From: Desulfonatronovibrio hydrogenovorans DSM 9292
GTDB taxonomy: Bacteria; Desulfobacterota; Desulfovibrionia; Desulfovibrionales; Desulfonatronovibrionaceae
Length of the DNA: 64,000 nucleotides
Reading direction: 5' to 3'
Assembly (NCBI RefSeq): GCF_000686525.1
Contig: NZ_JMKT01000001.1
Coordinates: 49,962 to 113,961, forward strand
Shown here: one piece after another, positions 1-64,000 of the stretch
Position numbering within the stretch: position 1 is the stretch's first letter
Layout: each line of letters starts with the position of its first letter
Translations under genes and position numbers: made by a program
The notes under the pieces: generated by a model
The model's database searches: none
Told to the model about the DNA's origin: nothing
The model's input: the letters and a program-made list of their open reading frames with translations, nothing else

Positions 1-564
1 GCCAGGCTCAGGACTTCTCAGAAACATATCTTTGCTGCCGGGGACATAACCGGTGATTATCAGTTCACCCACACGGCCGGATATGAAAGCGGAATTGTTC
101 TGGCTAATGCGATTTTTCGTCTGCCCAGAAAAGCAGACTACACCATTATGCCCTGGTGCACTTATACGGATCCGGAACTGGCCAGCGTGGGCCTTAACGA
201 AAAAAGGGCGGCCCTGGCCGGCATTGATCATACAGTCTGGACCGAGGAATTTTCCGGCAATGACCGCAGCCTGACCATGGGCAACACTAATGGTAAGATC
301 AAAATGATCCTGAATAACCGGGAAAAAGTAATCGGGGTCCAGATCCTGGGGCCAAGTGCAGGTGAACTCATCAATGAATGGGTGGCGGCCTTAAGCGGCA
401 AAATAAAGCTTACCACCCTGGCCTCGGCTGTTCATCCGTATCCTACCCTTGGCGAGATCAGCAAACGGGTGGCTGGATCATACCTGGCTCCAAAGATCTT
501 TTCCAAAAAGATCCAAAAAGGACTCAAATTCTTTTTCAGCCTTAAGGGCCGGTCCTGCAGCTGA
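1..564 (+). CDS. Pyridine nucleotide-disulfide oxidoreductase, C-terminal part (5' end outside window)
   Basis: The frame is open from base 1, so only the last 187 residues are present. Early in it is the FAD-binding motif IFAAGDIT followed by the HTAGYESG segment. Then comes the dimerisation domain with VGLNEK, VIGVQILGP and a C-terminal AVHPYPTLGEI stretch carrying the His-Pro pair. This is the order seen in the dihydrolipoamide dehydrogenase / mercuric reductase superfamily (FAD flavoprotein, NAD(P)H-dependent, cytosolic). The basic, Phe-rich tail is unusual for a true lipoamide dehydrogenase, and a separate lpd lies at 39107, so this is more likely a MerA-like or uncharacterised paralogue. 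The redox-active Cys pair would lie upstream of the window, so substrate cannot be assigned. It ends 172 bases before the selenopeptide gene on the same strand; a functional link is possible but unproven. Confidence 0.85.
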   Translation, partial: ARLRTSQKHIFAAGDITGDYQFTHTAGYESGIVLANAIFRLPRKADYTIMPWCTYTDPELASVGLNEKRAALAGIDHTVWTEEFSGNDRSLTMGNTNGKIKMILNNREKVIGVQILGPSAGELINEWVAALSGKIKLTTLASAVHPYPTLGEISKRVAGSYLAPKIFSKKIQKGLKFFFSLKGRSCS

Positions 565-736
565 ACAGACCTGCAAAGGATCAACCCTTAGTGTCCAGAC
601 AGTGCACCAAAGGATAAAATTTCAATCTACCCATTGACTTTTTCTATGGAATATTCTGTTTTATATTCAATGCGCCAATATGTTTGTCTCAGGTTCTTTA
701 TAACCCTGCGACAGTACTCCTTAAGGAGGGTTGCTT
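565..736 (+). promoter_or_regulatory. Leader/promoter region of the selenopeptide locus
   Basis: This A+T-rich gap lies between the oxidoreductase stop and the selenopeptide start. It holds a TTGACT hexamer at 634-639 and TATATT at 662-667, but the spacing (22 nt) is not optimal, so the promoter is only suggested. A perfect Shine-Dalgarno AAGGAGG at 723-729 lies 7 nt before the ATG at 737 and is the strongest ribosome site seen in this part of the window. Confidence 0.4.
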
Positions 737-1030
737 ATGAAAAATGATGATCTGAAAAAAATGCTGACCACCATCTGCCTGACCGGACTTCTGGCCGGCT
801 CAGGCATTGGAATATCAGCATGCAATGCCAGCGGATGAGGATCTTCCAACAGCAATGCGGTCGGCAATGCCAATGGAAGCGGCTGAGGAGCAACCAACGG
901 AGACGCAGGTAGCGCTCCAGCAGGAAGCGGTTGAGGTGCAACTGACATCGGTGCCGGGGGCACCGATGATAGTGACCAGGAACCCAAGCCAACTCCCGCA
1001 CCCAGCGGTTGAGGCGGAGGCTCCAATTAG
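737..1030 (+). CDS. sbtA: Selenocysteine-rich RiPP precursor peptide with four in-frame TGA (Sec) codons
   Basis: ATG at 737 is preceded by AAGGAGG. The frame runs to TAG at 1028-1030 only if TGA at 836, 884, 932 and 1010 is read as selenocysteine, giving 97 residues with Sec at 34, 50, 66 and 92. All four TGA codons have the same context, Ser-Gly-Sec-Gly, written with different synonymous codons (agc gga / agc ggc / agc ggt), which argues for protein-level selection. Residues 1-33 form a leader: MKNDDLKKML, then a hydrophobic Gly-rich stretch ending ISACNASG, which resembles a lipobox. The rest is a low-complexity Gly/Ser/Asn/Ala/Pro core. Each TGA is followed by a SECIS-like hairpin (listed separately). 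The next gene is a radical SAM/SPASM maturase. The pairing fits the SbtA/SbtM thio(seleno)oxazole RiPP family as I remember it; the name is recalled, the repeats and hairpins are seen. Confidence 0.85.
844..878 (+). promoter_or_regulatory. SECIS-like hairpin 1 for TGA 836-838
   Basis: An outer stem of 5 bp (TTCCA 844-848 with TGGAA 874-878) encloses a symmetric internal loop. An inner stem then pairs GCAATGC 852-858 with GCAATGC 864-870, with one A-A mismatch. The apical loop is GGTCG, and its GGTC matches the apical loop of the E. coli fdhF SECIS as I remember it. The hairpin begins 5 nt (outer) or 13 nt (inner) after the TGA. Confidence 0.7.
899..918 (+). promoter_or_regulatory. SECIS-like hairpin 2 for TGA 884-886
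   Basis: GGAG 899-902 pairs with CTCC 915-918 and CGC 904-906 with GCG 912-914, with a single bulged A at 903 and the loop AGGTA at 907-911. A GG-containing loop and a bulge on the 5' arm are typical of bacterial SECIS elements. The hairpin begins 12 nt after the TGA. Confidence 0.65.
946..968 (+). promoter_or_regulatory. SECIS-like hairpin 3 for TGA 932-934
   Basis: This is a perfect 10-bp inverted repeat, CATCGGTGCC (946-955) with GGCACCGATG (959-968), around a GGG loop. It starts 11 nt after the TGA, the same distance I remember for the upper stem of E. coli fdhF. It is the most stable of the four. Confidence 0.75.
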
Positions 1031-1045
1031 CGCAGTTGGCGCTGA
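1027..1045 (+). promoter_or_regulatory. SECIS-like hairpin 4 for TGA 1010-1012, overlapping the stop codon
   Basis: TTAGCGC (1027-1033) pairs with GCGCTGA (1039-1045), with one T-G pair and loop AGTTG at 1034-1038, 14 nt after the TGA. The TAG stop codon (1028-1030) is inside the 5' arm, so the signal for the last Sec continues past the coding end. Confidence 0.65.
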
Positions 1046-1058
1046 TTTCCAACGCTCA

Positions 1059-1090
1059 GGGCGGCGGCATCAGGCGCATTTGCTCCGCCC
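1059..1090 (+). promoter_or_regulatory. Possible attenuating hairpin between precursor and maturase
   Basis: GGGCGG (1059-1064) can pair with CCGCCC (1085-1090) across a 20-nt loop, just before the maturase ATG at 1103. There is no T-run, so it is not a standard terminator. It could stabilise or separate the abundant precursor mRNA from the maturase message. Weak structural evidence. Confidence 0.3.
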
Positions 1091-1102
1091 ATCCTGAAAA
1101 AA

Positions 1103-2701
1103 ATGCCGGACAAAAATACCCTAGAAACAGCCTGCCCATCCTGCCGGGCAATACTGGGCCAGGACGCGTGGTCTCAGGTCTGTGCCCGATATCTCCTTGA
1201 CAGCCCTGATGATTTTCCTGATTTCCTGGACCAGCTTGAAACCCTTCCTCCGGGCCTAGCTTTTATTCCGGACCTGGCCAGGCTTGAGCTGGCAGTGGCC
1301 AGGATAGCCGAATGTATTCCAGCTGAACCTGTGGGCAGTCATGATGTAAACACCTGCCTTGAACTGCTGGATCTTGACTGGTCCGGCCTCTGCTCCCTGG
1401 TAAAAAACAGAAACAGGGAGAAAACCAGTCCACCCAGAAACATCAAGGAAAAGGTCCTGGTGTGGAAACAGGGTGATGAAATTCTATTCAGGCCGGCAAC
1501 TGCCAATGATCTTCTGGCCCTGAAGCTGGTCCTGGAGAACATAAACATCTCTGAAGCAGCAAAAATTGCCAACCGCCCTTCTTCTTATATCTGGCCGGTG
1601 ATCAATGAAGCCAGGCGTAATGGCATCCTGGTGGGGGAAAAAACCAGAATAGCCAGAGACCCTGAAGTATTTGAAGTCAAATCCCACCTTGCCCCCAAAT
1701 ATCAGCAAGCAGATGTGTTCACCCTGCAGTGGCACATAACTCAGGCCTGTGATTTAAATTGCAAACATTGCTACGGCAGGGAAAGCCGGAATCATCTGGA
1801 CCTGGACAGTGCCTTGAGGATACTGGATGAATTCCAGCACTTCTGTAAAAACAAGAATGTCCATGGCCAGGTCAGCCTGACCGGGGGTAATCCACTTCTT
1901 CACCCTGATCTGGAAACAATCCATGCAGCAGCTTCAGGCATGGGCTTTACAGTAGGCATCCTGGGCAATCCCACTTCAGAAGATCAGCTGAAAAAGCTGC
2001 TGAAAAAAGGACCGATCTCCTTTTTTCAGGTCAGTCTGGAAGGCCAGGAAGAACACAATGACTATATCCGCGGCCAAGGACATTATAAAAAAGTCCTGGG
2101 GTTTTTAGATGTCTTGAAAAAACTGGATATATACTCCATGGTTATGCTCACCCTGACCAGGGCCAATGCAGGCCAGGTCCTTTGCCTGGCCCGGGAGATC
2201 CAGGACAGGGCTGACCTCTTCACCTTCAACCGGTTGTCAATGGTGGGGAGTGGAGCTCATCTGACTCCGGCTGGGCAGGATGAGTTCAATGAACTTCTGG
2301 CCGACTACCAGGAGCAGGCCAGAACCATGTCAGTCATGGGATTCAAGGACAATCTGCTTAATCTTTTCAGGTTCAGGCATGGACGCCAGCTATTCGGCGG
2401 CTGCACCGGTTATGGGTGCGGCGCAGCCTTTAATTTTGTTTCCGTGCTTTGCGACGGAGAGGTTCACGCCTGCAGGAAATTTCCCTCCAGGCTGGGCAGT
2501 ATTTATGATAACAGCCTGGAACAGATTTATGATTCCCAAGTTGCCGCTAAATACAGGAAAGGATCAAAAGGGTGTGTTGGCTGCGCCATCAGACATGTCT
2601 GCGGAGGATGCCTGGCAGTGACCTACAGCCATGGCCTGGACATATTCCAGGACCGTGACCCCTATTGCTGGATGAACCAGAGCCAGGAGAAGTTCAGATA
2701 A
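1103..2701 (+). CDS. sbtM: Radical SAM/SPASM peptide maturase (SbtM-like, thio(seleno)oxazole type)
   Basis: The 532-residue protein has the radical SAM motif CDLNCKHC (Cys 216, 220, 223), then SLTGGNPLLHP, the usual GGEP-like region that contacts SAM. Its C-terminal SPASM-type Cys set includes GCTGYGCG, a Cys in the ACRKFPSRLG segment, GCVGCAIRHVCGGC and a last PYC, enough for two auxiliary iron-sulfur clusters. The first ~210 residues are a long extension: a CPSC motif near residue 11, then FIPDLARLELA, which resembles the DUF2063/HvfC-type precursor-binding fold, then a winged-helix-like segment near 130-180 that may be the recognition element. The enzyme should act in the cytosol on the preceding selenopeptide, perhaps forming heterocycles at Cys/Sec. 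The start codon follows a run of A with no clear Shine-Dalgarno, so expression may be low or coupled. It is followed one base later by a hydroxylase gene. Confidence 0.85.
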   Translation: MPDKNTLETACPSCRAILGQDAWSQVCARYLLDSPDDFPDFLDQLETLPPGLAFIPDLARLELAVARIAECIPAEPVGSHDVNTCLELLDLDWSGLCSLVKNRNREKTSPPRNIKEKVLVWKQGDEILFRPATANDLLALKLVLENINISEAAKIANRPSSYIWPVINEARRNGILVGEKTRIARDPEVFEVKSHLAPKYQQADVFTLQWHITQACDLNCKHCYGRESRNHLDLDSALRILDEFQHFCKNKNVHGQVSLTGGNPLLHPDLETIHAAASGMGFTVGILGNPTSEDQLKKLLKKGPISFFQVSLEGQEEHNDYIRGQGHYKKVLGFLDVLKKLDIYSMVMLTLTRANAGQVLCLAREIQDRADLFTFNRLSMVGSGAHLTPAGQDEFNELLADYQEQARTMSVMGFKDNLLNLFRFRHGRQLFGGCTGYGCGAAFNFVSVLCDGEVHACRKFPSRLGSIYDNSLEQIYDSQVAAKYRKGSKGCVGCAIRHVCGGCLAVTYSHGLDIFQDRDPYCWMNQSQEKFR

Positions 2702-2702
2702 A

Positions 2703-3512
2703 GTGAACATGCTGCTCATGGATCAGGAGCTGGTCATCAGACTCAGCTTTTTTCTAGGGATTTTTTCAATTATGGCCCTGTGGGAAAACAGATATCCCAG
2801 ACGAAAGCTGACCCAGCCAAAGTGGAAAAGATGGCTCAACAACCTGGGCCTGACCCTGTTCAATTCTGTTCTGCTCAGGATTCTCTTCCCTGTGGCTGCA
2901 GTAGGTGTAGCCATCCTGGCCCAGAACAATCAGTGGGGGCTGTTCCAGCAGCTGGCTGTTCACCAGATCCTGGCCGGAATTGTATCCATAATCATCCTTG
3001 ATTTTGCCATTTATTCCCAGCACCTTATTTTCCATAAGGTTCCCATTTTGTGGCGCCTGCACCGGATGCACCACACTGACCTGGATATTGACGTGACCAC
3101 CGGGGCAAGGTTTCACCCGGTTGAAATCATTCTGTCCATGCTCATCAAGATCGGGATTGTTCTGGCCCTGGGAGCTCCGGCCTGGTCTGTGGTTGTTTTT
3201 GAGGTTATCCTCAATGCCACGTCCATGTTCAATCACAGCAATGCATACCTAAAGGCTTCCATTGACCGTTTCCTGAGGCTCATGGTGGTGACCCCGGACA
3301 TGCACCGGGTCCACCATTCTGTGCTCATCAAAGAGACAGACAGCAATTACGGTTTTAACTTTCCCTGGTGGGACCGGCTGCTGGGAACCTACACCGATCA
3401 GCCTAAAGCTGGACATGATAAAATGACCATTGGCCTGGCCAACTACCGTGATCCAAAATGGCTCAGGCTGGAATGGATGCTTTTCACTCCTTTTGCCCGC
3501 TGGTATCGCTAA
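2703..3512 (+). CDS. Sterol desaturase / fatty acid hydroxylase superfamily membrane protein
   Basis: The 269-residue integral membrane protein has the di-iron histidine boxes of this superfamily: SQHLIFH, then LHRMHH, then a HRVHH box near residue 205. Several hydrophobic spans lie around and between them. Family members use O2 to hydroxylate or desaturate lipids, sterols or alkylglycerols. The substrate here cannot be told from sequence. The gene begins at GTG 2703, one base after the radical SAM stop (ATG 2709 is an alternative), so it is almost certainly cotranscribed with the maturase. An oxygenase-type enzyme tied to a selenopeptide maturase in a probable anaerobe is unexpected. It may be a tailoring or membrane partner, or simply share the transcript. 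Confidence 0.85.
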   Translation: MNMLLMDQELVIRLSFFLGIFSIMALWENRYPRRKLTQPKWKRWLNNLGLTLFNSVLLRILFPVAAVGVAILAQNNQWGLFQQLAVHQILAGIVSIIILDFAIYSQHLIFHKVPILWRLHRMHHTDLDIDVTTGARFHPVEIILSMLIKIGIVLALGAPAWSVVVFEVILNATSMFNHSNAYLKASIDRFLRLMVVTPDMHRVHHSVLIKETDSNYGFNFPWWDRLLGTYTDQPKAGHDKMTIGLANYRDPKWLRLEWMLFTPFARWYR

Positions 3513-3695
3513 AACAACAACTGTCTGAATCAACGGTCCTGCTGTATAAGTATCCTGTCTCCAGACTGCTGCCCGTCTAAGCAGACGGCTTAAGGTCAAA
3601 GCCTTTATATTGCCTGAGTTTTATGGCATAGAAATCCTGGAGTATCTCAAATTTCTTGTTCAATCCTATGGTATTATACTGAACCTTCAAGACAA

Positions 3696-4352
3696 ATGAG
3701 CTTTATCACTTTCATCCAGTTCAACTCCGGGCTGATCCTGGAATACACCCTGAACCACATTTCCCTGGTCCTGACTGTCCTGGTTTTTTCTCTGGGCCTG
3801 TGGATCTTCACCGGTCTGGTCATCAGCAGGTATGACCGGCTGGCCGGGACAATCATCAGCCTGAGCAACATACTTTTCTGCATCCCCAGCATATCCCTGT
3901 TCGGCCTGCTCATGACCGTTCCAGGTCTTGGACTGGGCCGGAGGACAGCGGTCCTGGTTCTGGTGCTTTATGCCATGATGCCCCTGGTCCGCAGCGTTTA
4001 TCTGGGCATCAAATCCGTAGATCAAAGTGTCATGGAAGCCGGAAAGGGCATGGGCATGACCCGGACCCAGATATTGTTCAGAATCCAGATACCCATGGCC
4101 TGGCCCATGGTCTTTACAGGCATCCGGGTTTCTCTGGTCCTGATCACCGGCATTGCCACCATGGCCACCTTTATCGGGGAAAAAAACCTCGGCCGGCTCA
4201 TCCATCAGGGCATTACCAGAGGCAATGCTGATATGATTATTGCCGGAGCAATCATGGTCTCCATAATCGCCCTGGCCCTGGACTTTATCATGGGACGCAT
4301 TGAAAAAAGGATCATTTCGCCCGGACTGAGATACCAGGCTGGTGACAGGTAA
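3696..4352 (+). CDS. Osmoprotectant (betaine/choline-type) ABC transporter permease
   Basis: The 218-residue protein has about five to six membrane spans and the binding-protein-dependent permease loop EAGKGMGMTRTQILFRIQIP, which docks on the ATPase. The closest relatives by pattern are OpuBB/OpuCB and OsmW/OsmY permeases. It opens a four-gene set (permease, ATPase, permease, binding protein) on the plus strand with short or overlapping junctions. The role is uptake of compatible solutes such as glycine betaine or carnitine; exact substrate unknown. Confidence 0.9.
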   Translation: MSFITFIQFNSGLILEYTLNHISLVLTVLVFSLGLWIFTGLVISRYDRLAGTIISLSNILFCIPSISLFGLLMTVPGLGLGRRTAVLVLVLYAMMPLVRSVYLGIKSVDQSVMEAGKGMGMTRTQILFRIQIPMAWPMVFTGIRVSLVLITGIATMATFIGEKNLGRLIHQGITRGNADMIIAGAIMVSIIALALDFIMGRIEKRIISPGLRYQAGDR

Positions 4353-4353
4353 C

Positions 4354-5319
4354 ATGATAGTACTGGACAAGATATGCAAGACCTTCCCCGGAAGTCGTAC
4401 TCCAGCGGTTGACCAGATCAGTTTTCAGGTCAACCAGGGCAATATCTGTGTGTTTGTCGGTCCTTCCGGATGCGGCAAGACAACTATCCTGCGCATGATC
4501 AACCGCCTGGAAGAGCCGGACAGTGGTCAGATAAGCGTCAACAACCGTAATATTAAAAATCTGAATCCTGATATTCTGCGCAGGACCATGGGATATGTAA
4601 TTCAGCAGATCGGGCTGCTGCCCCATAAGACCATTGAACAAAACGTCTCCCTGGTTCCGGAATTGCTGGGCTGGTCAAAAAGCAAAACCGCGGCCAGGGT
4701 CCTGGAACTGCTGAGCCTGGTTGGGCTGGATCCCGATCAGGTCAGACATAAGTATCCCCATCAGCTCAGTGGAGGGCAGTCCCAGCGGGTGGGTGTGGCC
4801 AGGGCCATGGCTGCTGACCCGCCCATAATGCTCATGGACGAGCCTTTTGGTGCAGTGGACCCCATTGTCCGGGTCCATCTTCAGGATGAATTCATACGTC
4901 TGCAGCAGAAACTGAAAAAAACCATCTGCTTTGTTACCCACGACATCAACGAGGCCATCAAGATGGGCGATTACCTGATAGTTCTCAACCAGGGCCGCCT
5001 CATCCAGATGGGAACTCCCATTGAAGTTTTAACTGAACCAGCTGATGCCTTTGTCTTGGACCTGCTGGGCAATGACCGCGGGGTCAAGATCCTGGATCTG
5101 ACCAGGTCCGAAACCCTGATGGAGCCCCTGGACCAGACCCCGGAAAATCTCGACCCATGCCTGGTTCAGGCTCTTGAACCGGTCAAAATCGCCCTGGAGC
5201 TGATGATGAAGAACAACACCGACCAGGTCGGGGTGTGCAGGAACGGACAGCTGGTTGGCATTCTCAGCTGGAACAGGATCAAACAGTACATCAACCGGGT
5301 CAGCGGAGAAGGAACATGA
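4354..5319 (+). CDS. Osmoprotectant ABC transporter ATP-binding protein with CBS domain
   Basis: The 321-residue ATPase has Walker A GPSGCGKTT, Q-loop, signature LSGGQSQRVGVARA, Walker B IMLMDEP and H-loop VTHD. After residue ~235 comes a C-terminal regulatory segment ending with a CBS-like unit (NTDQVGVCRNGQLVGILSW), typical of OpuCA/ProV-type transporters that sense ionic strength. I chose ATG 4354, two bases after the permease stop; GTG 4342 would overlap the permease by 11 bases. Its stop overlaps the next permease ATG. Confidence 0.92.
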   Translation: MIVLDKICKTFPGSRTPAVDQISFQVNQGNICVFVGPSGCGKTTILRMINRLEEPDSGQISVNNRNIKNLNPDILRRTMGYVIQQIGLLPHKTIEQNVSLVPELLGWSKSKTAARVLELLSLVGLDPDQVRHKYPHQLSGGQSQRVGVARAMAADPPIMLMDEPFGAVDPIVRVHLQDEFIRLQQKLKKTICFVTHDINEAIKMGDYLIVLNQGRLIQMGTPIEVLTEPADAFVLDLLGNDRGVKILDLTRSETLMEPLDQTPENLDPCLVQALEPVKIALELMMKNNTDQVGVCRNGQLVGILSWNRIKQYINRVSGEGT

Positions 5320-5960
5320 ACTTTGACATGAACCTGTTCATGCACGCCATGACCAGTCAGGCTCCGCAATACCTCATCGAACACCTGCAACTGGTCATCA
5401 TTCCTCTGGGCATTGCCGTACTCATCTCTTTGCCTGTGGGGATCATCCTGACCAGACCTGGCCAGGCCCATCTTGCCGATAGAATCATGATCCTGTTCAA
5501 CGCTGGCCAGACCATCCCCCCTTTAGCGGTGATTGCTGTCTTTTTTCCCTTTCTGGGCCTTGGTTATGGTCCGGCCATCCTGGCCCTGACCATTTACGCC
5601 CTCCTGCCCATAGCCCGAAACACCATTACCGCTATTTCAGCTGTTCCCCATGAAGTCAAAGAAGCTGCCCGAGGCATGGGCATGACTCCAGGGCAGATCC
5701 TGTTCCGGGTGGAACTGCCCCTGGGCGTTCCAACCATCATGTCCGGAATCAGGACCTCGGCAGTGCTCACAGTGAGTACTGCTGTTCTGGCCGCACTGGT
5801 GGGAGGCAAAGGCATGGGTGCAATAATCTTTGCCGGAATCAACTTTTTCCGGGCTGAACTGATCCTGGCCGGGACAATATTCATCGGCCTGATGGCTATA
5901 GCCTTTGAGCGGTTCATTACCCTGCTTGAACGGCTTTTGGCTCCGGCCCATTTGAAATAA
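5316..5960 (+). CDS. Osmoprotectant ABC transporter permease, second subunit
   Basis: The 214-residue protein has hydrophobic spans and the loop EAARGMGMTPGQILFRVELP that contacts the ATPase. ATG 5316 overlaps the ATPase stop as ATGA and is preceded by GGAGAAGGA, so translation is probably coupled. It partners the permease at 3696 as a heterodimeric channel of the OpuC/OsmYW type. Confidence 0.92.
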   Translation: MNFDMNLFMHAMTSQAPQYLIEHLQLVIIPLGIAVLISLPVGIILTRPGQAHLADRIMILFNAGQTIPPLAVIAVFFPFLGLGYGPAILALTIYALLPIARNTITAISAVPHEVKEAARGMGMTPGQILFRVELPLGVPTIMSGIRTSAVLTVSTAVLAALVGGKGMGAIIFAGINFFRAELILAGTIFIGLMAIAFERFITLLERLLAPAHLK

Positions 5961-6064
5961 TCCAGGACATGAAGTAGGCATTAACTGACTGGCCGACATT
6001 TCAGTCCGCTAGGAGTGTCTGCTGATCAACCCACTGATTTTTGAACCTCAGCCAAGGAGGACTT

Positions 6065-7006
6065 GTGAAAACCCTGAACATTCTCGTCATGACCTTGCTT
6101 TTGGTCACTGTAATACTATCCGGCTGCGCATCAGAATCAGACCCTGATGGCAAAAAGACCATCAAACTGGCCACCTCTGCAGAATGGACCCAGCGCGCCG
6201 ACGGCCTGCCCCACTTTCAGGAACACTATGGATTTGAATTTCCGGAGCTGGCAGTTGTTGATCTCGGTCTGGCTTACCAGGCAGTCGGAACCGGTATGGC
6301 CGATGTAGGGATTGGCGATGCAACCGAAGGTCGAATCATTCAGTATGATCTTGTGGTACTTGAAGACGATCAGCTTTTTTTCCCTGCCTATAACCCGGCT
6401 CCTGTTGTCCGTTCAAAACTCCTCAAGACTTATCCTGAACTTCCCGAGGTCATCCACGAACTCTCTTCCCGTCTGGACCTGGAAACCCTGACCAGGCTGA
6501 ACAAGATGGTCTCAGTGGACCAGACCATGCCCCAGGAAGCTGCCAGAAAATATCTTCTGGAACAGAATCTGATCCAGGATCAGTCACCGGAAAAAGACCC
6601 TCAAAAAGAAATTCCCATCGTGGTCAGCAGCAAGACCTTTACCGAGGCCCTGATTCTGGGATACTTGACCAGTTACCTGCTTGAGGACCGGGGCTATACC
6701 GTTGTTGATGAAATCGGGCTGGGCGAAACAGCTGTGATCACTCCAGCCCTTTTTTCTGGTCAGATTGATCTTTATTGGGAATATACCGGAACCGGACTGA
6801 TGAATGTCATGAGACATACTGAAGTAGTCACCGATCCCCGGGAATGCTATGGACTGGTTAAAAACTGGTATCTGGAAAACCATGATGTGCTCTGGCTGGA
6901 CTATGCCCCGGCTAATAACACTTTTGTCCTGTTTACCTCCAGGGACCTGCATGAACAATACGGATGGAACAAAATCTCAGACTTGGGTGTATATCTGAGC
7001 CAGTAG
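6065..7006 (+). CDS. Osmoprotectant-binding lipoprotein with circularly permuted OpuC fold
   Basis: The start is GTG 6065 after AAGGAGG at 6054-6060. The signal peptide ends with lipobox LSGC, so the protein is anchored outside the inner membrane. Residues ~30-170 match the second half of an OpuBC/OpuCC-type binding protein: RADGLPHFQEHYGFEF, then ADVGIGDATEGRI, YDLVVLEDDQLFFP and the YPELPEVI helix. After a charged linker, residues ~185-313 match the first half: VVSSKTFTEALILGYL, GLGETAVITPAL, IDLYWEYTGTG, LDYAPANNTFVLF. The chain stops after ISDLGVYL, exactly where the normal protein would continue into the region now at the N terminus. Both lobes are thus present once in swapped order. Family order is from memory; the two halves are plainly readable. 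Confidence 0.85.
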   Translation: MKTLNILVMTLLLVTVILSGCASESDPDGKKTIKLATSAEWTQRADGLPHFQEHYGFEFPELAVVDLGLAYQAVGTGMADVGIGDATEGRIIQYDLVVLEDDQLFFPAYNPAPVVRSKLLKTYPELPEVIHELSSRLDLETLTRLNKMVSVDQTMPQEAARKYLLEQNLIQDQSPEKDPQKEIPIVVSSKTFTEALILGYLTSYLLEDRGYTVVDEIGLGETAVITPALFSGQIDLYWEYTGTGLMNVMRHTEVVTDPRECYGLVKNWYLENHDVLWLDYAPANNTFVLFTSRDLHEQYGWNKISDLGVYLSQ

Positions 7007-7090
7007 CTAAAAATGGTCGCCCCGGCCATAGGCACAAGCCAAGACCTGCCATAATCCTCCCTGGAATCCTCAGGGCACCATCCCAAGTTG

Positions 7091-7135
7091 AGCCCGGCCC
7101 GGAACACCCGAAACCACCAGGCCGGGCTTCTTTTT
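7091..7135 (+). terminator. Rho-independent terminator of the osmoprotectant operon
   Basis: AGCCCGGCC (7091-7099) pairs perfectly with GGCCGGGCT (7120-7128) and is followed by TTCTTTTT. It lies 85 bases after the binding-protein stop. Confidence 0.85.
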
Positions 7136-7600
7136 CAGGCTGTTTCTTGCCCACCCTGGCCATGTGCTGCTCAATCTGCACAAAAGTGCATAACCTTGCA
7201 CCATTGCCAGGACAATGTCCAAATCAATCAAAACTGGCTGTCTGGAAAACCTCAGGGTTGTCCCCTGATCCTGATCTCCAGAGAAATCATTTGGCAGACA
7301 ACTCTTCCTTACGTTAACACCCCTGGCTCTTTAACATGAATACATGATAATATTCAGACATATTATCTTCTCCGTAGTAGGCCATAACCCCAGGCCGACT
7401 CCAGCAACCAGGAACAGCAACCTCCATCTGAGCATGGCATGCAGATTGCTATTCAATCTTTCGGGCCGTGCTTTACCCAGTGCCTGCTGACCTGGCTTCA
7501 GGCTGGATGAATATTTCCGGACCAAAGTTTACTTTGCCAGGCAGAATGCTTATTGTCTTTTACCTTATTTTGTGCCCTTAAATTGCCTCAGGAATAGTCA
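7136..7600. other. Intergenic region, no gene seen
   Basis: 465 bases between the terminator and the efflux adaptor gene. I see no coding pattern or RNA gene. The last part should hold the efflux promoter, but I cannot point to a convincing -35/-10 pair. Confidence 0.6.
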
Positions 7601-8782
7601 ATGAAAAAAATCTTTGGATATGTTGTGCTTGCTGCCCTGGTCTTTTTTCTGGTCCAGAAAATCTATGTTGAGGTTTTCCGTCAGACCGATGCTCCGGGCA
7701 GATCAGGCATGCCTGCCCAGGCTGTACAGGTCCAGCCGGTCAGGATCGCCACCCTCTATCATACTGCCCAACTGACCGGCAGCCTCAGGGCGGAAAATGA
7801 ATTCATTCTGGCCCCCAAGGTTTCCGGAAGGCTGGACAAACTCTATGTGGACATTGGAGATCAAGTCAGAAAAGGGGATGTCATCGCCAGGCTGGACAAT
7901 GAAGAATACCAGCGTCAGGTTCAGGTGGCCCAGGCTGAACTGGAAGTGGCCAGGGCCGGCCTGGGGGAGAGTGCCAGCGAACTTGAAGTCTCCCGCCGGG
8001 AACTGGACCGGGCCCTGCGCCTGGCAGCAAGTGACAGCCTTTCCCAGTCCGAGCTGGATCAGGTCCAGGCCAATTTTGATGTACGCCAGGCCCGGCATGA
8101 AGTTGCCCAGGCCCAGGTCAGACAAAAGCAGGCCGCACTGGAAGCGGCCAGGATCAGGCTGTCTTATACCATTATCAGGGCAACCTGGGAGGGCGGGGCT
8201 GAAGCCCGCAGGATCGGCCAGAAATTCGCCAACCAGGGTGCCATGCTCCAGGCCAACGAGCCCATTGTCTCTATTATCACCTCTAAAAACCTGATTGCTG
8301 TGGTCAATGTTATTGAGCGCGACTTTCCTTTCATCCGGACCGGTCAGACTGCCAGAATCAGGGCAGATGCCTATCCGGACCAGAGTTTTGAGGGACAGGT
8401 GATCCGCTTTTCTCCTGTTCTGGATGAAGCCTCCCGCCAGGGCCGGGTTGAGGTACTGGTACCCAATCCAGATGGGATCCTGGCTCCGGGCATGTTCGCT
8501 CGGGTATCCATCCGTTTTTCAGAACATCCGGATGTAACCGCAGTCCCGGCTGAGGCCCTGGCCAGACGGCAGGGATACCAGGGGGTGTTCATGGTTGATG
8601 AACAGAGTATGCAGGCCAGTTTTGTCCCGGTCACAGTCGGGCTTGTTGACGGCGGTCTGGCCGAAATCAGGGAGCCCGACCTGGAAGGAGTAGTGGTCAC
8701 CCTGGGCCAGCACTTGCTGGAGGACGGCATGCAGGTGATCATTCCTGAGCAGCATCCCCGGCAGGAGGCGGTTCAAAACTGA
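7601..8782 (+). CDS. RND efflux periplasmic adaptor (membrane fusion protein)
   Basis: The 393-residue protein begins with one N-terminal membrane anchor (residues 5-20). A split biotinyl-lipoyl domain (VSGRLDKLYVDIGDQVRKGD near 75-95 and its partner near 200-225) flanks an Ala/Gln/Glu-rich alpha-helical hairpin at about 105-190. Beta-barrel and membrane-proximal domains follow (GQTARIRADAYPDQSFEG; VPAEALARRQG). It bridges the inner-membrane pump encoded next to an outer-membrane channel that is not in this window. The start fits MKKIFGY; the Shine-Dalgarno is weak. The gap to the pump gene is 115 bases. Confidence 0.92.
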   Translation: MKKIFGYVVLAALVFFLVQKIYVEVFRQTDAPGRSGMPAQAVQVQPVRIATLYHTAQLTGSLRAENEFILAPKVSGRLDKLYVDIGDQVRKGDVIARLDNEEYQRQVQVAQAELEVARAGLGESASELEVSRRELDRALRLAASDSLSQSELDQVQANFDVRQARHEVAQAQVRQKQAALEAARIRLSYTIIRATWEGGAEARRIGQKFANQGAMLQANEPIVSIITSKNLIAVVNVIERDFPFIRTGQTARIRADAYPDQSFEGQVIRFSPVLDEASRQGRVEVLVPNPDGILAPGMFARVSIRFSEHPDVTAVPAEALARRQGYQGVFMVDEQSMQASFVPVTVGLVDGGLAEIREPDLEGVVVTLGQHLLEDGMQVIIPEQHPRQEAVQN

Positions 8783-8897
8783 TAAGCATTAACAGCACCT
8801 TAGCGACAGAGTGGACCAGGACCACCAGGCTGGAAACAATTCTGTTCTCCCGGCCCTTGGCTGATCTTTTGCAATGATGTACAACCCCAAAGTTTAA

Positions 8898-11800
8898 ATG
8901 AAAAATCTGACCATATTTTCCGTTGCCCGGCCGGTATTCGTGACCATGGCCACCTTCATTGTCCTCATCCTGGGCGCAATTTCCCTGTCCAGGGTGCCCA
9001 TTGATCTCATGCCGGACATCACCTATCCCACCTTGAGTGTTCGGACCAGCTATTCCCATGCCGGGCCTGAAGAGGTGGAAACCCTGATCACCCGTCCTCT
9101 GGAACGGGCCTTCAGTGCTGTCCCCGGGGTGGAAGAAATATATTCCCGTTCCACTGAAGGCTTAAGCGATATCCGGATCACCTTTGCCTGGGGCACGGAC
9201 CTGGATGCAGCAGCCAATGATCTGCGCGACCGGCTGGACCGGGTCATTGCCAGTCTTCCGGATGATGCCGACCGTCCAGCCCTGCGCAAATTCGATCTGG
9301 CCAGTTTTCCCATCCTCATTCTTGGTGCCTCCAGCAGACTGGATCCTGTGGAAACCAGGCGGCTCATCGAAGACGAAGTCCGCTACCGGGTGGAACGGGT
9401 TCCAGGGGTAGCTTCCCTGGACATCCGGGGGGGGCTGGACCGGGAAATCCATGTTGACCTGATCCCGGGCCGGATTCAGGCCCTGGGCCTGACCCTGGAT
9501 GAAATAATCCGCAAAGTCAGGGAAGCCAATATCAACCTTCCTGCCGGAATCCTGGAAAGCGGACCCAGGGAGATCTCCATCCGGACCCTGGGCGAATTCA
9601 CAGACCTGGATGAGCTGGGCCGGACCATTATTGCCGTACATGAAGGCTCTCCAGTCAGGCTCAGGGACATTGCTGACATAAAAGATTCCTGGGAACGGGT
9701 GACCAGGATTGTCCGGGTCAATGGCCAGGACGGGGTCAGACTGGCTGTGAACAAACAGTCCGGGACCAATACCGTGGAAGTTGCCAGCCAGGTCCTGCAG
9801 GAGATCGAACGCATCAACCAGGACATCCCCCAGCTGCGCATCATCCCCATTATTGACACTTCCCAGTATATCCAGAGATCCATTTCCAATGTCACCGGCG
9901 CCCTGTTTTACGGCAGTTTTTTCGCGGTCCTGGTCCTGCTCTTCTTCCTGCGCAGCATTCGCGGCACAGCCATTGTCGGTGCAGCCATCCCCATTGCCAT
10001 TGTAGCCACATTCATCATCATCTATTTCGGAGGCTTTACCATCAACCTCATGACCCTGGGCGGTCTGGCCCTGGGCGTAGGCATGCTGGTGGACAACTCC
10101 ATCGTGGTCCTGGAAAATATTCACCGCCACCGGGAAGGAGGCACACCCCCTGTTCAGGCGGCCATCAAGGGATCAGGCGAAGTGGCTGCAGCCATCACCG
10201 CCAGTACCCTGACCACCCTGGCAGTTTTTGTCCCTTTGATCTTTGTCCGGGGCATGGCCGGGGTCATGTTTTCCCAGCTGGCTTATGTAGTCGGTTTTGC
10301 TCTGCTCTGCTCTCTGGCTGTGGCCCTGACCCTGGTGCCCATGCTCTCCTCCAAGTTTTTGATCCCCGTCACCAGGGATAAATCCCAGGACCCCTGTCTG
10401 AAGAACAGACTGTACGCCATGTCCTGCAGATTCTTTGCAAGCCTGGATGAGTCCTACAGGTCCATTTTAAGCTATTGCCTCAGGCACCGCTTCCAGACTA
10501 TCGGGCTGGCCGGCCTGCTTTTGGCGGGCAGCCTGGCCCTGATTCCCCTTATCGGAACCGAAATGATGCCTCAGACCGATGAAGGGGAGGTCAGAATCAA
10601 CCTGGAAATGGATGTGGGGAGCAAGCTGTCCGATCTTGATGCTGCAGCCCTGCAGGTTGAGCAGATCATCAGAAACCAGGTCCCTGAGATCGACAGTCTG
10701 ATCACCATGCTCGGCGGAGCAGGCTGGCGGTTTTCCGGATCCCACCTGGGCGAAATCAGGATCAGCCTCAAGGAACAGCGCTACAGAGAGCGGTCCAGCC
10801 AGGAGGTGGCAGCTGACCTGCGGAGCAAGCTGAACCGGATTCCAGGAGTAACCATCAGGACCAGGGCCGGTCAGGGTCTGTTCATTCTGCGTCTGGGCAC
10901 TTCCGACGGTGACCGGATTGAAGTGGAAATCCGGGGTTATGATCTGGATACAGCCCAGGCCCTGGCCGAACGCGTCCAGGAAATTGTGGAGAATGTCCAG
11001 GGCGTAGGTGTTGCCACCATCAGCCGGGAATCAGGCATGCCTGAGGAAAGAATCATCGTCAACCGGGACCGGGCTGAAAGCATGGGGGTCACGGTTTCCA
11101 CTGTAGGCAACGCAGTGCAGACGGTTTTGTCAGGCACGGTGGCCGGAAACTTCAGAGACCAGGGCGATGAATATTCCATTCTGGTCAAACTGAAGCAAGC
11201 TGAACTTTTGCCTCTGCATGAACTTCTGGACATAACCGTTGCCGGTCTCGGTGGACACCCTGTTGCCCTGCGCAACCTGGTGGATGTCCAGTCCGGGTTC
11301 GGACCCATGAGCATTGAAAGAAAGGATCAGGAAAGAATAATCACCATTTCCACGGACATGACCGGCAGAGACCTGAGTTCAGTCATCAGCGATGTCCGTC
11401 AGGAACTGAACATGCTGCCCGTACCCCAGGGCTTCAGCATCTCCTTTGGCGGGGATTATGAAGAACAGCAGAAAGCCTTTAATGAGCTGGCCCTGGGGCT
11501 GATCCTGGCCCTGGTACTGGTCTACATGGTCATGGCCTGTTTGTATGAATCCCTGCGCGACCCGTTCATAGTCATGTTTTCCGTGCCCCTGGCCATAATC
11601 GGGGTGGTCCTCATGCTCTTTCTGACCGACACTACCTTTAATATCCAGTCATACATCGGCTGCATCATGCTTGGCGGGATCCTGGTCAACAATGCCATCC
11701 TCCTGGTGGCCCAGACCAATATGGTCCGCCAAGAAGAAGGCTATGAAATGTTTGCTGCCATTGAAGAGGTCGGACGCAGGCGGCTCAGGCCCATCCTCAT

Positions 11801-11993
11801 GACCGCCCTGACCACCATCTTCGCCCTGATCCCCCTGGCCCTGGGCGTAGGTGAGGGAGGAGAGGCCCAGGCCCCCATGGCCAGGGCCATCATCGGCGGT
11901 CTGACCAGCTCCACCCTGATCACCCTGGTCTTTGTTCCGGTCATGTATACCTTCATCGCCAGAAAGGATGAACCTGGAAACAGGGCCCAATAA
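8898..11993 (+). CDS. RND family (HAE1/AcrB-type) inner-membrane efflux pump
   Basis: The 1031-residue protein has the full RND layout: a first membrane span at residues ~10-30, a large periplasmic loop, spans 2-6 near 335-480, a second periplasmic loop, and spans 8-12 near 860-1020. The TM4 motif [16 protein letters not shown] carries the proton-relay Asp. The repeated-domain start [20 protein letters not shown] and [21 protein letters not shown] near the end are typical of HAE1 pumps. It works as a trimer with the upstream adaptor using proton motive force. Substrates cannot be assigned: drugs, detergents or metabolites. Confidence 0.93.
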
Positions 11994-12019
11994 AAATGGC
12001 CCGCTTGGAAGCGGGCCAT
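11990..12019 (-). terminator. Minus-strand terminator of the adenine operon, overlapping the RND stop codon
   Basis: ATGGCCCGCTT (11996-12006) pairs with AAGCGGGCCAT (12009-12019). Read on the minus strand the stem is followed by TTTTTATTG, so it terminates the purine permease transcript coming from higher coordinates. The T-run lies in the last bases of the RND gene, so the two convergent genes share sequence. Confidence 0.8.
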
Positions 12020-12061
12020 CAGGTTGACAACGGTCTAGAGGTCCTTGCCTGCGGTCATTGG

Positions 12062-13351
12062 CTAGCCCACGACAAACTTGAACAGAAACAGGACTGCAAT
12101 GATGATCACCGGGATGGTCAGATCCCTGAACTTGCCGCTGAACATCTTAATGGCTGCGTAGGAGATGAAACCGAAACCGATTCCAGTGGCAATGGAAAAG
12201 GTCAGGGGCATGGCCAGGACCGTGACAATGGCCGGAACATATTCAGTAATATCCTTCCAGTCGATATCCATGAGATTCCTGGCCATGATGCAGGCCACAA
12301 AGACCAGGGCCGGGGCTGTGGCATAGGCTGGAATGGCTCCGGCCAGAGGGGCAAAGAACAGGCAGAGCAGGAAAAGCAGGGCTACCACCACCGCAGTCAG
12401 GCCGGTCCGCCCGCCTGCTTCAACACCAGCCAGACTTTCAATGTAACTGGTGGTGGTGGAAGTACCCATGGCCGCACCAGCCACAGTTGCAGTACTGTCA
12501 GCCATGAGCGCCCTTTTCAGCCTGGGCAGCCGGCCCTTTTCATCCAGCATGCCTGTTCCCTGGGTCACTCCCACCAGGGTGCCTGCGGTGTCGAACAGGT
12601 CGGTCAGCAGAAAAGTGAACACCACTATGAGCAGGCCCAGCTCCAGGGCTGCCATGATATCCATCTGCATGAAGGTCGGGGCCAGGCTGGGAGGCAGGGA
12701 CATCAGGCCTGGGGCGGGGGTAATCTTGAACAGGACTCCGACAAGAGTAGCCGCCAGAATACTGATCATGATCGCCCCTGGGATGCGGTGGTGGGTCAGA
12801 CCGACCATCAGTCCAAAGGCCAGTACAGCAATGATGACTGTAGGTTCAGTCAGACTGCCCACTGTAACCAGGGTGGCCGGGTGGGCCACAATGATCCCGG
12901 CGTTTTTCAGGCCGATGATGGCCAGAAAAAACCCGATACCACCGGCAATGGCGACTTTCAGGGTCCTGGGTATGCTGTTGATCAGCCACTCCCGGACCGG
13001 CAGGATGCTCAGGATGAAAAAGAGTACACCGGATATGAACACAGCACCCAAAGCGGTCTGCCAGGGCACTCCCATTCCCAGGACAACAGTATAGGCAAAA
13101 AAGGCATTGAGCCCCATGCCCGGGGCCTGGGCAACAGGATAGTTGGCAAGCAGGCCCATGATCAGTGTTCCAATGACTGCGGCCAGACAGGTGGCCACAA
13201 ATACTGCGTCGCGGTCCATGCCGGCATCAGCCAGGATGGCCGGGTTGACAAAAATGATATAGGCCATGGTCAGAAAAGTGGTCACCCCTGCAATGACTTC
13301 CCGTTTGACCGTGGTCTTGTTTTCAGTAAGTTTGAAATACGAATCCAGCAT
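12062..13351 (-). CDS. NCS2 purine permease, AzgA/PbuG type (adenine/hypoxanthine uptake)
   Basis: The 429-residue protein has about 12 membrane spans. AzgA-subfamily signatures are visible: MAYIIFVNPAIL, APGMGLNAFFAY, DLFDTAGTLVG and GTSTTTSYIES. The start at 13351 (MLDSYFKLTE) is preceded by GGAGAG; an upstream ATG at 13405 lacks a ribosome site. It lies 121 bases after the adenine deaminase gene on the same strand. The pair suggests import of adenine by proton symport followed by deamination to hypoxanthine for salvage. Confidence 0.92.
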   Translation of the reverse strand: MLDSYFKLTENKTTVKREVIAGVTTFLTMAYIIFVNPAILADAGMDRDAVFVATCLAAVIGTLIMGLLANYPVAQAPGMGLNAFFAYTVVLGMGVPWQTALGAVFISGVLFFILSILPVREWLINSIPRTLKVAIAGGIGFFLAIIGLKNAGIIVAHPATLVTVGSLTEPTVIIAVLAFGLMVGLTHHRIPGAIMISILAATLVGVLFKITPAPGLMSLPPSLAPTFMQMDIMAALELGLLIVVFTFLLTDLFDTAGTLVGVTQGTGMLDEKGRLPRLKRALMADSTATVAGAAMGTSTTTSYIESLAGVEAGGRTGLTAVVVALLFLLCLFFAPLAGAIPAYATAPALVFVACIMARNLMDIDWKDITEYVPAIVTVLAMPLTFSIATGIGFGFISYAAIKMFSGKFRDLTIPVIIIAVLFLFKFVVG

Positions 13352-13472
13352 CTTCTCTCCTACTCCTGGTTGGTATTGACGAACACTCTGCCTCCCTGCC
13401 TCCATCTAAAGGAAGGATCACCCCTGACAACTCCAAATAGCCAATCAAAAAACTTTAAGCTCCTGACCCGGT

Positions 13473-15185
13473 CTATTCCCAAAGCCCGACCACCTGGAAC
13501 CGGCTAACATCCACCAGTCCCTGATCCGTCAGCTTGAGTTCGGGAATGACCGGAAGGGCCAGAAAAGACAGAATCATGAATGGATTTCCGTCCAGTCCCA
13601 TGTCCAGGCAGGCCCTGTCCAGGGAGTGCATGGCCTCCACCACCTGATCCAGGGGCAGGTCACTCATGAGCCCGGCAATGGGTAAAGCCAGACTGGCTGC
13701 AACTTTGCCCTTCTGGACCACCATCAGACCGCCGCCCATAACCTGGGCCGCTCTGGCTGCAGCCAGCATGTCTGCGTCATTTGTCCCGGCAATGATCAGG
13801 TTGTGGGAGTCATGGGCCACAGTGGAGGCTATGGCCCCGTGCTTAAGGCCCAGACCGCGGACAAAGCCCAGCCCGATACTGCCTGATGCCCGGTGCCGCT
13901 CCACAACTGCCAGCTTGGCCAGATCATTATCCACATCTGCCTGGGCCAGGCCCTCAACTATCCTGGGCTTAACCAGGGCTTTTCCAGTCACGATCTGGCC
14001 GGGCAGAATATCTATGGCCCGGACCTTTTGTCCGGCTGCCGGGATATCAAAACTGGTTTTGGACAGTCCGCTGATATGCATGGAATTGCCAGGAGGGACC
14101 TGACTGCTTTTAAAATCAGCTGTCTTGAGCGGTTTGCCCTGGAGGTAGGTTTCAATCACCTCGAAATCCTGTAAATCCCTGACCAGGACCATGTCTGCGA
14201 CAAAACCCGGGGCAATTGCCCCCCGGTCCTTCAGACCGAAATATCTGGCCGGATTGATGGTCACCAGCTGCACTGCCCGGACCGGATCAATGCCCAGGGC
14301 AACAGCCCTGCGCAGGTTATGGTCCAGGTGACCCAGGTTGACCAGGTCATGGGGGTGCCGGTCATCCGAGACCAGAGAAAAACTGGGCCAGTTATGGTCG
14401 TTGACCAGGGGGATCAGGTCCTGCAGGTTGTGTTCGGAAGTGCCTTCCCGGATCATGACATGCATGCCCTTGGCCAGCTTTTCCGCAGCTTCCTCCAGGC
14501 TGACGCATTCGTGGTCGCTTCGGGGACCGGCCAGGATGTAGGTGTTGAGTTCCTTGCCCTTGAGACCAGGAGCATGGCCATCGATTGTCAGTGACCGGGC
14601 CATGTCCAGCTTGGCCATTACCCCGGGCTCCTGATTGATGACCCCGGGGAAATTCATCATCTCGCCCAGCCCCAGGAATCTGTCCGGATACTTGTAGTAA
14701 AGTTCTCTCAGGTCGTTGGCAGCCAGGGACGCTCCAGCGGTTTCCATATGGGTGGCCGGAACACATGAAGGCAGCATGAAATATATGCGTACCGGCAGGT
14801 GGGCAGTGGATTCCAGAAAGTATTCTATGCCTTCAGTTCCAAGCACATTGGCTATTTCATGGGGGTCACAGACCACAGTGGCTGTGCCCCGGCCGGCTGC
14901 AGCCCGGGCAAATTCAGGGGGTGAAAGAAGGGTGGATTCCACATGGATATGGGCTTCAATAAAGCCGGGACAAAGATAAGCGCCCTGGGCGTTGATCACC
15001 TTTTCAGCCCTGTATTCCTCAAAACCCAGGACAATCCCGTCCTTGACAGCAACACTGCAGGCCTCGATTCCACCGGACAGGGTGTTGACCAGATTAACGT
15101 TGGTCATCAACAGGTCTGCAGGTCCATCTCCTTTGGCGGCTTCCAGGAGTTTTGAGCTGATGCGGGTGGAAACAGGCAAGATCAT
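13473..15185 (-). CDS. ade: Adenine deaminase
   Basis: The 570-residue protein matches the bacterial adenine deaminase family in length and motifs. Metal-binding HIHVESTLLSP is near residue 80, CDPHEIANVLG follows, and DGHAPGL and SDDRHPHDL carry catalytic His/Asp. A C-terminal domain has HDSHNLI and the GGGLMVVQKGKV segment. It converts adenine to hypoxanthine plus ammonia in the cytosol with Mn or Fe. It is followed by the purine permease. I found no purine-riboswitch pattern in the 229 bases upstream. Confidence 0.95.
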   Translation of the reverse strand: MILPVSTRISSKLLEAAKGDGPADLLMTNVNLVNTLSGGIEACSVAVKDGIVLGFEEYRAEKVINAQGAYLCPGFIEAHIHVESTLLSPPEFARAAAGRGTATVVCDPHEIANVLGTEGIEYFLESTAHLPVRIYFMLPSCVPATHMETAGASLAANDLRELYYKYPDRFLGLGEMMNFPGVINQEPGVMAKLDMARSLTIDGHAPGLKGKELNTYILAGPRSDHECVSLEEAAEKLAKGMHVMIREGTSEHNLQDLIPLVNDHNWPSFSLVSDDRHPHDLVNLGHLDHNLRRAVALGIDPVRAVQLVTINPARYFGLKDRGAIAPGFVADMVLVRDLQDFEVIETYLQGKPLKTADFKSSQVPPGNSMHISGLSKTSFDIPAAGQKVRAIDILPGQIVTGKALVKPRIVEGLAQADVDNDLAKLAVVERHRASGSIGLGFVRGLGLKHGAIASTVAHDSHNLIIAGTNDADMLAAARAAQVMGGGLMVVQKGKVAASLALPIAGLMSDLPLDQVVEAMHSLDRACLDMGLDGNPFMILSFLALPVIPELKLTDQGLVDVSRFQVVGLWE

Positions 15186-15414
15186 CCCCCTTTGCTAAAG
15201 AAAGATTGTCCCTGGACCGTGGACAGTAAGTCCGAAGCAGGCACCGGGTTAATTCCCCGGACCCGGTCCGGACAAATGAACCCCTGCAGCCCGTTGCAGG
15301 CAACCCGGCCTTGATAAACCCGTTTATAATTAATTTCAAGAGGAACAAAACCAGGTTCTGGTCAATGACTGGCAGCAGGCAGGAACGGACAACCGGTCAT
15401 GTCCGGGGCTGATT

Positions 15415-15801
15415 TTACCGGTCAACCTTCAAGGGCCGGACCTGCAGAGTGAGGCCTGTGTTGTCCTCAACCACCACCAGGGTTCCGGGTTCCAGCAGAT
15501 CACCGTTCAGATTAACAGCCTGCCAGATCTCACCCCGCAGAGTCACCTGCCCCTTTGGGTCCAGGGCTGTGCAGACAACTGCCCGGGAACCGTGGAGCCT
15601 GGCAATGACGCTTTGGGGGCTGGATTTGAGAGCTTTTCTGTAAAGAGGGTAAAAGGCAATGTCTTTGATGATCCAGGCCGACACAATCAGCCAGCCAGTC
15701 CAGGCTGAGATCCAGGCCTGATCCCAGACAAACCGGACTATGATCCCCAAAAGGAGAAAGCCGGGGATCTGAAGCAGGGTATATAAAACTGGAGGCTTCA
15801 T
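15415..15801 (-). CDS. NfeD-like membrane protein
   Basis: The 128-residue protein has two N-terminal hydrophobic spans (about 5-25 and 32-55). They are followed by an OB-fold-like C-terminal domain: GSRAVVCTALDPKGQVTLRGEIWQAV is cut by family-typical Gly turns, then EPGTLVVVEDNTGLTLQVRP. This arrangement fits short NfeD proteins, which usually accompany stomatin-like proteins and act in membrane organisation. No stomatin gene is next to it. It probably stands alone or reads from the region of 15.8 kb. Confidence 0.75.
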   Translation of the reverse strand: MKPPVLYTLLQIPGFLLLGIIVRFVWDQAWISAWTGWLIVSAWIIKDIAFYPLYRKALKSSPQSVIARLHGSRAVVCTALDPKGQVTLRGEIWQAVNLNGDLLEPGTLVVVEDNTGLTLQVRPLKVDR

Positions 15802-16146
15802 ATCAGGCTGGTACCTGGTACTCTGTGTGGATTACAACCCTTGAAGTTCATGATAACGGCCTTTAATCCAAAAATAATCTGTCAGCCTGAACAGGCCGGA
15901 ATTCCATTGATTCTTTACCGGATTTTTCCAGTCTTTTTGGGAGTAAACCGCATCCACTTGGATGTGCAAACATGTTTATTGTGGCTGCAGAACTCGATCC
16001 TTGTCCAGGACCTGGGCTTTTGATAAATTTATACTTGAATTATCGTTAGTTATCAAGGGCGTTCAACTGCCAGGACCAGGTGACCTTATTGCGGCAAATG
16101 GGCCCTGGTTGACTGATTCAAGTTTTCATTCTGATGGAGACACATA
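15802..16146. other. Intergenic region, no convincing gene
   Basis: Divergent spacer between the NfeD-like gene (minus) and a small plus-strand ORF. A 60-codon ORF at 15841-16023 has no ribosome site and no recognisable protein pattern. No RNA gene seen. Confidence 0.5.
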
Positions 16147-16482
16147 ATGATTTTGGCGCGGTTGAATTTTTTGCTGTGGACACCTTTGCTGCAGGGATTT
16201 ACCGGACCTGGCTGGGCCCTGGGTGAGCCAGGGGTTGCTGCCCGGCTGGGATCAATCCTGATGCTCTTTATCCTGGTTCTGATGCTTATGGAAAGATGGT
16301 CCAGGAAGGGCAAAATGACTTATACTGTTGGCTCGTATAAAAGGCTTCCCAGGTATTCCCTCTCCAGGTCCGGATCAGCTTTCAGCGAAGTTAATGAACT
16401 GGAAGGGGCAGTTACGGGAGGTGAGGTTAAAACAGTTTTTGGTGCTGTTCCGACCAGAGACAAGGAAACAAAGTGTCCCTGA
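16147..16482 (+). CDS. Small hypothetical membrane protein
   Basis: This 111-codon ORF has GGAG at 16136-16139, 7 nt before its ATG. Residues ~8-20 and ~33-50 are hydrophobic (LFILVLMLMERW at the end of the second), followed by a basic/polar tail. I do not recognise a family. It lies alone between the divergent NfeD-like gene and the convergent cydC gene. It could be a spurious ORF; the only support is the ribosome site and the membrane-like segment. Confidence 0.35.
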   Translation: MILARLNFLLWTPLLQGFTGPGWALGEPGVAARLGSILMLFILVLMLMERWSRKGKMTYTVGSYKRLPRYSLSRSGSAFSEVNELEGAVTGGEVKTVFGAVPTRDKETKCP

Positions 16483-16730
16483 GACTCGATTTTAAAAGGA
16501 CATTTGTTTTCGCTGCAGTCAAGTCTGGTATATCTTTATCCAGTGAACCGCCCCGAACATGCACAGCTTGAACAGGCTGTGTTTCAGCTTTCCATTAAAA
16601 ACATGATCAAAGAGCAGCTTAACCGCCCTGCCATTGATAAGCCTTGTTTCAGCAGTCCCTGACCAATGGTAAAGGACTGCTGCCATGCCCATGGCTGTCA
16701 GCTTCAATCACTGGATCGGTCATAACTGGT

Positions 16731-18377
16731 TCATGCCTTCAAGCTGATCACCTTGTCCATGTATTTCAGTCCGGCCTGCCTGTGATTGATGAGGATTACG
16801 GTCTTGCCCTGCATGACCTCGGCCAGAGTCTTCCAGAGTTCATCCTCAGTAGCAGGGTCCAGTCCTTCAGTGGGTTCATCAAGAAAAAGTATCCTGGATT
16901 TTTTGAGCAGGGTCCTGGCAATGCTTAAACGTCTGCCCTGCCCTCCGGACAACCTGGTTCCAGCCTGGCCCACCAGGGTATCCAGGCCATGGGGAAGTGA
17001 ACGGACATAGTCTTCAAGTTTTGCTGTCCCCAGGGCAGCGTAAAGGTGCCGGTCTGAAGCTTCAGGGTCAGCCAGCAGAAGATTTTCCCGGATGGTAGCA
17101 TTAAACAGGTAAGTGTCCTGGGCCACAACCCCGATCCAGGAACGGATCCTCCAGGAATCATACTTGCCAAGCTCATGTCCCCCCAGAAAAATCTGCCCTT
17201 GGTCCGGGACGTAAAACTTCAGAAGCAGGTTAACAAGGCTGGTTTTCCCGGATCCTGTCGGACCTGTAATCCCTACTTTCTGACCTGATTCAATCCTGAA
17301 GCTCAAGTCCTGATGCACTGGAACTGTTCTTCCTGGATAGACAAAGCTTACCTTTTTAAATTCAATGTCCCATTTATCAGGTTCGGGCATGACTGTCTGG
17401 GGTTCTTTTATAACACCAGGCTGGTTGATAATGGAAAACAGTCTTTCTGCAGATGCCCTGGTTCTGCCCCAGGCCTTAAGGGCTGATGGCAGCTGCTGAA
17501 CGCCTTCAAAGCTGAGGAGCGCCAGAACCGCCAGCATGGGCAGATTCTGGGGGGACAAGGTCCCGGCCTCCACCAGGGGGATGGATATAATCAGGACACC
17601 CCACAGGGCCAGGCCTGTAAAGAGAATCAGGCCTGACTCGGAAAGGGCTTCTATGCGCATAAGTCCTGTCTGAATCAGGGCCTGGTTTCGATTCTCCTGC
17701 AGGAGTAATTTGGCCACATTGCGGGTCTGACCAAAGACTATCAGCTCTTCTAAGCCCCTTGCCAGATCTATGGCCGTAGTACGCATCAAAACAAGGGACT
17801 GGACCTGAGCCCTGCCTTTGGAGGACCCCAGGTGCAGGGTGGCCAGGGGCAGGGCTGCACCGGCCAGGGCCCACATCAGACCAAGATGCAGGGCCATGGC
17901 CAGACTGAAATTAAGGACAAAGATGAACACCAGAGACAGGACAAGAACAGCTGAAAGTACCGGGAGAACAAAGCGCAGATAAAATTCATCCAGGTTGTCA
18001 ATGTCGGACTTGATCCTGGAAAAGATGTCCCCACTGTGCAGGTCCTTGATTCCAGCCGGGGCAATGGGCTCCAGCCGTCTGAAAAACCAGACCCGAAGCC
18101 ATGTCAGCAGTTTGAAGGTGGCCTGGTGAGAAACCAGTCTTTCAGCGTATCTGCCAAGAGTACGCACTATGGCCAGGGTTCTGATCCCTCCTGCAGGCAG
18201 GTGGTAATTAAAGGGGACCCCGCTTATTCCAGCCAGGGCCATACAGGCCAGAAACCAGGCTGCAAGGCTTAAAAGTGCGGCATTGGCCAAGAGGGTGATG
18301 GCTGAACAGACAACTCCCAGGAGCATCCACTTCCACTGGGAAAGCAAGAGTCTGAGTAATGGATAGAGCACGTTCAT
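16731..18377 (-). CDS. cydC: Thiol reductant ABC exporter, CydC subunit
   Basis: The 548-residue half-transporter has six membrane spans in residues 1-310, then an ATPase domain with Walker A GPTGSGKTSL, signature LSGGQGRRLSIARTLL and Walker B RILFLDEPTEGLDP. With CydD it forms the heterodimer that exports glutathione/cysteine to the periplasm and is needed to assemble cytochrome bd. It starts 20 bases after cydD on the minus strand and ends the cyd operon. The NHRQAG H-loop replaces the usual THR/SHR. Confidence 0.93.
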   Translation of the reverse strand: MNVLYPLLRLLLSQWKWMLLGVVCSAITLLANAALLSLAAWFLACMALAGISGVPFNYHLPAGGIRTLAIVRTLGRYAERLVSHQATFKLLTWLRVWFFRRLEPIAPAGIKDLHSGDIFSRIKSDIDNLDEFYLRFVLPVLSAVLVLSLVFIFVLNFSLAMALHLGLMWALAGAALPLATLHLGSSKGRAQVQSLVLMRTTAIDLARGLEELIVFGQTRNVAKLLLQENRNQALIQTGLMRIEALSESGLILFTGLALWGVLIISIPLVEAGTLSPQNLPMLAVLALLSFEGVQQLPSALKAWGRTRASAERLFSIINQPGVIKEPQTVMPEPDKWDIEFKKVSFVYPGRTVPVHQDLSFRIESGQKVGITGPTGSGKTSLVNLLLKFYVPDQGQIFLGGHELGKYDSWRIRSWIGVVAQDTYLFNATIRENLLLADPEASDRHLYAALGTAKLEDYVRSLPHGLDTLVGQAGTRLSGGQGRRLSIARTLLKKSRILFLDEPTEGLDPATEDELWKTLAEVMQGKTVILINHRQAGLKYMDKVISLKA

Positions 18378-18397
18378 GATATGTCTTCCAGGCCCTG

Positions 18398-20038
18398 TCA
18401 GGTAATCCGAACTATGTTTCGGGCCCTGGGAAGTATTTCCTCATCGTGAGCAACCATAATTACGCATTTTGTCCGGGCCATTTCCAGAATGGATTCATAA
18501 ATCATGTCTCTTACTTTTTTATCCAGGCCTGCACCAGGTTCGTCCAGAAGAACCAGGGGAGCATCCCGGATAAAGGTTCTGGCCAGGGCCACCCTTTGCC
18601 GCTGCCCTCCTGACAGATGGGCCCCGTCTTCTCCGGCAATGGTTTCATAGCCCTGGGGCAGAGAGTCAATTTCCCTGTGGACCCGGGCCTTGACTGCGGC
18701 ATCCCGGACCTGTTCCAGAGGTGCTGCTCCGCGGCCTGTTCTGATATTGTCTGCAATGCTCCGGCTCAGCAGGTGCGGTTTCTGGGGAAGAAACGCAACA
18801 TGTTTTAGCCATGAGGCTTGATCTAAACTGTGCAGGTCCATCCTGTTCACCAGGACCTTTCCTGAGTCAGGTTTAAGCAGTCCGAGAATCAGCCGGAGGC
18901 TGGTTGTTTTTCCGTGTCCACTGGTCCCGATCAGGCAGGTCAGGCCAGGGCCTGGAGCCTGGAAGCTGAGATTGGAAATGATTTTTTGACCACCCGGATA
19001 TGCATAAGAGACCCGGTCAAACTCAATTTCAACTGAGCCAAACCCGGCTGTGATGGTTCCTGATCCAGGGGAGTGTTCTGGCAGATCCAAAAAATCAACC
19101 ACTTTTTCCGCAGCAGAAACAGCCGACATTTTAGAATGAAAATGGGTCCCAAGGTTTCTTAAAGGCAGGTAAAATTCAGGGGCCAGGATCAGAATAAAGA
19201 ACGCGCTTCCAAAAAGCATGTCCCCCCAGAGCAGTCTGAAACCGATGATTACAGCCACCACAGCCACACTGACCGTGGCCATGAACTCCAGGACCAGTGA
19301 ACTCAGAAAGGCTACCTTAAGCACCGACAGAGTACTTTGGGCGTATTCACTGGATACCTGCTCAACAACCTTGGCCTCTCTTTTCCCGGCATTAAACATT
19401 TTCAGGGTTGTCAGACCCTGGATGGCATCAAGAAACCTGTGGCTCAGGCGGTTGATTCTCTCCCACTGGGCCTGATTCAGGGATTCTGCTTTTCTGCCGA
19501 TGACAATCATGAAAAAAGGGATAAATGGTGCAGTAAGAAGCAGGATAAGCCCGGACACCCAGTCCAGGGGAAAAATGAAAAATAAGATGGCCGGGGGAAT
19601 CATGGCTGCCAGGGCCAGTTGAGGCAGGTATCCGGAAAAGTATCCGTCCAGGGATTCAACTCCGTCCACCATCAGATTGACCATCTCACCGGAAGATTTG
19701 AGGCTGGTGTTGACCGGATCCAGAGAGTGCAGTTTCCTGAAAAGGGTTTCCCGGATTGTTTGCTTCACTTTGACTGCAGCCAGGCCTGAGAAATATCTTG
19801 AGCACCAGATGAGCCCGGTCCTGCAGACAATCAACCCCAGGATAAGCCAAAGTCCGGGCAGGACATCTACAAGCCCGTGATCATCAAAGATCACATGGTG
19901 GACTGTCCAGGCCAGGACAGAAGCCTGAATGATCAGCAGAATACCTGCACCAAGGCCTAAGCCTGTTGATAGTACAAGGCAGGTTGAGGCCGGTCTGATA
20001 AATCCTTCCAGCCACTTTTTTACTCGCAAGTCAGGCAA
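18398..20038 (-). CDS. cydD: Thiol reductant ABC exporter, CydD subunit
   Basis: The 546-residue half-transporter starts with a membrane domain bearing the CydD-type SGYLPQLALAAMIPPAI segment. The ATPase has Walker A GTSGHGKTTSL (His in place of the common Ser/Gly), signature LSGGQRQRVALARTF and Walker B APLVLLDEPGAGLD. The start is TTG at 20038, with AGGAAAG a few bases upstream. The junction with cydB carries a 15-bp hairpin. It partners CydC. Confidence 0.93.
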   Translation of the reverse strand: MPDLRVKKWLEGFIRPASTCLVLSTGLGLGAGILLIIQASVLAWTVHHVIFDDHGLVDVLPGLWLILGLIVCRTGLIWCSRYFSGLAAVKVKQTIRETLFRKLHSLDPVNTSLKSSGEMVNLMVDGVESLDGYFSGYLPQLALAAMIPPAILFFIFPLDWVSGLILLLTAPFIPFFMIVIGRKAESLNQAQWERINRLSHRFLDAIQGLTTLKMFNAGKREAKVVEQVSSEYAQSTLSVLKVAFLSSLVLEFMATVSVAVVAVIIGFRLLWGDMLFGSAFFILILAPEFYLPLRNLGTHFHSKMSAVSAAEKVVDFLDLPEHSPGSGTITAGFGSVEIEFDRVSYAYPGGQKIISNLSFQAPGPGLTCLIGTSGHGKTTSLRLILGLLKPDSGKVLVNRMDLHSLDQASWLKHVAFLPQKPHLLSRSIADNIRTGRGAAPLEQVRDAAVKARVHREIDSLPQGYETIAGEDGAHLSGGQRQRVALARTFIRDAPLVLLDEPGAGLDKKVRDMIYESILEMARTKCVIMVAHDEEILPRARNIVRIT

Positions 20039-20071
20039 TTTCTTTCCTGTTACAAGGAGGGAATAATGGCT

Positions 20072-20108
20072 CTGCCCAGCCGGGCAGGATACCCGGCTGG
20101 GCAGAGTC
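20072..20108 (-). promoter_or_regulatory. Strong hairpin in the cydB-cydD junction
   Basis: CTCTGCCCAGCCGGG (20072-20086) and CCCGGCTGGGCAGAG (20094-20108) form a perfect 15-bp stem with a 7-nt loop. It sits just after the cydB stop on the minus strand, with no T-run behind it. It is better explained as an mRNA stabiliser or processing barrier that separates oxidase and exporter expression than as a full terminator. Confidence 0.6.
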
Positions 20109-20112
20109 GGGC

Positions 20113-21138
20113 CTAATAAGCCTCTTCATATTCAAGGTCTTCCTGAGTGATCTTATGACCGAAGCGGATATGCACCCAGGCCTGGTAGGCAATAACCAGA
20201 GGCACAAAGGTCAGGGCCACCCCGAGCATGATCTGGAGGGTAAGGGTGCTGGAAGCTGAATTGGCAATGGTCATGCTGTACGCCGGATCAATGGTGGAAG
20301 GCAGGAGTTTGGGAAAAAGCCCGATAACCCCAAACAGAGTTACTCCAATGATGCCTGCAGCCGATGATGCCCAGGCCTTCCATTGTTCGCCATTATCCAA
20401 GTATTTCCTGGTAAGGACCAGACCGGTGACCGGGAGAAGCAGGACAATGAACAGGGCCGGATTATTCAGGTAATTGTCAAAAAGGCTGGTATACAAGAGG
20501 CTCAACCCCAGAAAAACAACAACCATGACCAGTACAGCCACCCACATCTTTCTGGCCAGGCTGGTTGCTCTTTTTTCCAGTTCTCCACTGCTTTTCACAG
20601 CCAGCCAGAGACTGCCGTGCATGGAAAACATGACCACAAAGAGCACCCCTCCGGCCAGTCCGTATGGATTGAGCAGGGTCAGCAGGTTGCCTTCATTGAT
20701 CTGCTGGGCATTGAGGGGAATGCCCATAAAGATATTGGCAAAGGCCACCCCGAAAAGAAGGGCCGGCAGAAAACTGCCCAGTACATTACATCCATCCCAG
20801 AACTTCCTCCACGAGTCACTGTCTACTTTGCGTCTGAACTCATAGGACACGCCCCTGAATATAAGTGCGAAAAGGAGCAGAAGCAAGGGAGTGTAGAGGC
20901 TGCTGAAAAGAACAGCGTAGGTTGCAGGAAAGGCTGCAAAGGTCACTCCCCCGGCTGTGATCAGCCAGACCTGATTACCGTCCCAGAACGGACCGGCAGC
21001 ATTATAGATAACTCGTTTGTCAGTCTCTCCCTGAGCCAGAAAAGGCATGTTCATGCCCAGTCCCAGATCATATCCGTCCAGGGCGAAATAGACCGCCCAT
21101 AATATTCCCCAGAGCAAAAACCAGGTGGTCTCAAGCAT
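20113..21138 (-). CDS. cydB: Cytochrome bd oxidase subunit II
   Basis: The 341-residue membrane protein has the CydB start motif LWGILWAVYFALDGYDLGLGM, then DGNQVWLITAGG and the GGVLFVVMFSMHGSLWLA region, about eight or nine spans in all. It pairs with CydA in the quinol:O2 oxidoreductase of the inner membrane, used by sulfate reducers to remove oxygen. Order on the minus strand is Rrf2 regulator, cydA, cydB, cydD, cydC. The cydA-cydB gap is 82 bases. Confidence 0.95.
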   Translation of the reverse strand: MLETTWFLLWGILWAVYFALDGYDLGLGMNMPFLAQGETDKRVIYNAAGPFWDGNQVWLITAGGVTFAAFPATYAVLFSSLYTPLLLLLFALIFRGVSYEFRRKVDSDSWRKFWDGCNVLGSFLPALLFGVAFANIFMGIPLNAQQINEGNLLTLLNPYGLAGGVLFVVMFSMHGSLWLAVKSSGELEKRATSLARKMWVAVLVMVVVFLGLSLLYTSLFDNYLNNPALFIVLLLPVTGLVLTRKYLDNGEQWKAWASSAAGIIGVTLFGVIGLFPKLLPSTIDPAYSMTIANSASSTLTLQIMLGVALTFVPLVIAYQAWVHIRFGHKITQEDLEYEEAY

Positions 21139-21220
21139 GGGTTACCTCCCAGTTAAAATGTTTGTTAACAGCATGGTAATTGGTTTGATGCGGGTTAATA
21201 ATTGTTGAATGTCCGCCGGG

Positions 21221-22537
21221 CTATTCCTGGACTGCTGGTTCCGGTCCTTTGCGTCCGTATTTGGACAAAAGAAACACGCACAAAGCCACCAGAAGTCCGT
21301 AGATGGCCATGAAGCCGGCAAGGGAACCGGCAACCTGGGCAGTGGTAATACCTGGAGAAACAGCCTCTGAAGTCCGCATCATGCCATAAACAATCCAGGG
21401 TTGTCTGCCCATTTCAGCCACAATCCAGCCCAGCTGTATAGCAACATAGGGCAAAGGGATGATCCAGGGCAGAATTTTGAGCAGCCCGGGAGAATCCTCA
21501 GGCACCTTGCGCCTGAACCAGACCCAGGCTGCCAGTATGGGAAAGAGAAATCCAAGCCCAACCATGGTCCTGAAAGAGAGAAAAGTGGTCATCACAGGAG
21601 GGTGGTCGTCTCTCGGAAAATCGTTGAGTCCTTTTACTGCTGCATTGAAATCATGATAGGCCAGCAAGGACAGACCACCGGGGATTGGGAACAATTCAAG
21701 TCTGTTGCGCTGGTTCGAAGGATCAGGAATTACCAGCAGGTACTGCGGGGCCTGAGTTCTGGTCTCCCAGTGGGATTCCATGGCAGCAAGCTTTTCCGGC
21801 TGGTACTTGGCCACTGTGGCCCCGTGGGAATGTCCCTGAACAACGACAACAATGGCGAAAATCAAGGTAAAGGGTGCAGCAATGCGAAAGGATTTCTTAA
21901 AAAAGTCAACATTACTCCCTTTGGCAATGTGGTAGGCGGAAATGCCCAGCACAAAGAACCCGCTTAAAACATAAGAAGCACTGAGGACATGGATGAACTG
22001 GTGCCAGGCGAATTCATTGCTTATCAAGGCCATGAAGCTGCCCAGCTCCGCCCTTCCCTCTCCAAACACATAGCCCACAGGATTCTGCATCCAGCCGTTG
22101 GCCATAATGATCCAGAAGGCTGAGAGGTTGGCAGCCAGTGCTACCAGCCAGATGGCAGCATTGTGCATTTTAGGAGACAGTTTTTTCCAGCCAAAGATCC
22201 ACACCCCAAGAAAGGTTGATTCCAGAAAAAAGGCCAGGGTAGCTTCAATGGCCAGCAAAGAACCAAAGATATCGCCAACATAGGCTGAATACCTGGACCA
22301 GTTGGTTCCGAACTGAAACTCCAGGGCAATGCCGGTTACTGCTCCAAGAGCAAAGTTGATTAAAAAAAGTTTCCCCCAGAACTTGGCCATGCGCCGGTAG
22401 GTTTCATCTCCGCTGCGGACGAATTTGAACTCCATGTAGGCCACCAGCAGAGACAGGCCAAGGGTCAGAGGCACAAAAATAAAATGGACAAAAGTAGTCA
22501 TGGCAAATTGCAGCCGAGACAACAGCAAAACATCCAT
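21221..22537 (-). CDS. cydA: Cytochrome bd oxidase subunit I (short Q-loop)
   Basis: The 438-residue protein has the haem ligands expected of CydA: His 18 in TTFVHFIFVPL for b595, the His in QFIHVLSASYV for b558 and the Met in FRTMVGLGFL. GRQPW is also present. It is shorter than the E. coli protein (about 520), so it belongs to the short Q-loop class. It oxidises quinol on the periplasmic side and reduces O2 to water. It follows the Rrf2 gene by 34 bases. Confidence 0.95.
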   Translation of the reverse strand: MDVLLLSRLQFAMTTFVHFIFVPLTLGLSLLVAYMEFKFVRSGDETYRRMAKFWGKLFLINFALGAVTGIALEFQFGTNWSRYSAYVGDIFGSLLAIEATLAFFLESTFLGVWIFGWKKLSPKMHNAAIWLVALAANLSAFWIIMANGWMQNPVGYVFGEGRAELGSFMALISNEFAWHQFIHVLSASYVLSGFFVLGISAYHIAKGSNVDFFKKSFRIAAPFTLIFAIVVVVQGHSHGATVAKYQPEKLAAMESHWETRTQAPQYLLVIPDPSNQRNRLELFPIPGGLSLLAYHDFNAAVKGLNDFPRDDHPPVMTTFLSFRTMVGLGFLFPILAAWVWFRRKVPEDSPGLLKILPWIIPLPYVAIQLGWIVAEMGRQPWIVYGMMRTSEAVSPGITTAQVAGSLAGFMAIYGLLVALCVFLLSKYGRKGPEPAVQE

Positions 22538-22571
22538 AAGCCTTCCCCTGTTTTAGATTGTTGAACAGAAT

Positions 22572-22988
22572 TTATTTTTTACAGAACTCTCCCCTGGCAA
22601 GCTGTTCAAAATCAGCCTCAGCCAGGGTATCTCGAAGCCTCTGTCTTGCTTTCTGCCAGATCTGGTGCACTCCGCACAAGGGAGATCGAAGGCAGGAGTC
22701 AGGGCTCATAACGCACTCATTAAGAAAGATTTCACCGTCCACCGCTTCAACCACCTGCAGCAGGTTGATCTCATAAGGTTTTCTGGTCAGCCGGTAGCCT
22801 CCCCTGGCTCCCTGGCGAATCTGAATCAGTCCTGACTTTGCCAGGCTCTGGGCTACTTTGGCTAAATACGCATCCGGAAGTCCCATAGCCTCAATAATCT
22901 CTTTTTTGGGCACGATCCTTTCCCTGTCCTGCAAAGACAGATAAAGTACGCAGCGCACAGCATATTCTCCGGCTCTGGTCAGCATCAT
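22572..22988 (-). CDS. Rrf2 family transcriptional regulator with three-Cys motif
   Basis: The 138-residue protein carries an N-terminal winged helix (TRAGEYAVRCVLYLS; LAKSGLIQIRQGARGGYRL wing) and a C-terminal Cys set, NECVMSPDSCLRSPLC. This set ligates an iron-sulfur cluster in IscR/NsrR/RsrR-type sensors. I chose ATG 22988, about 10 nt after a GGGGG site; a TTG at 22997 is less likely. It is the first gene of the cyd cluster, so it likely controls the oxidase in response to O2, NO or cluster state, and itself through the inverted repeat at 23009-23032. Confidence 0.9.
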   Translation of the reverse strand: MMLTRAGEYAVRCVLYLSLQDRERIVPKKEIIEAMGLPDAYLAKVAQSLAKSGLIQIRQGARGGYRLTRKPYEINLLQVVEAVDGEIFLNECVMSPDSCLRSPLCGVHQIWQKARQRLRDTLAEADFEQLARGEFCKK

Positions 22989-23008
22989 GGCACACAAACC
23001 CCCTTAGA

Positions 23009-23032
23009 GGACAAATAAGATACGATTAGTCC
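23009..23032 (-). promoter_or_regulatory. Candidate Rrf2 operator
   Basis: GGACAAAT (23009-23016) and ATTAGTCC (23025-23032) form an inverted repeat, 7 of 8 matching, with an 8-nt spacer. It lies about 20 bases upstream of the Rrf2 start. The A+T-rich centre and position fit an autoregulatory operator. No second copy was noticed. Confidence 0.45.
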
Positions 23033-23584
23033 TAAATGAGACAAAACCTGCTGTCAATCACTTTTCTGAAAACTTCAGCCGATCAGGAAATTATGGGAAG
23101 GCAGGCCCGGGTGGACTGAGTCGTAAGCCCGGGCCAACATGGCTGGCACCGGGGTTTATGCCCGGTTTGGGGTCTTTAGCTGGTTGCGAAATAAAGGGCT
23201 TTTCCCTGCCAGGACCCTAATCAGTCTGGCCGAGCTACAGCAATATTTTTACTACCGCTTTAATCCTGACCGGACTGGCCTGGTGAAACACGATTGACAA
23301 AGGTTAAACAGAAGCCCTAGTCATTAAGGGGTATAAGCAGGATGCAAGTGGACCACCCCATGGGTGCCTTTTATTTTGCCATCAACCATAGGTAATAACG
23401 GGATAACCACAACTTCCCCTATTCTTTCATCATGGATAACCCACTGCACACCAGAACTGACCTAATATCTGAGGGCTGGGCAGTAAGGACCGGGCTAGCC
23501 ATGAAACTGTCCATAAAGAACCTTGAACAGAATAATTCACCAGTCCAAAAACCCGAGTCCGGCTCCAGGCTTTATGAGTTGAAT
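23033..23584. other. Intergenic region with one G+C palindrome
   Basis: 552 bases without a supported gene between the divergent Rrf2 and peptidase genes. GGCCCGGG (23104-23111) and CCCGGGCC (23128-23135) can form a hairpin with no T-run. The frame of the peptidase is open for about 150 bases upstream of its chosen ATG, but this part has no signal-peptide logic. Confidence 0.5.
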
Positions 23585-25615
23585 ATGAAAAAATTATTAT
23601 ACCTGATGCTTATTATCTGCACTCTTGTTTCCCTGTCCTGCTCAGCTGCCAGGATAAGTGACCAGCAGCAATTGACTTACCTGGATCAATTGCCGCCCTT
23701 GCTGGACAGGGAGCTTTTCTTTGACGATGCCGAGGTTGATGGGGCCAGGCTGTCCCCGGATGGCAAGTCCATTATGTTTCGACAAAGATATAATGGAGTT
23801 ATGAATATCTGGGTCAAAAGCATTGATGAGCCGTTTGAAAAGGCCAGGCCCATGACTGCTGACCAGCGTCCAGTGCATGGCTTCTTCTGGAGTAGAGACA
23901 GCAGGCTTATCCTTTATGTCCAGGACCAGGATGGCGATGAAAATTATAATCTGTATGCAGTAAACCCGGCTGATGAACCTGATCCAAAGACCGGCCTGCC
24001 TGAACCAAAAATAATCACAGAATACCAGGGTGTTCAGACCAGGATCTTATCGGTTCCCCGTGAAGACCAGGAGCATATTATCATTGGTATTAATGAGCGC
24101 GACCCCTCACTGCACGATGCTTATCAAGTCAATCTTCGTACTGGAAAGCGGGAGCTGGTTTTTAAAAACAAGCACAATATTACCGGCTGGACTTTTGATG
24201 ATTATGGGAAATTGCGTTTTGTTTCCAGGCAGACCCCGGATGGAGGATCTGAAATCCTGCAGGTCAAGGATGATGAGCTTAAGCGGGTTTATCAGGTGGA
24301 TTTTGGTGAAACCGCCAGGATCTCAAGGTTCTGCAAAGATAATGAGCGGGTCTACATGGTCACCAATAAAGGTGCTGATGTTGACCTTACCAGGCTGGTC
24401 ATTTTTGAACCTGAAACCGGCCATAAAGAGCTGGTGGAAAAAGATCCTGAAGGTGAGGTCGATTTTGGCGGAGCCATTTTTTCAGATATCAGCCATGAAC
24501 TGCTGGCCACAACTTATGTTGGGGATAAGGCGCGTATCTACTTTCATAATCAGCAGTTCCAAAAAGATTATGAAAAGATCAGAGCCCGGATCCCTGAAGG
24601 AGACATTCACTTCAGAGCAAGAAGTGCTGATGAAAACACATGGCTCATAGTAGTCAGTCGCGATGTTGATCCGGGCAGTGTTTATATTTTTGACCGCAAG
24701 GCCCAGGATGTTACTCTGCTTTATAGATCCAGACCTGATCTGCCTTCAGAGCATCTGGCCCATATGGAGCCTGTCAGATACAGCTCCAGGGATGGCTTGT
24801 CCATTCCTGGATATCTGACCCTGCCCAGAGGCCCTGAACCGAAAAATCTGGCCCTGGTGGTCCTGCCCCACGGCGGCCCCTGGGTCCGGGATACCTGGGG
24901 CTATGATCCCCAGGTCCAGTTTCTGGCCAATCGGGGCTATGCTGTTTTGCAGCCCAATTTCAGAGGGTCTTCAGGTTTTGGCAAGTCCTTTTTGAATTCC
25001 GGCAACCAGCAATGGGGCACTGGCTACATGCAACATGACATAACAGATGGAGTCAAATACCTGATTGACAAGGGTCTGGTCGATCCTCAGCGGGTTGGTA
25101 TTTATGGGACTTCATATGGCGGCTTTGCCGCACTGTCCGGCCTGGCTTTTACCCCGGATCTTTACCAGGCAGGCATCTCCAATGTTGGGCCTTCCAATAT
25201 CATTACTCTGATTGAGTCGGTTCCGCCCTACTGGCTTCCAGCCATCAAATCATTCCACTTACGGGTAGGAGACCCGGATGATCCTGAAGACCGGGCCAGG
25301 CTTAAAAACCAGTCTCCATTATTTTCCGCTGCCCAGATTAAGGCTCCCCTGCTTGTAGTACAGGGCGCCAATGATCCCCGGGTCATTCAGCGTGAATCAG
25401 ATCAGATTGTGGATGTTTTGCGGGAAAAAGGCAGGCAGGTATACTATCTGGTGGCTCCGGATGAAGGACACGGTTTTACTGCCAGGGAGAACAGACTGGC
25501 GTTTTTTGTTAAAATGGAACGCTTTTTTGCCCAGCATCTTGGCGGGCGATATCAGAAAGGAGTTGCTTCAGATATCCAGCAGCGGCTAAAGGAGATCACG
25601 GTTTATCCTGAATGA
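23585..25615 (+). CDS. S9 family (prolyl oligopeptidase/acylaminoacyl peptidase) lipoprotein
   Basis: The ATG at 23585 gives a clean lipoprotein signal ([19 protein letters not shown]), so the enzyme is exported and lipid-anchored; 676 residues in total. Residues ~40-400 are a WD/beta-propeller-like region ([28 protein letters not shown]). The C-terminal alpha/beta-hydrolase domain has [13 protein letters not shown] for the oxyanion hole, nucleophile Ser in [10 protein letters not shown], Asp in GANDPRV and His in DEGHGF. All catalytic residues are present. It cleaves short peptides, probably after Pro or acyl-blocked residues. It stands alone. Confidence 0.92.
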
Positions 25616-26084
25616 ATCTCTGGTCTTTTTTGATCAGCCCTATCCATGCTGGTTACCAAAACTCAACTTGAGCCGGTCATGGCCAGCACCTTAACCGGCC
25701 CCATCAATTGGGCCATACCTGCCTCAGCCTTTGAAAAAAGACCGCCATGCTTTGCGCCCAGGCTTAGCCCTGCCTGAATCATCCACCTCTCTTGGGCCAG
25801 CCTTGAAAATGACTGACAAGACCAGGCCATGGCCAACACCTTGACCAGACCCGTCTTGGTCCAGCCAATGGAGGAAGCCTGACCACTGCAAACAAAGTTG
25901 GCTTGACTTCTCCACCCCGGACCAATTAATGGCAGCAGATGGTCATAAAATGCTCTTAACCATGCCAATCCAGTCAAGCATCATCCCTTGGCCTGACATT
26001 TGCTATATGAACCATATCAGTTTGTCTTTGCAAACACACCCAGCCCCAAGAAACTTTTCAAACCAACTGATAAATGGAGATGAT
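25616..26084. other. Intergenic region with an imperfect direct repeat
   Basis: 469 bases without a supported gene. A ~25-base unit beginning catggccagcacctt at 25678 recurs at 25828 (catggccaacacctt) with about four mismatches, exactly 150 bases apart. Its meaning is unknown; a decayed tandem duplication is the simplest reading. Confidence 0.4.
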
Positions 26085-26375
26085 ATGAAAAAGATTACCG
26101 CCACCTTCCTTGGCAACGTCCTGATCCTGCTCTTCTGCTGTTCCCTTGCCTTTGCCCAGACACTGCCCCTTCAAGAAGCATACAATGCCTGCCTCCAGAA
26201 CTGTTCAATGAACGCTGATGACTGCAAGCAATGCTGCGACCATTATTTTAATCCTGTCACCAAAGAATGTCAGGCCAGATTTCTGAGTTGTCTGGACACT
26301 ACCAACCATGATGCCGGAGTTTGTGCCTTTCGCCTCCAAAACTGCGGCGCAAAAACCAGCTACAGCTGCCCCTGA
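26085..26375 (+). CDS. Small secreted cysteine-rich protein
   Basis: The 96-residue protein has GGAG 5 nt before ATG 26085. It starts with a signal peptide (MKKITATFLGN, hydrophobic core, cleavage after AFA-Q). The mature part of about 71 residues contains ten Cys: NACLQNC, DDCKQCC, KECQ, LSC, GVC, QNC and a final SC-P. The even spacing suggests a disulfide-bonded domain, perhaps metal-binding. I do not recognise the family. It is a single-gene unit closed by a strong terminator at 26458. Confidence 0.75.
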   Translation: MKKITATFLGNVLILLFCCSLAFAQTLPLQEAYNACLQNCSMNADDCKQCCDHYFNPVTKECQARFLSCLDTTNHDAGVCAFRLQNCGAKTSYSCP

Positions 26376-26457
26376 CAACATCCAGATTGATCCGGTCCTG
26401 GCTGTTCTTTTTCAGCTCCGGCCAGGTTTTCTTACCCTGATCAAAAATAATCCCCAA

Positions 26458-26491
26458 AAAAGGCCTGCATCTGTCTAGATGCAGGCCTTTT
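26458..26491 (+). terminator. Bidirectional terminator
   Basis: AAAAGGCCTGCATCT (26458-26472) pairs perfectly with AGATGCAGGCCTTTT (26477-26491) around a GTCT loop. The A-run before and T-run after let it stop both the Cys-rich gene (plus) and the HigBA genes (minus). Confidence 0.85.
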
Positions 26492-26549
26492 GAACCTCAT
26501 GACACCTGAGGACAAGATTGATCTGAAGTGGTCCCCATGTACCGGACAG

Positions 26550-26861
26550 TTAGGCAGCATTTAAGGGCCGAATCCTTGCCACTTCGGATTTAAGAGCCTG
26601 GTTAGCTTCCCACAGATCAACCGCCAGTTGAGCATTAAGCCAAAATTCTGCTGAATTTCCAAACAACCGGCCAAGCCGGATAGCCATTTGAGGACTGACA
26701 GCTCTCCGTTCCCGTATAAGTTCATTAATCGACTGACGTGAAACCCCCATCGCTTTGGCCAGTGCAGAAACACTCAACTCATAATCAGGCATGAAATCTT
26801 CACGTAGCATTTCACCTGGGTGAGAAGGTCGGCGTTTTATTCCAGTATTGTTGATAGCCAT
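26550..26861 (-). CDS. higA: HigA-type antitoxin (XRE helix-turn-helix)
   Basis: The 103-residue protein starts MAINNTGIKRRPSHPGEML, the hallmark N terminus of the HigA family. The helix-turn-helix LSVSALAKAMGVSRQSINELI follows and the FGNSAEFWLNAQ segment is near the C terminus. Start 26861 is preceded by AAAGGAGG; the frame extends further up but without a site. It lies 14 bases after higB on the minus strand. It neutralises the toxin and represses the pair. Confidence 0.93.
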   Translation of the reverse strand: MAINNTGIKRRPSHPGEMLREDFMPDYELSVSALAKAMGVSRQSINELIRERRAVSPQMAIRLGRLFGNSAEFWLNAQLAVDLWEANQALKSEVARIRPLNAA

Positions 26862-26875
26862 GGCCTTACCTCCTT

Positions 26876-27157
26876 TTAATGGTAATCGCATACCTCTACA
26901 TCATATGCGTCACCACCTTTAAACCGGAAACAGATACGCCACTGATCATTAATAGCAATGCAATGCTGCCCTTCACGGTCATCTGTAAGTTTGTGCAACC
27001 TGTTTCCAGGTGGAACCTTGAGATCATCAAGACAAATAGCCAGATTCACATACTCCAGCTTCCTTGAAGCCCGTCTTTGAATATCTGGGGGAAGTTTTTT
27101 GGACTTCCCAGTTTCATATAAGGACTTGGTGAGCTTATTCGCAAAGGTCTTGATCAT
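26876..27157 (-). CDS. higB: HigB-type toxin (RelE-like mRNA interferase)
   Basis: The 93-residue protein matches the HigB/plasmid-maintenance killer family: MIKTFANKLTKSLYE at the N terminus, then KLEYVNLAICLDDLKVPPGNRLHKL and a C-terminal basic strand INDQWRICFRFKGG with the Arg residues needed for ribosome-bound mRNA cleavage. Toxin before antitoxin is the usual order for HigBA. The start at ATG 27157 has only a weak ribosome site; TTG 27166 is possible. The upstream palindrome GTCACGTGAC (27175-27184) may be the HigA operator. Confidence 0.93.
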   Translation of the reverse strand: MIKTFANKLTKSLYETGKSKKLPPDIQRRASRKLEYVNLAICLDDLKVPPGNRLHKLTDDREGQHCIAINDQWRICFRFKGGDAYDVEVCDYH

Positions 27158-27174
27158 TAAGGTCAACGTAATGC

Positions 27175-27184
27175 GTCACGTGAC
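27175..27184 (-). promoter_or_regulatory. Palindrome upstream of higB, possible HigA operator
   Basis: GTCACGTGAC is a perfect 10-bp palindrome 18 bases before the higB start, where HigA-type autorepressors normally bind. Only position and symmetry support this. Confidence 0.35.
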
Positions 27185-27404
27185 ATAAATCAATAGCATT
27201 TTCATTGTTATCATGAAACAAGGATATGGTTGATTTTGGCAGCATATGAACTGAACAATTCAAGCTTTCTTTGTCAGTCTTCAGGATAATTGGAAAGGAC
27301 TACGCTATGTCCATAGCCGGAGCCTTGTATCACGCCAAGCGTAGCCGGGTGACTTTAGAGCGCCAGCGGAAAAGCCGACCTGCTTTAACGCTATGGCTAG
27401 GCGT

Positions 27405-27815
27405 TCACTCATGAAGCCATGGTGCATAGCTCAGTCCCACCAATACACCTTCGGGACTCATGAACCTTGCGACTATCTGTCCCCACGGTTCAGTCCGGGA
27501 TTCGTGTACAAACTCCTGCCCATTCTCTTTCATTTCCTGTACTGCCGCCTCCACAGCAGCGGCATCAGCCAGCTCGAATTCTATAGTTGCTGTGGGCTCA
27601 GGAACACTCTCCGGCCATTCATCCTGCCCAAAACAAGACTGGGCGGCCATTGATAAGGGCCATACACCAAAATGATTCGCTCCAGGAAACTTATCCATAA
27701 AACGATAATCGCCCATCGTTTCAAGCGGCAGGCCTAGCGCCTTCTGGTACAGGGACTCACTTGCTGCCGGGTCCTTTGTTATTGTAGCAAAACCGGCAAT
27801 ACACATAACTTCCAT
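27405..27815 (-). CDS. VOC family (glyoxalase/bleomycin-resistance-like) protein
   Basis: The 136-residue protein has paired beta-alpha-beta-beta-beta units. The first carries FATITKDPAASESLYQKALGLPL; the second carries the IEFELADAAAVEAAVQEM helix, FVHESRTEPWGQ and RFMSPEGVLVGL. The start ATG 27815 has GGGAGG upstream. Metal ligands are not obvious and the substrate cannot be predicted. It shares the minus strand with HigBA and may belong to a small accessory islet. Confidence 0.85.
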   Translation of the reverse strand: MEVMCIAGFATITKDPAASESLYQKALGLPLETMGDYRFMDKFPGANHFGVWPLSMAAQSCFGQDEWPESVPEPTATIEFELADAAAVEAAVQEMKENGQEFVHESRTEPWGQIVARFMSPEGVLVGLSYAPWLHE

Positions 27816-28180
27816 TGACCCCTCCCTTGCTTAAATTCTCAAATGGTCGGTGTCTCACTCTCATTGGCACAGAGGGAATCCTAAAAAAAGCAACCAACTG
27901 AATCGTTACTAAGCATATCTGAAAGCCATTATCAAGTCAGTCCTGGCTCTGGGAAACTGAAAAATCACCCTATGGTGTGTAAGCCTACATGCATCAGGGC
28001 TTTGTCTCCCATATCCCCCAACACCCTGCCAGTCCTTGTTTTCAAACCATAGGGTTCCTTTCCTGGTCCGTCCGGACCTGGAAGGCATTAAAAAAAGGAC
28101 AGCTGTCTGATCTGAACTAAGTACCAGAGAGGTCTTGAAAGGGATGCTTTGCAGGAATGGCCTGGCCAGGGCTGAACAGT
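27816..28180. other. Intergenic region, no gene supported
   Basis: 365 bases. A 91-codon minus-strand ORF (27909-28184) has no ribosome site or recognisable pattern and runs into the tRNA terminator, so I do not call it. Confidence 0.5.
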
Positions 28181-28218
28181 CCAAAAAAAAGCCCCCAAAG
28201 CTTTGGCTTCAGGGGCTT
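28181..28218 (-). terminator. Terminator of the tRNA transcript
   Basis: On the minus strand AAGCCCC (complement of 28212-28218) pairs with GGGGCTT (complement of 28189-28195), with an additional internal helix. It is followed by a run of eight T. It closes the tRNA-Lys/tRNA-Glu unit. Confidence 0.8.
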
Positions 28219-28290
28219 AAAATAACTTGCAGCCGGTACTGTCACCGGCATTATCTATGGTAACCAGGCTTGCAGCCTGCTGAAAATCTT

Positions 28291-28366
28291 TGGCGTCCCC
28301 AAGGGGGTTTGAACCCCTGTTTTCGGCGTGAGAGGCCGACGTCCTAGGCCACTAGACGATGGGGAC
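28291..28366 (-). tRNA. tRNA-Glu (CTC)
   Basis: The 76-nt cloverleaf reads 5' GTCCCCATCGTCTAGTGG and has a 5-bp anticodon stem TCGGC/GCCGA around loop CTCTCAC, giving anticodon CTC. The T-arm is GGGGTTCAAACCCC, the acceptor closes GTCCCC with GGGGAC, and CCA is encoded. It lies 13 bases after tRNA-Lys. Confidence 0.95.
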
Positions 28367-28379
28367 GAACTGACTTAAA

Positions 28380-28455
28380 TGGTGGGCCGTGCAGGGATCG
28401 AACCTGCGACTCTCTGCTTAAAAGGCAGATACTCTACCGGCTGAGTTAACGGCCC
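28380..28455 (-). tRNA. tRNA-Lys (TTT)
   Basis: The 76-nt cloverleaf reads 5' GGGCCGTTAACTCAGCCGG. The anticodon stem is TCTGC/GCAGA with loop CTTTTAA (anticodon TTT). The T-arm is GCAGGTTCGATCCCTGC, the acceptor is GGGCCGT/ACGGCCC and CCA is encoded. It is the first tRNA in the pair. Confidence 0.96.
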
Positions 28456-28583
28456 ACATGTGAAAGGGACTTTGGATACCCGCCTTGTCCAGGGTTGTCA
28501 ACCAAAAAAATAACCAGAAACAGATTCCCGGACCGCCCTGCCTTCAGGCTGCTCATGATCCGGATCCAGCCGGACAGACAGGA

Positions 28584-29789
28584 TCAGGCCACCACATCAG
28601 CTATCTGAAAGATGGGAAGGTACATGCTGATGACCAGACCGCCCACAATTACCCCCAGGATCACAATCATGATCGGTTCGATAAGCGAGGTCAGGGTATC
28701 CACTGCCACATCCACTTCATCGTCAAAAAAATCAGCAATCTTGCCCAGCATATTGTCCAGGGCTCCGGTGGACTCACCTATGGAGATCATGTGGATGACC
28801 ATGGGCGGAAAGATCCCGGTATCATCAAGGGGCTCTGCCAAGCCCTGGCCTTCGGATATGCTTTTTTTGGCCTGCTGCACCCCAAGCTCAACAGTCTTGT
28901 TGCCTGATGTCCTAGAAACTATATCCAGGGCGCTCAGAATCGGGACACCGGAAGAAATCATGGTGCTCAGGGTCCGGCTGAACCTGGCCACAGCCACTTT
29001 GCGCAGCAGCGGCCCAAAGACCGGAACAAAAAGAATCCAGTTATCAACAATAATCTTGCCCCGTTCCCAGCGGTAAAAAAGCCTGAACGCAATCACTGCT
29101 CCAATGGCCCCCAGGATGATATAAAGAAAGTTGTCCTTGGAGAACCGGCTGAGATTGATAACAATCTGGGTGGGAGCCGGCAGAGTTCCGCCGAATTCAG
29201 CAAACATCTGCTCAAAGGTCGGGATGACAAAAATAAGAATTATGGCGATAACCGCCACTGCCACTGCAATGATCACCCCGGGATAGATCAGGGCACTCTT
29301 GACCTTGGCCTTGAGCCTGGCTGCCTTTTCAATATACTGGGCCAGCCGCTCCAGGACCACGTCCAGGACTCCTCCTGTTTCTCCGGCATCCACCATGTTG
29401 GTGTACAGGTCGTCAAAAACATCCTTATGCCTGTTCAGCCCGTCATAAAGAGAGGCTCCGCCTTCAATATCACTTTTGATCTCATAGAGTTTTCGCCTGA
29501 GTATCTTGTTTTCAGTCTGTTCGCACATGACCTGCAGGGATTGGAGAATGGGAACGCCTGCATTGATCATGGTGGAGAACTGTCTGCTGAATACCACCAT
29601 GTCCCTGGAAGTGACCCTTCCTTCAAGAAAGGTTCCTTCAAGAATGTCCTTGGGCTTGGGTTTGACCCTGATTTCAGCCAGTCCCCTTCTGCGCAGGACG
29701 TTTTCCGCCATGTCCAGGCTGGGAGCATCGAGATCTCCCTTGATTTTCCTGCCTGTCCTGGTCCTGGCCTTGTAGATGAATATCGGCAT
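28584..29789 (-). CDS. pilC: Type IV pilus / type II secretion inner-membrane platform protein (PilC/GspF)
   Basis: The 401-residue protein contains two T2SF domains. Domain 1 (about 65-190) has FSRQFSTMINAGVPILQSLQ and YPGVIIAVAVAVIAIIL; domain 2 (about 265-395) has FSRTLSTMISSGVPILSALD and LIEPIMIVILGVIVGGLV. An N-terminal cytoplasmic segment MPIFIYKARTRTGRKIKG matches PilC. Three membrane spans are expected. It follows pilB by 177 bases on the minus strand. Confidence 0.92.
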   Translation of the reverse strand: MPIFIYKARTRTGRKIKGDLDAPSLDMAENVLRRRGLAEIRVKPKPKDILEGTFLEGRVTSRDMVVFSRQFSTMINAGVPILQSLQVMCEQTENKILRRKLYEIKSDIEGGASLYDGLNRHKDVFDDLYTNMVDAGETGGVLDVVLERLAQYIEKAARLKAKVKSALIYPGVIIAVAVAVIAIILIFVIPTFEQMFAEFGGTLPAPTQIVINLSRFSKDNFLYIILGAIGAVIAFRLFYRWERGKIIVDNWILFVPVFGPLLRKVAVARFSRTLSTMISSGVPILSALDIVSRTSGNKTVELGVQQAKKSISEGQGLAEPLDDTGIFPPMVIHMISIGESTGALDNMLGKIADFFDDEVDVAVDTLTSLIEPIMIVILGVIVGGLVISMYLPIFQIADVVA

Positions 29790-29966
29790 GTCTCGGTTGG
29801 GACTCCAGGTTAATGATTGCTGCCAAAACTAAAGGATCTGCAATTTTTACGGCCCAGCATCAATGCTTTTGCGAGCACCCCGAGGGTCCGGGGCAATCTC
29901 ATGAAAACCGGCTGAAATTCTTACCCTGCCCGCAGCAACAATAAAAATCTCAGCCCGGGTGTTATT

Positions 29967-31664
29967 TTAACTGGCTGTACTTCTAAGCACCTCTGAAGCT
30001 GAGGTTATCCCTTGGACCATCTTGTTCAGACCGCTTTTACGCATGGTGATCATGCCCTCCTGCACCGCCTTTCTTTTCAGCTCGGCTTCGGAAGCCCTGG
30101 CCAGGATCAGCTCCTGGATCTTCGGGCTCACAGTGAGCACTTCATACAGCCCTGTTCTTCCCCTGTAACCTGTCTGACTGCACTGGGAACAGCCTGCAGA
30201 CCGGAAGATCTCGGCTGATTCCGCTTCCTGGGGGTCCAGGCCCATATCCATGAGGTACTGGCCATCCAGTTCATCAGGTACTTTGCAGGAAGGACAAAGC
30301 CTGCGGACCAGACGCTGGGACATGATGGCGTTCACTGCTGACGCTGCCAGAAAATCGTCCACTCCCATGTTCACCAGTCTGGACAAAGTTGAAACAGCAT
30401 CATTGGTATGTAAAGTGGCCAGGACCAGATGGCCTGTCAGGGCTGCTTTGACCGCTATCTCAGCTGTTTCCAGATCACGGATTTCACCCACCAGGATGAT
30501 GTCCGGGTCCTGACGCAGAAACGAACGCAGAACTGCTGCAAAGCTAAGTCCGACCTCTTCTGCCACCTGAACCTGGTTCACCCCTTTAAGGCTGAATTCC
30601 ACTGGATCTTCCACAGTGGAGATGTTCACCCCTTCCCTGTTCAACTCCATTATGGCCGAATAAAGGGAGGTGGTCTTGCCAGATCCGGTCGGCCCGGTAA
30701 CCAGGACCATCCCATACGGTTTTCTTATGGCCGCTTCAAAGGCCCTGAAGGATTTCTCCTCCAGGCCCAGCCTGACCATGTCCACGTTCAGGGCGGACTT
30801 GTCCAGAAGGCGCATGACCACCTTTTCACCGAACAATGTGGGCAGGATGGAAACCCTGAACTCCAGACTCATGCCCTGGGATGTCCTGACCTTGATCCGT
30901 CCGTCCTGGGGCAGCCTTTTTTCAGCAATATTAAGCTGGGCCATGATCTTAAGCCTGGATATGATGGCGTTTTTCATGGACATGGGCGGATGCATCATAT
31001 CCTTGAGGATGCCGTCCAGGCGCATCCTGACCCTGAATTCCTGTTCATAGGGCTCGATATGAATGTCCGAGGCCTGTCTGGCAATGGCCTCCATGATGAT
31101 CAGGTTGACCATCTTGACCACCGGGACCTGGGAGGCCGCCTCAAGGCTGGCAGCATCATCTGTCTGGCTGTCAGCCTCCTGTATTGGCCCGTCCTGATCA
31201 GCCATGTCCGCCAGAAGATCTTCAAGCCCCTGGCCGGGCCTTTTTTTAAAATTGGCCAGGGCTCTGGCTATGGAAGACCTGGTGGCCAGGTGAACCATTG
31301 GTTCCAGCCCGGTCATGAACCGGATGTCGTCCAGAGCACTGATCCTGCCCGGTTCAGAACAGGCCAGGTAAAGCTTTTGGTCCTGGACAAAAAAAGGAAC
31401 TGCCTGGTACTTTTCCCAGCTCTCCCTGTCCAGCAGGTCCATGACCTGTTCAGGAATATTCAGAGCCCCTGGCTCCACCACAGGCAGTCCCAGGGCCATG
31501 GCCATGTGATCCCGGTATAATTCCTGAGTGATAAGCCCCAGGACCAGAGCTGCCCTGGCAAAGTCAAGTTTTCTGTCAGCCTGTTCCTGCTGAACAGTTC
31601 TGACCTGATCCCTGTCCAGGCCTGCCTGCTCAATCAATTTTCGGGTCAAGGAATGGTGGTTCAT
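29967..31664 (-). CDS. pilB: Type IV pilus assembly ATPase (PilB/GspE)
   Basis: The 565-residue protein has an N-terminal MshEN-type domain (LGLPVVEPGALNIPEQV). Its hexameric ATPase core has Walker A GPTGSGKTTS near 325, the Asp box TVEDPVEF, Walker B DIILVGEIRDLETAE and the His box LVLATLHTNDA. A tetra-Cys zinc motif reads CPSC then CSQC. It powers pilin polymerisation. Its start overlaps the end of the mutT gene by 35 bases, which argues for coupled expression in the minus-strand run. Confidence 0.94.
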   Translation of the reverse strand: MNHHSLTRKLIEQAGLDRDQVRTVQQEQADRKLDFARAALVLGLITQELYRDHMAMALGLPVVEPGALNIPEQVMDLLDRESWEKYQAVPFFVQDQKLYLACSEPGRISALDDIRFMTGLEPMVHLATRSSIARALANFKKRPGQGLEDLLADMADQDGPIQEADSQTDDAASLEAASQVPVVKMVNLIIMEAIARQASDIHIEPYEQEFRVRMRLDGILKDMMHPPMSMKNAIISRLKIMAQLNIAEKRLPQDGRIKVRTSQGMSLEFRVSILPTLFGEKVVMRLLDKSALNVDMVRLGLEEKSFRAFEAAIRKPYGMVLVTGPTGSGKTTSLYSAIMELNREGVNISTVEDPVEFSLKGVNQVQVAEEVGLSFAAVLRSFLRQDPDIILVGEIRDLETAEIAVKAALTGHLVLATLHTNDAVSTLSRLVNMGVDDFLAASAVNAIMSQRLVRRLCPSCKVPDELDGQYLMDMGLDPQEAESAEIFRSAGCSQCSQTGYRGRTGLYEVLTVSPKIQELILARASEAELKRKAVQEGMITMRKSGLNKMVQGITSASEVLRSTAS

Positions 31665-32049
31665 GCTTCAATGCCAGTCTTTCCAGGATCTCTTGATCAG
31701 CCGGCAGAAAATCCCTGGTAACGGCTTCAGCCGGATCAAACCATGCCATCTCCTGCCTTTCCCTGGCCACAATATTTCCGTCATAACCGGTGACCATATA
31801 GAAATGGACATGGGCGTTGATATGATCATAACTCTTTTTCAGGCTGGTCCACAACCAGAAATCCCTGGGGATTATACCCAGTTCTTCATATAATTCCCGG
31901 ACCAGGGCCTCTGCCACCGGTTCTCCAGGCTCGGCCTTGCCTCCGGGGAACTCCCAGAATCCGGCCAATACCTTGCCCTGGGGCCTTTGCACCCCCAGGA
32001 CCAGACCGTCTCTGACCACAATGCCTGCTGCAACACTTATCCAGCTCAT
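31630..32049 (-). CDS. mutT: NUDIX hydrolase, MutT (8-oxo-dGTP diphosphatase) type
   Basis: The 139-residue protein has the complete Nudix box GGKAEPGEPVAEALVRELYEELGI with its RELYEE catalytic core cut here at residues ~36-58. SVAAGIVVRDGLVLGVQRP at the N terminus and GFWEFPGG before the box are typical of MutT. It removes oxidised nucleotides. It starts 21 bases after the ABC-F gene and overlaps pilB by 35 bases. Confidence 0.88.
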   Translation of the reverse strand: MSWISVAAGIVVRDGLVLGVQRPQGKVLAGFWEFPGGKAEPGEPVAEALVRELYEELGIIPRDFWLWTSLKKSYDHINAHVHFYMVTGYDGNIVARERQEMAWFDPAEAVTRDFLPADQEILERLALKHEPPFLDPKID

Positions 32050-32070
32050 GACCGGATTGGCTCCTGTTTT

Positions 32071-34026
32071 TCAGGGTTTTCTGGATTCCAGGCTTCCGAT
32101 CTCCTGCTCCAGTTTCTCCAGCCTGGCCATGAGCATTTCATTCTCCTCCACCAGGGCCTGATACTCCAGGTTCAGGGTTTTGAATTTTTCAGGCTCCTGA
32201 TAGGTCTCTGGCCGGGCCATAATGGCCTCCACCTCTTCCTGCCTGGCCAGGCACTCTTCCAGCCGGCTTTCTTTGTGGCTGTATTCTGCTTTCAAGGGCT
32301 TGAGCAGCCTGTAGGCCTGGTTTCTGGCCTGGGCTTCCTGCCTGCGCCTTTGTTTCTGGGAAGTCCCTTCCTTTTTATCCCTGCTGACAGCCGGCCCCTT
32401 TTCCTGAGAACAGCTTTCCCGGCCTTTGGTCAGGAGATTATCATAATAGAGATCAAACCCGTGTCCATGCTGAGTGATCCCCTGGTTTTCCATTGTCCAC
32501 ACCTCTCCAGCCACCTGGGACAGCAGATAGCGGTCATGGGCGATGATGAACACTGCCCCGGGGAAATCCTTTAACGCTGCAATCAGGGCCTCCCTGCTTT
32601 CCATGTCCAGGTGGTTGGTGGGCTCGTCCAGGAGAAGCAGATTGGCCCGGGTCAGAAACAGGGAAGCAAGGATCAGTCTGGATTTTTCACCTCCGCTGAG
32701 GCTCATGGCCCTGCGCTCCCAAAACGATTCATCCAGCATGAACAGGCCCAGGACTGAACGGATCTCTTCTTCAGTGGGATTGCCTGTGGCCAGCCTTCTT
32801 ATCTCAGTCAGAACCGTGTTCTCCAGGACCAGGGTCTCGGTCTGATGCTGGGTAAAATAACCGGGATAGGTGTTCCGGCCGAGCCTGACATACCCCTGTT
32901 CAGGTTCTAAGCAGTCCATGATAAGTTTAAAAAGGGTGGACTTGCCCGAACCATTAGGACCCATAAGGGCGATCTTCTGGCCATGAAAGAGCTGGAAGCT
33001 CAGATCATCCAGCAAAACAGGCTTGCCCGGATGGGTAAACTTAAGACCAGCGCAGGTTATGGCCACCCGGCTGGCCCTTCTTGGTGCCGGCCAGGAAAAA
33101 TTCAGGGATTTTCCTTTCTGATCCTCCTGAAAATCCTTTATCCCTGAAGACAGCTTGTTGATCCTGTTCAGCCTGGCCTGGGCCTGCCTGGCCTTGGTGG
33201 CCTTGTATCTGAACCGGTCCACAAAGGACTGCAGATGTTTTATCCGGCCCTGGATCTTGTCCCTCTCCTTTTCCTTCAAAAGCTCCCGTTGTTCGTGCCA
33301 GTCCACAAAAGAAGAATAATTGCCAGGACGGAAATATGGCCGGTCAAAGCCCAGATGCAGGATATGAGTTACCACCCGGTCCAAGAAAAAGCGGTCATGG
33401 GCCACCAGGACCAGCATCCCTGAAAAACTCAGCAGGTAATCCTCCAGCCAGAGCACAGCCTCCATGTCCAGATGGTTGGTGGGTTCGTCCAGGATGAGCA
33501 GGTCTGCCCCCTGCAGCAGGACCCTGGACAGTTTGGCCCGCTCTCTCCACCCTCCGGACAAAGACCTTAAAGGAGAGCCAAAGGTCTTTTCTTCAAAACC
33601 AAGGCCGTTCAGAATTTTTTCCGCCTTGTACTCCGGATTGTAGCCATAGGCCTGCTCCATTTCAGCCTGGACATGAGAGAGTCTGGTCAGCTGGTCACTG
33701 TCCTCCCGGGCAATGGCCTGTTTCCACTTCCGCCAGAATTCACCCCAGTCAGGCAGGACATCCAGGACATACTCCAGAAGAGGGGTCTTTAGATCCTGAC
33801 TGTCCAGTTCCTGAACCACATAGCCTGTTTTCAGCCCCCTGGGCAGATTGATGGACCCGGTATCCGGACCGGCCAGACCGGCCAGCATCCGAAGCAGGGT
33901 GGTCTTGCCGCATCCGTTGGGTCCGGTCACGGCAAGCCGGTTGCCGCTGTTGATCTCAAAGCTGAGATCTTTAAACAGATCCTCTCCGCTGTAACTCTTG
34001 GATATATTATTGATTGTTATCTTCAT
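32071..34026 (-). CDS. ABC-F family ATPase (ribosome-associated, Uup/YheS type)
   Basis: The 651-residue soluble protein has two ATPase domains. The first has GPNGCGKTT, LSGGWRERAKLSR and LLILDEPTNHLDM; the second has GPNGSGKST, LSGGEKSRLILA and LLLLDEPTNHLDM. A charged inter-domain linker (about 240-310) would reach the peptidyl-transferase centre. Residues after ~530 form a Gln/Glu/Lys-rich coiled coil. There are no membrane spans. Family members rescue stalled ribosomes or protect them from antibiotics. The start overlaps the flavoprotein stop by ATGA. Confidence 0.93.
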   Translation of the reverse strand: MKITINNISKSYSGEDLFKDLSFEINSGNRLAVTGPNGCGKTTLLRMLAGLAGPDTGSINLPRGLKTGYVVQELDSQDLKTPLLEYVLDVLPDWGEFWRKWKQAIAREDSDQLTRLSHVQAEMEQAYGYNPEYKAEKILNGLGFEEKTFGSPLRSLSGGWRERAKLSRVLLQGADLLILDEPTNHLDMEAVLWLEDYLLSFSGMLVLVAHDRFFLDRVVTHILHLGFDRPYFRPGNYSSFVDWHEQRELLKEKERDKIQGRIKHLQSFVDRFRYKATKARQAQARLNRINKLSSGIKDFQEDQKGKSLNFSWPAPRRASRVAITCAGLKFTHPGKPVLLDDLSFQLFHGQKIALMGPNGSGKSTLFKLIMDCLEPEQGYVRLGRNTYPGYFTQHQTETLVLENTVLTEIRRLATGNPTEEEIRSVLGLFMLDESFWERRAMSLSGGEKSRLILASLFLTRANLLLLDEPTNHLDMESREALIAALKDFPGAVFIIAHDRYLLSQVAGEVWTMENQGITQHGHGFDLYYDNLLTKGRESCSQEKGPAVSRDKKEGTSQKQRRRQEAQARNQAYRLLKPLKAEYSHKESRLEECLARQEEVEAIMARPETYQEPEKFKTLNLEYQALVEENEMLMARLEKLEQEIGSLESRKP

Positions 34027-35645
34027 TTAATCATCTTCTGGATATCCTCAAAGGCAGTCATGGCTGCTGCTGCCCCCTGACCTGCAGCTGTGACGATCTG
34101 CCTGGGACCGCTGGTCACATCTCCGGCTGCATACACCCTGGGGATGCTGGTCCTGCCTCTTTGGTCAGTGCTGATAAAACCGTCCTCATCCCTGTCCAGG
34201 CCCAGGTAGTCAATAAAATCCGCATTGGGATTGATCCCTATGGCCACAAATACCCCTTGAACATCCATCACCTTTTCCCGGCCTGATTTCTCCTCCACCA
34301 GAACCACCTGCTCAACTGTTGACTCTCCCAGAACCTCTTTGACCACGTGACTCCAGTCCACAGGTATACCCAGGTTTTGCACCTGATCCTTGAGGTGTTT
34401 TTCCCCCCGGAACTCATCCCGGCGATGGACAATCCTCACCTTTGCCCCAAGATTGCTCAGGTGCAGGGCATCGGTCAGGGCCGTATTTCCCCCGCCCACC
34501 ACCAGGACGGTCTTGTCTTTGTAGAAAAAGCCATCACAATGGGCGCAATAGCTGACTCCCCGGCCATGAAACCGGTCCTCACCAGGAACACCCAGTTTTT
34601 TCCAGGTCCCGCCAGTAGCCAGTATTACGGCCCGGCCCAGATATCCCCCCCTGGTGGTGGTGACCTCAATGTCCCGGCCCAGCCTGACTTCCAGCACTTC
34701 TTCCCCGGTCCTGGTCTGAAAATACTCCCTGGCCTGGGCCTCTATCATTTCCATGAGCCCTTTCCCGGGAATACTGGCAAACCCGGGGTAATTCTCAACC
34801 ACCGGGGTCAGGGCCACCTGGCCGCCCACCACGGACTTTTCCAGGACAACGGTCCTGAGTCCGGATCTGGCCGCATAGATGCCTGCAGTCAGACCGGCCG
34901 GGCCAGCCCCGACTATGATCAGATCATACTTTTCAAGATCCGGGCTGCCCGGATAGGCAAAAATGGTCTGACCCGAAGTCAGGGTCACCAGCTCGGATGC
35001 AAAGGTCTCTTCAGCCACCAGGCCCAGGGTGGCCAGCTTGCCCTGATCATACACTGTATGCGGGACTGAACCGACATCATACTCCTTGGCCGCGTCAGGA
35101 TACTGACCGACTTCTATGCATTCCATGCTGACCAGTCCGGGCAGTTCCACAGCCGCTTTCAGGGCATTGACCACCTGGGCCGGACAATAGGGACACTGGG
35201 GATTGACAAAGACCTGGACCGTCCTTTTTTCCTTCAGCCTGGCCAGGATCTTTCTGCTGGACGGGGCAAGGGAGCTGTCCCCGGTTGAGGCCATGATCAC
35301 GGCCTGGATGAATGATTGCCCCTCTTCCCCGGATGGAGCCCCCATGAACCTGATTCCGTATTTTTCCGGAGCCACGTCCAGGACCAGAGGCCCTCTGACC
35401 TTGGCTGAAACCGCCTTTTCATCTTTTGAATCAAGGACCTCAAAGGTAATTTTCTGGTCCAGCCGGCTGAGATCCCGGACAAAATTAACAGCAAACTGAC
35501 TATAAGGGTCTTTTTGATTGTCCGTGAATATTCTGATGGCCACTTCATGAACCAGGACCTGGGAAAACAGTTTTTTCAGATAGTCCTGCTGCTCCTGGTC
35601 CAGGACCCATTCGTCCTTTTTCTTTTTTGAAAAAAAAGCACTCAT
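34023..35645 (-). CDS. Thioredoxin-reductase-like flavoprotein with N-terminal AhpF/PDO-type domain
   Basis: The 540-residue protein begins at ATG 35645 after GGAG. Residues ~15-225 look like two fused thioredoxin folds, the second with redox centre FVNPQCPYCPAQV. Residues ~240-540 form a thioredoxin reductase domain: FAD motif DLIIVGAGPAGLTAGIYAARSG, redox Cys pair in YCAHCDG, NADPH motif VVGGGNTALTDAL and AAGDVTSGPRQIV. The arrangement is that of AhpF, which reduces peroxiredoxin AhpC, but no ahpC is nearby and the N-terminal part is diverged. It may reduce another disulfide partner. It heads the minus-strand run with ABC-F, mutT, pilB and pilC. Confidence 0.88.
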   Translation of the reverse strand: MSAFFSKKKKDEWVLDQEQQDYLKKLFSQVLVHEVAIRIFTDNQKDPYSQFAVNFVRDLSRLDQKITFEVLDSKDEKAVSAKVRGPLVLDVAPEKYGIRFMGAPSGEEGQSFIQAVIMASTGDSSLAPSSRKILARLKEKRTVQVFVNPQCPYCPAQVVNALKAAVELPGLVSMECIEVGQYPDAAKEYDVGSVPHTVYDQGKLATLGLVAEETFASELVTLTSGQTIFAYPGSPDLEKYDLIIVGAGPAGLTAGIYAARSGLRTVVLEKSVVGGQVALTPVVENYPGFASIPGKGLMEMIEAQAREYFQTRTGEEVLEVRLGRDIEVTTTRGGYLGRAVILATGGTWKKLGVPGEDRFHGRGVSYCAHCDGFFYKDKTVLVVGGGNTALTDALHLSNLGAKVRIVHRRDEFRGEKHLKDQVQNLGIPVDWSHVVKEVLGESTVEQVVLVEEKSGREKVMDVQGVFVAIGINPNADFIDYLGLDRDEDGFISTDQRGRTSIPRVYAAGDVTSGPRQIVTAAGQGAAAAMTAFEDIQKMIK

Positions 35646-35798
35646 ATTTTTCTCCGTAACCCTGAAGCTAATCGAGTTCAGCCTTAAAATCAATTTCCCC
35701 CTGGCCTGGTACCGGTATTTTGCCATTGTTTTTTCACATCCAACCATGTAAACAGACAGATGCAAACAAAATACAAGCTAATTCGGAGGTCATGCTTC

Positions 35799-36173
35799 AT
35801 GATACCTAGTGAACTTCTTTACTCCAGATCCCATGAATGGGTCAAAGTTCAGGACCAGACAGCCCTGACCGGGATAACCTTTTTTGCCCAGGAACAGCTG
35901 GGAGACATTACCTTTGTGGAGCTGCCCCAGCCTGGAACAGACCTTGAAAAAGGACAGGAAATGGGCGTGGTGGAATCAGTCAAGGCAGCCAGTGAAATCT
36001 ATGCCCCTGTTTCCGGTCAGGTGGTGGAGGTCAATCATGAACTGGAAAACTCCCCTGAACTTATCAACCAGGATCCCTATGGCCGGGGATGGCTGGTTAA
36101 GATCAAAGTCCTTGGTCCGGTAACCGGGCTGATCAGTCCTGAAGAGTACGCCGGACTGGTAGAGGGTGATTAA
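35799..36173 (+). CDS. gcvH: Glycine cleavage system H protein
   Basis: The 124-residue protein shows LYSRSHEWVK at the N terminus and the lipoylation site GVVESVKAASEIYAPVSG, where Lys about 63 carries lipoate. ATG 35799 lies 8 nt after GGAGGT; an ATG at 35792 is out of frame. GcvH shuttles the aminomethyl group between the P, T and L proteins. It is first in gcvH-gcvPA-gcvPB-lpd. Confidence 0.95.
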   Translation: MIPSELLYSRSHEWVKVQDQTALTGITFFAQEQLGDITFVELPQPGTDLEKGQEMGVVESVKAASEIYAPVSGQVVEVNHELENSPELINQDPYGRGWLVKIKVLGPVTGLISPEEYAGLVEGD

Positions 36174-36232
36174 CCTGGATTCAACCCCGGGCCCAATTGC
36201 TTTAACCTCAATCTAAACCCAGATATTTTAAG

Positions 36233-37564
36233 ATGCCATACATACCCCACACCCAGGATCAGCAAAAGGAAATGCTTGAAACCATTGGACTCGGTTCCAT
36301 GGACGAGCTTTTCCAGGATATCCCTGAGACCCTGACACCGGAAAAATTCGACCTGCCCCGGGGCAGGAGCGAAATGGAGGTCACGACTTTCCTGAGGCAG
36401 CTGGCCTCCCGGAACAGGACCGGACTCAAAAGCTTTCTCGGGGCTGGATTCTACGACCATTATATACCTGCGGCAGCCCCGGCCCTGGTCTCAAGATCTG
36501 AATTCTACACCGCATATACTCCTTATCAGGCTGAAGCCTCCCAGGGCAGCCTGCAGGCCCTGTTTGAATACCAGACCGCCATGGCCCGGCTCATGGACAT
36601 GGATTATGCCAACGCCTCGGTCTATGACGGCGGAACAGCCATCTACGAAGCCATGATGATGGCGGTCAGACATACCAGACGCAAGAAAATTGTCATTTCC
36701 AGCGACCTGAGCCCCATTTACCAGCACATGCTCCAATGCTACACCAAAAACCTGCACCTGCATCTGGAAACCGTTGATCAATCCAATGGTCTGCCCGATA
36801 CAAAAGGCCTGGCCCGGGCTCTGGATCAGGAGACCGCAGCCCTTATTGTTCAAAACCCCAATTTCTTCGGGAGCATATCCGACTACTCCGATCTTTTCCA
36901 GCAATGCGCAGCCATGGGGGCAGTCTCCATAATTTCTGTCTACCCGGTTCTGCAAAGCGTACTTAAAACCCCGGGTGAAATGAAGGCGGACATTGCAGTG
37001 GCCGAAGGTCAGTCCCTGGGGCTTCCCCTGAGTTTCGGCGGTCCGTACCTGGGGATAATGACCTGCTCCCGGAGTCTCATCCGTCAGATGCCTGGAAGGA
37101 TCGTGGGCAAAACCAGGGATTCCCGGGGAAGGGAAGGATTCGTTTTGACCCTGCAGGCCAGAGAACAGCATATCCGCCGGGAAAAGGCCACTTCGAATAT
37201 CTGTTCCAACCAGAGCCTGTGCGCCCTGCAGGCCCTGGCCTATATCTGCCTGATGGGGCCTGCCGGACTGGAGCAGACTGCCCTGAAAAGCATGGAGCTG
37301 GCCCGCTATGCTGCGGACAAGCTGACCTCCATTCCAGGAGTAAGCCTTTTGAACAAGGCCCCTTTTGGCAATGAATTCGCCATCCGCCTGCCTGTAAGCG
37401 CCTATGACCTCGTCGACAGCCTGGTACCCCGGGGATTTGTCCCGGGCTTTCCTCTGGGCAGGTACTATCCAGGCCTTGAAAACTGTCTGCTCATGGCCTG
37501 CACTGAAAAGATCAGTCCAACAGACATAGGCATGTTGTCCGAGCTCATCAGGGGGGCCCTGTAA
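36233..37564 (+). CDS. gcvPA: Glycine dehydrogenase (decarboxylating) subunit 1
   Basis: The 443-residue protein is the N-terminal half of the P protein, as in clostridia, thermophiles and sulfate reducers. Family motifs seen include FLGAGFYDHYIPA, TAYTPYQAEASQGSLQ, ANASVYDGGTA and the EGQSLGLPLSFGGPYLG region. It pairs with GcvPB to decarboxylate glycine with PLP. The ribosome site is weak. Confidence 0.95.
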   Translation: MPYIPHTQDQQKEMLETIGLGSMDELFQDIPETLTPEKFDLPRGRSEMEVTTFLRQLASRNRTGLKSFLGAGFYDHYIPAAAPALVSRSEFYTAYTPYQAEASQGSLQALFEYQTAMARLMDMDYANASVYDGGTAIYEAMMMAVRHTRRKKIVISSDLSPIYQHMLQCYTKNLHLHLETVDQSNGLPDTKGLARALDQETAALIVQNPNFFGSISDYSDLFQQCAAMGAVSIISVYPVLQSVLKTPGEMKADIAVAEGQSLGLPLSFGGPYLGIMTCSRSLIRQMPGRIVGKTRDSRGREGFVLTLQAREQHIRREKATSNICSNQSLCALQALAYICLMGPAGLEQTALKSMELARYAADKLTSIPGVSLLNKAPFGNEFAIRLPVSAYDLVDSLVPRGFVPGFPLGRYYPGLENCLLMACTEKISPTDIGMLSELIRGAL

Positions 37565-37660
37565 TGGCTTGCCTGCAGTCCGGCTGCTTTGTCTGAACTT
37601 TAATGTTCAGCTGGGTCTTTACAGACCTGTTTTAACCATCAAGGACCGTTTTAAAACACC

Positions 37661-39100
37661 ATGAAGACAATATTTCAAAAATCAATTCCCGGCCGGACCA
37701 GCGCCCAGCAAACCAGGACCGGACCAGCACGCCCTGAACTCATTCCCGAATCCCTGTCCAGACAATCCCCGCCGGATCTGCCCAGGGTGAGTGAACTGGA
37801 CGTTGTCCGTCATTTCACCGGACTGTCCAGACAAAACTTTGGAGTGGATTCCAATTTTTATCCTCTGGGCTCCTGCACCATGAAGTACAATCCCAAGTTC
37901 ATGGAACAGGTGGCTGCACTCCCGGGCTTTACTGATCTGCACCCTTTGCTTCCCCAGCTCAAAGGAGCCGGGCTTTACACCCAGGGGGCCCTCCAGGTGA
38001 TCTATGACCTGGAAGACCTGCTCTGCAGGATAACCGGCATGGACGCCTATACCCTGCAGCCCATGGCCGGAGCCCATGGAGAGCTCACCGGAGCCATGCT
38101 CATGGCTGCTTATCACCGAAAAAAAGGAAACCGCAAAACCAGGCTCATAGTTCCGGATTCAGCCCATGGAACCAATCCGTCCTCTGCTGCCATTGCCGGA
38201 TATGAAGTGGTCAGCATCCAGTCCAAGGACGGGATCATCGATCCTGCAGCCCTTAAGCAGGTTCTGGACGAAAACGTGGCCGGAATAATGATGACCTGCC
38301 CCAACACCCTGGGGCTTTTTGAAACCCATCTGCCGGAAATAGTGGACCTGATCCATTCGGTGGATGGTCTTCTGTACTATGACGGAGCCAACCTGAACGC
38401 CATCCTTGGCCGGATGCTACCGGGCCGGGCCGGTTTTGACGTGGTCCATCTCAATCTGCACAAGACCTTTGGCACCCCCCACGGCAGCGGTGGACCAGGT
38501 TCAGGACCAGTGGGTGTGAATAAAAAGCTTGAGCCTTTTCTCCCGGTATCCAGGGTTGTCCGTCTGGAAGACGGCCAGTTTTTTTTAAAATACGACTATC
38601 CTGATACCATCGGGTATATTGCCCCCTTTTATGGAAACTTCTCTGTCATGCTCAAGGCCTATGCCTATATCCTGAGGCTTGGCCGGGAAGGACTGCTCCG
38701 GGTTTCAGAAAACGCTGTTCTGGCGGCCAACTATCTCAGGAAAAGACTGGAAAAACAGCTTGTCATACCCTACAACCGGATCTGCATGCACGAATTCGTG
38801 GCCTCAGCCGTGAACCAGGCTCAAAACGGGGTCCGGGCCGTTGACATAGCCAAGGCCCTGCTGGACAAAGGCCACTATGCTCCAACTGTGTACTTTCCCC
38901 TTATTGTCAAAGAGTGCCTGATGATCGAGCCCACAGAAACCGAAACCAAGGAAACCCTTGACACTTTTGTGGACGACCTTCTGGAAATCCTGACCAGGGC
39001 TGAAACCGACCCTGAAGCAATCAAGTCTTCTCCCAAGAACCTGCCGGTTACCAGGCTGGATGAAGTCCTGGCAGCCAGAACCATGCACCTTTGCGGATGA
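37661..39100 (+). CDS. gcvPB: Glycine dehydrogenase (decarboxylating) subunit 2
   Basis: The 479-residue C-terminal half of the P protein contains the PLP-binding Lys in HLNLHKTFGTPHGSGGPG, with FYPLGSCTMKYNPK and QPMAGAHGELTGAMLM before it and CMHEFVASA after it. With GcvPA it forms the decarboxylase. It ends 6 bases before lpd. The 96-base gap after gcvPA has no terminator. Confidence 0.96.
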   Translation: MKTIFQKSIPGRTSAQQTRTGPARPELIPESLSRQSPPDLPRVSELDVVRHFTGLSRQNFGVDSNFYPLGSCTMKYNPKFMEQVAALPGFTDLHPLLPQLKGAGLYTQGALQVIYDLEDLLCRITGMDAYTLQPMAGAHGELTGAMLMAAYHRKKGNRKTRLIVPDSAHGTNPSSAAIAGYEVVSIQSKDGIIDPAALKQVLDENVAGIMMTCPNTLGLFETHLPEIVDLIHSVDGLLYYDGANLNAILGRMLPGRAGFDVVHLNLHKTFGTPHGSGGPGSGPVGVNKKLEPFLPVSRVVRLEDGQFFLKYDYPDTIGYIAPFYGNFSVMLKAYAYILRLGREGLLRVSENAVLAANYLRKRLEKQLVIPYNRICMHEFVASAVNQAQNGVRAVDIAKALLDKGHYAPTVYFPLIVKECLMIEPTETETKETLDTFVDDLLEILTRAETDPEAIKSSPKNLPVTRLDEVLAARTMHLCG

Positions 39101-39106
39101 TGGATC

Positions 39107-40459
39107 ATGAATTTTGAACTGGTCATCATCGGTGCCGGACCCGGGGGATATGCAGCAGCCCTTGCAGCAGGCCGGAACGGCCTGAAAACAGCCCTGGTGG
39201 AATCCGGCCCCCTTGGAGGAACGTGTCTGAACAAGGGCTGCGTCCCTACCAAGCTCCTGCTGGGCACTACCAGTCCGGAAGCTGAGCTGGATGGCCAGAA
39301 AAGGCTCAGACTGGCCCGGGGTGAGATCAGCTTTGATCTGGCAGCTGTTCAGAACCGCAAAAAAATCCTGATCAGTGCCACCCGGAAATCCATGCAGGAC
39401 AGCCTGGAAAAGGCGGGAATAACCATTGTCCAGGGCCGGGCCAGACTGGATGGTCCGGGCCGGCTGGTGGTGGAGGATGAGACCATAAAGTACTCCAGCC
39501 TGATTCTGGCCATGGGTTCCAGAAGCGGCAGCCCCCCTGCTGTTTCTCCGGACCATGACCGGATCCTGACTTCCACCAGCGCCCTGGAACTGGAGACTGT
39601 GCCTGAATCCTTGGCTGTCATCGGAGCCGGACCTGTAGGCATTGAACTGGCTGAGATTTTTTCGCGGCTGGGTACGGAAATCACCCTTATTGAAGCCCTG
39701 GACTCGGTGGCTCCCCACGAAGACCCGCAAATCGGACTTGAACTGACCAGATACTTTAAAAGAAAAAAATGGGTCCTGAAAACAGGGGTCAGGGTGGAAT
39801 CCGTCAGCCCGGGCAGCTCCGGCCTGGTCATCCGCCTGGACAGCGGCCAGGAGGTTGAGGTGGAAAAGTGCCTGGTGGCTACAGGCCGGCTCCCGGCCGG
39901 CTCCGGCATGAACCTCAAGTCCGCAGATATTCAGACTCAGGGGCCGGGCTGGATAAAGACCGACCAGTACCTCCGGGCTGCCCCGGGGATCTATGCTGTG
40001 GGGGATGTCAACGGAAAATCAATGTATGCCCATGCTGCATCCCACCAGGCTGAGTATGCAGTAGCCCATATCCTGGGTGCTCAAACCAGCCCCTATCCTT
40101 TTCCGGCCATTCCCTCCTGCATCTATGGTTCCATGGAGGTTGTCCGGACTGGAATTCTTCCGGACCACCCCTGGCTCCGGGAAAAGGAGATAAAGGTCTC
40201 CAAAGCCATGACTGCGGCCAATCCCATTGTCCAGGGACACGGACTGATCCAGGGTTTTATCAAGGTATTCTGGTCCCAGGGCCGGGTGACAGGCATCACC
40301 GGTGCAGGTCACGGGCTGTCCGGACTGGTCAACCTCTGCCAGGTCATCACTCAGCAGCAATGGACGAAGCAAGAGGCCAGACAGTATATTTTTGCTCACC
40401 CCACCCTGGATGAGACATTAAAAGAGGCCCTTTTAGCCCCCTGGCTTGAAAACGGATGA
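39107..40459 (+). CDS. lpd: Dihydrolipoamide dehydrogenase (glycine cleavage L protein)
   Basis: The 450-residue flavoprotein shows FAD motif IIGAGPGGYAAALAAGRNG, redox Cys pair GGTCLNKGCVPTK, NAD motif VIGAGPVGIELAEIFSRLG, YAVGDVNGKSMYAHAA and a C-terminal AHPTLDETLKEA with the catalytic His-Glu pair. It reoxidises the lipoyl arm of GcvH. It completes the H-PA-PB-L set; no gcvT is present in this window, so the T protein must be encoded elsewhere. Confidence 0.94.
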   Translation: MNFELVIIGAGPGGYAAALAAGRNGLKTALVESGPLGGTCLNKGCVPTKLLLGTTSPEAELDGQKRLRLARGEISFDLAAVQNRKKILISATRKSMQDSLEKAGITIVQGRARLDGPGRLVVEDETIKYSSLILAMGSRSGSPPAVSPDHDRILTSTSALELETVPESLAVIGAGPVGIELAEIFSRLGTEITLIEALDSVAPHEDPQIGLELTRYFKRKKWVLKTGVRVESVSPGSSGLVIRLDSGQEVEVEKCLVATGRLPAGSGMNLKSADIQTQGPGWIKTDQYLRAAPGIYAVGDVNGKSMYAHAASHQAEYAVAHILGAQTSPYPFPAIPSCIYGSMEVVRTGILPDHPWLREKEIKVSKAMTAANPIVQGHGLIQGFIKVFWSQGRVTGITGAGHGLSGLVNLCQVITQQQWTKQEARQYIFAHPTLDETLKEALLAPWLENG

Positions 40460-40476
40460 CTCTGCCTAATTACAAC

Positions 40477-40505
40477 TTGACTAAAGCTCAGCAGGTGGAT
40501 ATTTT
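40477..40505 (+). promoter_or_regulatory. Sigma-70 promoter for rpmH
   Basis: TTGACT (40477-40482) and TATTTT (40500-40505) are separated by exactly 17 bases. The expected start near 40512 leaves a short leader with AAGGAGA 5-10 nt before the rpmH ATG. It is the best-formed promoter I found in the window. Confidence 0.7.
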
Positions 40506-40536
40506 GCTTATTTACTTTTTTTAAGGAGAAGAGATC

Positions 40537-40671
40537 ATGAAAAGAACATATCAGCCCAGCAGGATCAAAAGAAAAAGGACCCATGGTTTCCGGGTCCGGA
40601 TGAAGACCAAGAACGGTCGGGCCGTGATCAACCGCAGAAGGGCCAAGGGAAGAAAGAGATTGTCCGTTTAA
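40537..40671 (+). CDS. rpmH: 50S ribosomal protein L34
   Basis: The 44-residue protein has the full L34 pattern: [18 protein letters not shown], then a basic stretch ending KGRKRLSV. It follows AAGGAGAAGAGATC. It starts the rpmH-rnpA-yidD-yidC-jag-mnmE cluster normally found near the replication origin. dnaA is not upstream here; glycine cleavage genes are. Confidence 0.97.
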
Positions 40672-41018
40672 CCTTTGGCAGGCATTTACGCATAACCAAA
40701 CGGCCCCTTTACCAGGAGTGCTACTCCAGGGGCCGTCGCTATTTTACACCAAGCTTCATTGTTTTTATCCGGGCCAATCACCAGCCCTCATGGCGCCTGG
40801 GAATAGCAGTTTCCGGCAAAGTGGGCCCGGCAGTCAAGCGCAACAGGGTCAAAAGGCTTATCAGGGAGTTCTTCAGGGTCAACCAGCACAGCATTGGACT
40901 CAAGGCTGACTTTGTTGTGGTCTGCAAAAAAAGCATTGATCTGGACAACCTTACTCAGCAGCAGGTCAACCAGGAAATCACTGATCTGCTTTCCCGGATC
41001 GGCAATCAAATACTTTGA
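40659..41018 (+). CDS. rnpA: Ribonuclease P protein component, apparent ATT start
   Basis: The frame reads (I/M)[33 protein letters not shown], then the RNase P signature [14 protein letters not shown] and a C-terminal acidic/helical tail; 119 residues from 40659. Between 40521 and 40820 there is no ATG, GTG or TTG in this frame, while the conserved part already begins near 40665. The best start is ATT 40659, which overlaps the last 13 bases of rpmH and has GGGA about 8 nt upstream. Infrequent ATT starts are known for infC and could allow coupling to L34 translation. A downstream GTG at 40821 would delete half the protein. The product binds RNase P RNA for tRNA 5' maturation. Confidence 0.85.
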
Positions 41019-41083
41019 CCGGGAAAACCAAACTTCCCGGCCCGGCAGGGCTTTGGAGAAGTAAAATCTATGCCGCCAATGAG

Positions 41084-41389
41084 ATGCGATATATTTTTAT
41101 AAAATTGATAACCTTATACCAGACCGCATTGTCGCCCCTTTTCCCCTGTGTTTGCCGTTTCCAACCCACGTGCTCGGAATACTCAAGAGAGGCGATTCAG
41201 GCTCACGGGGCCATCAAGGGCCTGGCCCTGACCATTTTTCGCCTGGCCAGATGCAACCCTTTATTCAAGGCCGGGCTGGATCCAGTCCCGGAAAAATTCT
41301 CATTCCGGGCTTTGTTCAAAGCACTCCCTAATCCGGACTCCTCCTGCCCGCGGTCTGTCAAATCCATTCTTAGGAGCCAGAAAACATAA
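41084..41389 (+). CDS. yidD: Membrane protein insertion efficiency factor
   Basis: The 101-residue protein reads [20 protein letters not shown], then [15 protein letters not shown] and [21 protein letters not shown], all hallmark YidD segments with three conserved Cys. The normal product is 70-85 residues; the tail here is longer. An upstream TTG (41015) is in frame but not needed. Its TAA overlaps the yidC ATG by one base. Confidence 0.93.
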
Positions 41390-43107
41390 TGGAAATTCAT
41401 AGAGTCCTTATCGCTGTTGTCCTGTCCCTGGGTGTCCTGCTGCTGTGGAATTTCCTGTTCCCTCCTGCTCCGCCCCAAAGGGCCACCACTGATGAGCCTG
41501 TTGCAGAACAGCGCATCTCTCCTGATGCGCTCCAGCCGGACTATGTTGCTCCTGGAGAGCTCAGACCAAGGGAAGCAGCCCGGTTTGAAGCGGTGGAGGG
41601 CAGACAGATCGTGGTGGAAACACCTCTTTACCGGGCCACCTTCAACAGTTCAGGCGGAGTTCTGGAGCACTTTCTGCTCAAACAGTTCAGCCAGACCATT
41701 GACCCAGACTCTGCCCAAATCGACCTCATCACCCCCAGATCTCTGATGCGGGGCCCCATGGGTATCTCCTGGAACAGAGTTCCTACATGGATCGAAGGAG
41801 AATGGTCCTTTGAAGGCGATGATATAAACCTTGGGCCCGGCGAAGAAAAAAGCCTCATTTTTACCGGACGGGTAGGCGGGGTTGAAATCATCAGAAAGAT
41901 GACCTTCCTGGCAGACACTTATGAAATCAGAGAAGAAATAGAGGTTATCAACACTACCGACTCCCAGGTGGTGGGTGAACTGGGCAATATCCTGGCCACG
42001 CCTGCTTTTTCCGATGACCGCTACAACCCGACCAGGGTGGCCTATTTTGACCAGAGCGGGCTGAGCCATGAAAAAGACCGCCAGCTCAGGGACGGCTTCA
42101 CCCATCAAAACGGCTTAAAATGGGGGGCCATCGGCAACCATTACTTTCTTCTGGCCTTTGTTCCCCAGACTGCCCAGGATTCCACCCTCAGGGCTGACCT
42201 GGAGAATGAAATCTACCGGATCACCGTGTCCGAAAGTTTGTATATCGAACCCGGCATGGCCAGGATCATGGCCAACACCTATTATATCGGCCCCAAGGAC
42301 CGGGAATTTCTCAGGGACGCCCCGGCCGAGCTGCACAGGGCCATCTATTACGGCTGGTTCAATATTATTGCCAAGCCTCTGATCATTTCACTGAATTTTT
42401 TCCACAGTCACACCGGCAACTACGGGGTGGCCATCCTCCTGCTGACCCTGGTGGTCAAAATCATCTTCTGGCCTCTGGCCCAGAAGAGTTATAAGTCCAT
42501 GAACCAGCTCAAGAAGCTGCAGCCCATGATGGCCAAAATCAGGGAAAAATACAAAGACGATCGTCAAAAGATGAATGAAGAGATGATGCGTCTGTACAAG
42601 ACCTACAAGGTCAATCCGGCTGGCGGCTGCCTGCCCATTCTGGTCCAGATACCAGTGTTTATTGCCCTGTACCAGGGACTGATGGGTGCGGTTGAACTGC
42701 GGCATGCTGCATTCATCTATTACCTGCCCTTTACAGACATCGTCTGGCTGGCTGATCTGTCGGCCAGAGATCCGTTTTACATAACTCCCCTGGTGATGGG
42801 GGCCACAATGTTTTTACAGCAGAAAATGGCTCCGGCACCGGGCGATCCACTTCAGGCCAAGATAATGCTTTTTCTGCCCCTGGTCTTTATATTCATTTTC
42901 ATCACCTTCCCTTCAGGGCTGGTACTTTACTGGCTGGCCAACAATGTGCTTTCCATTGGTCAGCAGTGGTGGGTGCTCAGAAGTGCCGGCAATAAGCCCC
43001 TTGTGAAGGCCGATGACCAGAAAGATGAACCCCAGGTCGAGGAAAAGCAGGACAAGCCCAAGCCGTCACCAGCTCGCAAGGCGGCCAAAAAGAGGAAAAA
43101 GAAATAA
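41389..43107 (+). CDS. yidC: Membrane protein insertase YidC
   Basis: The 572-residue protein starts with membrane span VLIAVVLSLGVLLLWNFLF. It then has a large periplasmic beta domain (residues ~60-330) with TYEIREEIEVIN, and a conserved five-helix core including HTGNYGVAILLLTLVVKII, PAGGCLPILVQIPVFIALY and FPSGLVLYWLANNVLSI. The hydrophilic groove residues are in the core. The C-terminal tail is Lys-rich (AKKRKKK), which helps bind the ribosome. It inserts and folds inner-membrane proteins with or without SecYEG. Confidence 0.96.
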   Translation: MEIHRVLIAVVLSLGVLLLWNFLFPPAPPQRATTDEPVAEQRISPDALQPDYVAPGELRPREAARFEAVEGRQIVVETPLYRATFNSSGGVLEHFLLKQFSQTIDPDSAQIDLITPRSLMRGPMGISWNRVPTWIEGEWSFEGDDINLGPGEEKSLIFTGRVGGVEIIRKMTFLADTYEIREEIEVINTTDSQVVGELGNILATPAFSDDRYNPTRVAYFDQSGLSHEKDRQLRDGFTHQNGLKWGAIGNHYFLLAFVPQTAQDSTLRADLENEIYRITVSESLYIEPGMARIMANTYYIGPKDREFLRDAPAELHRAIYYGWFNIIAKPLIISLNFFHSHTGNYGVAILLLTLVVKIIFWPLAQKSYKSMNQLKKLQPMMAKIREKYKDDRQKMNEEMMRLYKTYKVNPAGGCLPILVQIPVFIALYQGLMGAVELRHAAFIYYLPFTDIVWLADLSARDPFYITPLVMGATMFLQQKMAPAPGDPLQAKIMLFLPLVFIFIFITFPSGLVLYWLANNVLSIGQQWWVLRSAGNKPLVKADDQKDEPQVEEKQDKPKPSPARKAAKKRKKK

Positions 43108-43115
43108 CCCTGACT

Positions 43116-43145
43116 GCCGGATCAGAATGCCTGCAGCGATCCGGC
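43116..43145 (+). terminator. Weak terminator-like hairpin after yidC
   Basis: GCCGGATC (43116-43123) pairs with GATCCGGC (43138-43145) over a 14-nt loop. The following bases are CCAAAAACC, not a T-run, so efficiency is doubtful. It lies in the 243-base gap before jag. Confidence 0.35.
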
Positions 43146-43350
43146 CCAAAAACCTGTTCTTTGAAATCACACTAATCAGGCAACTCACTGACCGGACATG
43201 CCATTGATGTTCACCTCGGTCCAGATTGAACACCTTTCTGCCCGGGGCGGACTGAAAGCGCTTTCCCTGTTTTGCCCGACTCGGGCCTGACGGCGCTTAA
43301 AAGCCCATTTTATCCATGTCTGGTTGAATGCAGTCTTTTAAGGAGCAACA

Positions 43351-44232
43351 ATGGAAGATTACATTGAATTCTCAGGCAAGGACGTTGACGACGCTATTGC
43401 CAACGCCTGCACCTACTTTGGAATTGATCGCGACAAGCTGGAGATTGAAATCGAGAGCGGAGGCTCTTCAGGCATATTCGGACTGGTAGGGGTCAAAAAG
43501 GCCAGAATAAAGGCCAGGAAAAGGTCCCGGATCAACGATGACCAGCTGGACCGTCCCCGGAAGAATGCCCAGCCTAAGGCACCTGAAACCGGGCAGGCCA
43601 ATGCCAGGCAGCCCGAAAAGGAGCCTGTTCCTCCGCCTGAACCTGCTCAAATGGAAAAAAAACCCCAGGAGCCCGATCACTCCCAGACTGAACCCGAAAT
43701 CCAGGATGCTGAACCTGAAAAAGCCCCTCAGGCAAAGGAAGTTTATCCCCAAGATCCTGAACTCAAGGAGTTCATATCCAGCCTCATGGTCCAGCTGATC
43801 ACCCCACTTTCGCCGGACGCCAAAATCACTATTGATGATCAGACCAGGCCCATCAGCGTGGTGATCAAGGACCAGAGCTCGTCTGAACTGCTTATTGGCC
43901 GGGATGGACAGACCTTGAGCGCCATCCAGTACATTGCCAACCGGATCATAGCCAAAAGCAGGCCCGGTGCAGCCAGGGTCCAGCTGGATACTGAAGATTT
44001 TCTGGAAAAGCAGAATGAAAAACTCCAGCAGAATGCCTATCAGCTGGCCACCAAGGCCAAAAAAATCGGCAAGACCATGAGCACCAAGCCCTTGAGTTCC
44101 TACCATCGCAGGATAGTCCACATGGCCCTGCAGAGCGACAAAAAAATTCGGACCAAGAGTAAGGGCGACGGTCCAATGAAAAGAGTACTCATCGTGCCCA
44201 AACAGCGACGGAAAAAACCTTCCCAGGAATAA
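43351..44232 (+). CDS. jag: Jag/KhpB family RNA-binding protein (Jag_N, KH, R3H)
   Basis: The 293-residue protein has a Jag N-terminal domain at 1-55 (EFSGKDVDDAIANACTYFG; GGSSGIFGLVGVKKARI). A long Pro/Glu/Lys-rich linker spans 60-135. A KH domain at ~145-225 carries LIGRDGQTLSAIQYIANRI. An R3H motif near 255 reads LSSYHRRIVHMALQ. It is a cytosolic RNA-binding protein linked to cell-envelope and division control, usually downstream of yidC as here. The ribosome site AAGGAGC is 43340-43346. Confidence 0.93.
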   Translation: MEDYIEFSGKDVDDAIANACTYFGIDRDKLEIEIESGGSSGIFGLVGVKKARIKARKRSRINDDQLDRPRKNAQPKAPETGQANARQPEKEPVPPPEPAQMEKKPQEPDHSQTEPEIQDAEPEKAPQAKEVYPQDPELKEFISSLMVQLITPLSPDAKITIDDQTRPISVVIKDQSSSELLIGRDGQTLSAIQYIANRIIAKSRPGAARVQLDTEDFLEKQNEKLQQNAYQLATKAKKIGKTMSTKPLSSYHRRIVHMALQSDKKIRTKSKGDGPMKRVLIVPKQRRKKPSQE

Positions 44233-44244
44233 TCCGGATAAAGC

Positions 44245-44277
44245 GGGGCGGAGAAACATTCTCCGCCCCTTTTTTTA
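44245..44277 (+). terminator. Rho-independent terminator after jag
   Basis: GGGGCGGAGAA (44245-44255) and TTCTCCGCCCC (44259-44269) form a perfect 11-bp stem with loop ACA, followed by TTTTTTTT. It sits 16 bases before mnmE, so mnmE needs its own start or read-through. Confidence 0.88.
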
Positions 44278-44292
44278 TTCCAGGCAACTTGC

Positions 44293-45672
44293 ATGAATCA
44301 CCAGAAAGACACCATAGCTGCCATTTCAACCCCGGTAGGCCTGGGGGCAGTGGGCATTGTCAGGCTGAGCGGACCGGATGCCCTGGCCATAACCGGCAAA
44401 ATCTTTACCCCGGGCAGAAAAAAGAAAAGCCTTGAGCCCTACAGGCTTGTCCACGGCTGGATTGCCAGCATCAGCGGGGAAGCTCTGGATGAAGTGCTGG
44501 TCAGCTTCATGCCCGGGCCGGGATCATATACAGGGGAAGACACCATTGAAATCAACTGCCACGGAAATCCTGCTATTCTGGAAGGAGTGCTGGAGGCAGT
44601 GCTGGCCCTGGGAGCCAGGATGGCAGAACCTGGTGAGTTCACCAAGCGGGCCTTTTTAAATGGCAAGATGGACCTGACCCGGGCCGAAGCAGTCATTGAA
44701 TTGATCAATGCCCCCACTCAGGCCGGAGTATTCATGGCCAGAAACAAGCTCCAGGGACTTCTGGCCGAAAAAATCCAGGGACTCAGACAGAGCCTTGAGG
44801 AACTCAAAAAACAGCTCTGCCTGGCGGTTGACTTCCCTGAAGAGGAAATTGAATGCCTTTCCCAAAAGGACCTTGCCGGCCAAGCCCTTGCCTGCTGCAC
44901 TGATCTCAGAGGGCTGATCACTGATTCGGACCAGAACAGGATCTGGACTGATGGAGCCCTGGTGGTCCTGACCGGACGGGTCAATGCCGGCAAGTCAAGC
45001 CTGATGAACGCCATACTGGGCAGGGAAAGAGCCATTGTCACCGAACTTCCCGGAACCACCAGGGACTACCTGGAAGAAGGGCTGAATCTGAAAGGTTTGC
45101 CAGTAAGGCTGGTGGATACAGCCGGACTCAGGGCCACAGCTGATCAGGTGGAAAAAAAAGGTATGGAAAGGGGCTGGGAACTGATCAGGTCGGCTCATGT
45201 CCTGGTGCTGGTCATGGACGCCACCCTTGCTCCTTCCCCCCAGGACCAGGAAGTCCTGGCCCAGACAGACCCTGAAAAACTGATCATTGCCCTGAATAAA
45301 TGGGACCTGGCAGCATCGCCTCTGCCCTGGATCAAAACTATTGAACATGATTACCCGGATGTCCTGAAAATTTCCGCCAAAACAGGGCTCGGCCTGGAAC
45401 AACTCCTGTCCAGGATCAGGCAGAAAGCCTTAGCTGGGCAGGAGCTGGACCCCGGGGGTTGTCTGCTGCCCAATTTGAGGCAGAAGTCCTGTCTGGAAAA
45501 AGCCGTTCTTGAGCTTGAAGCCCTGGCTGGGGAAGCCCTGGCAGGAATTCCTTATGATCTCCTGGCTGCCAGACTTGATTATGCATGCGCTGAACTGGAC
45601 CAGATCACCGGGAGGATCACTCCGGATGAAGTCCTTGATTCGATCTTTGACAACTTCTGCATCGGCAAATAA
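44293..45672 (+). CDS. mnmE: tRNA uridine-5-carboxymethylaminomethyl(34) GTPase MnmE
   Basis: The 459-residue protein has an N-terminal folate-binding domain (DTIAAISTPVGLGAVGIVRLSG). A helical domain carries the G domain: GRVNAGKSSLMN, the TTR switch in ELPGTTRDYLEE, VDTAGLR and NKWD. The invariant C-terminal FCIGK carries the catalytic Cys. With MnmG it modifies the wobble uridine of several tRNAs. It ends 10 bases before a small conserved-looking gene. Confidence 0.96.
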   Translation: MNHQKDTIAAISTPVGLGAVGIVRLSGPDALAITGKIFTPGRKKKSLEPYRLVHGWIASISGEALDEVLVSFMPGPGSYTGEDTIEINCHGNPAILEGVLEAVLALGARMAEPGEFTKRAFLNGKMDLTRAEAVIELINAPTQAGVFMARNKLQGLLAEKIQGLRQSLEELKKQLCLAVDFPEEEIECLSQKDLAGQALACCTDLRGLITDSDQNRIWTDGALVVLTGRVNAGKSSLMNAILGRERAIVTELPGTTRDYLEEGLNLKGLPVRLVDTAGLRATADQVEKKGMERGWELIRSAHVLVLVMDATLAPSPQDQEVLAQTDPEKLIIALNKWDLAASPLPWIKTIEHDYPDVLKISAKTGLGLEQLLSRIRQKALAGQELDPGGCLLPNLRQKSCLEKAVLELEALAGEALAGIPYDLLAARLDYACAELDQITGRITPDEVLDSIFDNFCIGK

Positions 45673-45682
45673 CCTGTTCACC

Positions 45683-45982
45683 ATGAAAATAACAACCATC
45701 AAGTCAGTCCCTGAGCTTAAGACCGCTCAGGAGCAGGAATTCGATATGGAAACCCTGTACGTGGAGTGCAGCCGGTGCGGGCGTCCCCTGGTCTGGGCCA
45801 GGGGGACCACCACTCACCTCATCAGACATTCAGGTGTCAAACAGGAGCTGGGACCTGAGTGGATGCTGCTGTCCCGGGGATGTCCGTCATGCGCCCCGGA
45901 TCAGGAAGAGTTCGCCCTAACCCTGAAAATGCCTGAAAAAAGCCTGACCAGAGCCTGGGCCGGAAAACAAAGATTCAACTGA
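45683..45982 (+). CDS. Small zinc-ribbon-like hypothetical protein
   Basis: The 99-residue cytosolic protein has a treble CxxC arrangement: CSRCGRPLVWARG near 32-44 and GCPSCAPDQEEF near 71-82. The pairs could bind one zinc. An N-terminal acidic helix precedes them. I do not recognise a named family. It is tightly placed between mnmE and lpxB, so it is likely cotranscribed with lipid A genes. The start ATG 45683 has no strong ribosome site. Confidence 0.7.
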   Translation: MKITTIKSVPELKTAQEQEFDMETLYVECSRCGRPLVWARGTTTHLIRHSGVKQELGPEWMLLSRGCPSCAPDQEEFALTLKMPEKSLTRAWAGKQRFN

Positions 45983-46000
45983 TACTGGAGCCTGGTTTTG

Positions 46001-47140
46001 ATGAAGAAAAAACTGGTCTGGATGAATGTCTGTGAAACATCTGCAGATAATTACGGTGCCAGGCTCATGGCTGAACTGAAAAGGCGATCACCCGGTCTTG
46101 AAATCATGGGCATGGGAGGTCCGGCCATGCGCCGGGCCGGGCTGCAGACGGTTTTCAGGTCCGAGGATCTCTCCCTGGTGGGTTTGACCGAAGTCTTTAG
46201 TGCTCTTCCCAGAATTCTGGGCTATCTTAAGACCATTAAAGCCCGGTTAAAGGCAAAAAGGCCTGACATCCTCATCCTGATGGATGCCCCTGATTTTAAT
46301 TTTCGCCTGGCCCGGATGGCCTTTGAGCTGAATATACCGGTCATCTACTATATCGCACCCCAAGCCTGGGCCTGGCGCAAGTCAAGGGTTGATTTCCTGA
46401 GAAAATACGTGGATCAGGTGGCATGCATCCTGCCATTTGAACAGGATTTTTTCAGAAAACACCGGGTCAGGACGACCTTTGTCGGCCATCCGGTCATGGA
46501 AACCCTGGATTTGCCCAGCCTGGAAAAAATCAGGCCTGAACCGGACCGTATCGCCATTCTGCCCGGCAGCAGGAAAAAGGAAATCTCCTCTCTGCTGCCC
46601 TTGTTCGTTGCTACTGCTGCCCAGCTGCGCCGGGAAAATCCCGGTTTGATCTTCAGCCTTATCCAGGCCCCGGGGATCAGCCAGGAGTACCTGCAGGAAT
46701 TTTGCGGATCAGCCCCCTGGCTGGAGTTCATATCCCCAGAAAACCGATATGAATACCTGAAAAAAAGCAGGCTGGCCCTGGCTGCTTCCGGGACCGTGAC
46801 CCTGGAGTGCGCCATCCTTGAAGTCCCTGCTGTTGTGGCTTATAAACTTTCCTGGATCAGTTACCTGGTGGGTCGGCTGCTGATTCATGTCAAAAATATC
46901 AGCATGCCCAACCTGATTCTGGGCAAAACCGTTTTTCCGGAGTTGATCCAGGATCAGGCCAACCCGGAAAAGATGCTGTCAGCCGTCAGGACCTGGCTTT
47001 ATGATCCGGAAAAGACCAGACAGGTCATGGAAGATCTCAAAACCATCAAGTCCATACTCGGAACCAGGTCCGCCGCCCAAACCACGGCTGATCTGGCCTT
47101 GAAAATCATGAACAAAAGGAAAGTCCATGGACAAGCTTAA
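46001..47140 (+). CDS. lpxB: Lipid-A-disaccharide synthase
   Basis: The 379-residue GT19 glycosyltransferase includes MDAPDFNFRLARMA, APQAWAWRKSRV, FVGHPVMET, LPGSRKKEI and ASGTVTLECA. These bind UDP-2,3-diacylglucosamine and lipid X. It makes the beta-1,6 disaccharide of lipid A at the inner membrane. The usual N-terminal GExSGD motif is CETSAD here, with both Gly changed. Start ATG 46001 follows CTGGAG; TTG 45998 is in frame. It overlaps the next gene by 14 bases. Confidence 0.92.
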   Translation: MKKKLVWMNVCETSADNYGARLMAELKRRSPGLEIMGMGGPAMRRAGLQTVFRSEDLSLVGLTEVFSALPRILGYLKTIKARLKAKRPDILILMDAPDFNFRLARMAFELNIPVIYYIAPQAWAWRKSRVDFLRKYVDQVACILPFEQDFFRKHRVRTTFVGHPVMETLDLPSLEKIRPEPDRIAILPGSRKKEISSLLPLFVATAAQLRRENPGLIFSLIQAPGISQEYLQEFCGSAPWLEFISPENRYEYLKKSRLALAASGTVTLECAILEVPAVVAYKLSWISYLVGRLLIHVKNISMPNLILGKTVFPELIQDQANPEKMLSAVRTWLYDPEKTRQVMEDLKTIKSILGTRSAAQTTADLALKIMNKRKVHGQA

Positions 47141-48104
47141 ACTGGGTGTCGTGGGGGTAGGCCATCTGGGAAAATTCCACGCCAGACTGGCTGCTGAAAT
47201 TGAGATCATCGACCTGGTCGGAGTCTACGACATCAACCAGGATCAGGCTGCAAAGGTTTGTGCTGACTGCAACTCCACCCCCTTTGCAGAACTGGATGAA
47301 CTCCTCTCCCGGGTGGATGCCGTGAGCATTGTCGTTCCCACCAGCGAACATTTCAAAGTGGCCATGGCCGCCCTGGAGCAGGACTGCCACATTTTCATAG
47401 AAAAACCCATCGCCACCTCGGTCCAGGAAGCGGATTTGATCATTGCCAGAGCTAGGGAAAAAAACAGAAAAATCCAGGTAGGACATATTGAGAGGTTCAA
47501 CCCGGCCATGCTGGCCGTAAAGAACTACAACCTGGCTCCCATGTTCATCGAGGCCCATCGGCTAAGCCAGTTCAATCCCAGGGGATGCGACGTGAGTGTG
47601 GTCCTGGATCTGATGATCCATGATCTGGATCTCATTTTGTACATGGTCAACAGTCCGGTGACCCATATAGACGCCTGCGGAGTGGCCGTGGTTTCAGATA
47701 CCGAGGACATAGCCAATGTCCGGCTGAAATTTGCAACCGGATGCGTGGCCAACCTGACCAGCAGCCGGATCTCTCTCAGGTCCATGCGCCGGATGAGACT
47801 TTTCCAGAAAAATCAGTATATTGCCATGGATTTTATGGAAAAAAAATCCGATGTTTTTATGCTGAATCAGGACCAGGGGCAGGAATCAGACGGAATGGTG
47901 GTCAGCCAGATCGGGGTGGGAGAAAAGGCCAGAAACATAGTTTACCAGAAGCCTCAGGTCCCTGAAGTCAACTCTTTGAAAATGGAGCTTGAGGAATTTG
48001 CCAAAGCCGTGCTCCTGGACCTGGCACCCGAGGTCCCAGGAGAGCAGGGCCGGCAGGCTCTGGAGGTTGCCAACACCATCCTGGATAAGATAGCAAGACC
48101 TTAA
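47127..48104 (+). CDS. gnnA: Gfo/Idh/MocA family oxidoreductase, probable UDP-GlcNAc 3-dehydrogenase (GnnA-like)
   Basis: The 325-residue protein has NAD motif GVVGVGHLGKFHARLAAE, EKPIATS near residue 92 and the GfoIdh C-terminal sheet with LDLMIHDLDLILYM. The family is broad, but position decides: it overlaps lpxB and precedes a DegT-type aminotransferase. GnnA/GnnB convert UDP-GlcNAc to the 2,3-diamino sugar used to build amide-linked lipid A. It would oxidise the 3-OH for the aminotransferase. The exact substrate is inferred from context. Confidence 0.75.
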   Translation: MDKLKLGVVGVGHLGKFHARLAAEIEIIDLVGVYDINQDQAAKVCADCNSTPFAELDELLSRVDAVSIVVPTSEHFKVAMAALEQDCHIFIEKPIATSVQEADLIIARAREKNRKIQVGHIERFNPAMLAVKNYNLAPMFIEAHRLSQFNPRGCDVSVVLDLMIHDLDLILYMVNSPVTHIDACGVAVVSDTEDIANVRLKFATGCVANLTSSRISLRSMRRMRLFQKNQYIAMDFMEKKSDVFMLNQDQGQESDGMVVSQIGVGEKARNIVYQKPQVPEVNSLKMELEEFAKAVLLDLAPEVPGEQGRQALEVANTILDKIARP

Positions 48105-48152
48105 GGATTTCTTTTTGCAAAACCATCAACTCATTTTCCACCGGGGGCTCAG

Positions 48153-49343
48153 TTGAACGTACCCTTCATCGACCTTAAGACCCAGTTCAGCCTGATCAAA
48201 GATCAGGTCCAGACCAATATGGACAGAGTCCTTGATCACGGCGCCTATGTCATGGGGCCTGAAATCAGGGAACTGGAAAAAAGGCTGGCTGATTTCTGCG
48301 GACAAAAGCACGCCCTGGCCTGCTCTTCAGGAACCGACGCCCTGGTCCTGGCCCTGCTGGCCCTGGACCTTAAGCCAGGAGACGGTGTCCTGACCACCCC
48401 GTTTACTTTTTTCGCCACAGCTGAAGCCATAGCCTTTATTGGCGCTGTCCCGATCTTTGTGGATATTGATCCCCGGACCTTTAATATTGATCCGGCAAAG
48501 CTGACCCAGACCCTGGCCGCCCTGAAAAAAAGAGAAAAAAATGGTCCGGCCCTGCCCAGATCCGGAGGGAAAAGCCAGCTTGGACACCCTGTTCCAAAAG
48601 ATCCGGTTCCAAGGGCAGTCATCAGCGTGGACCTGTTCGGGCTGCCCTGCGACTATGACCAGCTGGAGGAAATCGTCCGGTCGGAAAACCTCAAACTCAT
48701 TGTTGACGCGGCTCAGTCCTTTGGAGCTGAATACAAGGGCCGCTCCACCTGTGCCATCGGAGACCTGGCCTGCACCTCTTTTTTTCCAGCCAAACCCCTG
48801 GGATGTTACGGTGACGGAGGCATGTGCTTTACCAGCCATACTGCCACCCACCAGCTCATGGAATCCTTGCGGGTCCATGGACAGGGCCGGGACAGATATG
48901 AGAACGTCCGTCTGGGCCTGAATGCCCGTATGGACACCCTGCAGGCCGCAGTTCTGCTGGCCAAGATGGAAGTTTTCCCCCGGGAGCTGGAACTGCGCTG
49001 CAAAGCTGCTGAAAATTACAACCGATTATTTGAAGGATCCGATCTGGCCGTACCCCGGATATTCCCTGACCGGAAAAGTGCCTGGGCCCAATACAGCCTC
49101 CTGGCCAGGGACAGGGACCACCGCCAGGCCATTTTCAAAGAACTTGAGAAAAACAATATACCCTGGGCCATCTACTATCCTCTGCCCCTGCACCGGCAAA
49201 AGGCCTTTACCTATCTTGGCTATGAAACCGGGGATTTTCCAGTGAGCGAAGATTTTTCCGAACGCATCTTCAGCCTGCCCATGCATCCGTATCTGGAAAG
49301 CCACGTCCAGGAAAAAATTGTCCGGACAGTTCTGTCGGCATGA
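48153..49343 (+). CDS. gnnB: DegT/DnrJ/EryC1/StrS aminotransferase, probable GnnB
   Basis: The 396-residue PLP enzyme starts at TTG 48153 (NVPFIDLKTQ), after a G-run. Motifs are GPEIRELEKRLADFCG, SSGTDALVLALLAL, PFTFFATAEAI, VDAAQSFGAEYKG and FFPAKPLGCYGDGG, with the Schiff-base Lys in the last. An extra ~25-residue insert (KKREKNGPALPRSGGK region) precedes the VISVDLFG strand. Next to gnnA and lpxB it likely aminates UDP-3-keto-GlcNAc. Other sugar aminotransferase roles cannot be excluded by sequence. Confidence 0.78.
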   Translation: MNVPFIDLKTQFSLIKDQVQTNMDRVLDHGAYVMGPEIRELEKRLADFCGQKHALACSSGTDALVLALLALDLKPGDGVLTTPFTFFATAEAIAFIGAVPIFVDIDPRTFNIDPAKLTQTLAALKKREKNGPALPRSGGKSQLGHPVPKDPVPRAVISVDLFGLPCDYDQLEEIVRSENLKLIVDAAQSFGAEYKGRSTCAIGDLACTSFFPAKPLGCYGDGGMCFTSHTATHQLMESLRVHGQGRDRYENVRLGLNARMDTLQAAVLLAKMEVFPRELELRCKAAENYNRLFEGSDLAVPRIFPDRKSAWAQYSLLARDRDHRQAIFKELEKNNIPWAIYYPLPLHRQKAFTYLGYETGDFPVSEDFSERIFSLPMHPYLESHVQEKIVRTVLSA

Positions 49344-49452
49344 TATGGATCAAAGGCTGATAATTTTCAGGATTTGGCCTGGATTCTAATCCAGGCCAAC
49401 AACATGATGATCAGACAGACTTTTTTGGATTACCTCAAAAGGAAAAAAAACT

Positions 49453-49698
49453 ATGGAAAGCAAGATATTCAATCTGGGCCTGTCAGTGGAGGCCATTTCC
49501 CTTTACCTGATTCTCTTTGACCTGGATTTTTCAAAGGTTTCTCTGGAAATGGAGAACATTGAACCCCGCTGGAACGCACCCCGGGACCTTCTGGAAAAGG
49601 CTGTGGATGAACTGGAAATGAACCGGGTGATCAGCAAAAAAGGCCAGGCCCTGGCCATCAACCCGGCAGCGGTCTGGACCGAGACCAAATCAGCCTGA
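49453..49698 (+). CDS. Small conserved-looking cytosolic protein
   Basis: The 81-residue protein (MESKIFNLGLSVEAISLYLILFD start, split here by an acidic helix) has a winged-helix-like pattern: helix-rich, then RDLLEKAVDELEMNRVISKKGQAL as recognition helix and wing. It has no membrane segment. An AAAGGA site lies about 8 nt before the ATG. It precedes the nucleoside-recognition protein by 11 bases, suggesting a shared transcript. Family unknown. Confidence 0.65.
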   Translation: MESKIFNLGLSVEAISLYLILFDLDFSKVSLEMENIEPRWNAPRDLLEKAVDELEMNRVISKKGQALAINPAAVWTETKSA

Positions 49699-49709
49699 CC
49701 AGCAGGTCC

Positions 49710-50666
49710 ATGTTTTCCCTTCCTGACCTGTGGTCAGGCCTTTTCTTCCCCCTGCTCAAACTCGGCTTTTTCATCTCCCTGGGCGTTTTCGTGGGCAACC
49801 TCATCGAGGCCATGAACTGGACCAGGGCGATGGCCATGCTGGCCACACCCCTGGTCAGGGCCGGAAGACTTAAAGATATTTCTGGGGCAAGCTTTTCCAT
49901 GGCCTTTTTTTCAGGGATTACGGCCAACACCATGCTGGCCGAGGCCTATGAACAAAAAAAGCTGAACCGCAAGGAACTTGTCCTTTCCAACCTGTTCAAT
50001 TCCCTGCCCACTTATTTCCTGCACCTGCCCACAACCTTTTTCATCATCGCCCCTTTGATCAAGGCTGCAGCAGTGCCTTATCTTCTGCTGACAATTTCTT
50101 CGGCCGTACTCAGAACCTTGGTGGTAATTTTCATTGGGCGGTTCATCCTGCCAGCCAAAAAAGACCAGTGCATCCGATGTGAGCTGCCGCCATCGACCAG
50201 GCTGGTCTGGTCCGAAATCCTGGCCAAAGTCCGGCTCAGGTTTGGAACAAGATTCAAGAAAGTGATGATGTTCACGGTGCCCATCTACACTCTGTTCTAT
50301 ATTCTGTTGAATACGGGCTTCTTTGCCCTGGTGGAACAGTTCATGGCTGACCACGTCAGTGCTCTGAGCTTTCTGCCGCCCCAGGCCATTGGCGTGGTGG
50401 TCCTTCAGCTGGCTGCAGAATTCTCCGCCGGTCTGGCAGCTGCCGGAGCCCTTCTGGACAGCGGAGCCCTGGGGATCAAGGAAATAGTCCTGGCCCTGAT
50501 CACCGGAAACATACTCTCATCACCCATGAGGGCCATCCGGCACCAGCTGCCGTATTACGCAGGCATCTTCAGCCCGGCCCTGGCCCTGAGGCTGATCATT
50601 TACAACCAGACCCTCCGGGCCGGCAGTCTTATGGTCGTGGGCTGGGGCTATTATGTCTGGGGTTGA
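49710..50666 (+). CDS. Nucleoside-recognition (Gate) domain membrane protein
   Basis: The 318-residue protein has about eight hydrophobic spans. It shows the gate-domain pattern of SpmA/SpmB and FeoB-like proteins: FFISLGVFVGNLIEAMNW, LVRAGRLKDISGASFSMAFFSGIT and the later VPIYTLFYILLNTG. A cytosolic loop KKDQCIRCELPP has a CxxC. Function is unknown outside sporulation; in sulfate reducers these are common uncharacterised membrane proteins. It converges with the response regulator gene on the other strand, 15 bases away. Confidence 0.8.
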   Translation: MFSLPDLWSGLFFPLLKLGFFISLGVFVGNLIEAMNWTRAMAMLATPLVRAGRLKDISGASFSMAFFSGITANTMLAEAYEQKKLNRKELVLSNLFNSLPTYFLHLPTTFFIIAPLIKAAAVPYLLLTISSAVLRTLVVIFIGRFILPAKKDQCIRCELPPSTRLVWSEILAKVRLRFGTRFKKVMMFTVPIYTLFYILLNTGFFALVEQFMADHVSALSFLPPQAIGVVVLQLAAEFSAGLAAAGALLDSGALGIKEIVLALITGNILSSPMRAIRHQLPYYAGIFSPALALRLIIYNQTLRAGSLMVVGWGYYVWG

Positions 50667-50681
50667 TTCAGGGTGGGCCTG

Positions 50682-51419
50682 TCAGGTCCGGACTTCAACC
50701 TTTTCCAGGAATCCAAGTTCCTTGAAAACCTTGATAAAGTTCGATGATAAACCTGAAATGGCTACCTGAAGGTTCCTCCTGGCCGCATCAGTAATGATCT
50801 CTCCCAGGGCAGCCATGCCTGCTCCGTTGACCGAAGCACTGTATCTGAAAACCAGGCTGACCTCGCTGACCTTTTTTTCCAGGCAGGTGTTATAGGCCTC
50901 CCACAGGTATGGTTCGGAAAAGGCATTGATATTCCCGTCAAGGACTATCCTGGCCTCGGACTGTCCGGGGAATTCAAGATAGATGGACTTTTTTCTGGTC
51001 TGACCCAGTTCAAGGCGCTGGCCAGCTCTTTTCAGGGCTTTTTCCAGGCTTTCCCTTTTAATGGGTTTATTGATGAAATCCGTGGCATCATAATTCAGGG
51101 CCTTTACAGCCAGCTCCATATCGCCGTAGCCGGTGATGACAATGACCTCGGTCATGGGAGCCAGGGATTTGATCTGTCTCAGCACTTCCAGGCCGTCCAT
51201 GCCCGGCATCTTGATATCAGTAAATACAATGCCCGGTTTTTGAGTCCTGAAGATCTCAAGCCCCTGTTCCCCGTTCTCAGCCTGGAGAGGCTCATAACCG
51301 TAAGCCTCCAGGAACATGCAAAACAGGTTCCTGGTTGAAGATTCATCATCAATTATCAGAATCTTTTCCGGTTCATTGACCAGGCCTTTTTTACCGGTGT
51401 TTTGATCAAGTTCCGCCAT
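50682..51419 (-). CDS. Response regulator with C-terminal STAS-like domain (paralogue A)
   Basis: The 245-residue protein has an N-terminal receiver domain (KILIIDDE, phospho-Asp in TDIKMPGMDGLEV, VITGYGD, FINKPIKRESLE). The C-terminal ~95 residues resemble an anti-sigma antagonist: ARIVLDGNINAF, VSLVFRYSASVNGAGMAALGEII and a LGFLEKVEV end. There is no DNA-binding domain. It is about half identical by eye to the gene at 55116, on the opposite strand across the sensor genes. Start 51419 has AGAGG upstream. The output is likely protein-protein binding, as in partner-switching systems. Confidence 0.85.
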   Translation of the reverse strand: MAELDQNTGKKGLVNEPEKILIIDDESSTRNLFCMFLEAYGYEPLQAENGEQGLEIFRTQKPGIVFTDIKMPGMDGLEVLRQIKSLAPMTEVIVITGYGDMELAVKALNYDATDFINKPIKRESLEKALKRAGQRLELGQTRKKSIYLEFPGQSEARIVLDGNINAFSEPYLWEAYNTCLEKKVSEVSLVFRYSASVNGAGMAALGEIITDAARRNLQVAISGLSSNFIKVFKELGFLEKVEVRT

Positions 51420-51717
51420 CAGTAAAAACCTCTTTTCCGACCACGCTAAAACCAAACCAATTCAGAGGCAATATCCCGGGCCTGAATTATTGACCCTGGA
51501 GGCCAAAAAAATGAAAACATCTTGACTTTTTTTTTACTTTCTTTTCCAGTCGAACTAAACAATCTTTTAACCAGGATCAGGAAAAACTCAGCCCCTGCAC
51601 CTGAAGACCAGATTTTAAAGGATTCGGATATACCCCCATTAACCTGTCCACAGACCCAGCACCTCTGAACCCGGGACTTTGGTCACCCTGGTCAGAGCAG
51701 CCGGCCCGGAGCGATAT
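51420..51717. promoter_or_regulatory. Divergent intergenic region of the signalling block
   Basis: 298 bases between divergent regulator and binding-protein genes. An A/T-rich tract with TTGACT followed by nine T near 51523 is the only promoter-like feature; no matching -10 box is clear. Confidence 0.3.
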
Positions 51718-52950
51718 ATGAGCCATGTAAGACTGATGCTTCGCATACTTTTCTGTCTTTTGGCAGTTCTGGCAATCCTTGCCTGTTCGTCGGAATCCAA
51801 TGAAGACCAGAACGAGCAGGTACTGCACGGAGTAACCGATGACCGGATCTACATCGGTTCATCCCTGGCCCTGACCGGCCATGCCAGCTTTCTGGGCACC
51901 CAGACATTGAAAGGGGCTAGGGCCTATATCAACCATATCAATGAGCAGGGCGGAGTCCATGGGAGAAAAATCGAAATAATCGCCTATGATGACGGATACG
52001 ATCCTCCCCAATGTCTGGCCAATACTCAAAAGCTGATCATCGAGGACGAAGTGTTCTGTCTTTTCAGCTACGTGGGGACCCCCACCACTGTCAAGGTCCT
52101 CCCCTTGATTTCCGAGGCCAGAATCCCCCTGGTGGGCATCTTTTCCGGAGCCAATGACTTTCGGGAACCTTTTAACCGCTACATAATCAATGTCCGCCCC
52201 TCGTACTATGAGGAAACCAGGGAAGCGGTCAAATACTTTGTGGAAGAGCTGGGACTTGAACGAATTGCCGTGTTTTACCAGTATGATGCCTATGGTTTTG
52301 ACGGACTTAAAGGAACTGAACTGGCCCTCAAGGAATACGGCCTGGCCCCGGTGGCCAGAGGCAGCTATACCAGAGGCACCATGGATATTGACGAGGGTCT
52401 TGACAATATCATCCATTCAGGTGCTCAGGCCGTGGTCATGATCGGGACTTACGATGCCTGTGCCAAATTCATCCAGACCTCCAGAGAAAGGGGATTCAAC
52501 CCCATTTTTCACAATGTCTCCTTTGTAGGCAGTGAAGAGCTGGCCAGGATCCTGGGGCCGGAAGGCAACGGGGTCATCATAACCCAGGTTGTCCCCCTCC
52601 CGGACTCCCTGGAGTCCCAGGCCCTGCTCTGGGGCGTTCAGGAATTCACCGAACTCTACAGACGGTACTATCCGTATGAACAGCCGAACCTGGTGGCCCT
52701 GGAAGGGTTTATCAACGCCAGGGTCCTGGTTGAAGGGCTGGAGCGGGCCGGGCGAAACCTGAACCGGGAACGGTTCATCGATGCCATTGAGTCCATCCAG
52801 AACTATTCCCTGGGTATTGCCAACACTCTGTCCTTCAGCCCTGACAATCATCAGGGGCTTTCCAGAGTCTATTTCACCATAATCTATGACGGAAGGCTGG
52901 CCCTGCTCACTGACTGGCAGAAAGTCAGGGAAATCTATGGTATTCATTAG
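51718..52950 (+). CDS. ABC-type branched-chain amino acid-like binding lipoprotein
   Basis: The 410-residue protein starts at ATG 51718 after CGGAG. Its signal peptide ends LAILAC, a lipobox. The periplasmic type-1 fold (Peripla_BP_6) shows IYIGSSLALTGHASFLG, INEQGGVHGRKIEIIAYDDGYDP, ARIPLVGIFSGAND and RIAVFYQYDAYGFDGLKG. No permease or ATPase genes are nearby, so it is more likely the ligand sensor for the following kinase than a transporter part. Ligand unknown. Confidence 0.88.
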   Translation: MSHVRLMLRILFCLLAVLAILACSSESNEDQNEQVLHGVTDDRIYIGSSLALTGHASFLGTQTLKGARAYINHINEQGGVHGRKIEIIAYDDGYDPPQCLANTQKLIIEDEVFCLFSYVGTPTTVKVLPLISEARIPLVGIFSGANDFREPFNRYIINVRPSYYEETREAVKYFVEELGLERIAVFYQYDAYGFDGLKGTELALKEYGLAPVARGSYTRGTMDIDEGLDNIIHSGAQAVVMIGTYDACAKFIQTSRERGFNPIFHNVSFVGSEELARILGPEGNGVIITQVVPLPDSLESQALLWGVQEFTELYRRYYPYEQPNLVALEGFINARVLVEGLERAGRNLNRERFIDAIESIQNYSLGIANTLSFSPDNHQGLSRVYFTIIYDGRLALLTDWQKVREIYGIH

Positions 52951-52992
52951 ACAATCTTTCAGACATCAATCCCAACCACCCGGCGGAAACTC

Positions 52993-55011
52993 ATGTTCAG
53001 ATTCCAGGACATCAGTCTAAAAAACAAGATCTTTTTTTCCACCCTGGCCATGGTCCTCATGCTCAGCATCGCCATTGCCATATTTGCCAGGTGGATACTT
53101 GTTTCCAGTCTGGTGAACGAGTTGACCATCCGGGGAATAGCCATTGCCCAGAGTATTGCTGACCAGGGCCGGGGCTACGTCCTGACCAGAGATCATCCCA
53201 ACCTGGTCAGCCTGGTATTTGATGCTTCTCAGCTGGGGGAGCGACAGATCCTGGTGGATTACATCTTTATCATTGATGACGAGAAAAAACTGCTCTCCCA
53301 CACTTTTATCAAGCCGTTTCCTGAAGAGCTGATTCATTCCAATCCCATTCCAGGCGACAGAAACTACAGTGTGCGCAAGCTCCAGGTGGCTGATTCCAGT
53401 GCCTACGATATTGCCGTGCCCATCTGGGAGGGAATTTATCAGATAGGCACGGTGCGGGTCGGGCTGAAGGAAAAGCACATCCATCAGATCATTCACAAAC
53501 TGAGGATAACTTTCCTGGGGTTCATCTTCGGAACCATCATCATCATTTTTCTCCTCAGCCACTGGCTGGCCAAGTATATCACCAAATCCCTGTCCCAATT
53601 GACAAAAATGGCCGACGAAATCAGCCAGGGAAATCTGGACTTCAAGCCCCTGGCCCTGTTCAAGGATTCCCACGACAACCGGGAAGAGCATTGTCCGGCC
53701 TACTACAATACTGACCTGCCCTGCTGGCATGTTGACAAGGTCATGGACGTATCCTCGGACAGTGAACATATTCCGGAAAAAGCCTCATACTGCACCGACT
53801 GCATGGCCAAACGAAAAAAAGTGGGCGACGAAGTCCAGCAGCTGGCTGATTCATTCAAAAACATGGTCAGAAGTATCAAACTCTACCGCAGCCGGGTCCG
53901 GGAGTCGGAAAGCAAATACCGCTCCCTCTTCAAAAGCGGTCCGGCCCCCATCTTTGTCCTCAGCTGCGGCACTCTGATCATTCTGGATGCCAACCCCAGT
54001 GCCCAGCAGACATACGGTTACACCCGCGAGGAGCTGGTCAACATGCCCTTCACCAAACTGGCACCGGAATTCAAGAACAAGTTCATCTCCTATTTTGAGG
54101 CCTACCCTGAAGATGAAAGCTTTGTCTATGCCAAGGCCATTCATTATAAAAAAGGTCAGATCCCTTTTTACACCAATGTTGAGGCCTGCAGGACCAGATA
54201 TCGGAACAAGGATGCCGTCATTGTGGCCACCACCGACATCACAGAAATGATCGACAAAGATGCTCAGCTTATTCAGGCCAGCAAAATGACCAGCCTAGGT
54301 CAGCTCTCTGCAGGAATTGCCCACGAACTGAACCAGCCCCTCAATGCCATAAAGATGGGCAGTGAGTTTCTGAGCATGATGCATGAAAACAAGGAAGACA
54401 TCTCCAGTGAACAGATGGAAAGGATCACCAGGGAAATCAGCCGACAGGTGGACAGAGCCACGGAAATCATCAATAATCTGCGTGAATTCGGACGCAAATC
54501 AGACTTTACCAAAGAAAAGACCGACATCAACAAGCCGGTCCATAATGTACTGTCCATAACCGCCCAGCAGTTGAAGCTGCAGAATATCACGGTCAAGCTC
54601 AACCTGACCAATGACCTGCCGCCCATCATGGCTCACAAGAATCGTCTGGAGCAGGTCATCTTTAATTTGATAACCAATGCAAGAGATGCCATAATCCAGA
54701 AGCAAAGCGATGACCCCGGAGCAGGATCCGGTGAGATAGTCATTTCCACCAGTCTGGAAGATGACCAGGTGGTCCTTGCTGTATCAGACAACGGCACCGG
54801 TATGCCCGAGTCGGTCAGAGAAAAAATATTCGACCCCTTCTACACCACCAAACAGACCGGCATGGGCATGGGGCTTGGCCTGTCCATCTCTTATGGAATA
54901 ATCAAGGATTATGAGGGTGAAATCGACATTCACAGTGTGGAGGGGTCAGGAACGACCTTTAAGATATCATTCCCCAGGCTTAAGAAAATCCCTGTGCTTG
55001 TGCCTGGGTGA
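52993..55011 (+). CDS. Membrane sensor histidine kinase with Cys cluster in HAMP region
   Basis: The 672-residue protein has membrane spans at ~13-33 and ~170-192 around a periplasmic sensor loop. HAMP follows (ITKSLSQLTKMADEISQGNLD). At ~230-275 there is an inserted Cys group: HCPAYYNTDLPCW, then YCTDCMAKRKK. After it HAMP resumes (VQQLADSFKNMVRSI). A PAS domain spans ~310-420, the His box GIAHELNQPLNAIK is near 444, and the HATPase has NLITNARDAI, DNGTGMPE and GMGLGLSI. The Cys group may bind metal or sense redox. It follows the binding lipoprotein by 42 bases. Confidence 0.92.
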   Translation: MFRFQDISLKNKIFFSTLAMVLMLSIAIAIFARWILVSSLVNELTIRGIAIAQSIADQGRGYVLTRDHPNLVSLVFDASQLGERQILVDYIFIIDDEKKLLSHTFIKPFPEELIHSNPIPGDRNYSVRKLQVADSSAYDIAVPIWEGIYQIGTVRVGLKEKHIHQIIHKLRITFLGFIFGTIIIIFLLSHWLAKYITKSLSQLTKMADEISQGNLDFKPLALFKDSHDNREEHCPAYYNTDLPCWHVDKVMDVSSDSEHIPEKASYCTDCMAKRKKVGDEVQQLADSFKNMVRSIKLYRSRVRESESKYRSLFKSGPAPIFVLSCGTLIILDANPSAQQTYGYTREELVNMPFTKLAPEFKNKFISYFEAYPEDESFVYAKAIHYKKGQIPFYTNVEACRTRYRNKDAVIVATTDITEMIDKDAQLIQASKMTSLGQLSAGIAHELNQPLNAIKMGSEFLSMMHENKEDISSEQMERITREISRQVDRATEIINNLREFGRKSDFTKEKTDINKPVHNVLSITAQQLKLQNITVKLNLTNDLPPIMAHKNRLEQVIFNLITNARDAIIQKQSDDPGAGSGEIVISTSLEDDQVVLAVSDNGTGMPESVREKIFDPFYTTKQTGMGMGLGLSISYGIIKDYEGEIDIHSVEGSGTTFKISFPRLKKIPVLVPG

Positions 55012-55115
55012 ACAAGGCCTCGGTTCAACAAAAAGACAGCTCAGAAGACCTTGCCAAATCAACAATCAGGTCCGGCCTGACCAACTTGCCGGAGTAAACT
55101 GGGGGACTGGAACAT

Positions 55116-55865
55116 ATGCGCAAAATCCTGGTCATTGACGACGAAAAACCCACCCTGAGCATGTTTCAGCTTTTTTTAAAGGTCTACGGCTATACTGTAT
55201 TTACTGCTGAAAACGGTGAAGAAGGGCTGAAGATATTTCAAAAGGAAAAACCTTCCATGGTTATCACCGACATCAAGATGCCCGGCATGGACGGCCTGGA
55301 GGTCCTGAAAAAAATCAAGGAGTTGAGTCCAAAGACAGAGGTGATCATCATCACCGGCCATGGGGATGTGGATCTGACCCTTGAAGCCATGAATCTCAAT
55401 GCCACGGACTTCATCAACAAGCCCATCCAGAAAAAGGCCCTGGATTCGGCCCTGAAAAGGGCCCAGGAAAGAATCAGCCTCCTGGAAAGCAATGAAAAGG
55501 AAGTATCATGGTCAATGCTGGATCATATTGCAGTGGTGGATATCCAGGGCAATATCAATGCCTCCCATGAAGACCTGCTCATGGAGATCTACGATGAAGT
55601 GGAAAAAAACAAAGACACCCCGGTTCTGCTGCGCTTCAGTGAAAACTCGTCTGTGAGTGGAGCCGGCATCGGGATACTTATTCAGATCCTTTCCAGAAGC
55701 CTGGAAAATCAACAGAAAATGGCCATGACCGGCCTTTCCGACAATATGAACAAGTTTTTTGAAATCGTTGGGATAAACAAACTGGCCCGAATATTTCCAA
55801 CCCAGGAGGAGGCTGTTGCTTATCTCAAAGGTCATGAACCTCCTCCCAAACCTGCAGCGGAGTAG
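55116..55865 (+). CDS. Response regulator with C-terminal STAS-like domain (paralogue B)
   Basis: The 249-residue protein has a receiver domain (KILVIDDEKPTLSMFQLF; Asp in TDIKMPGMDGLEV; FINKPIQKKALD). The C-terminal STAS-like part has IAVVDIQGNINASHE and FSENSSVSGAGIGILIQIL, where the Ser-Gly-Ala stretch is the site usually phosphorylated in anti-sigma antagonists. Probable partner of the kinase at 52993, 104 bases upstream. It has no DNA-binding domain. It ends 6 bases before the thioredoxin-fold gene. Confidence 0.87.
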   Translation: MRKILVIDDEKPTLSMFQLFLKVYGYTVFTAENGEEGLKIFQKEKPSMVITDIKMPGMDGLEVLKKIKELSPKTEVIIITGHGDVDLTLEAMNLNATDFINKPIQKKALDSALKRAQERISLLESNEKEVSWSMLDHIAVVDIQGNINASHEDLLMEIYDEVEKNKDTPVLLRFSENSSVSGAGIGILIQILSRSLENQQKMAMTGLSDNMNKFFEIVGINKLARIFPTQEEAVAYLKGHEPPPKPAAE

Positions 55866-55871
55866 TAAATC

Positions 55872-56453
55872 ATGGCTAGACCCATACACCTGACCCAGGC
55901 CCTGTTCATGGTGCTGCTTATTGCCATGTCGGCTGCCCATGTTTCAGCCAAAAATATCATCAGCGTGGATGAATACCTGCCGGAATTCGTATTTCAGGCC
56001 CCATACGGACAGGAAGAAAAAAAATACCTGGGGCTGGATGAAAAAGAAGATTTCATGCTCTCAGAGCTTGGTCCCAGCTACTTTCTCATTGAAGTAGTCG
56101 GAGCCTACTGCCCAGTGTGTCATACCCAGTCAGCCGAGGTCAATCAGCTGTTCAACCGGATAAAACGGGATGAGATGCTCAGGGAAAAAATACTCATGTT
56201 TTCCATTGCTCCGGGGGCTACGGCCATGGAGATAGAATACCTCAAAGGCACCTGGAACGCACCCTATCCCATTCTTGGGGATTATGAATATGACTTCCAT
56301 AAAACAATCGGCAGTCCGGACACACCCTTCACCCTGATTGTTTCCAGGGATGGAAAGGTTTTGTACGCCCATTTGGGCAGGATTCCGGAACCAGCGGTTC
56401 TGATGGAAAAAATCAGGGGCATAATCAGCTTGTCCCTGTCCAACCCTGATTAA
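55872..56453 (+). CDS. Exported thioredoxin-fold protein (TlpA/peroxiredoxin-like)
   Basis: The 193-residue protein has a signal peptide ending AHVSA. A thioredoxin-like domain has redox pair AYCPVCHTQ near residue 80, preceded by a strand and followed by FSIAPGATAMEIEYLKG, cis-Pro region DTPFTLIVSRDGKVLY and a C-terminal helix. It should act in the periplasm as a thiol oxidoreductase. Cotranscription with a MauE-like membrane protein downstream suggests an electron-transfer pair. Confidence 0.85.
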   Translation: MARPIHLTQALFMVLLIAMSAAHVSAKNIISVDEYLPEFVFQAPYGQEEKKYLGLDEKEDFMLSELGPSYFLIEVVGAYCPVCHTQSAEVNQLFNRIKRDEMLREKILMFSIAPGATAMEIEYLKGTWNAPYPILGDYEYDFHKTIGSPDTPFTLIVSRDGKVLYAHLGRIPEPAVLMEKIRGIISLSLSNPD

Positions 56454-56508
56454 ACTGCTAAGCACGACAAACCATCCGGTTCTCCTTCAGCCGGACAGAT
56501 ATGCAACC

Positions 56509-58275
56509 ATGACCACTGACAAGGCTTTTACACCTGACCGGACAGAACTTGAAAAACAGCTTGTCCGTCTGGAGCGCCAAGCCTACCACCTGAACATTAT
56601 CAATGAGTCCCTGAGGGAACTCACCCTGCTGGAGGACCAGGAAGAGATCCTGGAAAAATTCCTGCTGACCCTGATGGGAGCCATGGGCACGGCCTGTGCC
56701 TTTGTAATCAAGATTGAACAGCATGGAGAGTCGACTTGTTCTGAAACCAGGGGAATCAGCGAACAGGAAGCCTCCCGCCTCCAGACTGCAGGCAGTGAAA
56801 TATATGCAAAATTCTTCAGCCACCTGGATTCCCAGGAAGATGTTCTGCCCAAACAGGTCAGGCTGACAGCTGTCAACGAGTATCCTGAAGTCAGCGGACA
56901 GGACATTATCTGGCCGGCCCGGACCAGGCTGCTTGTCCAGTGGACCCTGGACTCGGAATGCTTCGGCTTTATCGGCCTGGGTTCCAAAATTGACGAAACA
57001 GATTATTATGACCGGGAAACCGATTTCCTGCTCAGCATGACCGAAGTGCTGATGGATTCCCTGAAACTGGCCCGCTCTTCAGCCCAGGTCAGGATGCTGA
57101 ACAATGACTTGATGCTTAAAAATCAGCAGCTGGGCAATGCCCTGTCCCAGGCCCGCAAGGCACAGATGGACCTGGACAGGCAGCTTTTCCATTTCAAAGC
57201 CCTGTCTGAGACATCAAGGGAACTGAGTGGAATATTCGACAAGAAAAAACTTCTGGACAACTTTCTGCTCATGGCCCAGGGAACCATCAGCGCCCGCTCA
57301 GGATTCATAATCCTCTTTGATGCCCTTGAAAATACATCCATTCTGTCCAGACGGGGCGACCAGACCAGGGAGCTGCAAAATATTGATAAAGAACCTCTGA
57401 AGAAGTTCGTTCTCTCATTTTATCCATCTCCTGCATGCTTTTCCCTGCCGGACTTCAAGGTTCAATCCCTCAAGGAAAGCATTGCCTCGGTCAGAGCCCT
57501 GAATCTTCCGGTTGACACGGGAATCGTTTTCAGCCTTGATGAAAACTATTACGGAATCATGGGCTTTTCTTCCAAAATCACCCAGCAGGAGTTCACTGCT
57601 GACGAGGAAGACCTGCTGGTTTCTCTGTGCAGGAATTTTCTGCTTTCCCTGGAAAACGTTCTCTCCTTTGAGATCATTCAAAAGCTCAATCTGGACCTTG
57701 GCCGGAGAAATTACGAGCTTTCCAAGACCATTGAAGAACTCAGGCAGGCCAGGGACAGAGTCAATGTCCTCCAAAAGGCCAGGAACAGAATCAGCGGTCT
57801 GGTTCAAAAGGAAGCCCTGCGCCTGGAACGGGTAGGCGTCCTGGACTTTGCGTTCATCATCGTCCTGACTCTGGTCCTCAGCCTGACCTATAATCTGTCA
57901 AGCCCGGCCGGGACCAGCCCTATTCCTGAAACATGGACCTTTTCCACTCCTCCCTCCATTGAAACCGACTGGGCAGCCTTGAAGCACAGAAACAAGGCCT
58001 CGATATTTGTCGATGCCAGACCCAATGAATTTTACAACCAGGAAAGGATTGCCGGAGCGGTCAGCCTGCCCCTGAACCTGTTCGACTTCATCTACATGAT
58101 GCGATTTGCAACTATGGACCCTCAAAAGGAAATCATTGTCTATGGCCGGAACATCAGCCGGAGATACGATGAAAAGGTCGCCCATGAACTGATCCTGCGG
58201 GGACATAAAAATGTGCTGATCCTTCCCGGTGGTCTGAGGGAATGGAAAAAGCTCAATCTGCCGGTGGAGCCCTGA
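56509..58275 (+). CDS. GAF-coiled-coil-membrane-rhodanese protein with catalytic Cys replaced
   Basis: The 588-residue protein starts with a short coiled coil and two GAF-like domains (~40-195 and ~235-385). A coiled coil follows (~395-440), then one membrane span (FAFIIVLTLVLSLTY near 450). The C-terminal periplasmic rhodanese domain (~485-588) has FVDARPNEFYNQERIAGAVSLP and VLILPGGLREWKKLNLP. The active-site loop reads VYGRNISRRYDE, with Gly where rhodaneses have the sulfur-carrying Cys, so it should be a binding rather than a transferase module. It has no kinase or output domain. It ends one base before the MauE gene. Confidence 0.85.
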   Translation: MTTDKAFTPDRTELEKQLVRLERQAYHLNIINESLRELTLLEDQEEILEKFLLTLMGAMGTACAFVIKIEQHGESTCSETRGISEQEASRLQTAGSEIYAKFFSHLDSQEDVLPKQVRLTAVNEYPEVSGQDIIWPARTRLLVQWTLDSECFGFIGLGSKIDETDYYDRETDFLLSMTEVLMDSLKLARSSAQVRMLNNDLMLKNQQLGNALSQARKAQMDLDRQLFHFKALSETSRELSGIFDKKKLLDNFLLMAQGTISARSGFIILFDALENTSILSRRGDQTRELQNIDKEPLKKFVLSFYPSPACFSLPDFKVQSLKESIASVRALNLPVDTGIVFSLDENYYGIMGFSSKITQQEFTADEEDLLVSLCRNFLLSLENVLSFEIIQKLNLDLGRRNYELSKTIEELRQARDRVNVLQKARNRISGLVQKEALRLERVGVLDFAFIIVLTLVLSLTYNLSSPAGTSPIPETWTFSTPPSIETDWAALKHRNKASIFVDARPNEFYNQERIAGAVSLPLNLFDFIYMMRFATMDPQKEIIVYGRNISRRYDEKVAHELILRGHKNVLILPGGLREWKKLNLPVEP

Positions 58276-58276
58276 A

Positions 58277-58759
58277 ATGAGTAGTGTTTCAAAATACCTG
58301 GGTAAATTTCTGACCAGCCCTTATCTGGCCTTGATCCTCAGGGTCTATATCGGCGGACTCTTTATCTACGCCAGCATGTACAAAATCAACTACGGGGCCG
58401 AGTTCGCCGAAACCATTGCCGGTTATCAGCTGGTGCCCTACTGGTCGGTCAATCTTCTGGCCATCACCATGCCCTGGCTGGAACTCATCTGCGGTATCAT
58501 GCTTGTGGCCGGATTCAGGGCCAAATCAGCCACAGTCATCATTTCCTTTCTTCTGGTCCTGTTCACCATAGCCGTGTTCATCAACCTGCTGCGCGATTCC
58601 CCCATCAGTTGCGGCTGCTTCAGCAGCGCTGACGCACCCATCAGCTGGATGACCGTAGTCAGGGATCTTGTCTGGCTGGGGATGTGCATTCATATTTTCT
58701 TTTTCGACAAAATATTTCATGTTGAAAACAGGTTCACAGCCATGCTGAAAAAAATCTGA
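58277..58759 (+). CDS. MauE/DoxX-like membrane protein
   Basis: The 160-residue protein has four membrane spans. The pattern LILRVYIGGLFIYASMYKI, MPWLELICGIMLVAGF and a SCGCFSSADAPISWMTVVRD loop with CxC matches MauE, which works with thioredoxin-fold proteins in maturation of periplasmic redox enzymes. It directly follows the GAF/rhodanese gene and is three genes after the TlpA-like protein. Role inferred: reductant transfer across the membrane. Confidence 0.85.
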   Translation: MSSVSKYLGKFLTSPYLALILRVYIGGLFIYASMYKINYGAEFAETIAGYQLVPYWSVNLLAITMPWLELICGIMLVAGFRAKSATVIISFLLVLFTIAVFINLLRDSPISCGCFSSADAPISWMTVVRDLVWLGMCIHIFFFDKIFHVENRFTAMLKKI

Positions 58760-58782
58760 CCTGTAGGGTACAAGGAATCACC

Positions 58783-59112
58783 ATGTTTAATACCATGATC
58801 AAGCTAATCCCTGTAGTGCTGCTGCTGATCGTCATCAGTGCCTGCACTGACCAGTCTGCCATGACCGGCACCTATAAAGGAGCAGAAAAAGACGCTCCTG
58901 GTGTCCAGTCTCAGATAGTACTCAAAGACAACGGCGAGGGCACCTGGGAAACCGACATCGACCTGGTCCAGTTCAGGTGGAAAGTCAGAGGAAGCGAAAT
59001 CTGGCTGCACACCAAGACCGGAGGGGTCATCCTGGGTACCCTGACCCCGGATGGATTCCACCTCGATCTGCCCAATGTGGGAACATTTGTTTTCATCAAG
59101 CAGAGCCCATGA
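58783..59112 (+). CDS. Small lipoprotein of unknown function
   Basis: The 109-residue protein has a signal peptide with lipobox VISAC at residues 16-20 and a beta-rich mature domain (GTYKGAEKDAPG; WKVRGSEIWLHTKTGGVI; DGFHLDLPNVGTFVF). It resembles small copper/lipocalin-like repeats but I cannot name a family. ATG 58783 is preceded by AAGGAATCACC. It ends the plus-strand signalling block. Confidence 0.75.
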   Translation: MFNTMIKLIPVVLLLIVISACTDQSAMTGTYKGAEKDAPGVQSQIVLKDNGEGTWETDIDLVQFRWKVRGSEIWLHTKTGGVILGTLTPDGFHLDLPNVGTFVFIKQSP

Positions 59113-59353
59113 ACTGATCCGGCCAAAGGTCAAACCAACCAGTACCCCAGCAATCGTCCCGGCCAGACCCACCCACCATATCCAGATCCGGTGTCGCTGT
59201 CAGAACACATCTAAACCTGCTTCTGCCCTTTGCACCACTACTTAATAGACAAGCTGAACTATCTATCCCAGAGGTCCTGAAGATCCAGTTGCCTTTCCAG
59301 AAAGAACAACTTATGCTTAGCGCAAGATATTGCACTGCTACCGGACTTGCGCC

Positions 59354-60190
59354 ATGAGACTAAATACCTATGAACACATAATAAAATCAAGAAAATCTGC
59401 CCATAAGTTTCTGTTGAAATTTTGCTGGAAAAACCATCAGAGGTTCTGCCCCAGGTGCAGCAACAGAAAACTGTACAGTCTGGGTTCAGGAAGACGGAGG
59501 TGTTCCAGGTGCAAGTATACTTTCCACGACTTCAGCCTGAGATTCATCAACTTTGCCCGACTGTCCCCCAGGCAGTGGCTGAGATTCATCAAACTCTTTG
59601 AGCTGGAGGTTGATCCGGACATGATGGCTGATCAGCTGGGGGTCAGCTACAACACCATCCGCAAGGCCCTGACCATCTCCAGGCTTTCGGTTCTGGCCGG
59701 CTCCCTGGACGGTCCCCAGATAATCAAAAACCTGAAGCTGGTATCTCTTCTCAGAAACAGCAGCGCCCCTGATTTTCCCTCTCCGGTCCTGGGGATCCTT
59801 CCCAGCCGGGGCAAGGTGTTTATTGATTACATCCCTGACCTGACTCTGGAAACCCTGCTCCATTTCAGGCTGAACTTCTTTCTCCGGACCAGGTGCATGG
59901 GTAGAATCATCTATACGGCTCCCTATAAAAAATATCTGAGTCTCATCGCCTGGGATGACGGCTTTTTCTCACATCGCAAGATCAGCTATGAGCGGGATAA
60001 ACTGCCCTTGGATACGCACAAAGAATTCTGGCCCTATGCCAGTTCCAAGCTGAAAAAATTCAGAACCGTAAACCCGTTGCGGCTCCTTCTATATCTCAAA
60101 GAGCTTGAATTCCGGTTCAACCACAGTAACGAGGACCCGTTCCCGGCCTTGTGCTCCCGCCTCTGCTCCTTTGTGCCAGATCTTGAATAA
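59354..60190 (+). CDS. IS1595/ISXO2-type transposase-like protein lacking catalytic residues
   Basis: The 278-residue protein has an N-terminal zinc ribbon FCPRCSNRKLYSLGSGRRRCSRC split by family-typical turns. After it come LSPRQWLRFIKLFELEVDP with a helix-turn-helix (MADQLGVSYNTIRKAL), a LGILPSRGKVFIDYIPD strand and the C-terminal IS1595 end EFWPYASSKLKKF then KELEFRFNHSNED. The DDE residues expected before VFGIL and in YTDGW are gone: the latter reads YTAPYKKY. No terminal inverted repeats were noticed. It looks domesticated, perhaps a DNA-binding regulator of the adjacent formate dehydrogenase. The start ATG 59354 fits; TTG 59330 is possible. Confidence 0.75.
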   Translation: MRLNTYEHIIKSRKSAHKFLLKFCWKNHQRFCPRCSNRKLYSLGSGRRRCSRCKYTFHDFSLRFINFARLSPRQWLRFIKLFELEVDPDMMADQLGVSYNTIRKALTISRLSVLAGSLDGPQIIKNLKLVSLLRNSSAPDFPSPVLGILPSRGKVFIDYIPDLTLETLLHFRLNFFLRTRCMGRIIYTAPYKKYLSLIAWDDGFFSHRKISYERDKLPLDTHKEFWPYASSKLKKFRTVNPLRLLLYLKELEFRFNHSNEDPFPALCSRLCSFVPDLE

Positions 60191-60238
60191 AAAAAACCTT
60201 TTGACTTTTCCCCCCTGCTCACCAATCAGTTATCATAA

Positions 60239-60261
60239 GCAAAAGGCCAAAGACCTTTTGC
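60239..60261 (+). promoter_or_regulatory. Hairpin in the leader before the formate dehydrogenase genes
   Basis: GCAAAAGG (60239-60246) pairs with CCTTTTGC (60254-60261) around CCAAAGA. It sits 56 bases before the small ORF. It has no T-run, so termination is doubtful; it may be a leader element. Confidence 0.4.
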
Positions 60262-60316
60262 CCGGTATTGCAGTAAAGGCCGGCCACATTTTTTAATCCT
60301 TTTATAAGGAATGGCT

Positions 60317-60499
60317 ATGCTGAATCAATTCACACCTTTTACCGGTCTCGGCTTTGACCTGACCATGGCGACAGAGAAATGCCGGGACATGATCCTTTCC
60401 CGGTTTGAAGACCGGGATCAGCCTTTTTTCCAACATGATTACACTCCCTGGGGATTTGATCTTCTCATTCATCTCAACAGGGAGACTGGAGGCAGTTAA
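60317..60499 (+). CDS. Small ORF preceding fdhA
   Basis: The 60-residue acidic peptide (MLNQFTPFTGLGFDL, MATEKCRDMIL, FQHDYTPWGFD) starts at ATG 60317, which has AAGGA at 60306-60310 with 6 nt spacing; an ATG at 60311 directly abuts that site. No signal peptide or membrane segment. It ends 25 bases before fdhA. I do not recognise it. Spacing and ribosome site suggest a real small protein or leader peptide. Confidence 0.55.
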   Translation: MLNQFTPFTGLGFDLTMATEKCRDMILSRFEDRDQPFFQHDYTPWGFDLLIHLNRETGGS

Positions 60500-60524
60500 T
60501 GTTAATCAACTTGCAGGAGGAATT

Positions 60525-63500
60525 ATGAAACTAGGCCGAAGAGAATTCATCAAACTGTCGGCTACAGCCACAGCTGTAACCGCCTTTGGCGGACTGGGCT
60601 TCAATTTAAAGCCCACCGTTGCCCAAGCCCAGCTCCTTCAAATCAACTGGGCCAAAGAGAGCACCACCATCTGCTGTTACTGTTCAGTCGGATGCGGTCT
60701 TATTGTCCACACCGCTCAAGAAGGTCCGGGAAGAATCATCAACACCGAAGGTGATCCTGATCACCCCATTAACGAAGGCTCCCTCTGTGCCAAGGGTGCT
60801 TCAGTCTATCAGCTGGCTGAAAATGACAAGCGGGTCACCCAGGTCCTTTACCGGGCCCCTAAAAGCACCAAATGGGAAGAAAAAACCTGGGAGTGGGCCC
60901 TGGACCGCATCGCCCAGAAAATCAAAGAAACCAGGGATGCGACCTTTACTGAAACCAATGCCCAGGGCCAGATGGTCAACAGGTGCAACGGCATTGCCTC
61001 TGCCGGTTCTGCTGCCCTGGACAACGAAGAACTCTGGCCCTATCAGTCCATGCTCAGGGCTCTGGGCCTGATCTATATCGAGCACCAGGCCCGTATCTGA
61101 CACAGCGCAACTGTTGCGGCTCTGGCAGAGTCGTTCGGACGCGGTGCAATGACCAATCACTGGATCGACCTTAAAAACAGTGACTGCATACTCATGATGG
61201 GCAGCAACCCTGCCGAAAACCACCCCATCTCCTTTAAATGGGTCCTCAAAGCCAAGGAAAAGGGCGCTAAACTGATCCATGTTGATCCCCGGTATACCAG
61301 GACAACCAGCCTGTCTGATCTCTATGTCCCCCTGAGGTCCGGCTCGGATCTGGCATTTCTGGGTGGCATGATCAAGTATCTTCTGGATAATGACCTTTAT
61401 TTCCGGGACTATGTAGTCAACTATACCAATGCTTCCTTTATTGTCGGCCGGAGATACAGTTTCACCGACGGCATATTCTCCGGTTTTGATCCCAGAACAG
61501 CCACTTATGACAAGTCCTACTGGGCCTTTGAAACCGACAGAAGAGGAGTGCCCCAGCGGGATAACACCCTGCGCCATGAGCGCTGTGTGTTCAACCTCAT
61601 GAAAAAACATTATGAGCGCTATGACCTGGATACTGTATCCCAGGTCACTGGAACCACCCAGGAGGAGCTGCTCAGCGTTTATCAGGCCTATGCCGAAACC
61701 AGGAGGCCGGACAAGGCTGGGACAGTCATGTACGCCATGGGTTGGACCCAGCACACCACAGGCGTCCAGATCATCAGGGCCATGTCCATGATCCAGCTCT
61801 TGCTGGGCAATATGGGAGTAGCCGGCGGCGGAGTGAATGCCCTGCGAGGCGAGTCCAATGTCCAGGGTTCCACAGACCAGGCTCTGCTCTACCATATAAT
61901 TCCTGGCTACAATCCGACCCCGAGGGCCACAATGCCCACCCTGGCCGACTACAACAAGGCCAATACACCGGTGAGCAATGATCCCAAGAGTGCCAACTGG
62001 TGGCAGAACAGACCCAAGTACATTGCCAGCCTCTTAAAGGCCATGTATCCTGATGCTGATCTGGATCAGGCCTATACCTTCCTGCCCAAACTCGACGCAG
62101 GACAGGACTGCTCCTTTCTGGTCATGTTTGATGAGATGCTCAAGGGCAATATCAAGGGATTTCTCTGCTGGGGCCAGAATCTGGCCGGATGCCTTTCCCA
62201 CTCCAACAAGAACCGGGAGGCCATGACCAAGCTGGACTGGATGGTGGTGGTGAACATTTTCCACAATGAGACCTCTTCATTCTGGGAAGGTCCGGGCATG
62301 GATCCAAAGCAGATTGACACTGAGGTCTTTTTCCTGCCCTGCGCAGTCTTTATGGAAAAAGAAGGCTCTGTAACCAATTCAGGCCGGTGGATGCAGTGGA
62401 GGTACGAGGCTGCCAAACCCCTGGGCAACACCTGGCATGACGGGGACATCATGTACGGCCTCATTGAGCGGGTCAAAAAGCTCTACCAGAATGAAGGCGG
62501 AGCATATCCCGATCCCATTGCCAGCCTGGATACAAGCCAGTGGGTTGACGACACCAAACACTTTGATCCGCACAAGGTTGCCAAGCTCATCAATGGCTAC
62601 TTCCTTAAAGACACCACCATCGGCACCACCACCTACAAGGCCGGGACCCAGGTTCCCAGCTTTGCCCTGCTCCAGGACGACGGCTCAACCTGTTCCGGAA
62701 ACTGGATCTACTGCGGTTCATACACCGAACAGGGCAATATGGCTGCCCGAAGGGACAAGACCCAGACTGAAATGCAGGCCAAAATCGGCCTATTCCCCAA
62801 TTGGTCATGGGCCTGGCCGGTCAACCGCAGAATCATCTACAACCGGGCTTCCTGCGATCCAAGTGGCAGGCCCTATGCTCCGGACAAGGCTGTTGTGACC
62901 TGGGACGGGTCCAGCTGGGTCGGTGACGTGCCCGATGGAGGCTGGAAACCGGGAGAAAAGCATCCATTTATTATGCGGGCCCATGGTTTTGGACAACTCT
63001 ACGGTCCAGGCCTTAATGATGGACCATTCCCGGAATATTACGAGCCCCTGGAATGCCCCTTTGAAGAACAGCCCTTTTCCAGTGTCCTGCACAACCCCAC
63101 AGCCCTGACCTTTGAACTGGACAAGATCGCCAGCTGCGACCCCAGGTACCCCTTTATCTGTTCAACTTACAGGGTTACCGAGCACTGGCAGACCGGGCTT
63201 ATGACCCGCTGGACACCATGGCTTCTGGAGGCCGAGCCCCAGAACTTTGTGGAAATCAGCCCGGAGCTGGCCAGATTGCGGGGCATAGAAAACGGGGACA
63301 TGACCATCGTGGAAACAGTCAGAGGAGAAATAGAAGCTGTGGCCATGGTTACCCACAGGGTAAAGCCCTTTACCATCATGGGCCAGACTATCCACCAGAT
63401 CGGGGTTCCCTTCCATTATGGATGGGTTCATCCCAAATACGGTGGAGACTCAGCCAATCTGCTCACTCCTTCAGTGGGCGACCCCAACACCGGTATCCCG

Positions 63501-63539
63501 CAGACCAAAGCCTTCATGGCCAATGTGCGTAAAAAGTAA
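60525..63539 (+). CDS. fdhA: Formate dehydrogenase alpha subunit, selenocysteine-containing, Tat-exported
   Basis: ATG 60525 follows GCAGGAGG. The protein is 1004 residues if TGA 61098-61100 is read as Sec (residue 192). It has a Tat signal (RREFIKLSATATAV) and a first [4Fe-4S] set CCYCSVGCG with a later LCAKGA. The Sec context is HQARI-Sec-HSATV, and the molybdopterin motifs GSNPAENHPISFKW and NMGVAGGGVNALRGESNVQGS follow. Sec at 192 followed by His matches the periplasmic W/Mo enzyme of Desulfovibrio as I remember it. It oxidises formate (or reduces CO2), passing electrons to FdhB. A SECIS hairpin lies at 61117. fdhB starts 13 bases later. Confidence 0.95.
61117..61133 (+). promoter_or_regulatory. 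SECIS hairpin of fdhA
   Basis: CGGCTCT (61117-61123) pairs with AGAGTCG (61127-61133), with one G-T pair and loop GGC, 16 nt after the TGA. Position and GG in the loop fit a bacterial SECIS that binds SelB. Confidence 0.75.
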
Positions 63540-63552
63540 GGAGGAATGACTG

Positions 63553-64000
63553 ATGGATGGAAAAGGTTTTTTTATAGATCTTACCAAGTGCACAGCCTGC
63601 CGTGGATGCCAAGTCGCATGCAAGCAGTGGCATAAGCTGCCGGCTGAAGAAACCCGTAACTGGGGTTCTCACCAGAATCCCAAAGATCTCTCGTTCATCA
63701 CCTACAAGGTAGTCCGCATGAACGAAATAGTTGAAGATAATAAACTCAAAAACTGGGTCTTCTTTCCGGATCAGTGCCGCCATTGCCTGAGCCCGCCCTG
63801 TAAAATGGTCGGGGACATGGACGATGAACAGGCCATCCTGGAGGACTGGAACACAGGAGCTATCCTGTTCACCCAGCGCACCCAGAACCTGTTCTTTGAT
63901 GAAATCCGCAATTCCTGTCCCTATGACATACCCAGGGAAAACGAAAAAAGTCTGATCATGTCCAAGTGTGACATGTGCAATGACCGGGTCACCAACGGAC
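63553..64000 (+). CDS. fdhB: Formate dehydrogenase iron-sulfur subunit (3' end outside window)
   Basis: ATG 63553 follows AAGGAGGAATGACTG. The 149 residues present carry ferredoxin-type Cys sets: CTACRGCQVACKQW at 13-26, CRHCLSPPC near 76-84 and CDMCNDR near 141. These match the beta subunit with four [4Fe-4S] clusters, which passes electrons from FdhA to cytochrome c3 in the periplasm. It has no Tat signal of its own and would be co-exported with FdhA. The gene continues past base 64000. Confidence 0.93.
   Translation, partial: MDGKGFFIDLTKCTACRGCQVACKQWHKLPAEETRNWGSHQNPKDLSFITYKVVRMNEIVEDNKLKNWVFFPDQCRHCLSPPCKMVGDMDDEQAILEDWNTGAILFTQRTQNLFFDEIRNSCPYDIPRENEKSLIMSKCDMCNDRVTNG

Follow-up and report, generated by a model that had tools for sequence, protein, structure and literature searches.

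The window, a stretch of 64,000 nucleotides from Desulfonatronovibrio hydrogenovorans DSM 9292 (contig NZ_JMKT01000001.1), carries near its beginning a small gene, sbtA, directly followed by the gene of a radical SAM/SPASM maturase, sbtM. The features of this locus are listed here with the basis of each assignment.

723..729, + strand: Shine-Dalgarno-like AAGGAGG (from sequence)
737..1030, + strand: sbtA, 97-residue precursor; four UGA codons with predicted Sec insertion (frame and TGA sites; TIGR04081 match; conservation in L097)
737..820, + strand: leader, residues 1-28, charged at the start and apolar thereafter; predicted to act in export and in recognition by the maturase (hydropathy; TIGR04081 match)
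812..823, + strand: lipobox I-S-A-C with Cys29 as predicted lipid attachment site (Prosite-like rule)
836..838, + strand: UGA, predicted Sec34 (frame; aligns to UGA in L097)
852..870, + strand: SECIS-like hairpin 1, loop GGUCG 20 nt past the UGA, one A-A stem mismatch (-6.8 kcal/mol, energy rank 48/98)
884..886, + strand: UGA, predicted Sec50 (frame; aligns to UGA in L097)
899..918, + strand: SECIS-like hairpin 2, loop AGGUA (energy rank 15/98)
932..934, + strand: UGA, predicted Sec66 (frame; aligns to UGA in L097)
946..968, + strand: SECIS-like hairpin 3, up to 10 pairs (energy rank 1/98; the stretch differs in L097)
1010..1012, + strand: UGA, predicted Sec92 (frame; aligns to UGA in L097)
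1025..1047, + strand: SECIS-like hairpin 4 of 9 pairs, which takes in the TAG and 3' untranslated bases (energy rank 9/98)
1103..2701, + strand: sbtM, radical SAM/SPASM maturase of 532 residues (TIGR04082, 635.7 bits; AF2 model pLDDT 89.8)
1103..1675, + strand: module formed by SbtM residues 1-191, related to DUF2063-RRE partner proteins (BufC/HvfC; profile comparison, fold)
1748..1771, + strand: Cys216-Cys220-Cys223, CX3CX2C (conservation; PF04055)

The sbtA frame runs from ATG 737 to a TAG at 1028-1030, and its TGA codons at 836, 884, 932 and 1010 all lie in the context S-G-U-G. This confirms an earlier note on this DNA, which had read a 97-residue frame behind a perfect AAGGAGG with four TGAs in Ser-Gly-Sec-Gly motifs. 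The note had added that the sites use different synonymous codons, which is so for Gly (GGA, GGC, GGT and GGT before the UGA; GGA, GGA, GGT and GGC after it) but not for Ser, which is AGC at all four sites. Its argument that the four-fold context exceeds chance or decay is borne out, as SGxG surrounds only 1 of about 93 non-UGA codons in the same frame and all four UGAs are UGA in the sister locus L097, despite synonymous differences at 35 of the 73 codons for identical residues (raw counts: 8 of 24 codons in hairpin regions, 27 of 49 elsewhere). Promoter and terminator scans remained at chance level.

With U written as C, the SbtA peptide (P0001) matches TIGR04081 (SbtA family thio(seleno)oxazole RiPP precursor) over residues 1-26 with 40.2 bits (cut-off 30.5), and the product of the next gene matches TIGR04082 (SbtM), for which the cut-off is 350 bits. 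Four SGUG core sites and an adjoining SbtM gene occur together, as the earlier note had it when it placed the peptide directly before a maturase, and its naming of SbtA/SbtM was right, both proteins exceeding curated NCBIfam cut-offs. The family assignment of the pair supports a precursor of a modified selenopeptide. One SbtA leader passes the cut-off in the window's genome. A Pfam scan of the peptide gave no match and no bufferin precursor domain, and a protein-database search with SbtA gave no match; databases often cut UGA-containing genes at the UGA. The Sec genes whose absence would have spoken against this coding are all present in the genome: tRNA-Sec (selC, 82 bits), SelB (403.5), SelA (617.6) and SelD (376.9). 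The selD gene of the window's genome (L086, G000:C8:543155-544081) carries one in-frame TGA, and SelD itself is therefore probably a selenoprotein. The family identity and Sec coding of sbtA are established as well as sequence alone allows. The gene family itself is already known; SbtA/SbtM thio(seleno)oxazole RiPPs are credited to Lewis et al. 2021 in the available portions of PMC11002830 and PMC13188914.

Of 395 genomes sampled from the phylum, 39 have SbtM, among them the genome of the window. SelA, present in 355 of the 395, occurs in 37 of these 39, which is background level (G200 is without it; G300 is not among the matches listed). The closest organism-named SbtM proteins, among the matches listed, come from Desulfovermiculus and Desulfonatronovibrio MAGs (~58% identity); a first scan of genome contigs had found no relative. 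SbtA-type frames were sought near SbtM and found in 32 of 38 whole-genome loci, and candidates in 68 of 80 named loci (matches later kept at E up to 0.01), leaving 6 whole-genome loci (SbtM forms or contigs) and 12 named loci with no precursor found. Dropping identical peptides and trimming presumed UGA stops gave 105 unique peptides, window included; the trimming rule is crude and shortened 21 of the 105, probably wrongly for L144 and L168. Alignment A1 holds 117 of 120 listed SbtM matches (of 3161) and A5 66 of 80 matches. Alignment A4 holds the window and 55 of 80 loci, omitting 14 whose match begins after residue 14 and L133 for a stop, and is further shortened by ten (L135, L150, L154, L156, L161, L163, L165, L167, L170, L172).

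The number of Sec residues per unique peptide is 0 in 11, 1 in 7, 2 in 33, 3 in 47 and 4 in 7, so that the four-Sec peptide, which the earlier note had called rare, stands at the top of the family range. The seven are those of the window, L097, L051, L111, L146, L152 and L139, the count for L139 taking in one UGA at the lipobox position. The S-G-x-G contexts and UGA positions are conserved in homologues, and L097, the closest, has SGUG at all four sites; Cys replaces Sec in some family members. According to the consulted part of a 2026 review (PMC13188914), the majority of its 119 families carry a single Sec and only a few have two to three, the SbtA family being entered with two. In L051, two precursors lie side by side (7981 and 8405, minus strand), a Sec one with four SGUG sites and a Cys one with four SGCG sites, and the Cys precursor has no GAGS-type spacers. 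Eight loci (L121, L125, L128, L141, L147, L150, L164 and L165) show a last Sec, one residue and then a UGA like a real stop (SGU[SG]-UGA); in these, one codon would mean both Sec and stop within the same small gene. The L139 precursor (near 3476, from an Olavius symbiont MAG) has UGA at the lipobox Cys position (TLSA-UGA), either a sequencing error or a Sec in the lipobox.

Every UGA of the window's sbtA has its own hairpin downstream, with the loop at 20 or 21 nt. The energy ranks given above are among the 98 codon positions of the sbtA frame, and by its rank hairpin 1 is weak. In the first precursor set, among whose UGAs are a few probable stops, the best hairpin with a loop offset of 18-24 had a median of -10.6 kcal/mol at 89 UGAs vs -2.8 at 228 control codons (Mann-Whitney p 1.6e-27, a value that overstates certainty because the compared sequences are related), and the optimum offset was 20-21. 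Under a stricter definition (at least 6 pairs, five-base loop), 141 of the 240 UGAs are followed by a hairpin and 99 are not; among control codons the figure is 27 of 416. Several stem positions vary in pair type (position 3 is U-A in 77 and C-G in 51), and loop positions 2-3 are GG or GU in 135 of the 141 loops. The residues that the hairpin encodes, A[GV][GS], follow 122 of 158 UGAs vs 1 of 40 core Cys codons, and in 51 of 60 cases the hairpin of the last UGA extends into bases beyond the sense codons, which suggests that the spacer is dictated by the RNA more than by the peptide. The window contains no Rfam SECIS match at gathering score.

All 105 peptides have, within residues 6-45, a run of at least 10 residues (median 20) that contains no D, E, K, R, H, N, Q, P or U, preceded in the mean profile by a charged start. 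A Prosite-like rule finds a lipobox in 51 of the 105 (49 with a first version of the rule); when residues 15-36 were shuffled 500 times, the mean was 15.6 and no shuffle gave more than 25. The lipobox Cys is at position 29 in 36 of the 51, and 54 precursors are without a strict lipobox. In SbtA of the window the lipobox follows the charged start and apolar stretch, as in lipoproteins and DAG-RiPPs by this rule; L097 has V-T-A-C29 where the window has I-S-A-C29. Signal-peptidase-I AxA sites showed no enrichment among the 105 peptides (40 vs 36.3 in shuffles). The leader and lipobox motifs suggest export of the SbtA product and predict its lipidation at Cys29.

Within SbtM, C220 and C223 are invariant and C216 is present in at least 90% of 117 sequences among the matches listed; these form the CX3CX2C radical SAM cluster motif. 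Profile comparison and fold relate residues 1-191 to the DUF2063-RRE partner proteins, here as a fused N-terminal module, which was modelled alone because matches to the radical SAM part filled the results of a fold search with full-length SbtM. Single-sequence Pfam scans recognise DUF2063 in 1 and NGO1945_C in 2 of 56 members, the module of the window's SbtM scoring below the cut-off. In six genomes (G029, G181, G383, G128, G309 and G289) the SbtM match starts only at profile position 102-107, so that SbtM may be able to do without the module's helical half. At two of the late-start loci, L068 and L070, the precursors are rich in Cys and contain one Sec. The N-terminal module would recognise the leader. 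SbtM is reported in the accessible part of PMC11002830 to remove four hydrogens from Cys and Sec substrates, the Cys product being a thiooxazole; with this in vitro report for a relative, ring formation is also likely at the window locus. The open-access texts at hand contain no statement that SbtM holds a DUF2063-RRE module or that SbtA is a lipoprotein.

The neighbourhood gives no functional hint. Across 103 unique SbtM loci no neighbour family occurs in more than 25, the top one is found in all four orientations, and an ABC-ATPase-like family is present in 8. No dedicated exporter, leader protease or immunity gene is recurrent beside SbtM in these loci (genes of at least 90 residues, within 4.5 kb, on the contig), nor is a metal-related gene among the recognisable neighbour clusters, which were interpreted by eye. 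In the window, sbtM is followed at 2703-3512 by a fatty-acid-hydroxylase gene (PF04116), a family found beside SbtM in 2 of the 103 loci, and further downstream (3696-5960) by ProW/ProV-like osmoprotectant ABC transporter genes, the first permease and ATPase of which score below equivalog or subfamily cut-offs.

By sequence and computation the locus has the Sec frame, the family matches, conserved UGAs, hairpins at fixed distance, a lipobox leader and the module homology, and its genome has the Sec machinery. We consider it probable that SbtA is a four-Sec precursor in which SbtM likely makes seleno-oxazoles at Ser-Gly-Sec-Gly, and whose product would be an exported lipoprotein that binds soft metals. 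Sec would be inserted at all four UGAs; the BufC-like module would tether SbtM to the signal-like leader while the enzyme forms the rings; and after export and lipidation at Cys29 the peptide would stay in the cell envelope and trap soft metals there. The leader with its lipobox, the hairpin at each UGA and the bufferin-type module in the maturase go beyond the earlier note. Soft-metal binding is suggested by the parallel with bufferins, and the domain related to the bufferin partner hints at what SbtA peptides may do; no function for them is stated in the open-access passages at hand.

Three other readings were weighed against this one. Were the UGAs simply stops, the locus would hold a decayed gene, a 33-residue peptide or a real gene in the shifted frame. 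The standard code does end the sbtA frame after 33 residues, and a one-base-shifted frame is open at 783-1094, with a 96-codon frame at 807-1097; the conserved motifs, however, sit in the Sec frame. The UGAs, SGUG contexts and hairpins are kept in L097, the pattern recurs in the family and the Sec genes are present, which makes this reading extremely improbable. The same biosynthesis could instead yield a secreted Se-containing antimicrobial or signal peptide whose leader serves SbtM only. A table in the portion of PMC13188914 at hand labels the family selenobacteriocin, and conservation of the leader resembles that in leader-dependent RiPPs, but no transporter, leader protease or immunity gene recurs in the 103 loci (genes of at least 90 residues within 4.5 kb and on the contig) and about half of the family has a lipobox Cys near position 29; we regard a secreted peptide as quite unlikely.

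Somewhat less remote, if still unlikely, is that the same precursor, exported in the same way, has a role in redox defence, electron transfer or selenium storage rather than in metal binding. Many selenoproteins are redox proteins (PMC13188914, in the part available), and the recognisable neighbour clusters include no recurrent metal-related gene. Against this, Cu binding is reported, in the accessible sections of PMC12668002 and PMC12452194, for thiooxazole peptides made with a related partner protein.

The exported, metal-binding seleno-oxazole lipoprotein can be carried one step further, to a reading that we offer tentatively and with more doubt than belief. SbtA/SbtM may be an anaerobe's bufferin, an envelope-anchored poly-seleno-oxazole trap for soft metals or metalloids, in which SbtM originated when the MNIO partner chaperone (DUF2063-RRE) became fused to a radical SAM/SPASM domain and SECIS hairpins of the mRNA write the inter-ring spacers. 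Two unrelated catalysts would then reach the same ring through the same recognition module and with signal-peptide-bearing precursors, an evident example of a single module used by an iron oxidase in one lineage and by a radical SAM enzyme in another. If the partner module and the exported lipoprotein hold true, the function of SbtA can be approached through fractionation, lipid analysis and metal titration. Four successive Sec insertions in 97 residues, with hairpins dictating the spacers, would also be a stringent natural test of repeated UGA recoding.

As compared with known systems, the locus belongs to the SbtA/SbtM family by scores above the cut-offs, the SGUG core and a precursor directly before the maturase; it differs in having four Sec residues vs the two entered in PMC13188914, and the consulted parts of PMC11002830 and that review make no mention of a lipobox leader or a partner module. 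TglHI (3-thiaglutamate pathway; PDB 8hi7, 8hci) has a separate protein acting with an MNIO, and another product. DAG-RiPPs, the RiPP-lipoprotein hybrids described in the available text of PMC12636315, share a lipobox that ends the leader and a modified C-terminal part; those are MNIO products, whereas here the peptide is Sec-based and the lipidation predicted. The window's genome has no MNIO (PF05114) at E 1e-20, and the 11 of 395 phylum genomes that have one do not overlap with the 39 that have SbtM, which is uninformative because the expected overlap is about 1. The bufferins and captophorins (MNIO with DUF2063-RRE BufC/HvfC) differ in that here a radical SAM/SPASM catalyst is fused to the module, Sec replaces Cys and the precursor has no Pfam bufferin domain. 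Their partner module is homologous to that of SbtM, and their precursors are also export-signal-like with spaced single Cys/Sec-Gly sites (PMC12538549, PMC12668002 and PMC12452194, as far as available). According to the sections of PMC12452194 at hand, bufferin-type precursors bear signal peptides that correlate with DUF2063-RRE partners, and ~16% of one bufferin family have predicted lipoprotein signals. Thiooxazole is reported, in the portions of these sources consulted, as the product of both the MNIO and the SbtM enzyme types.
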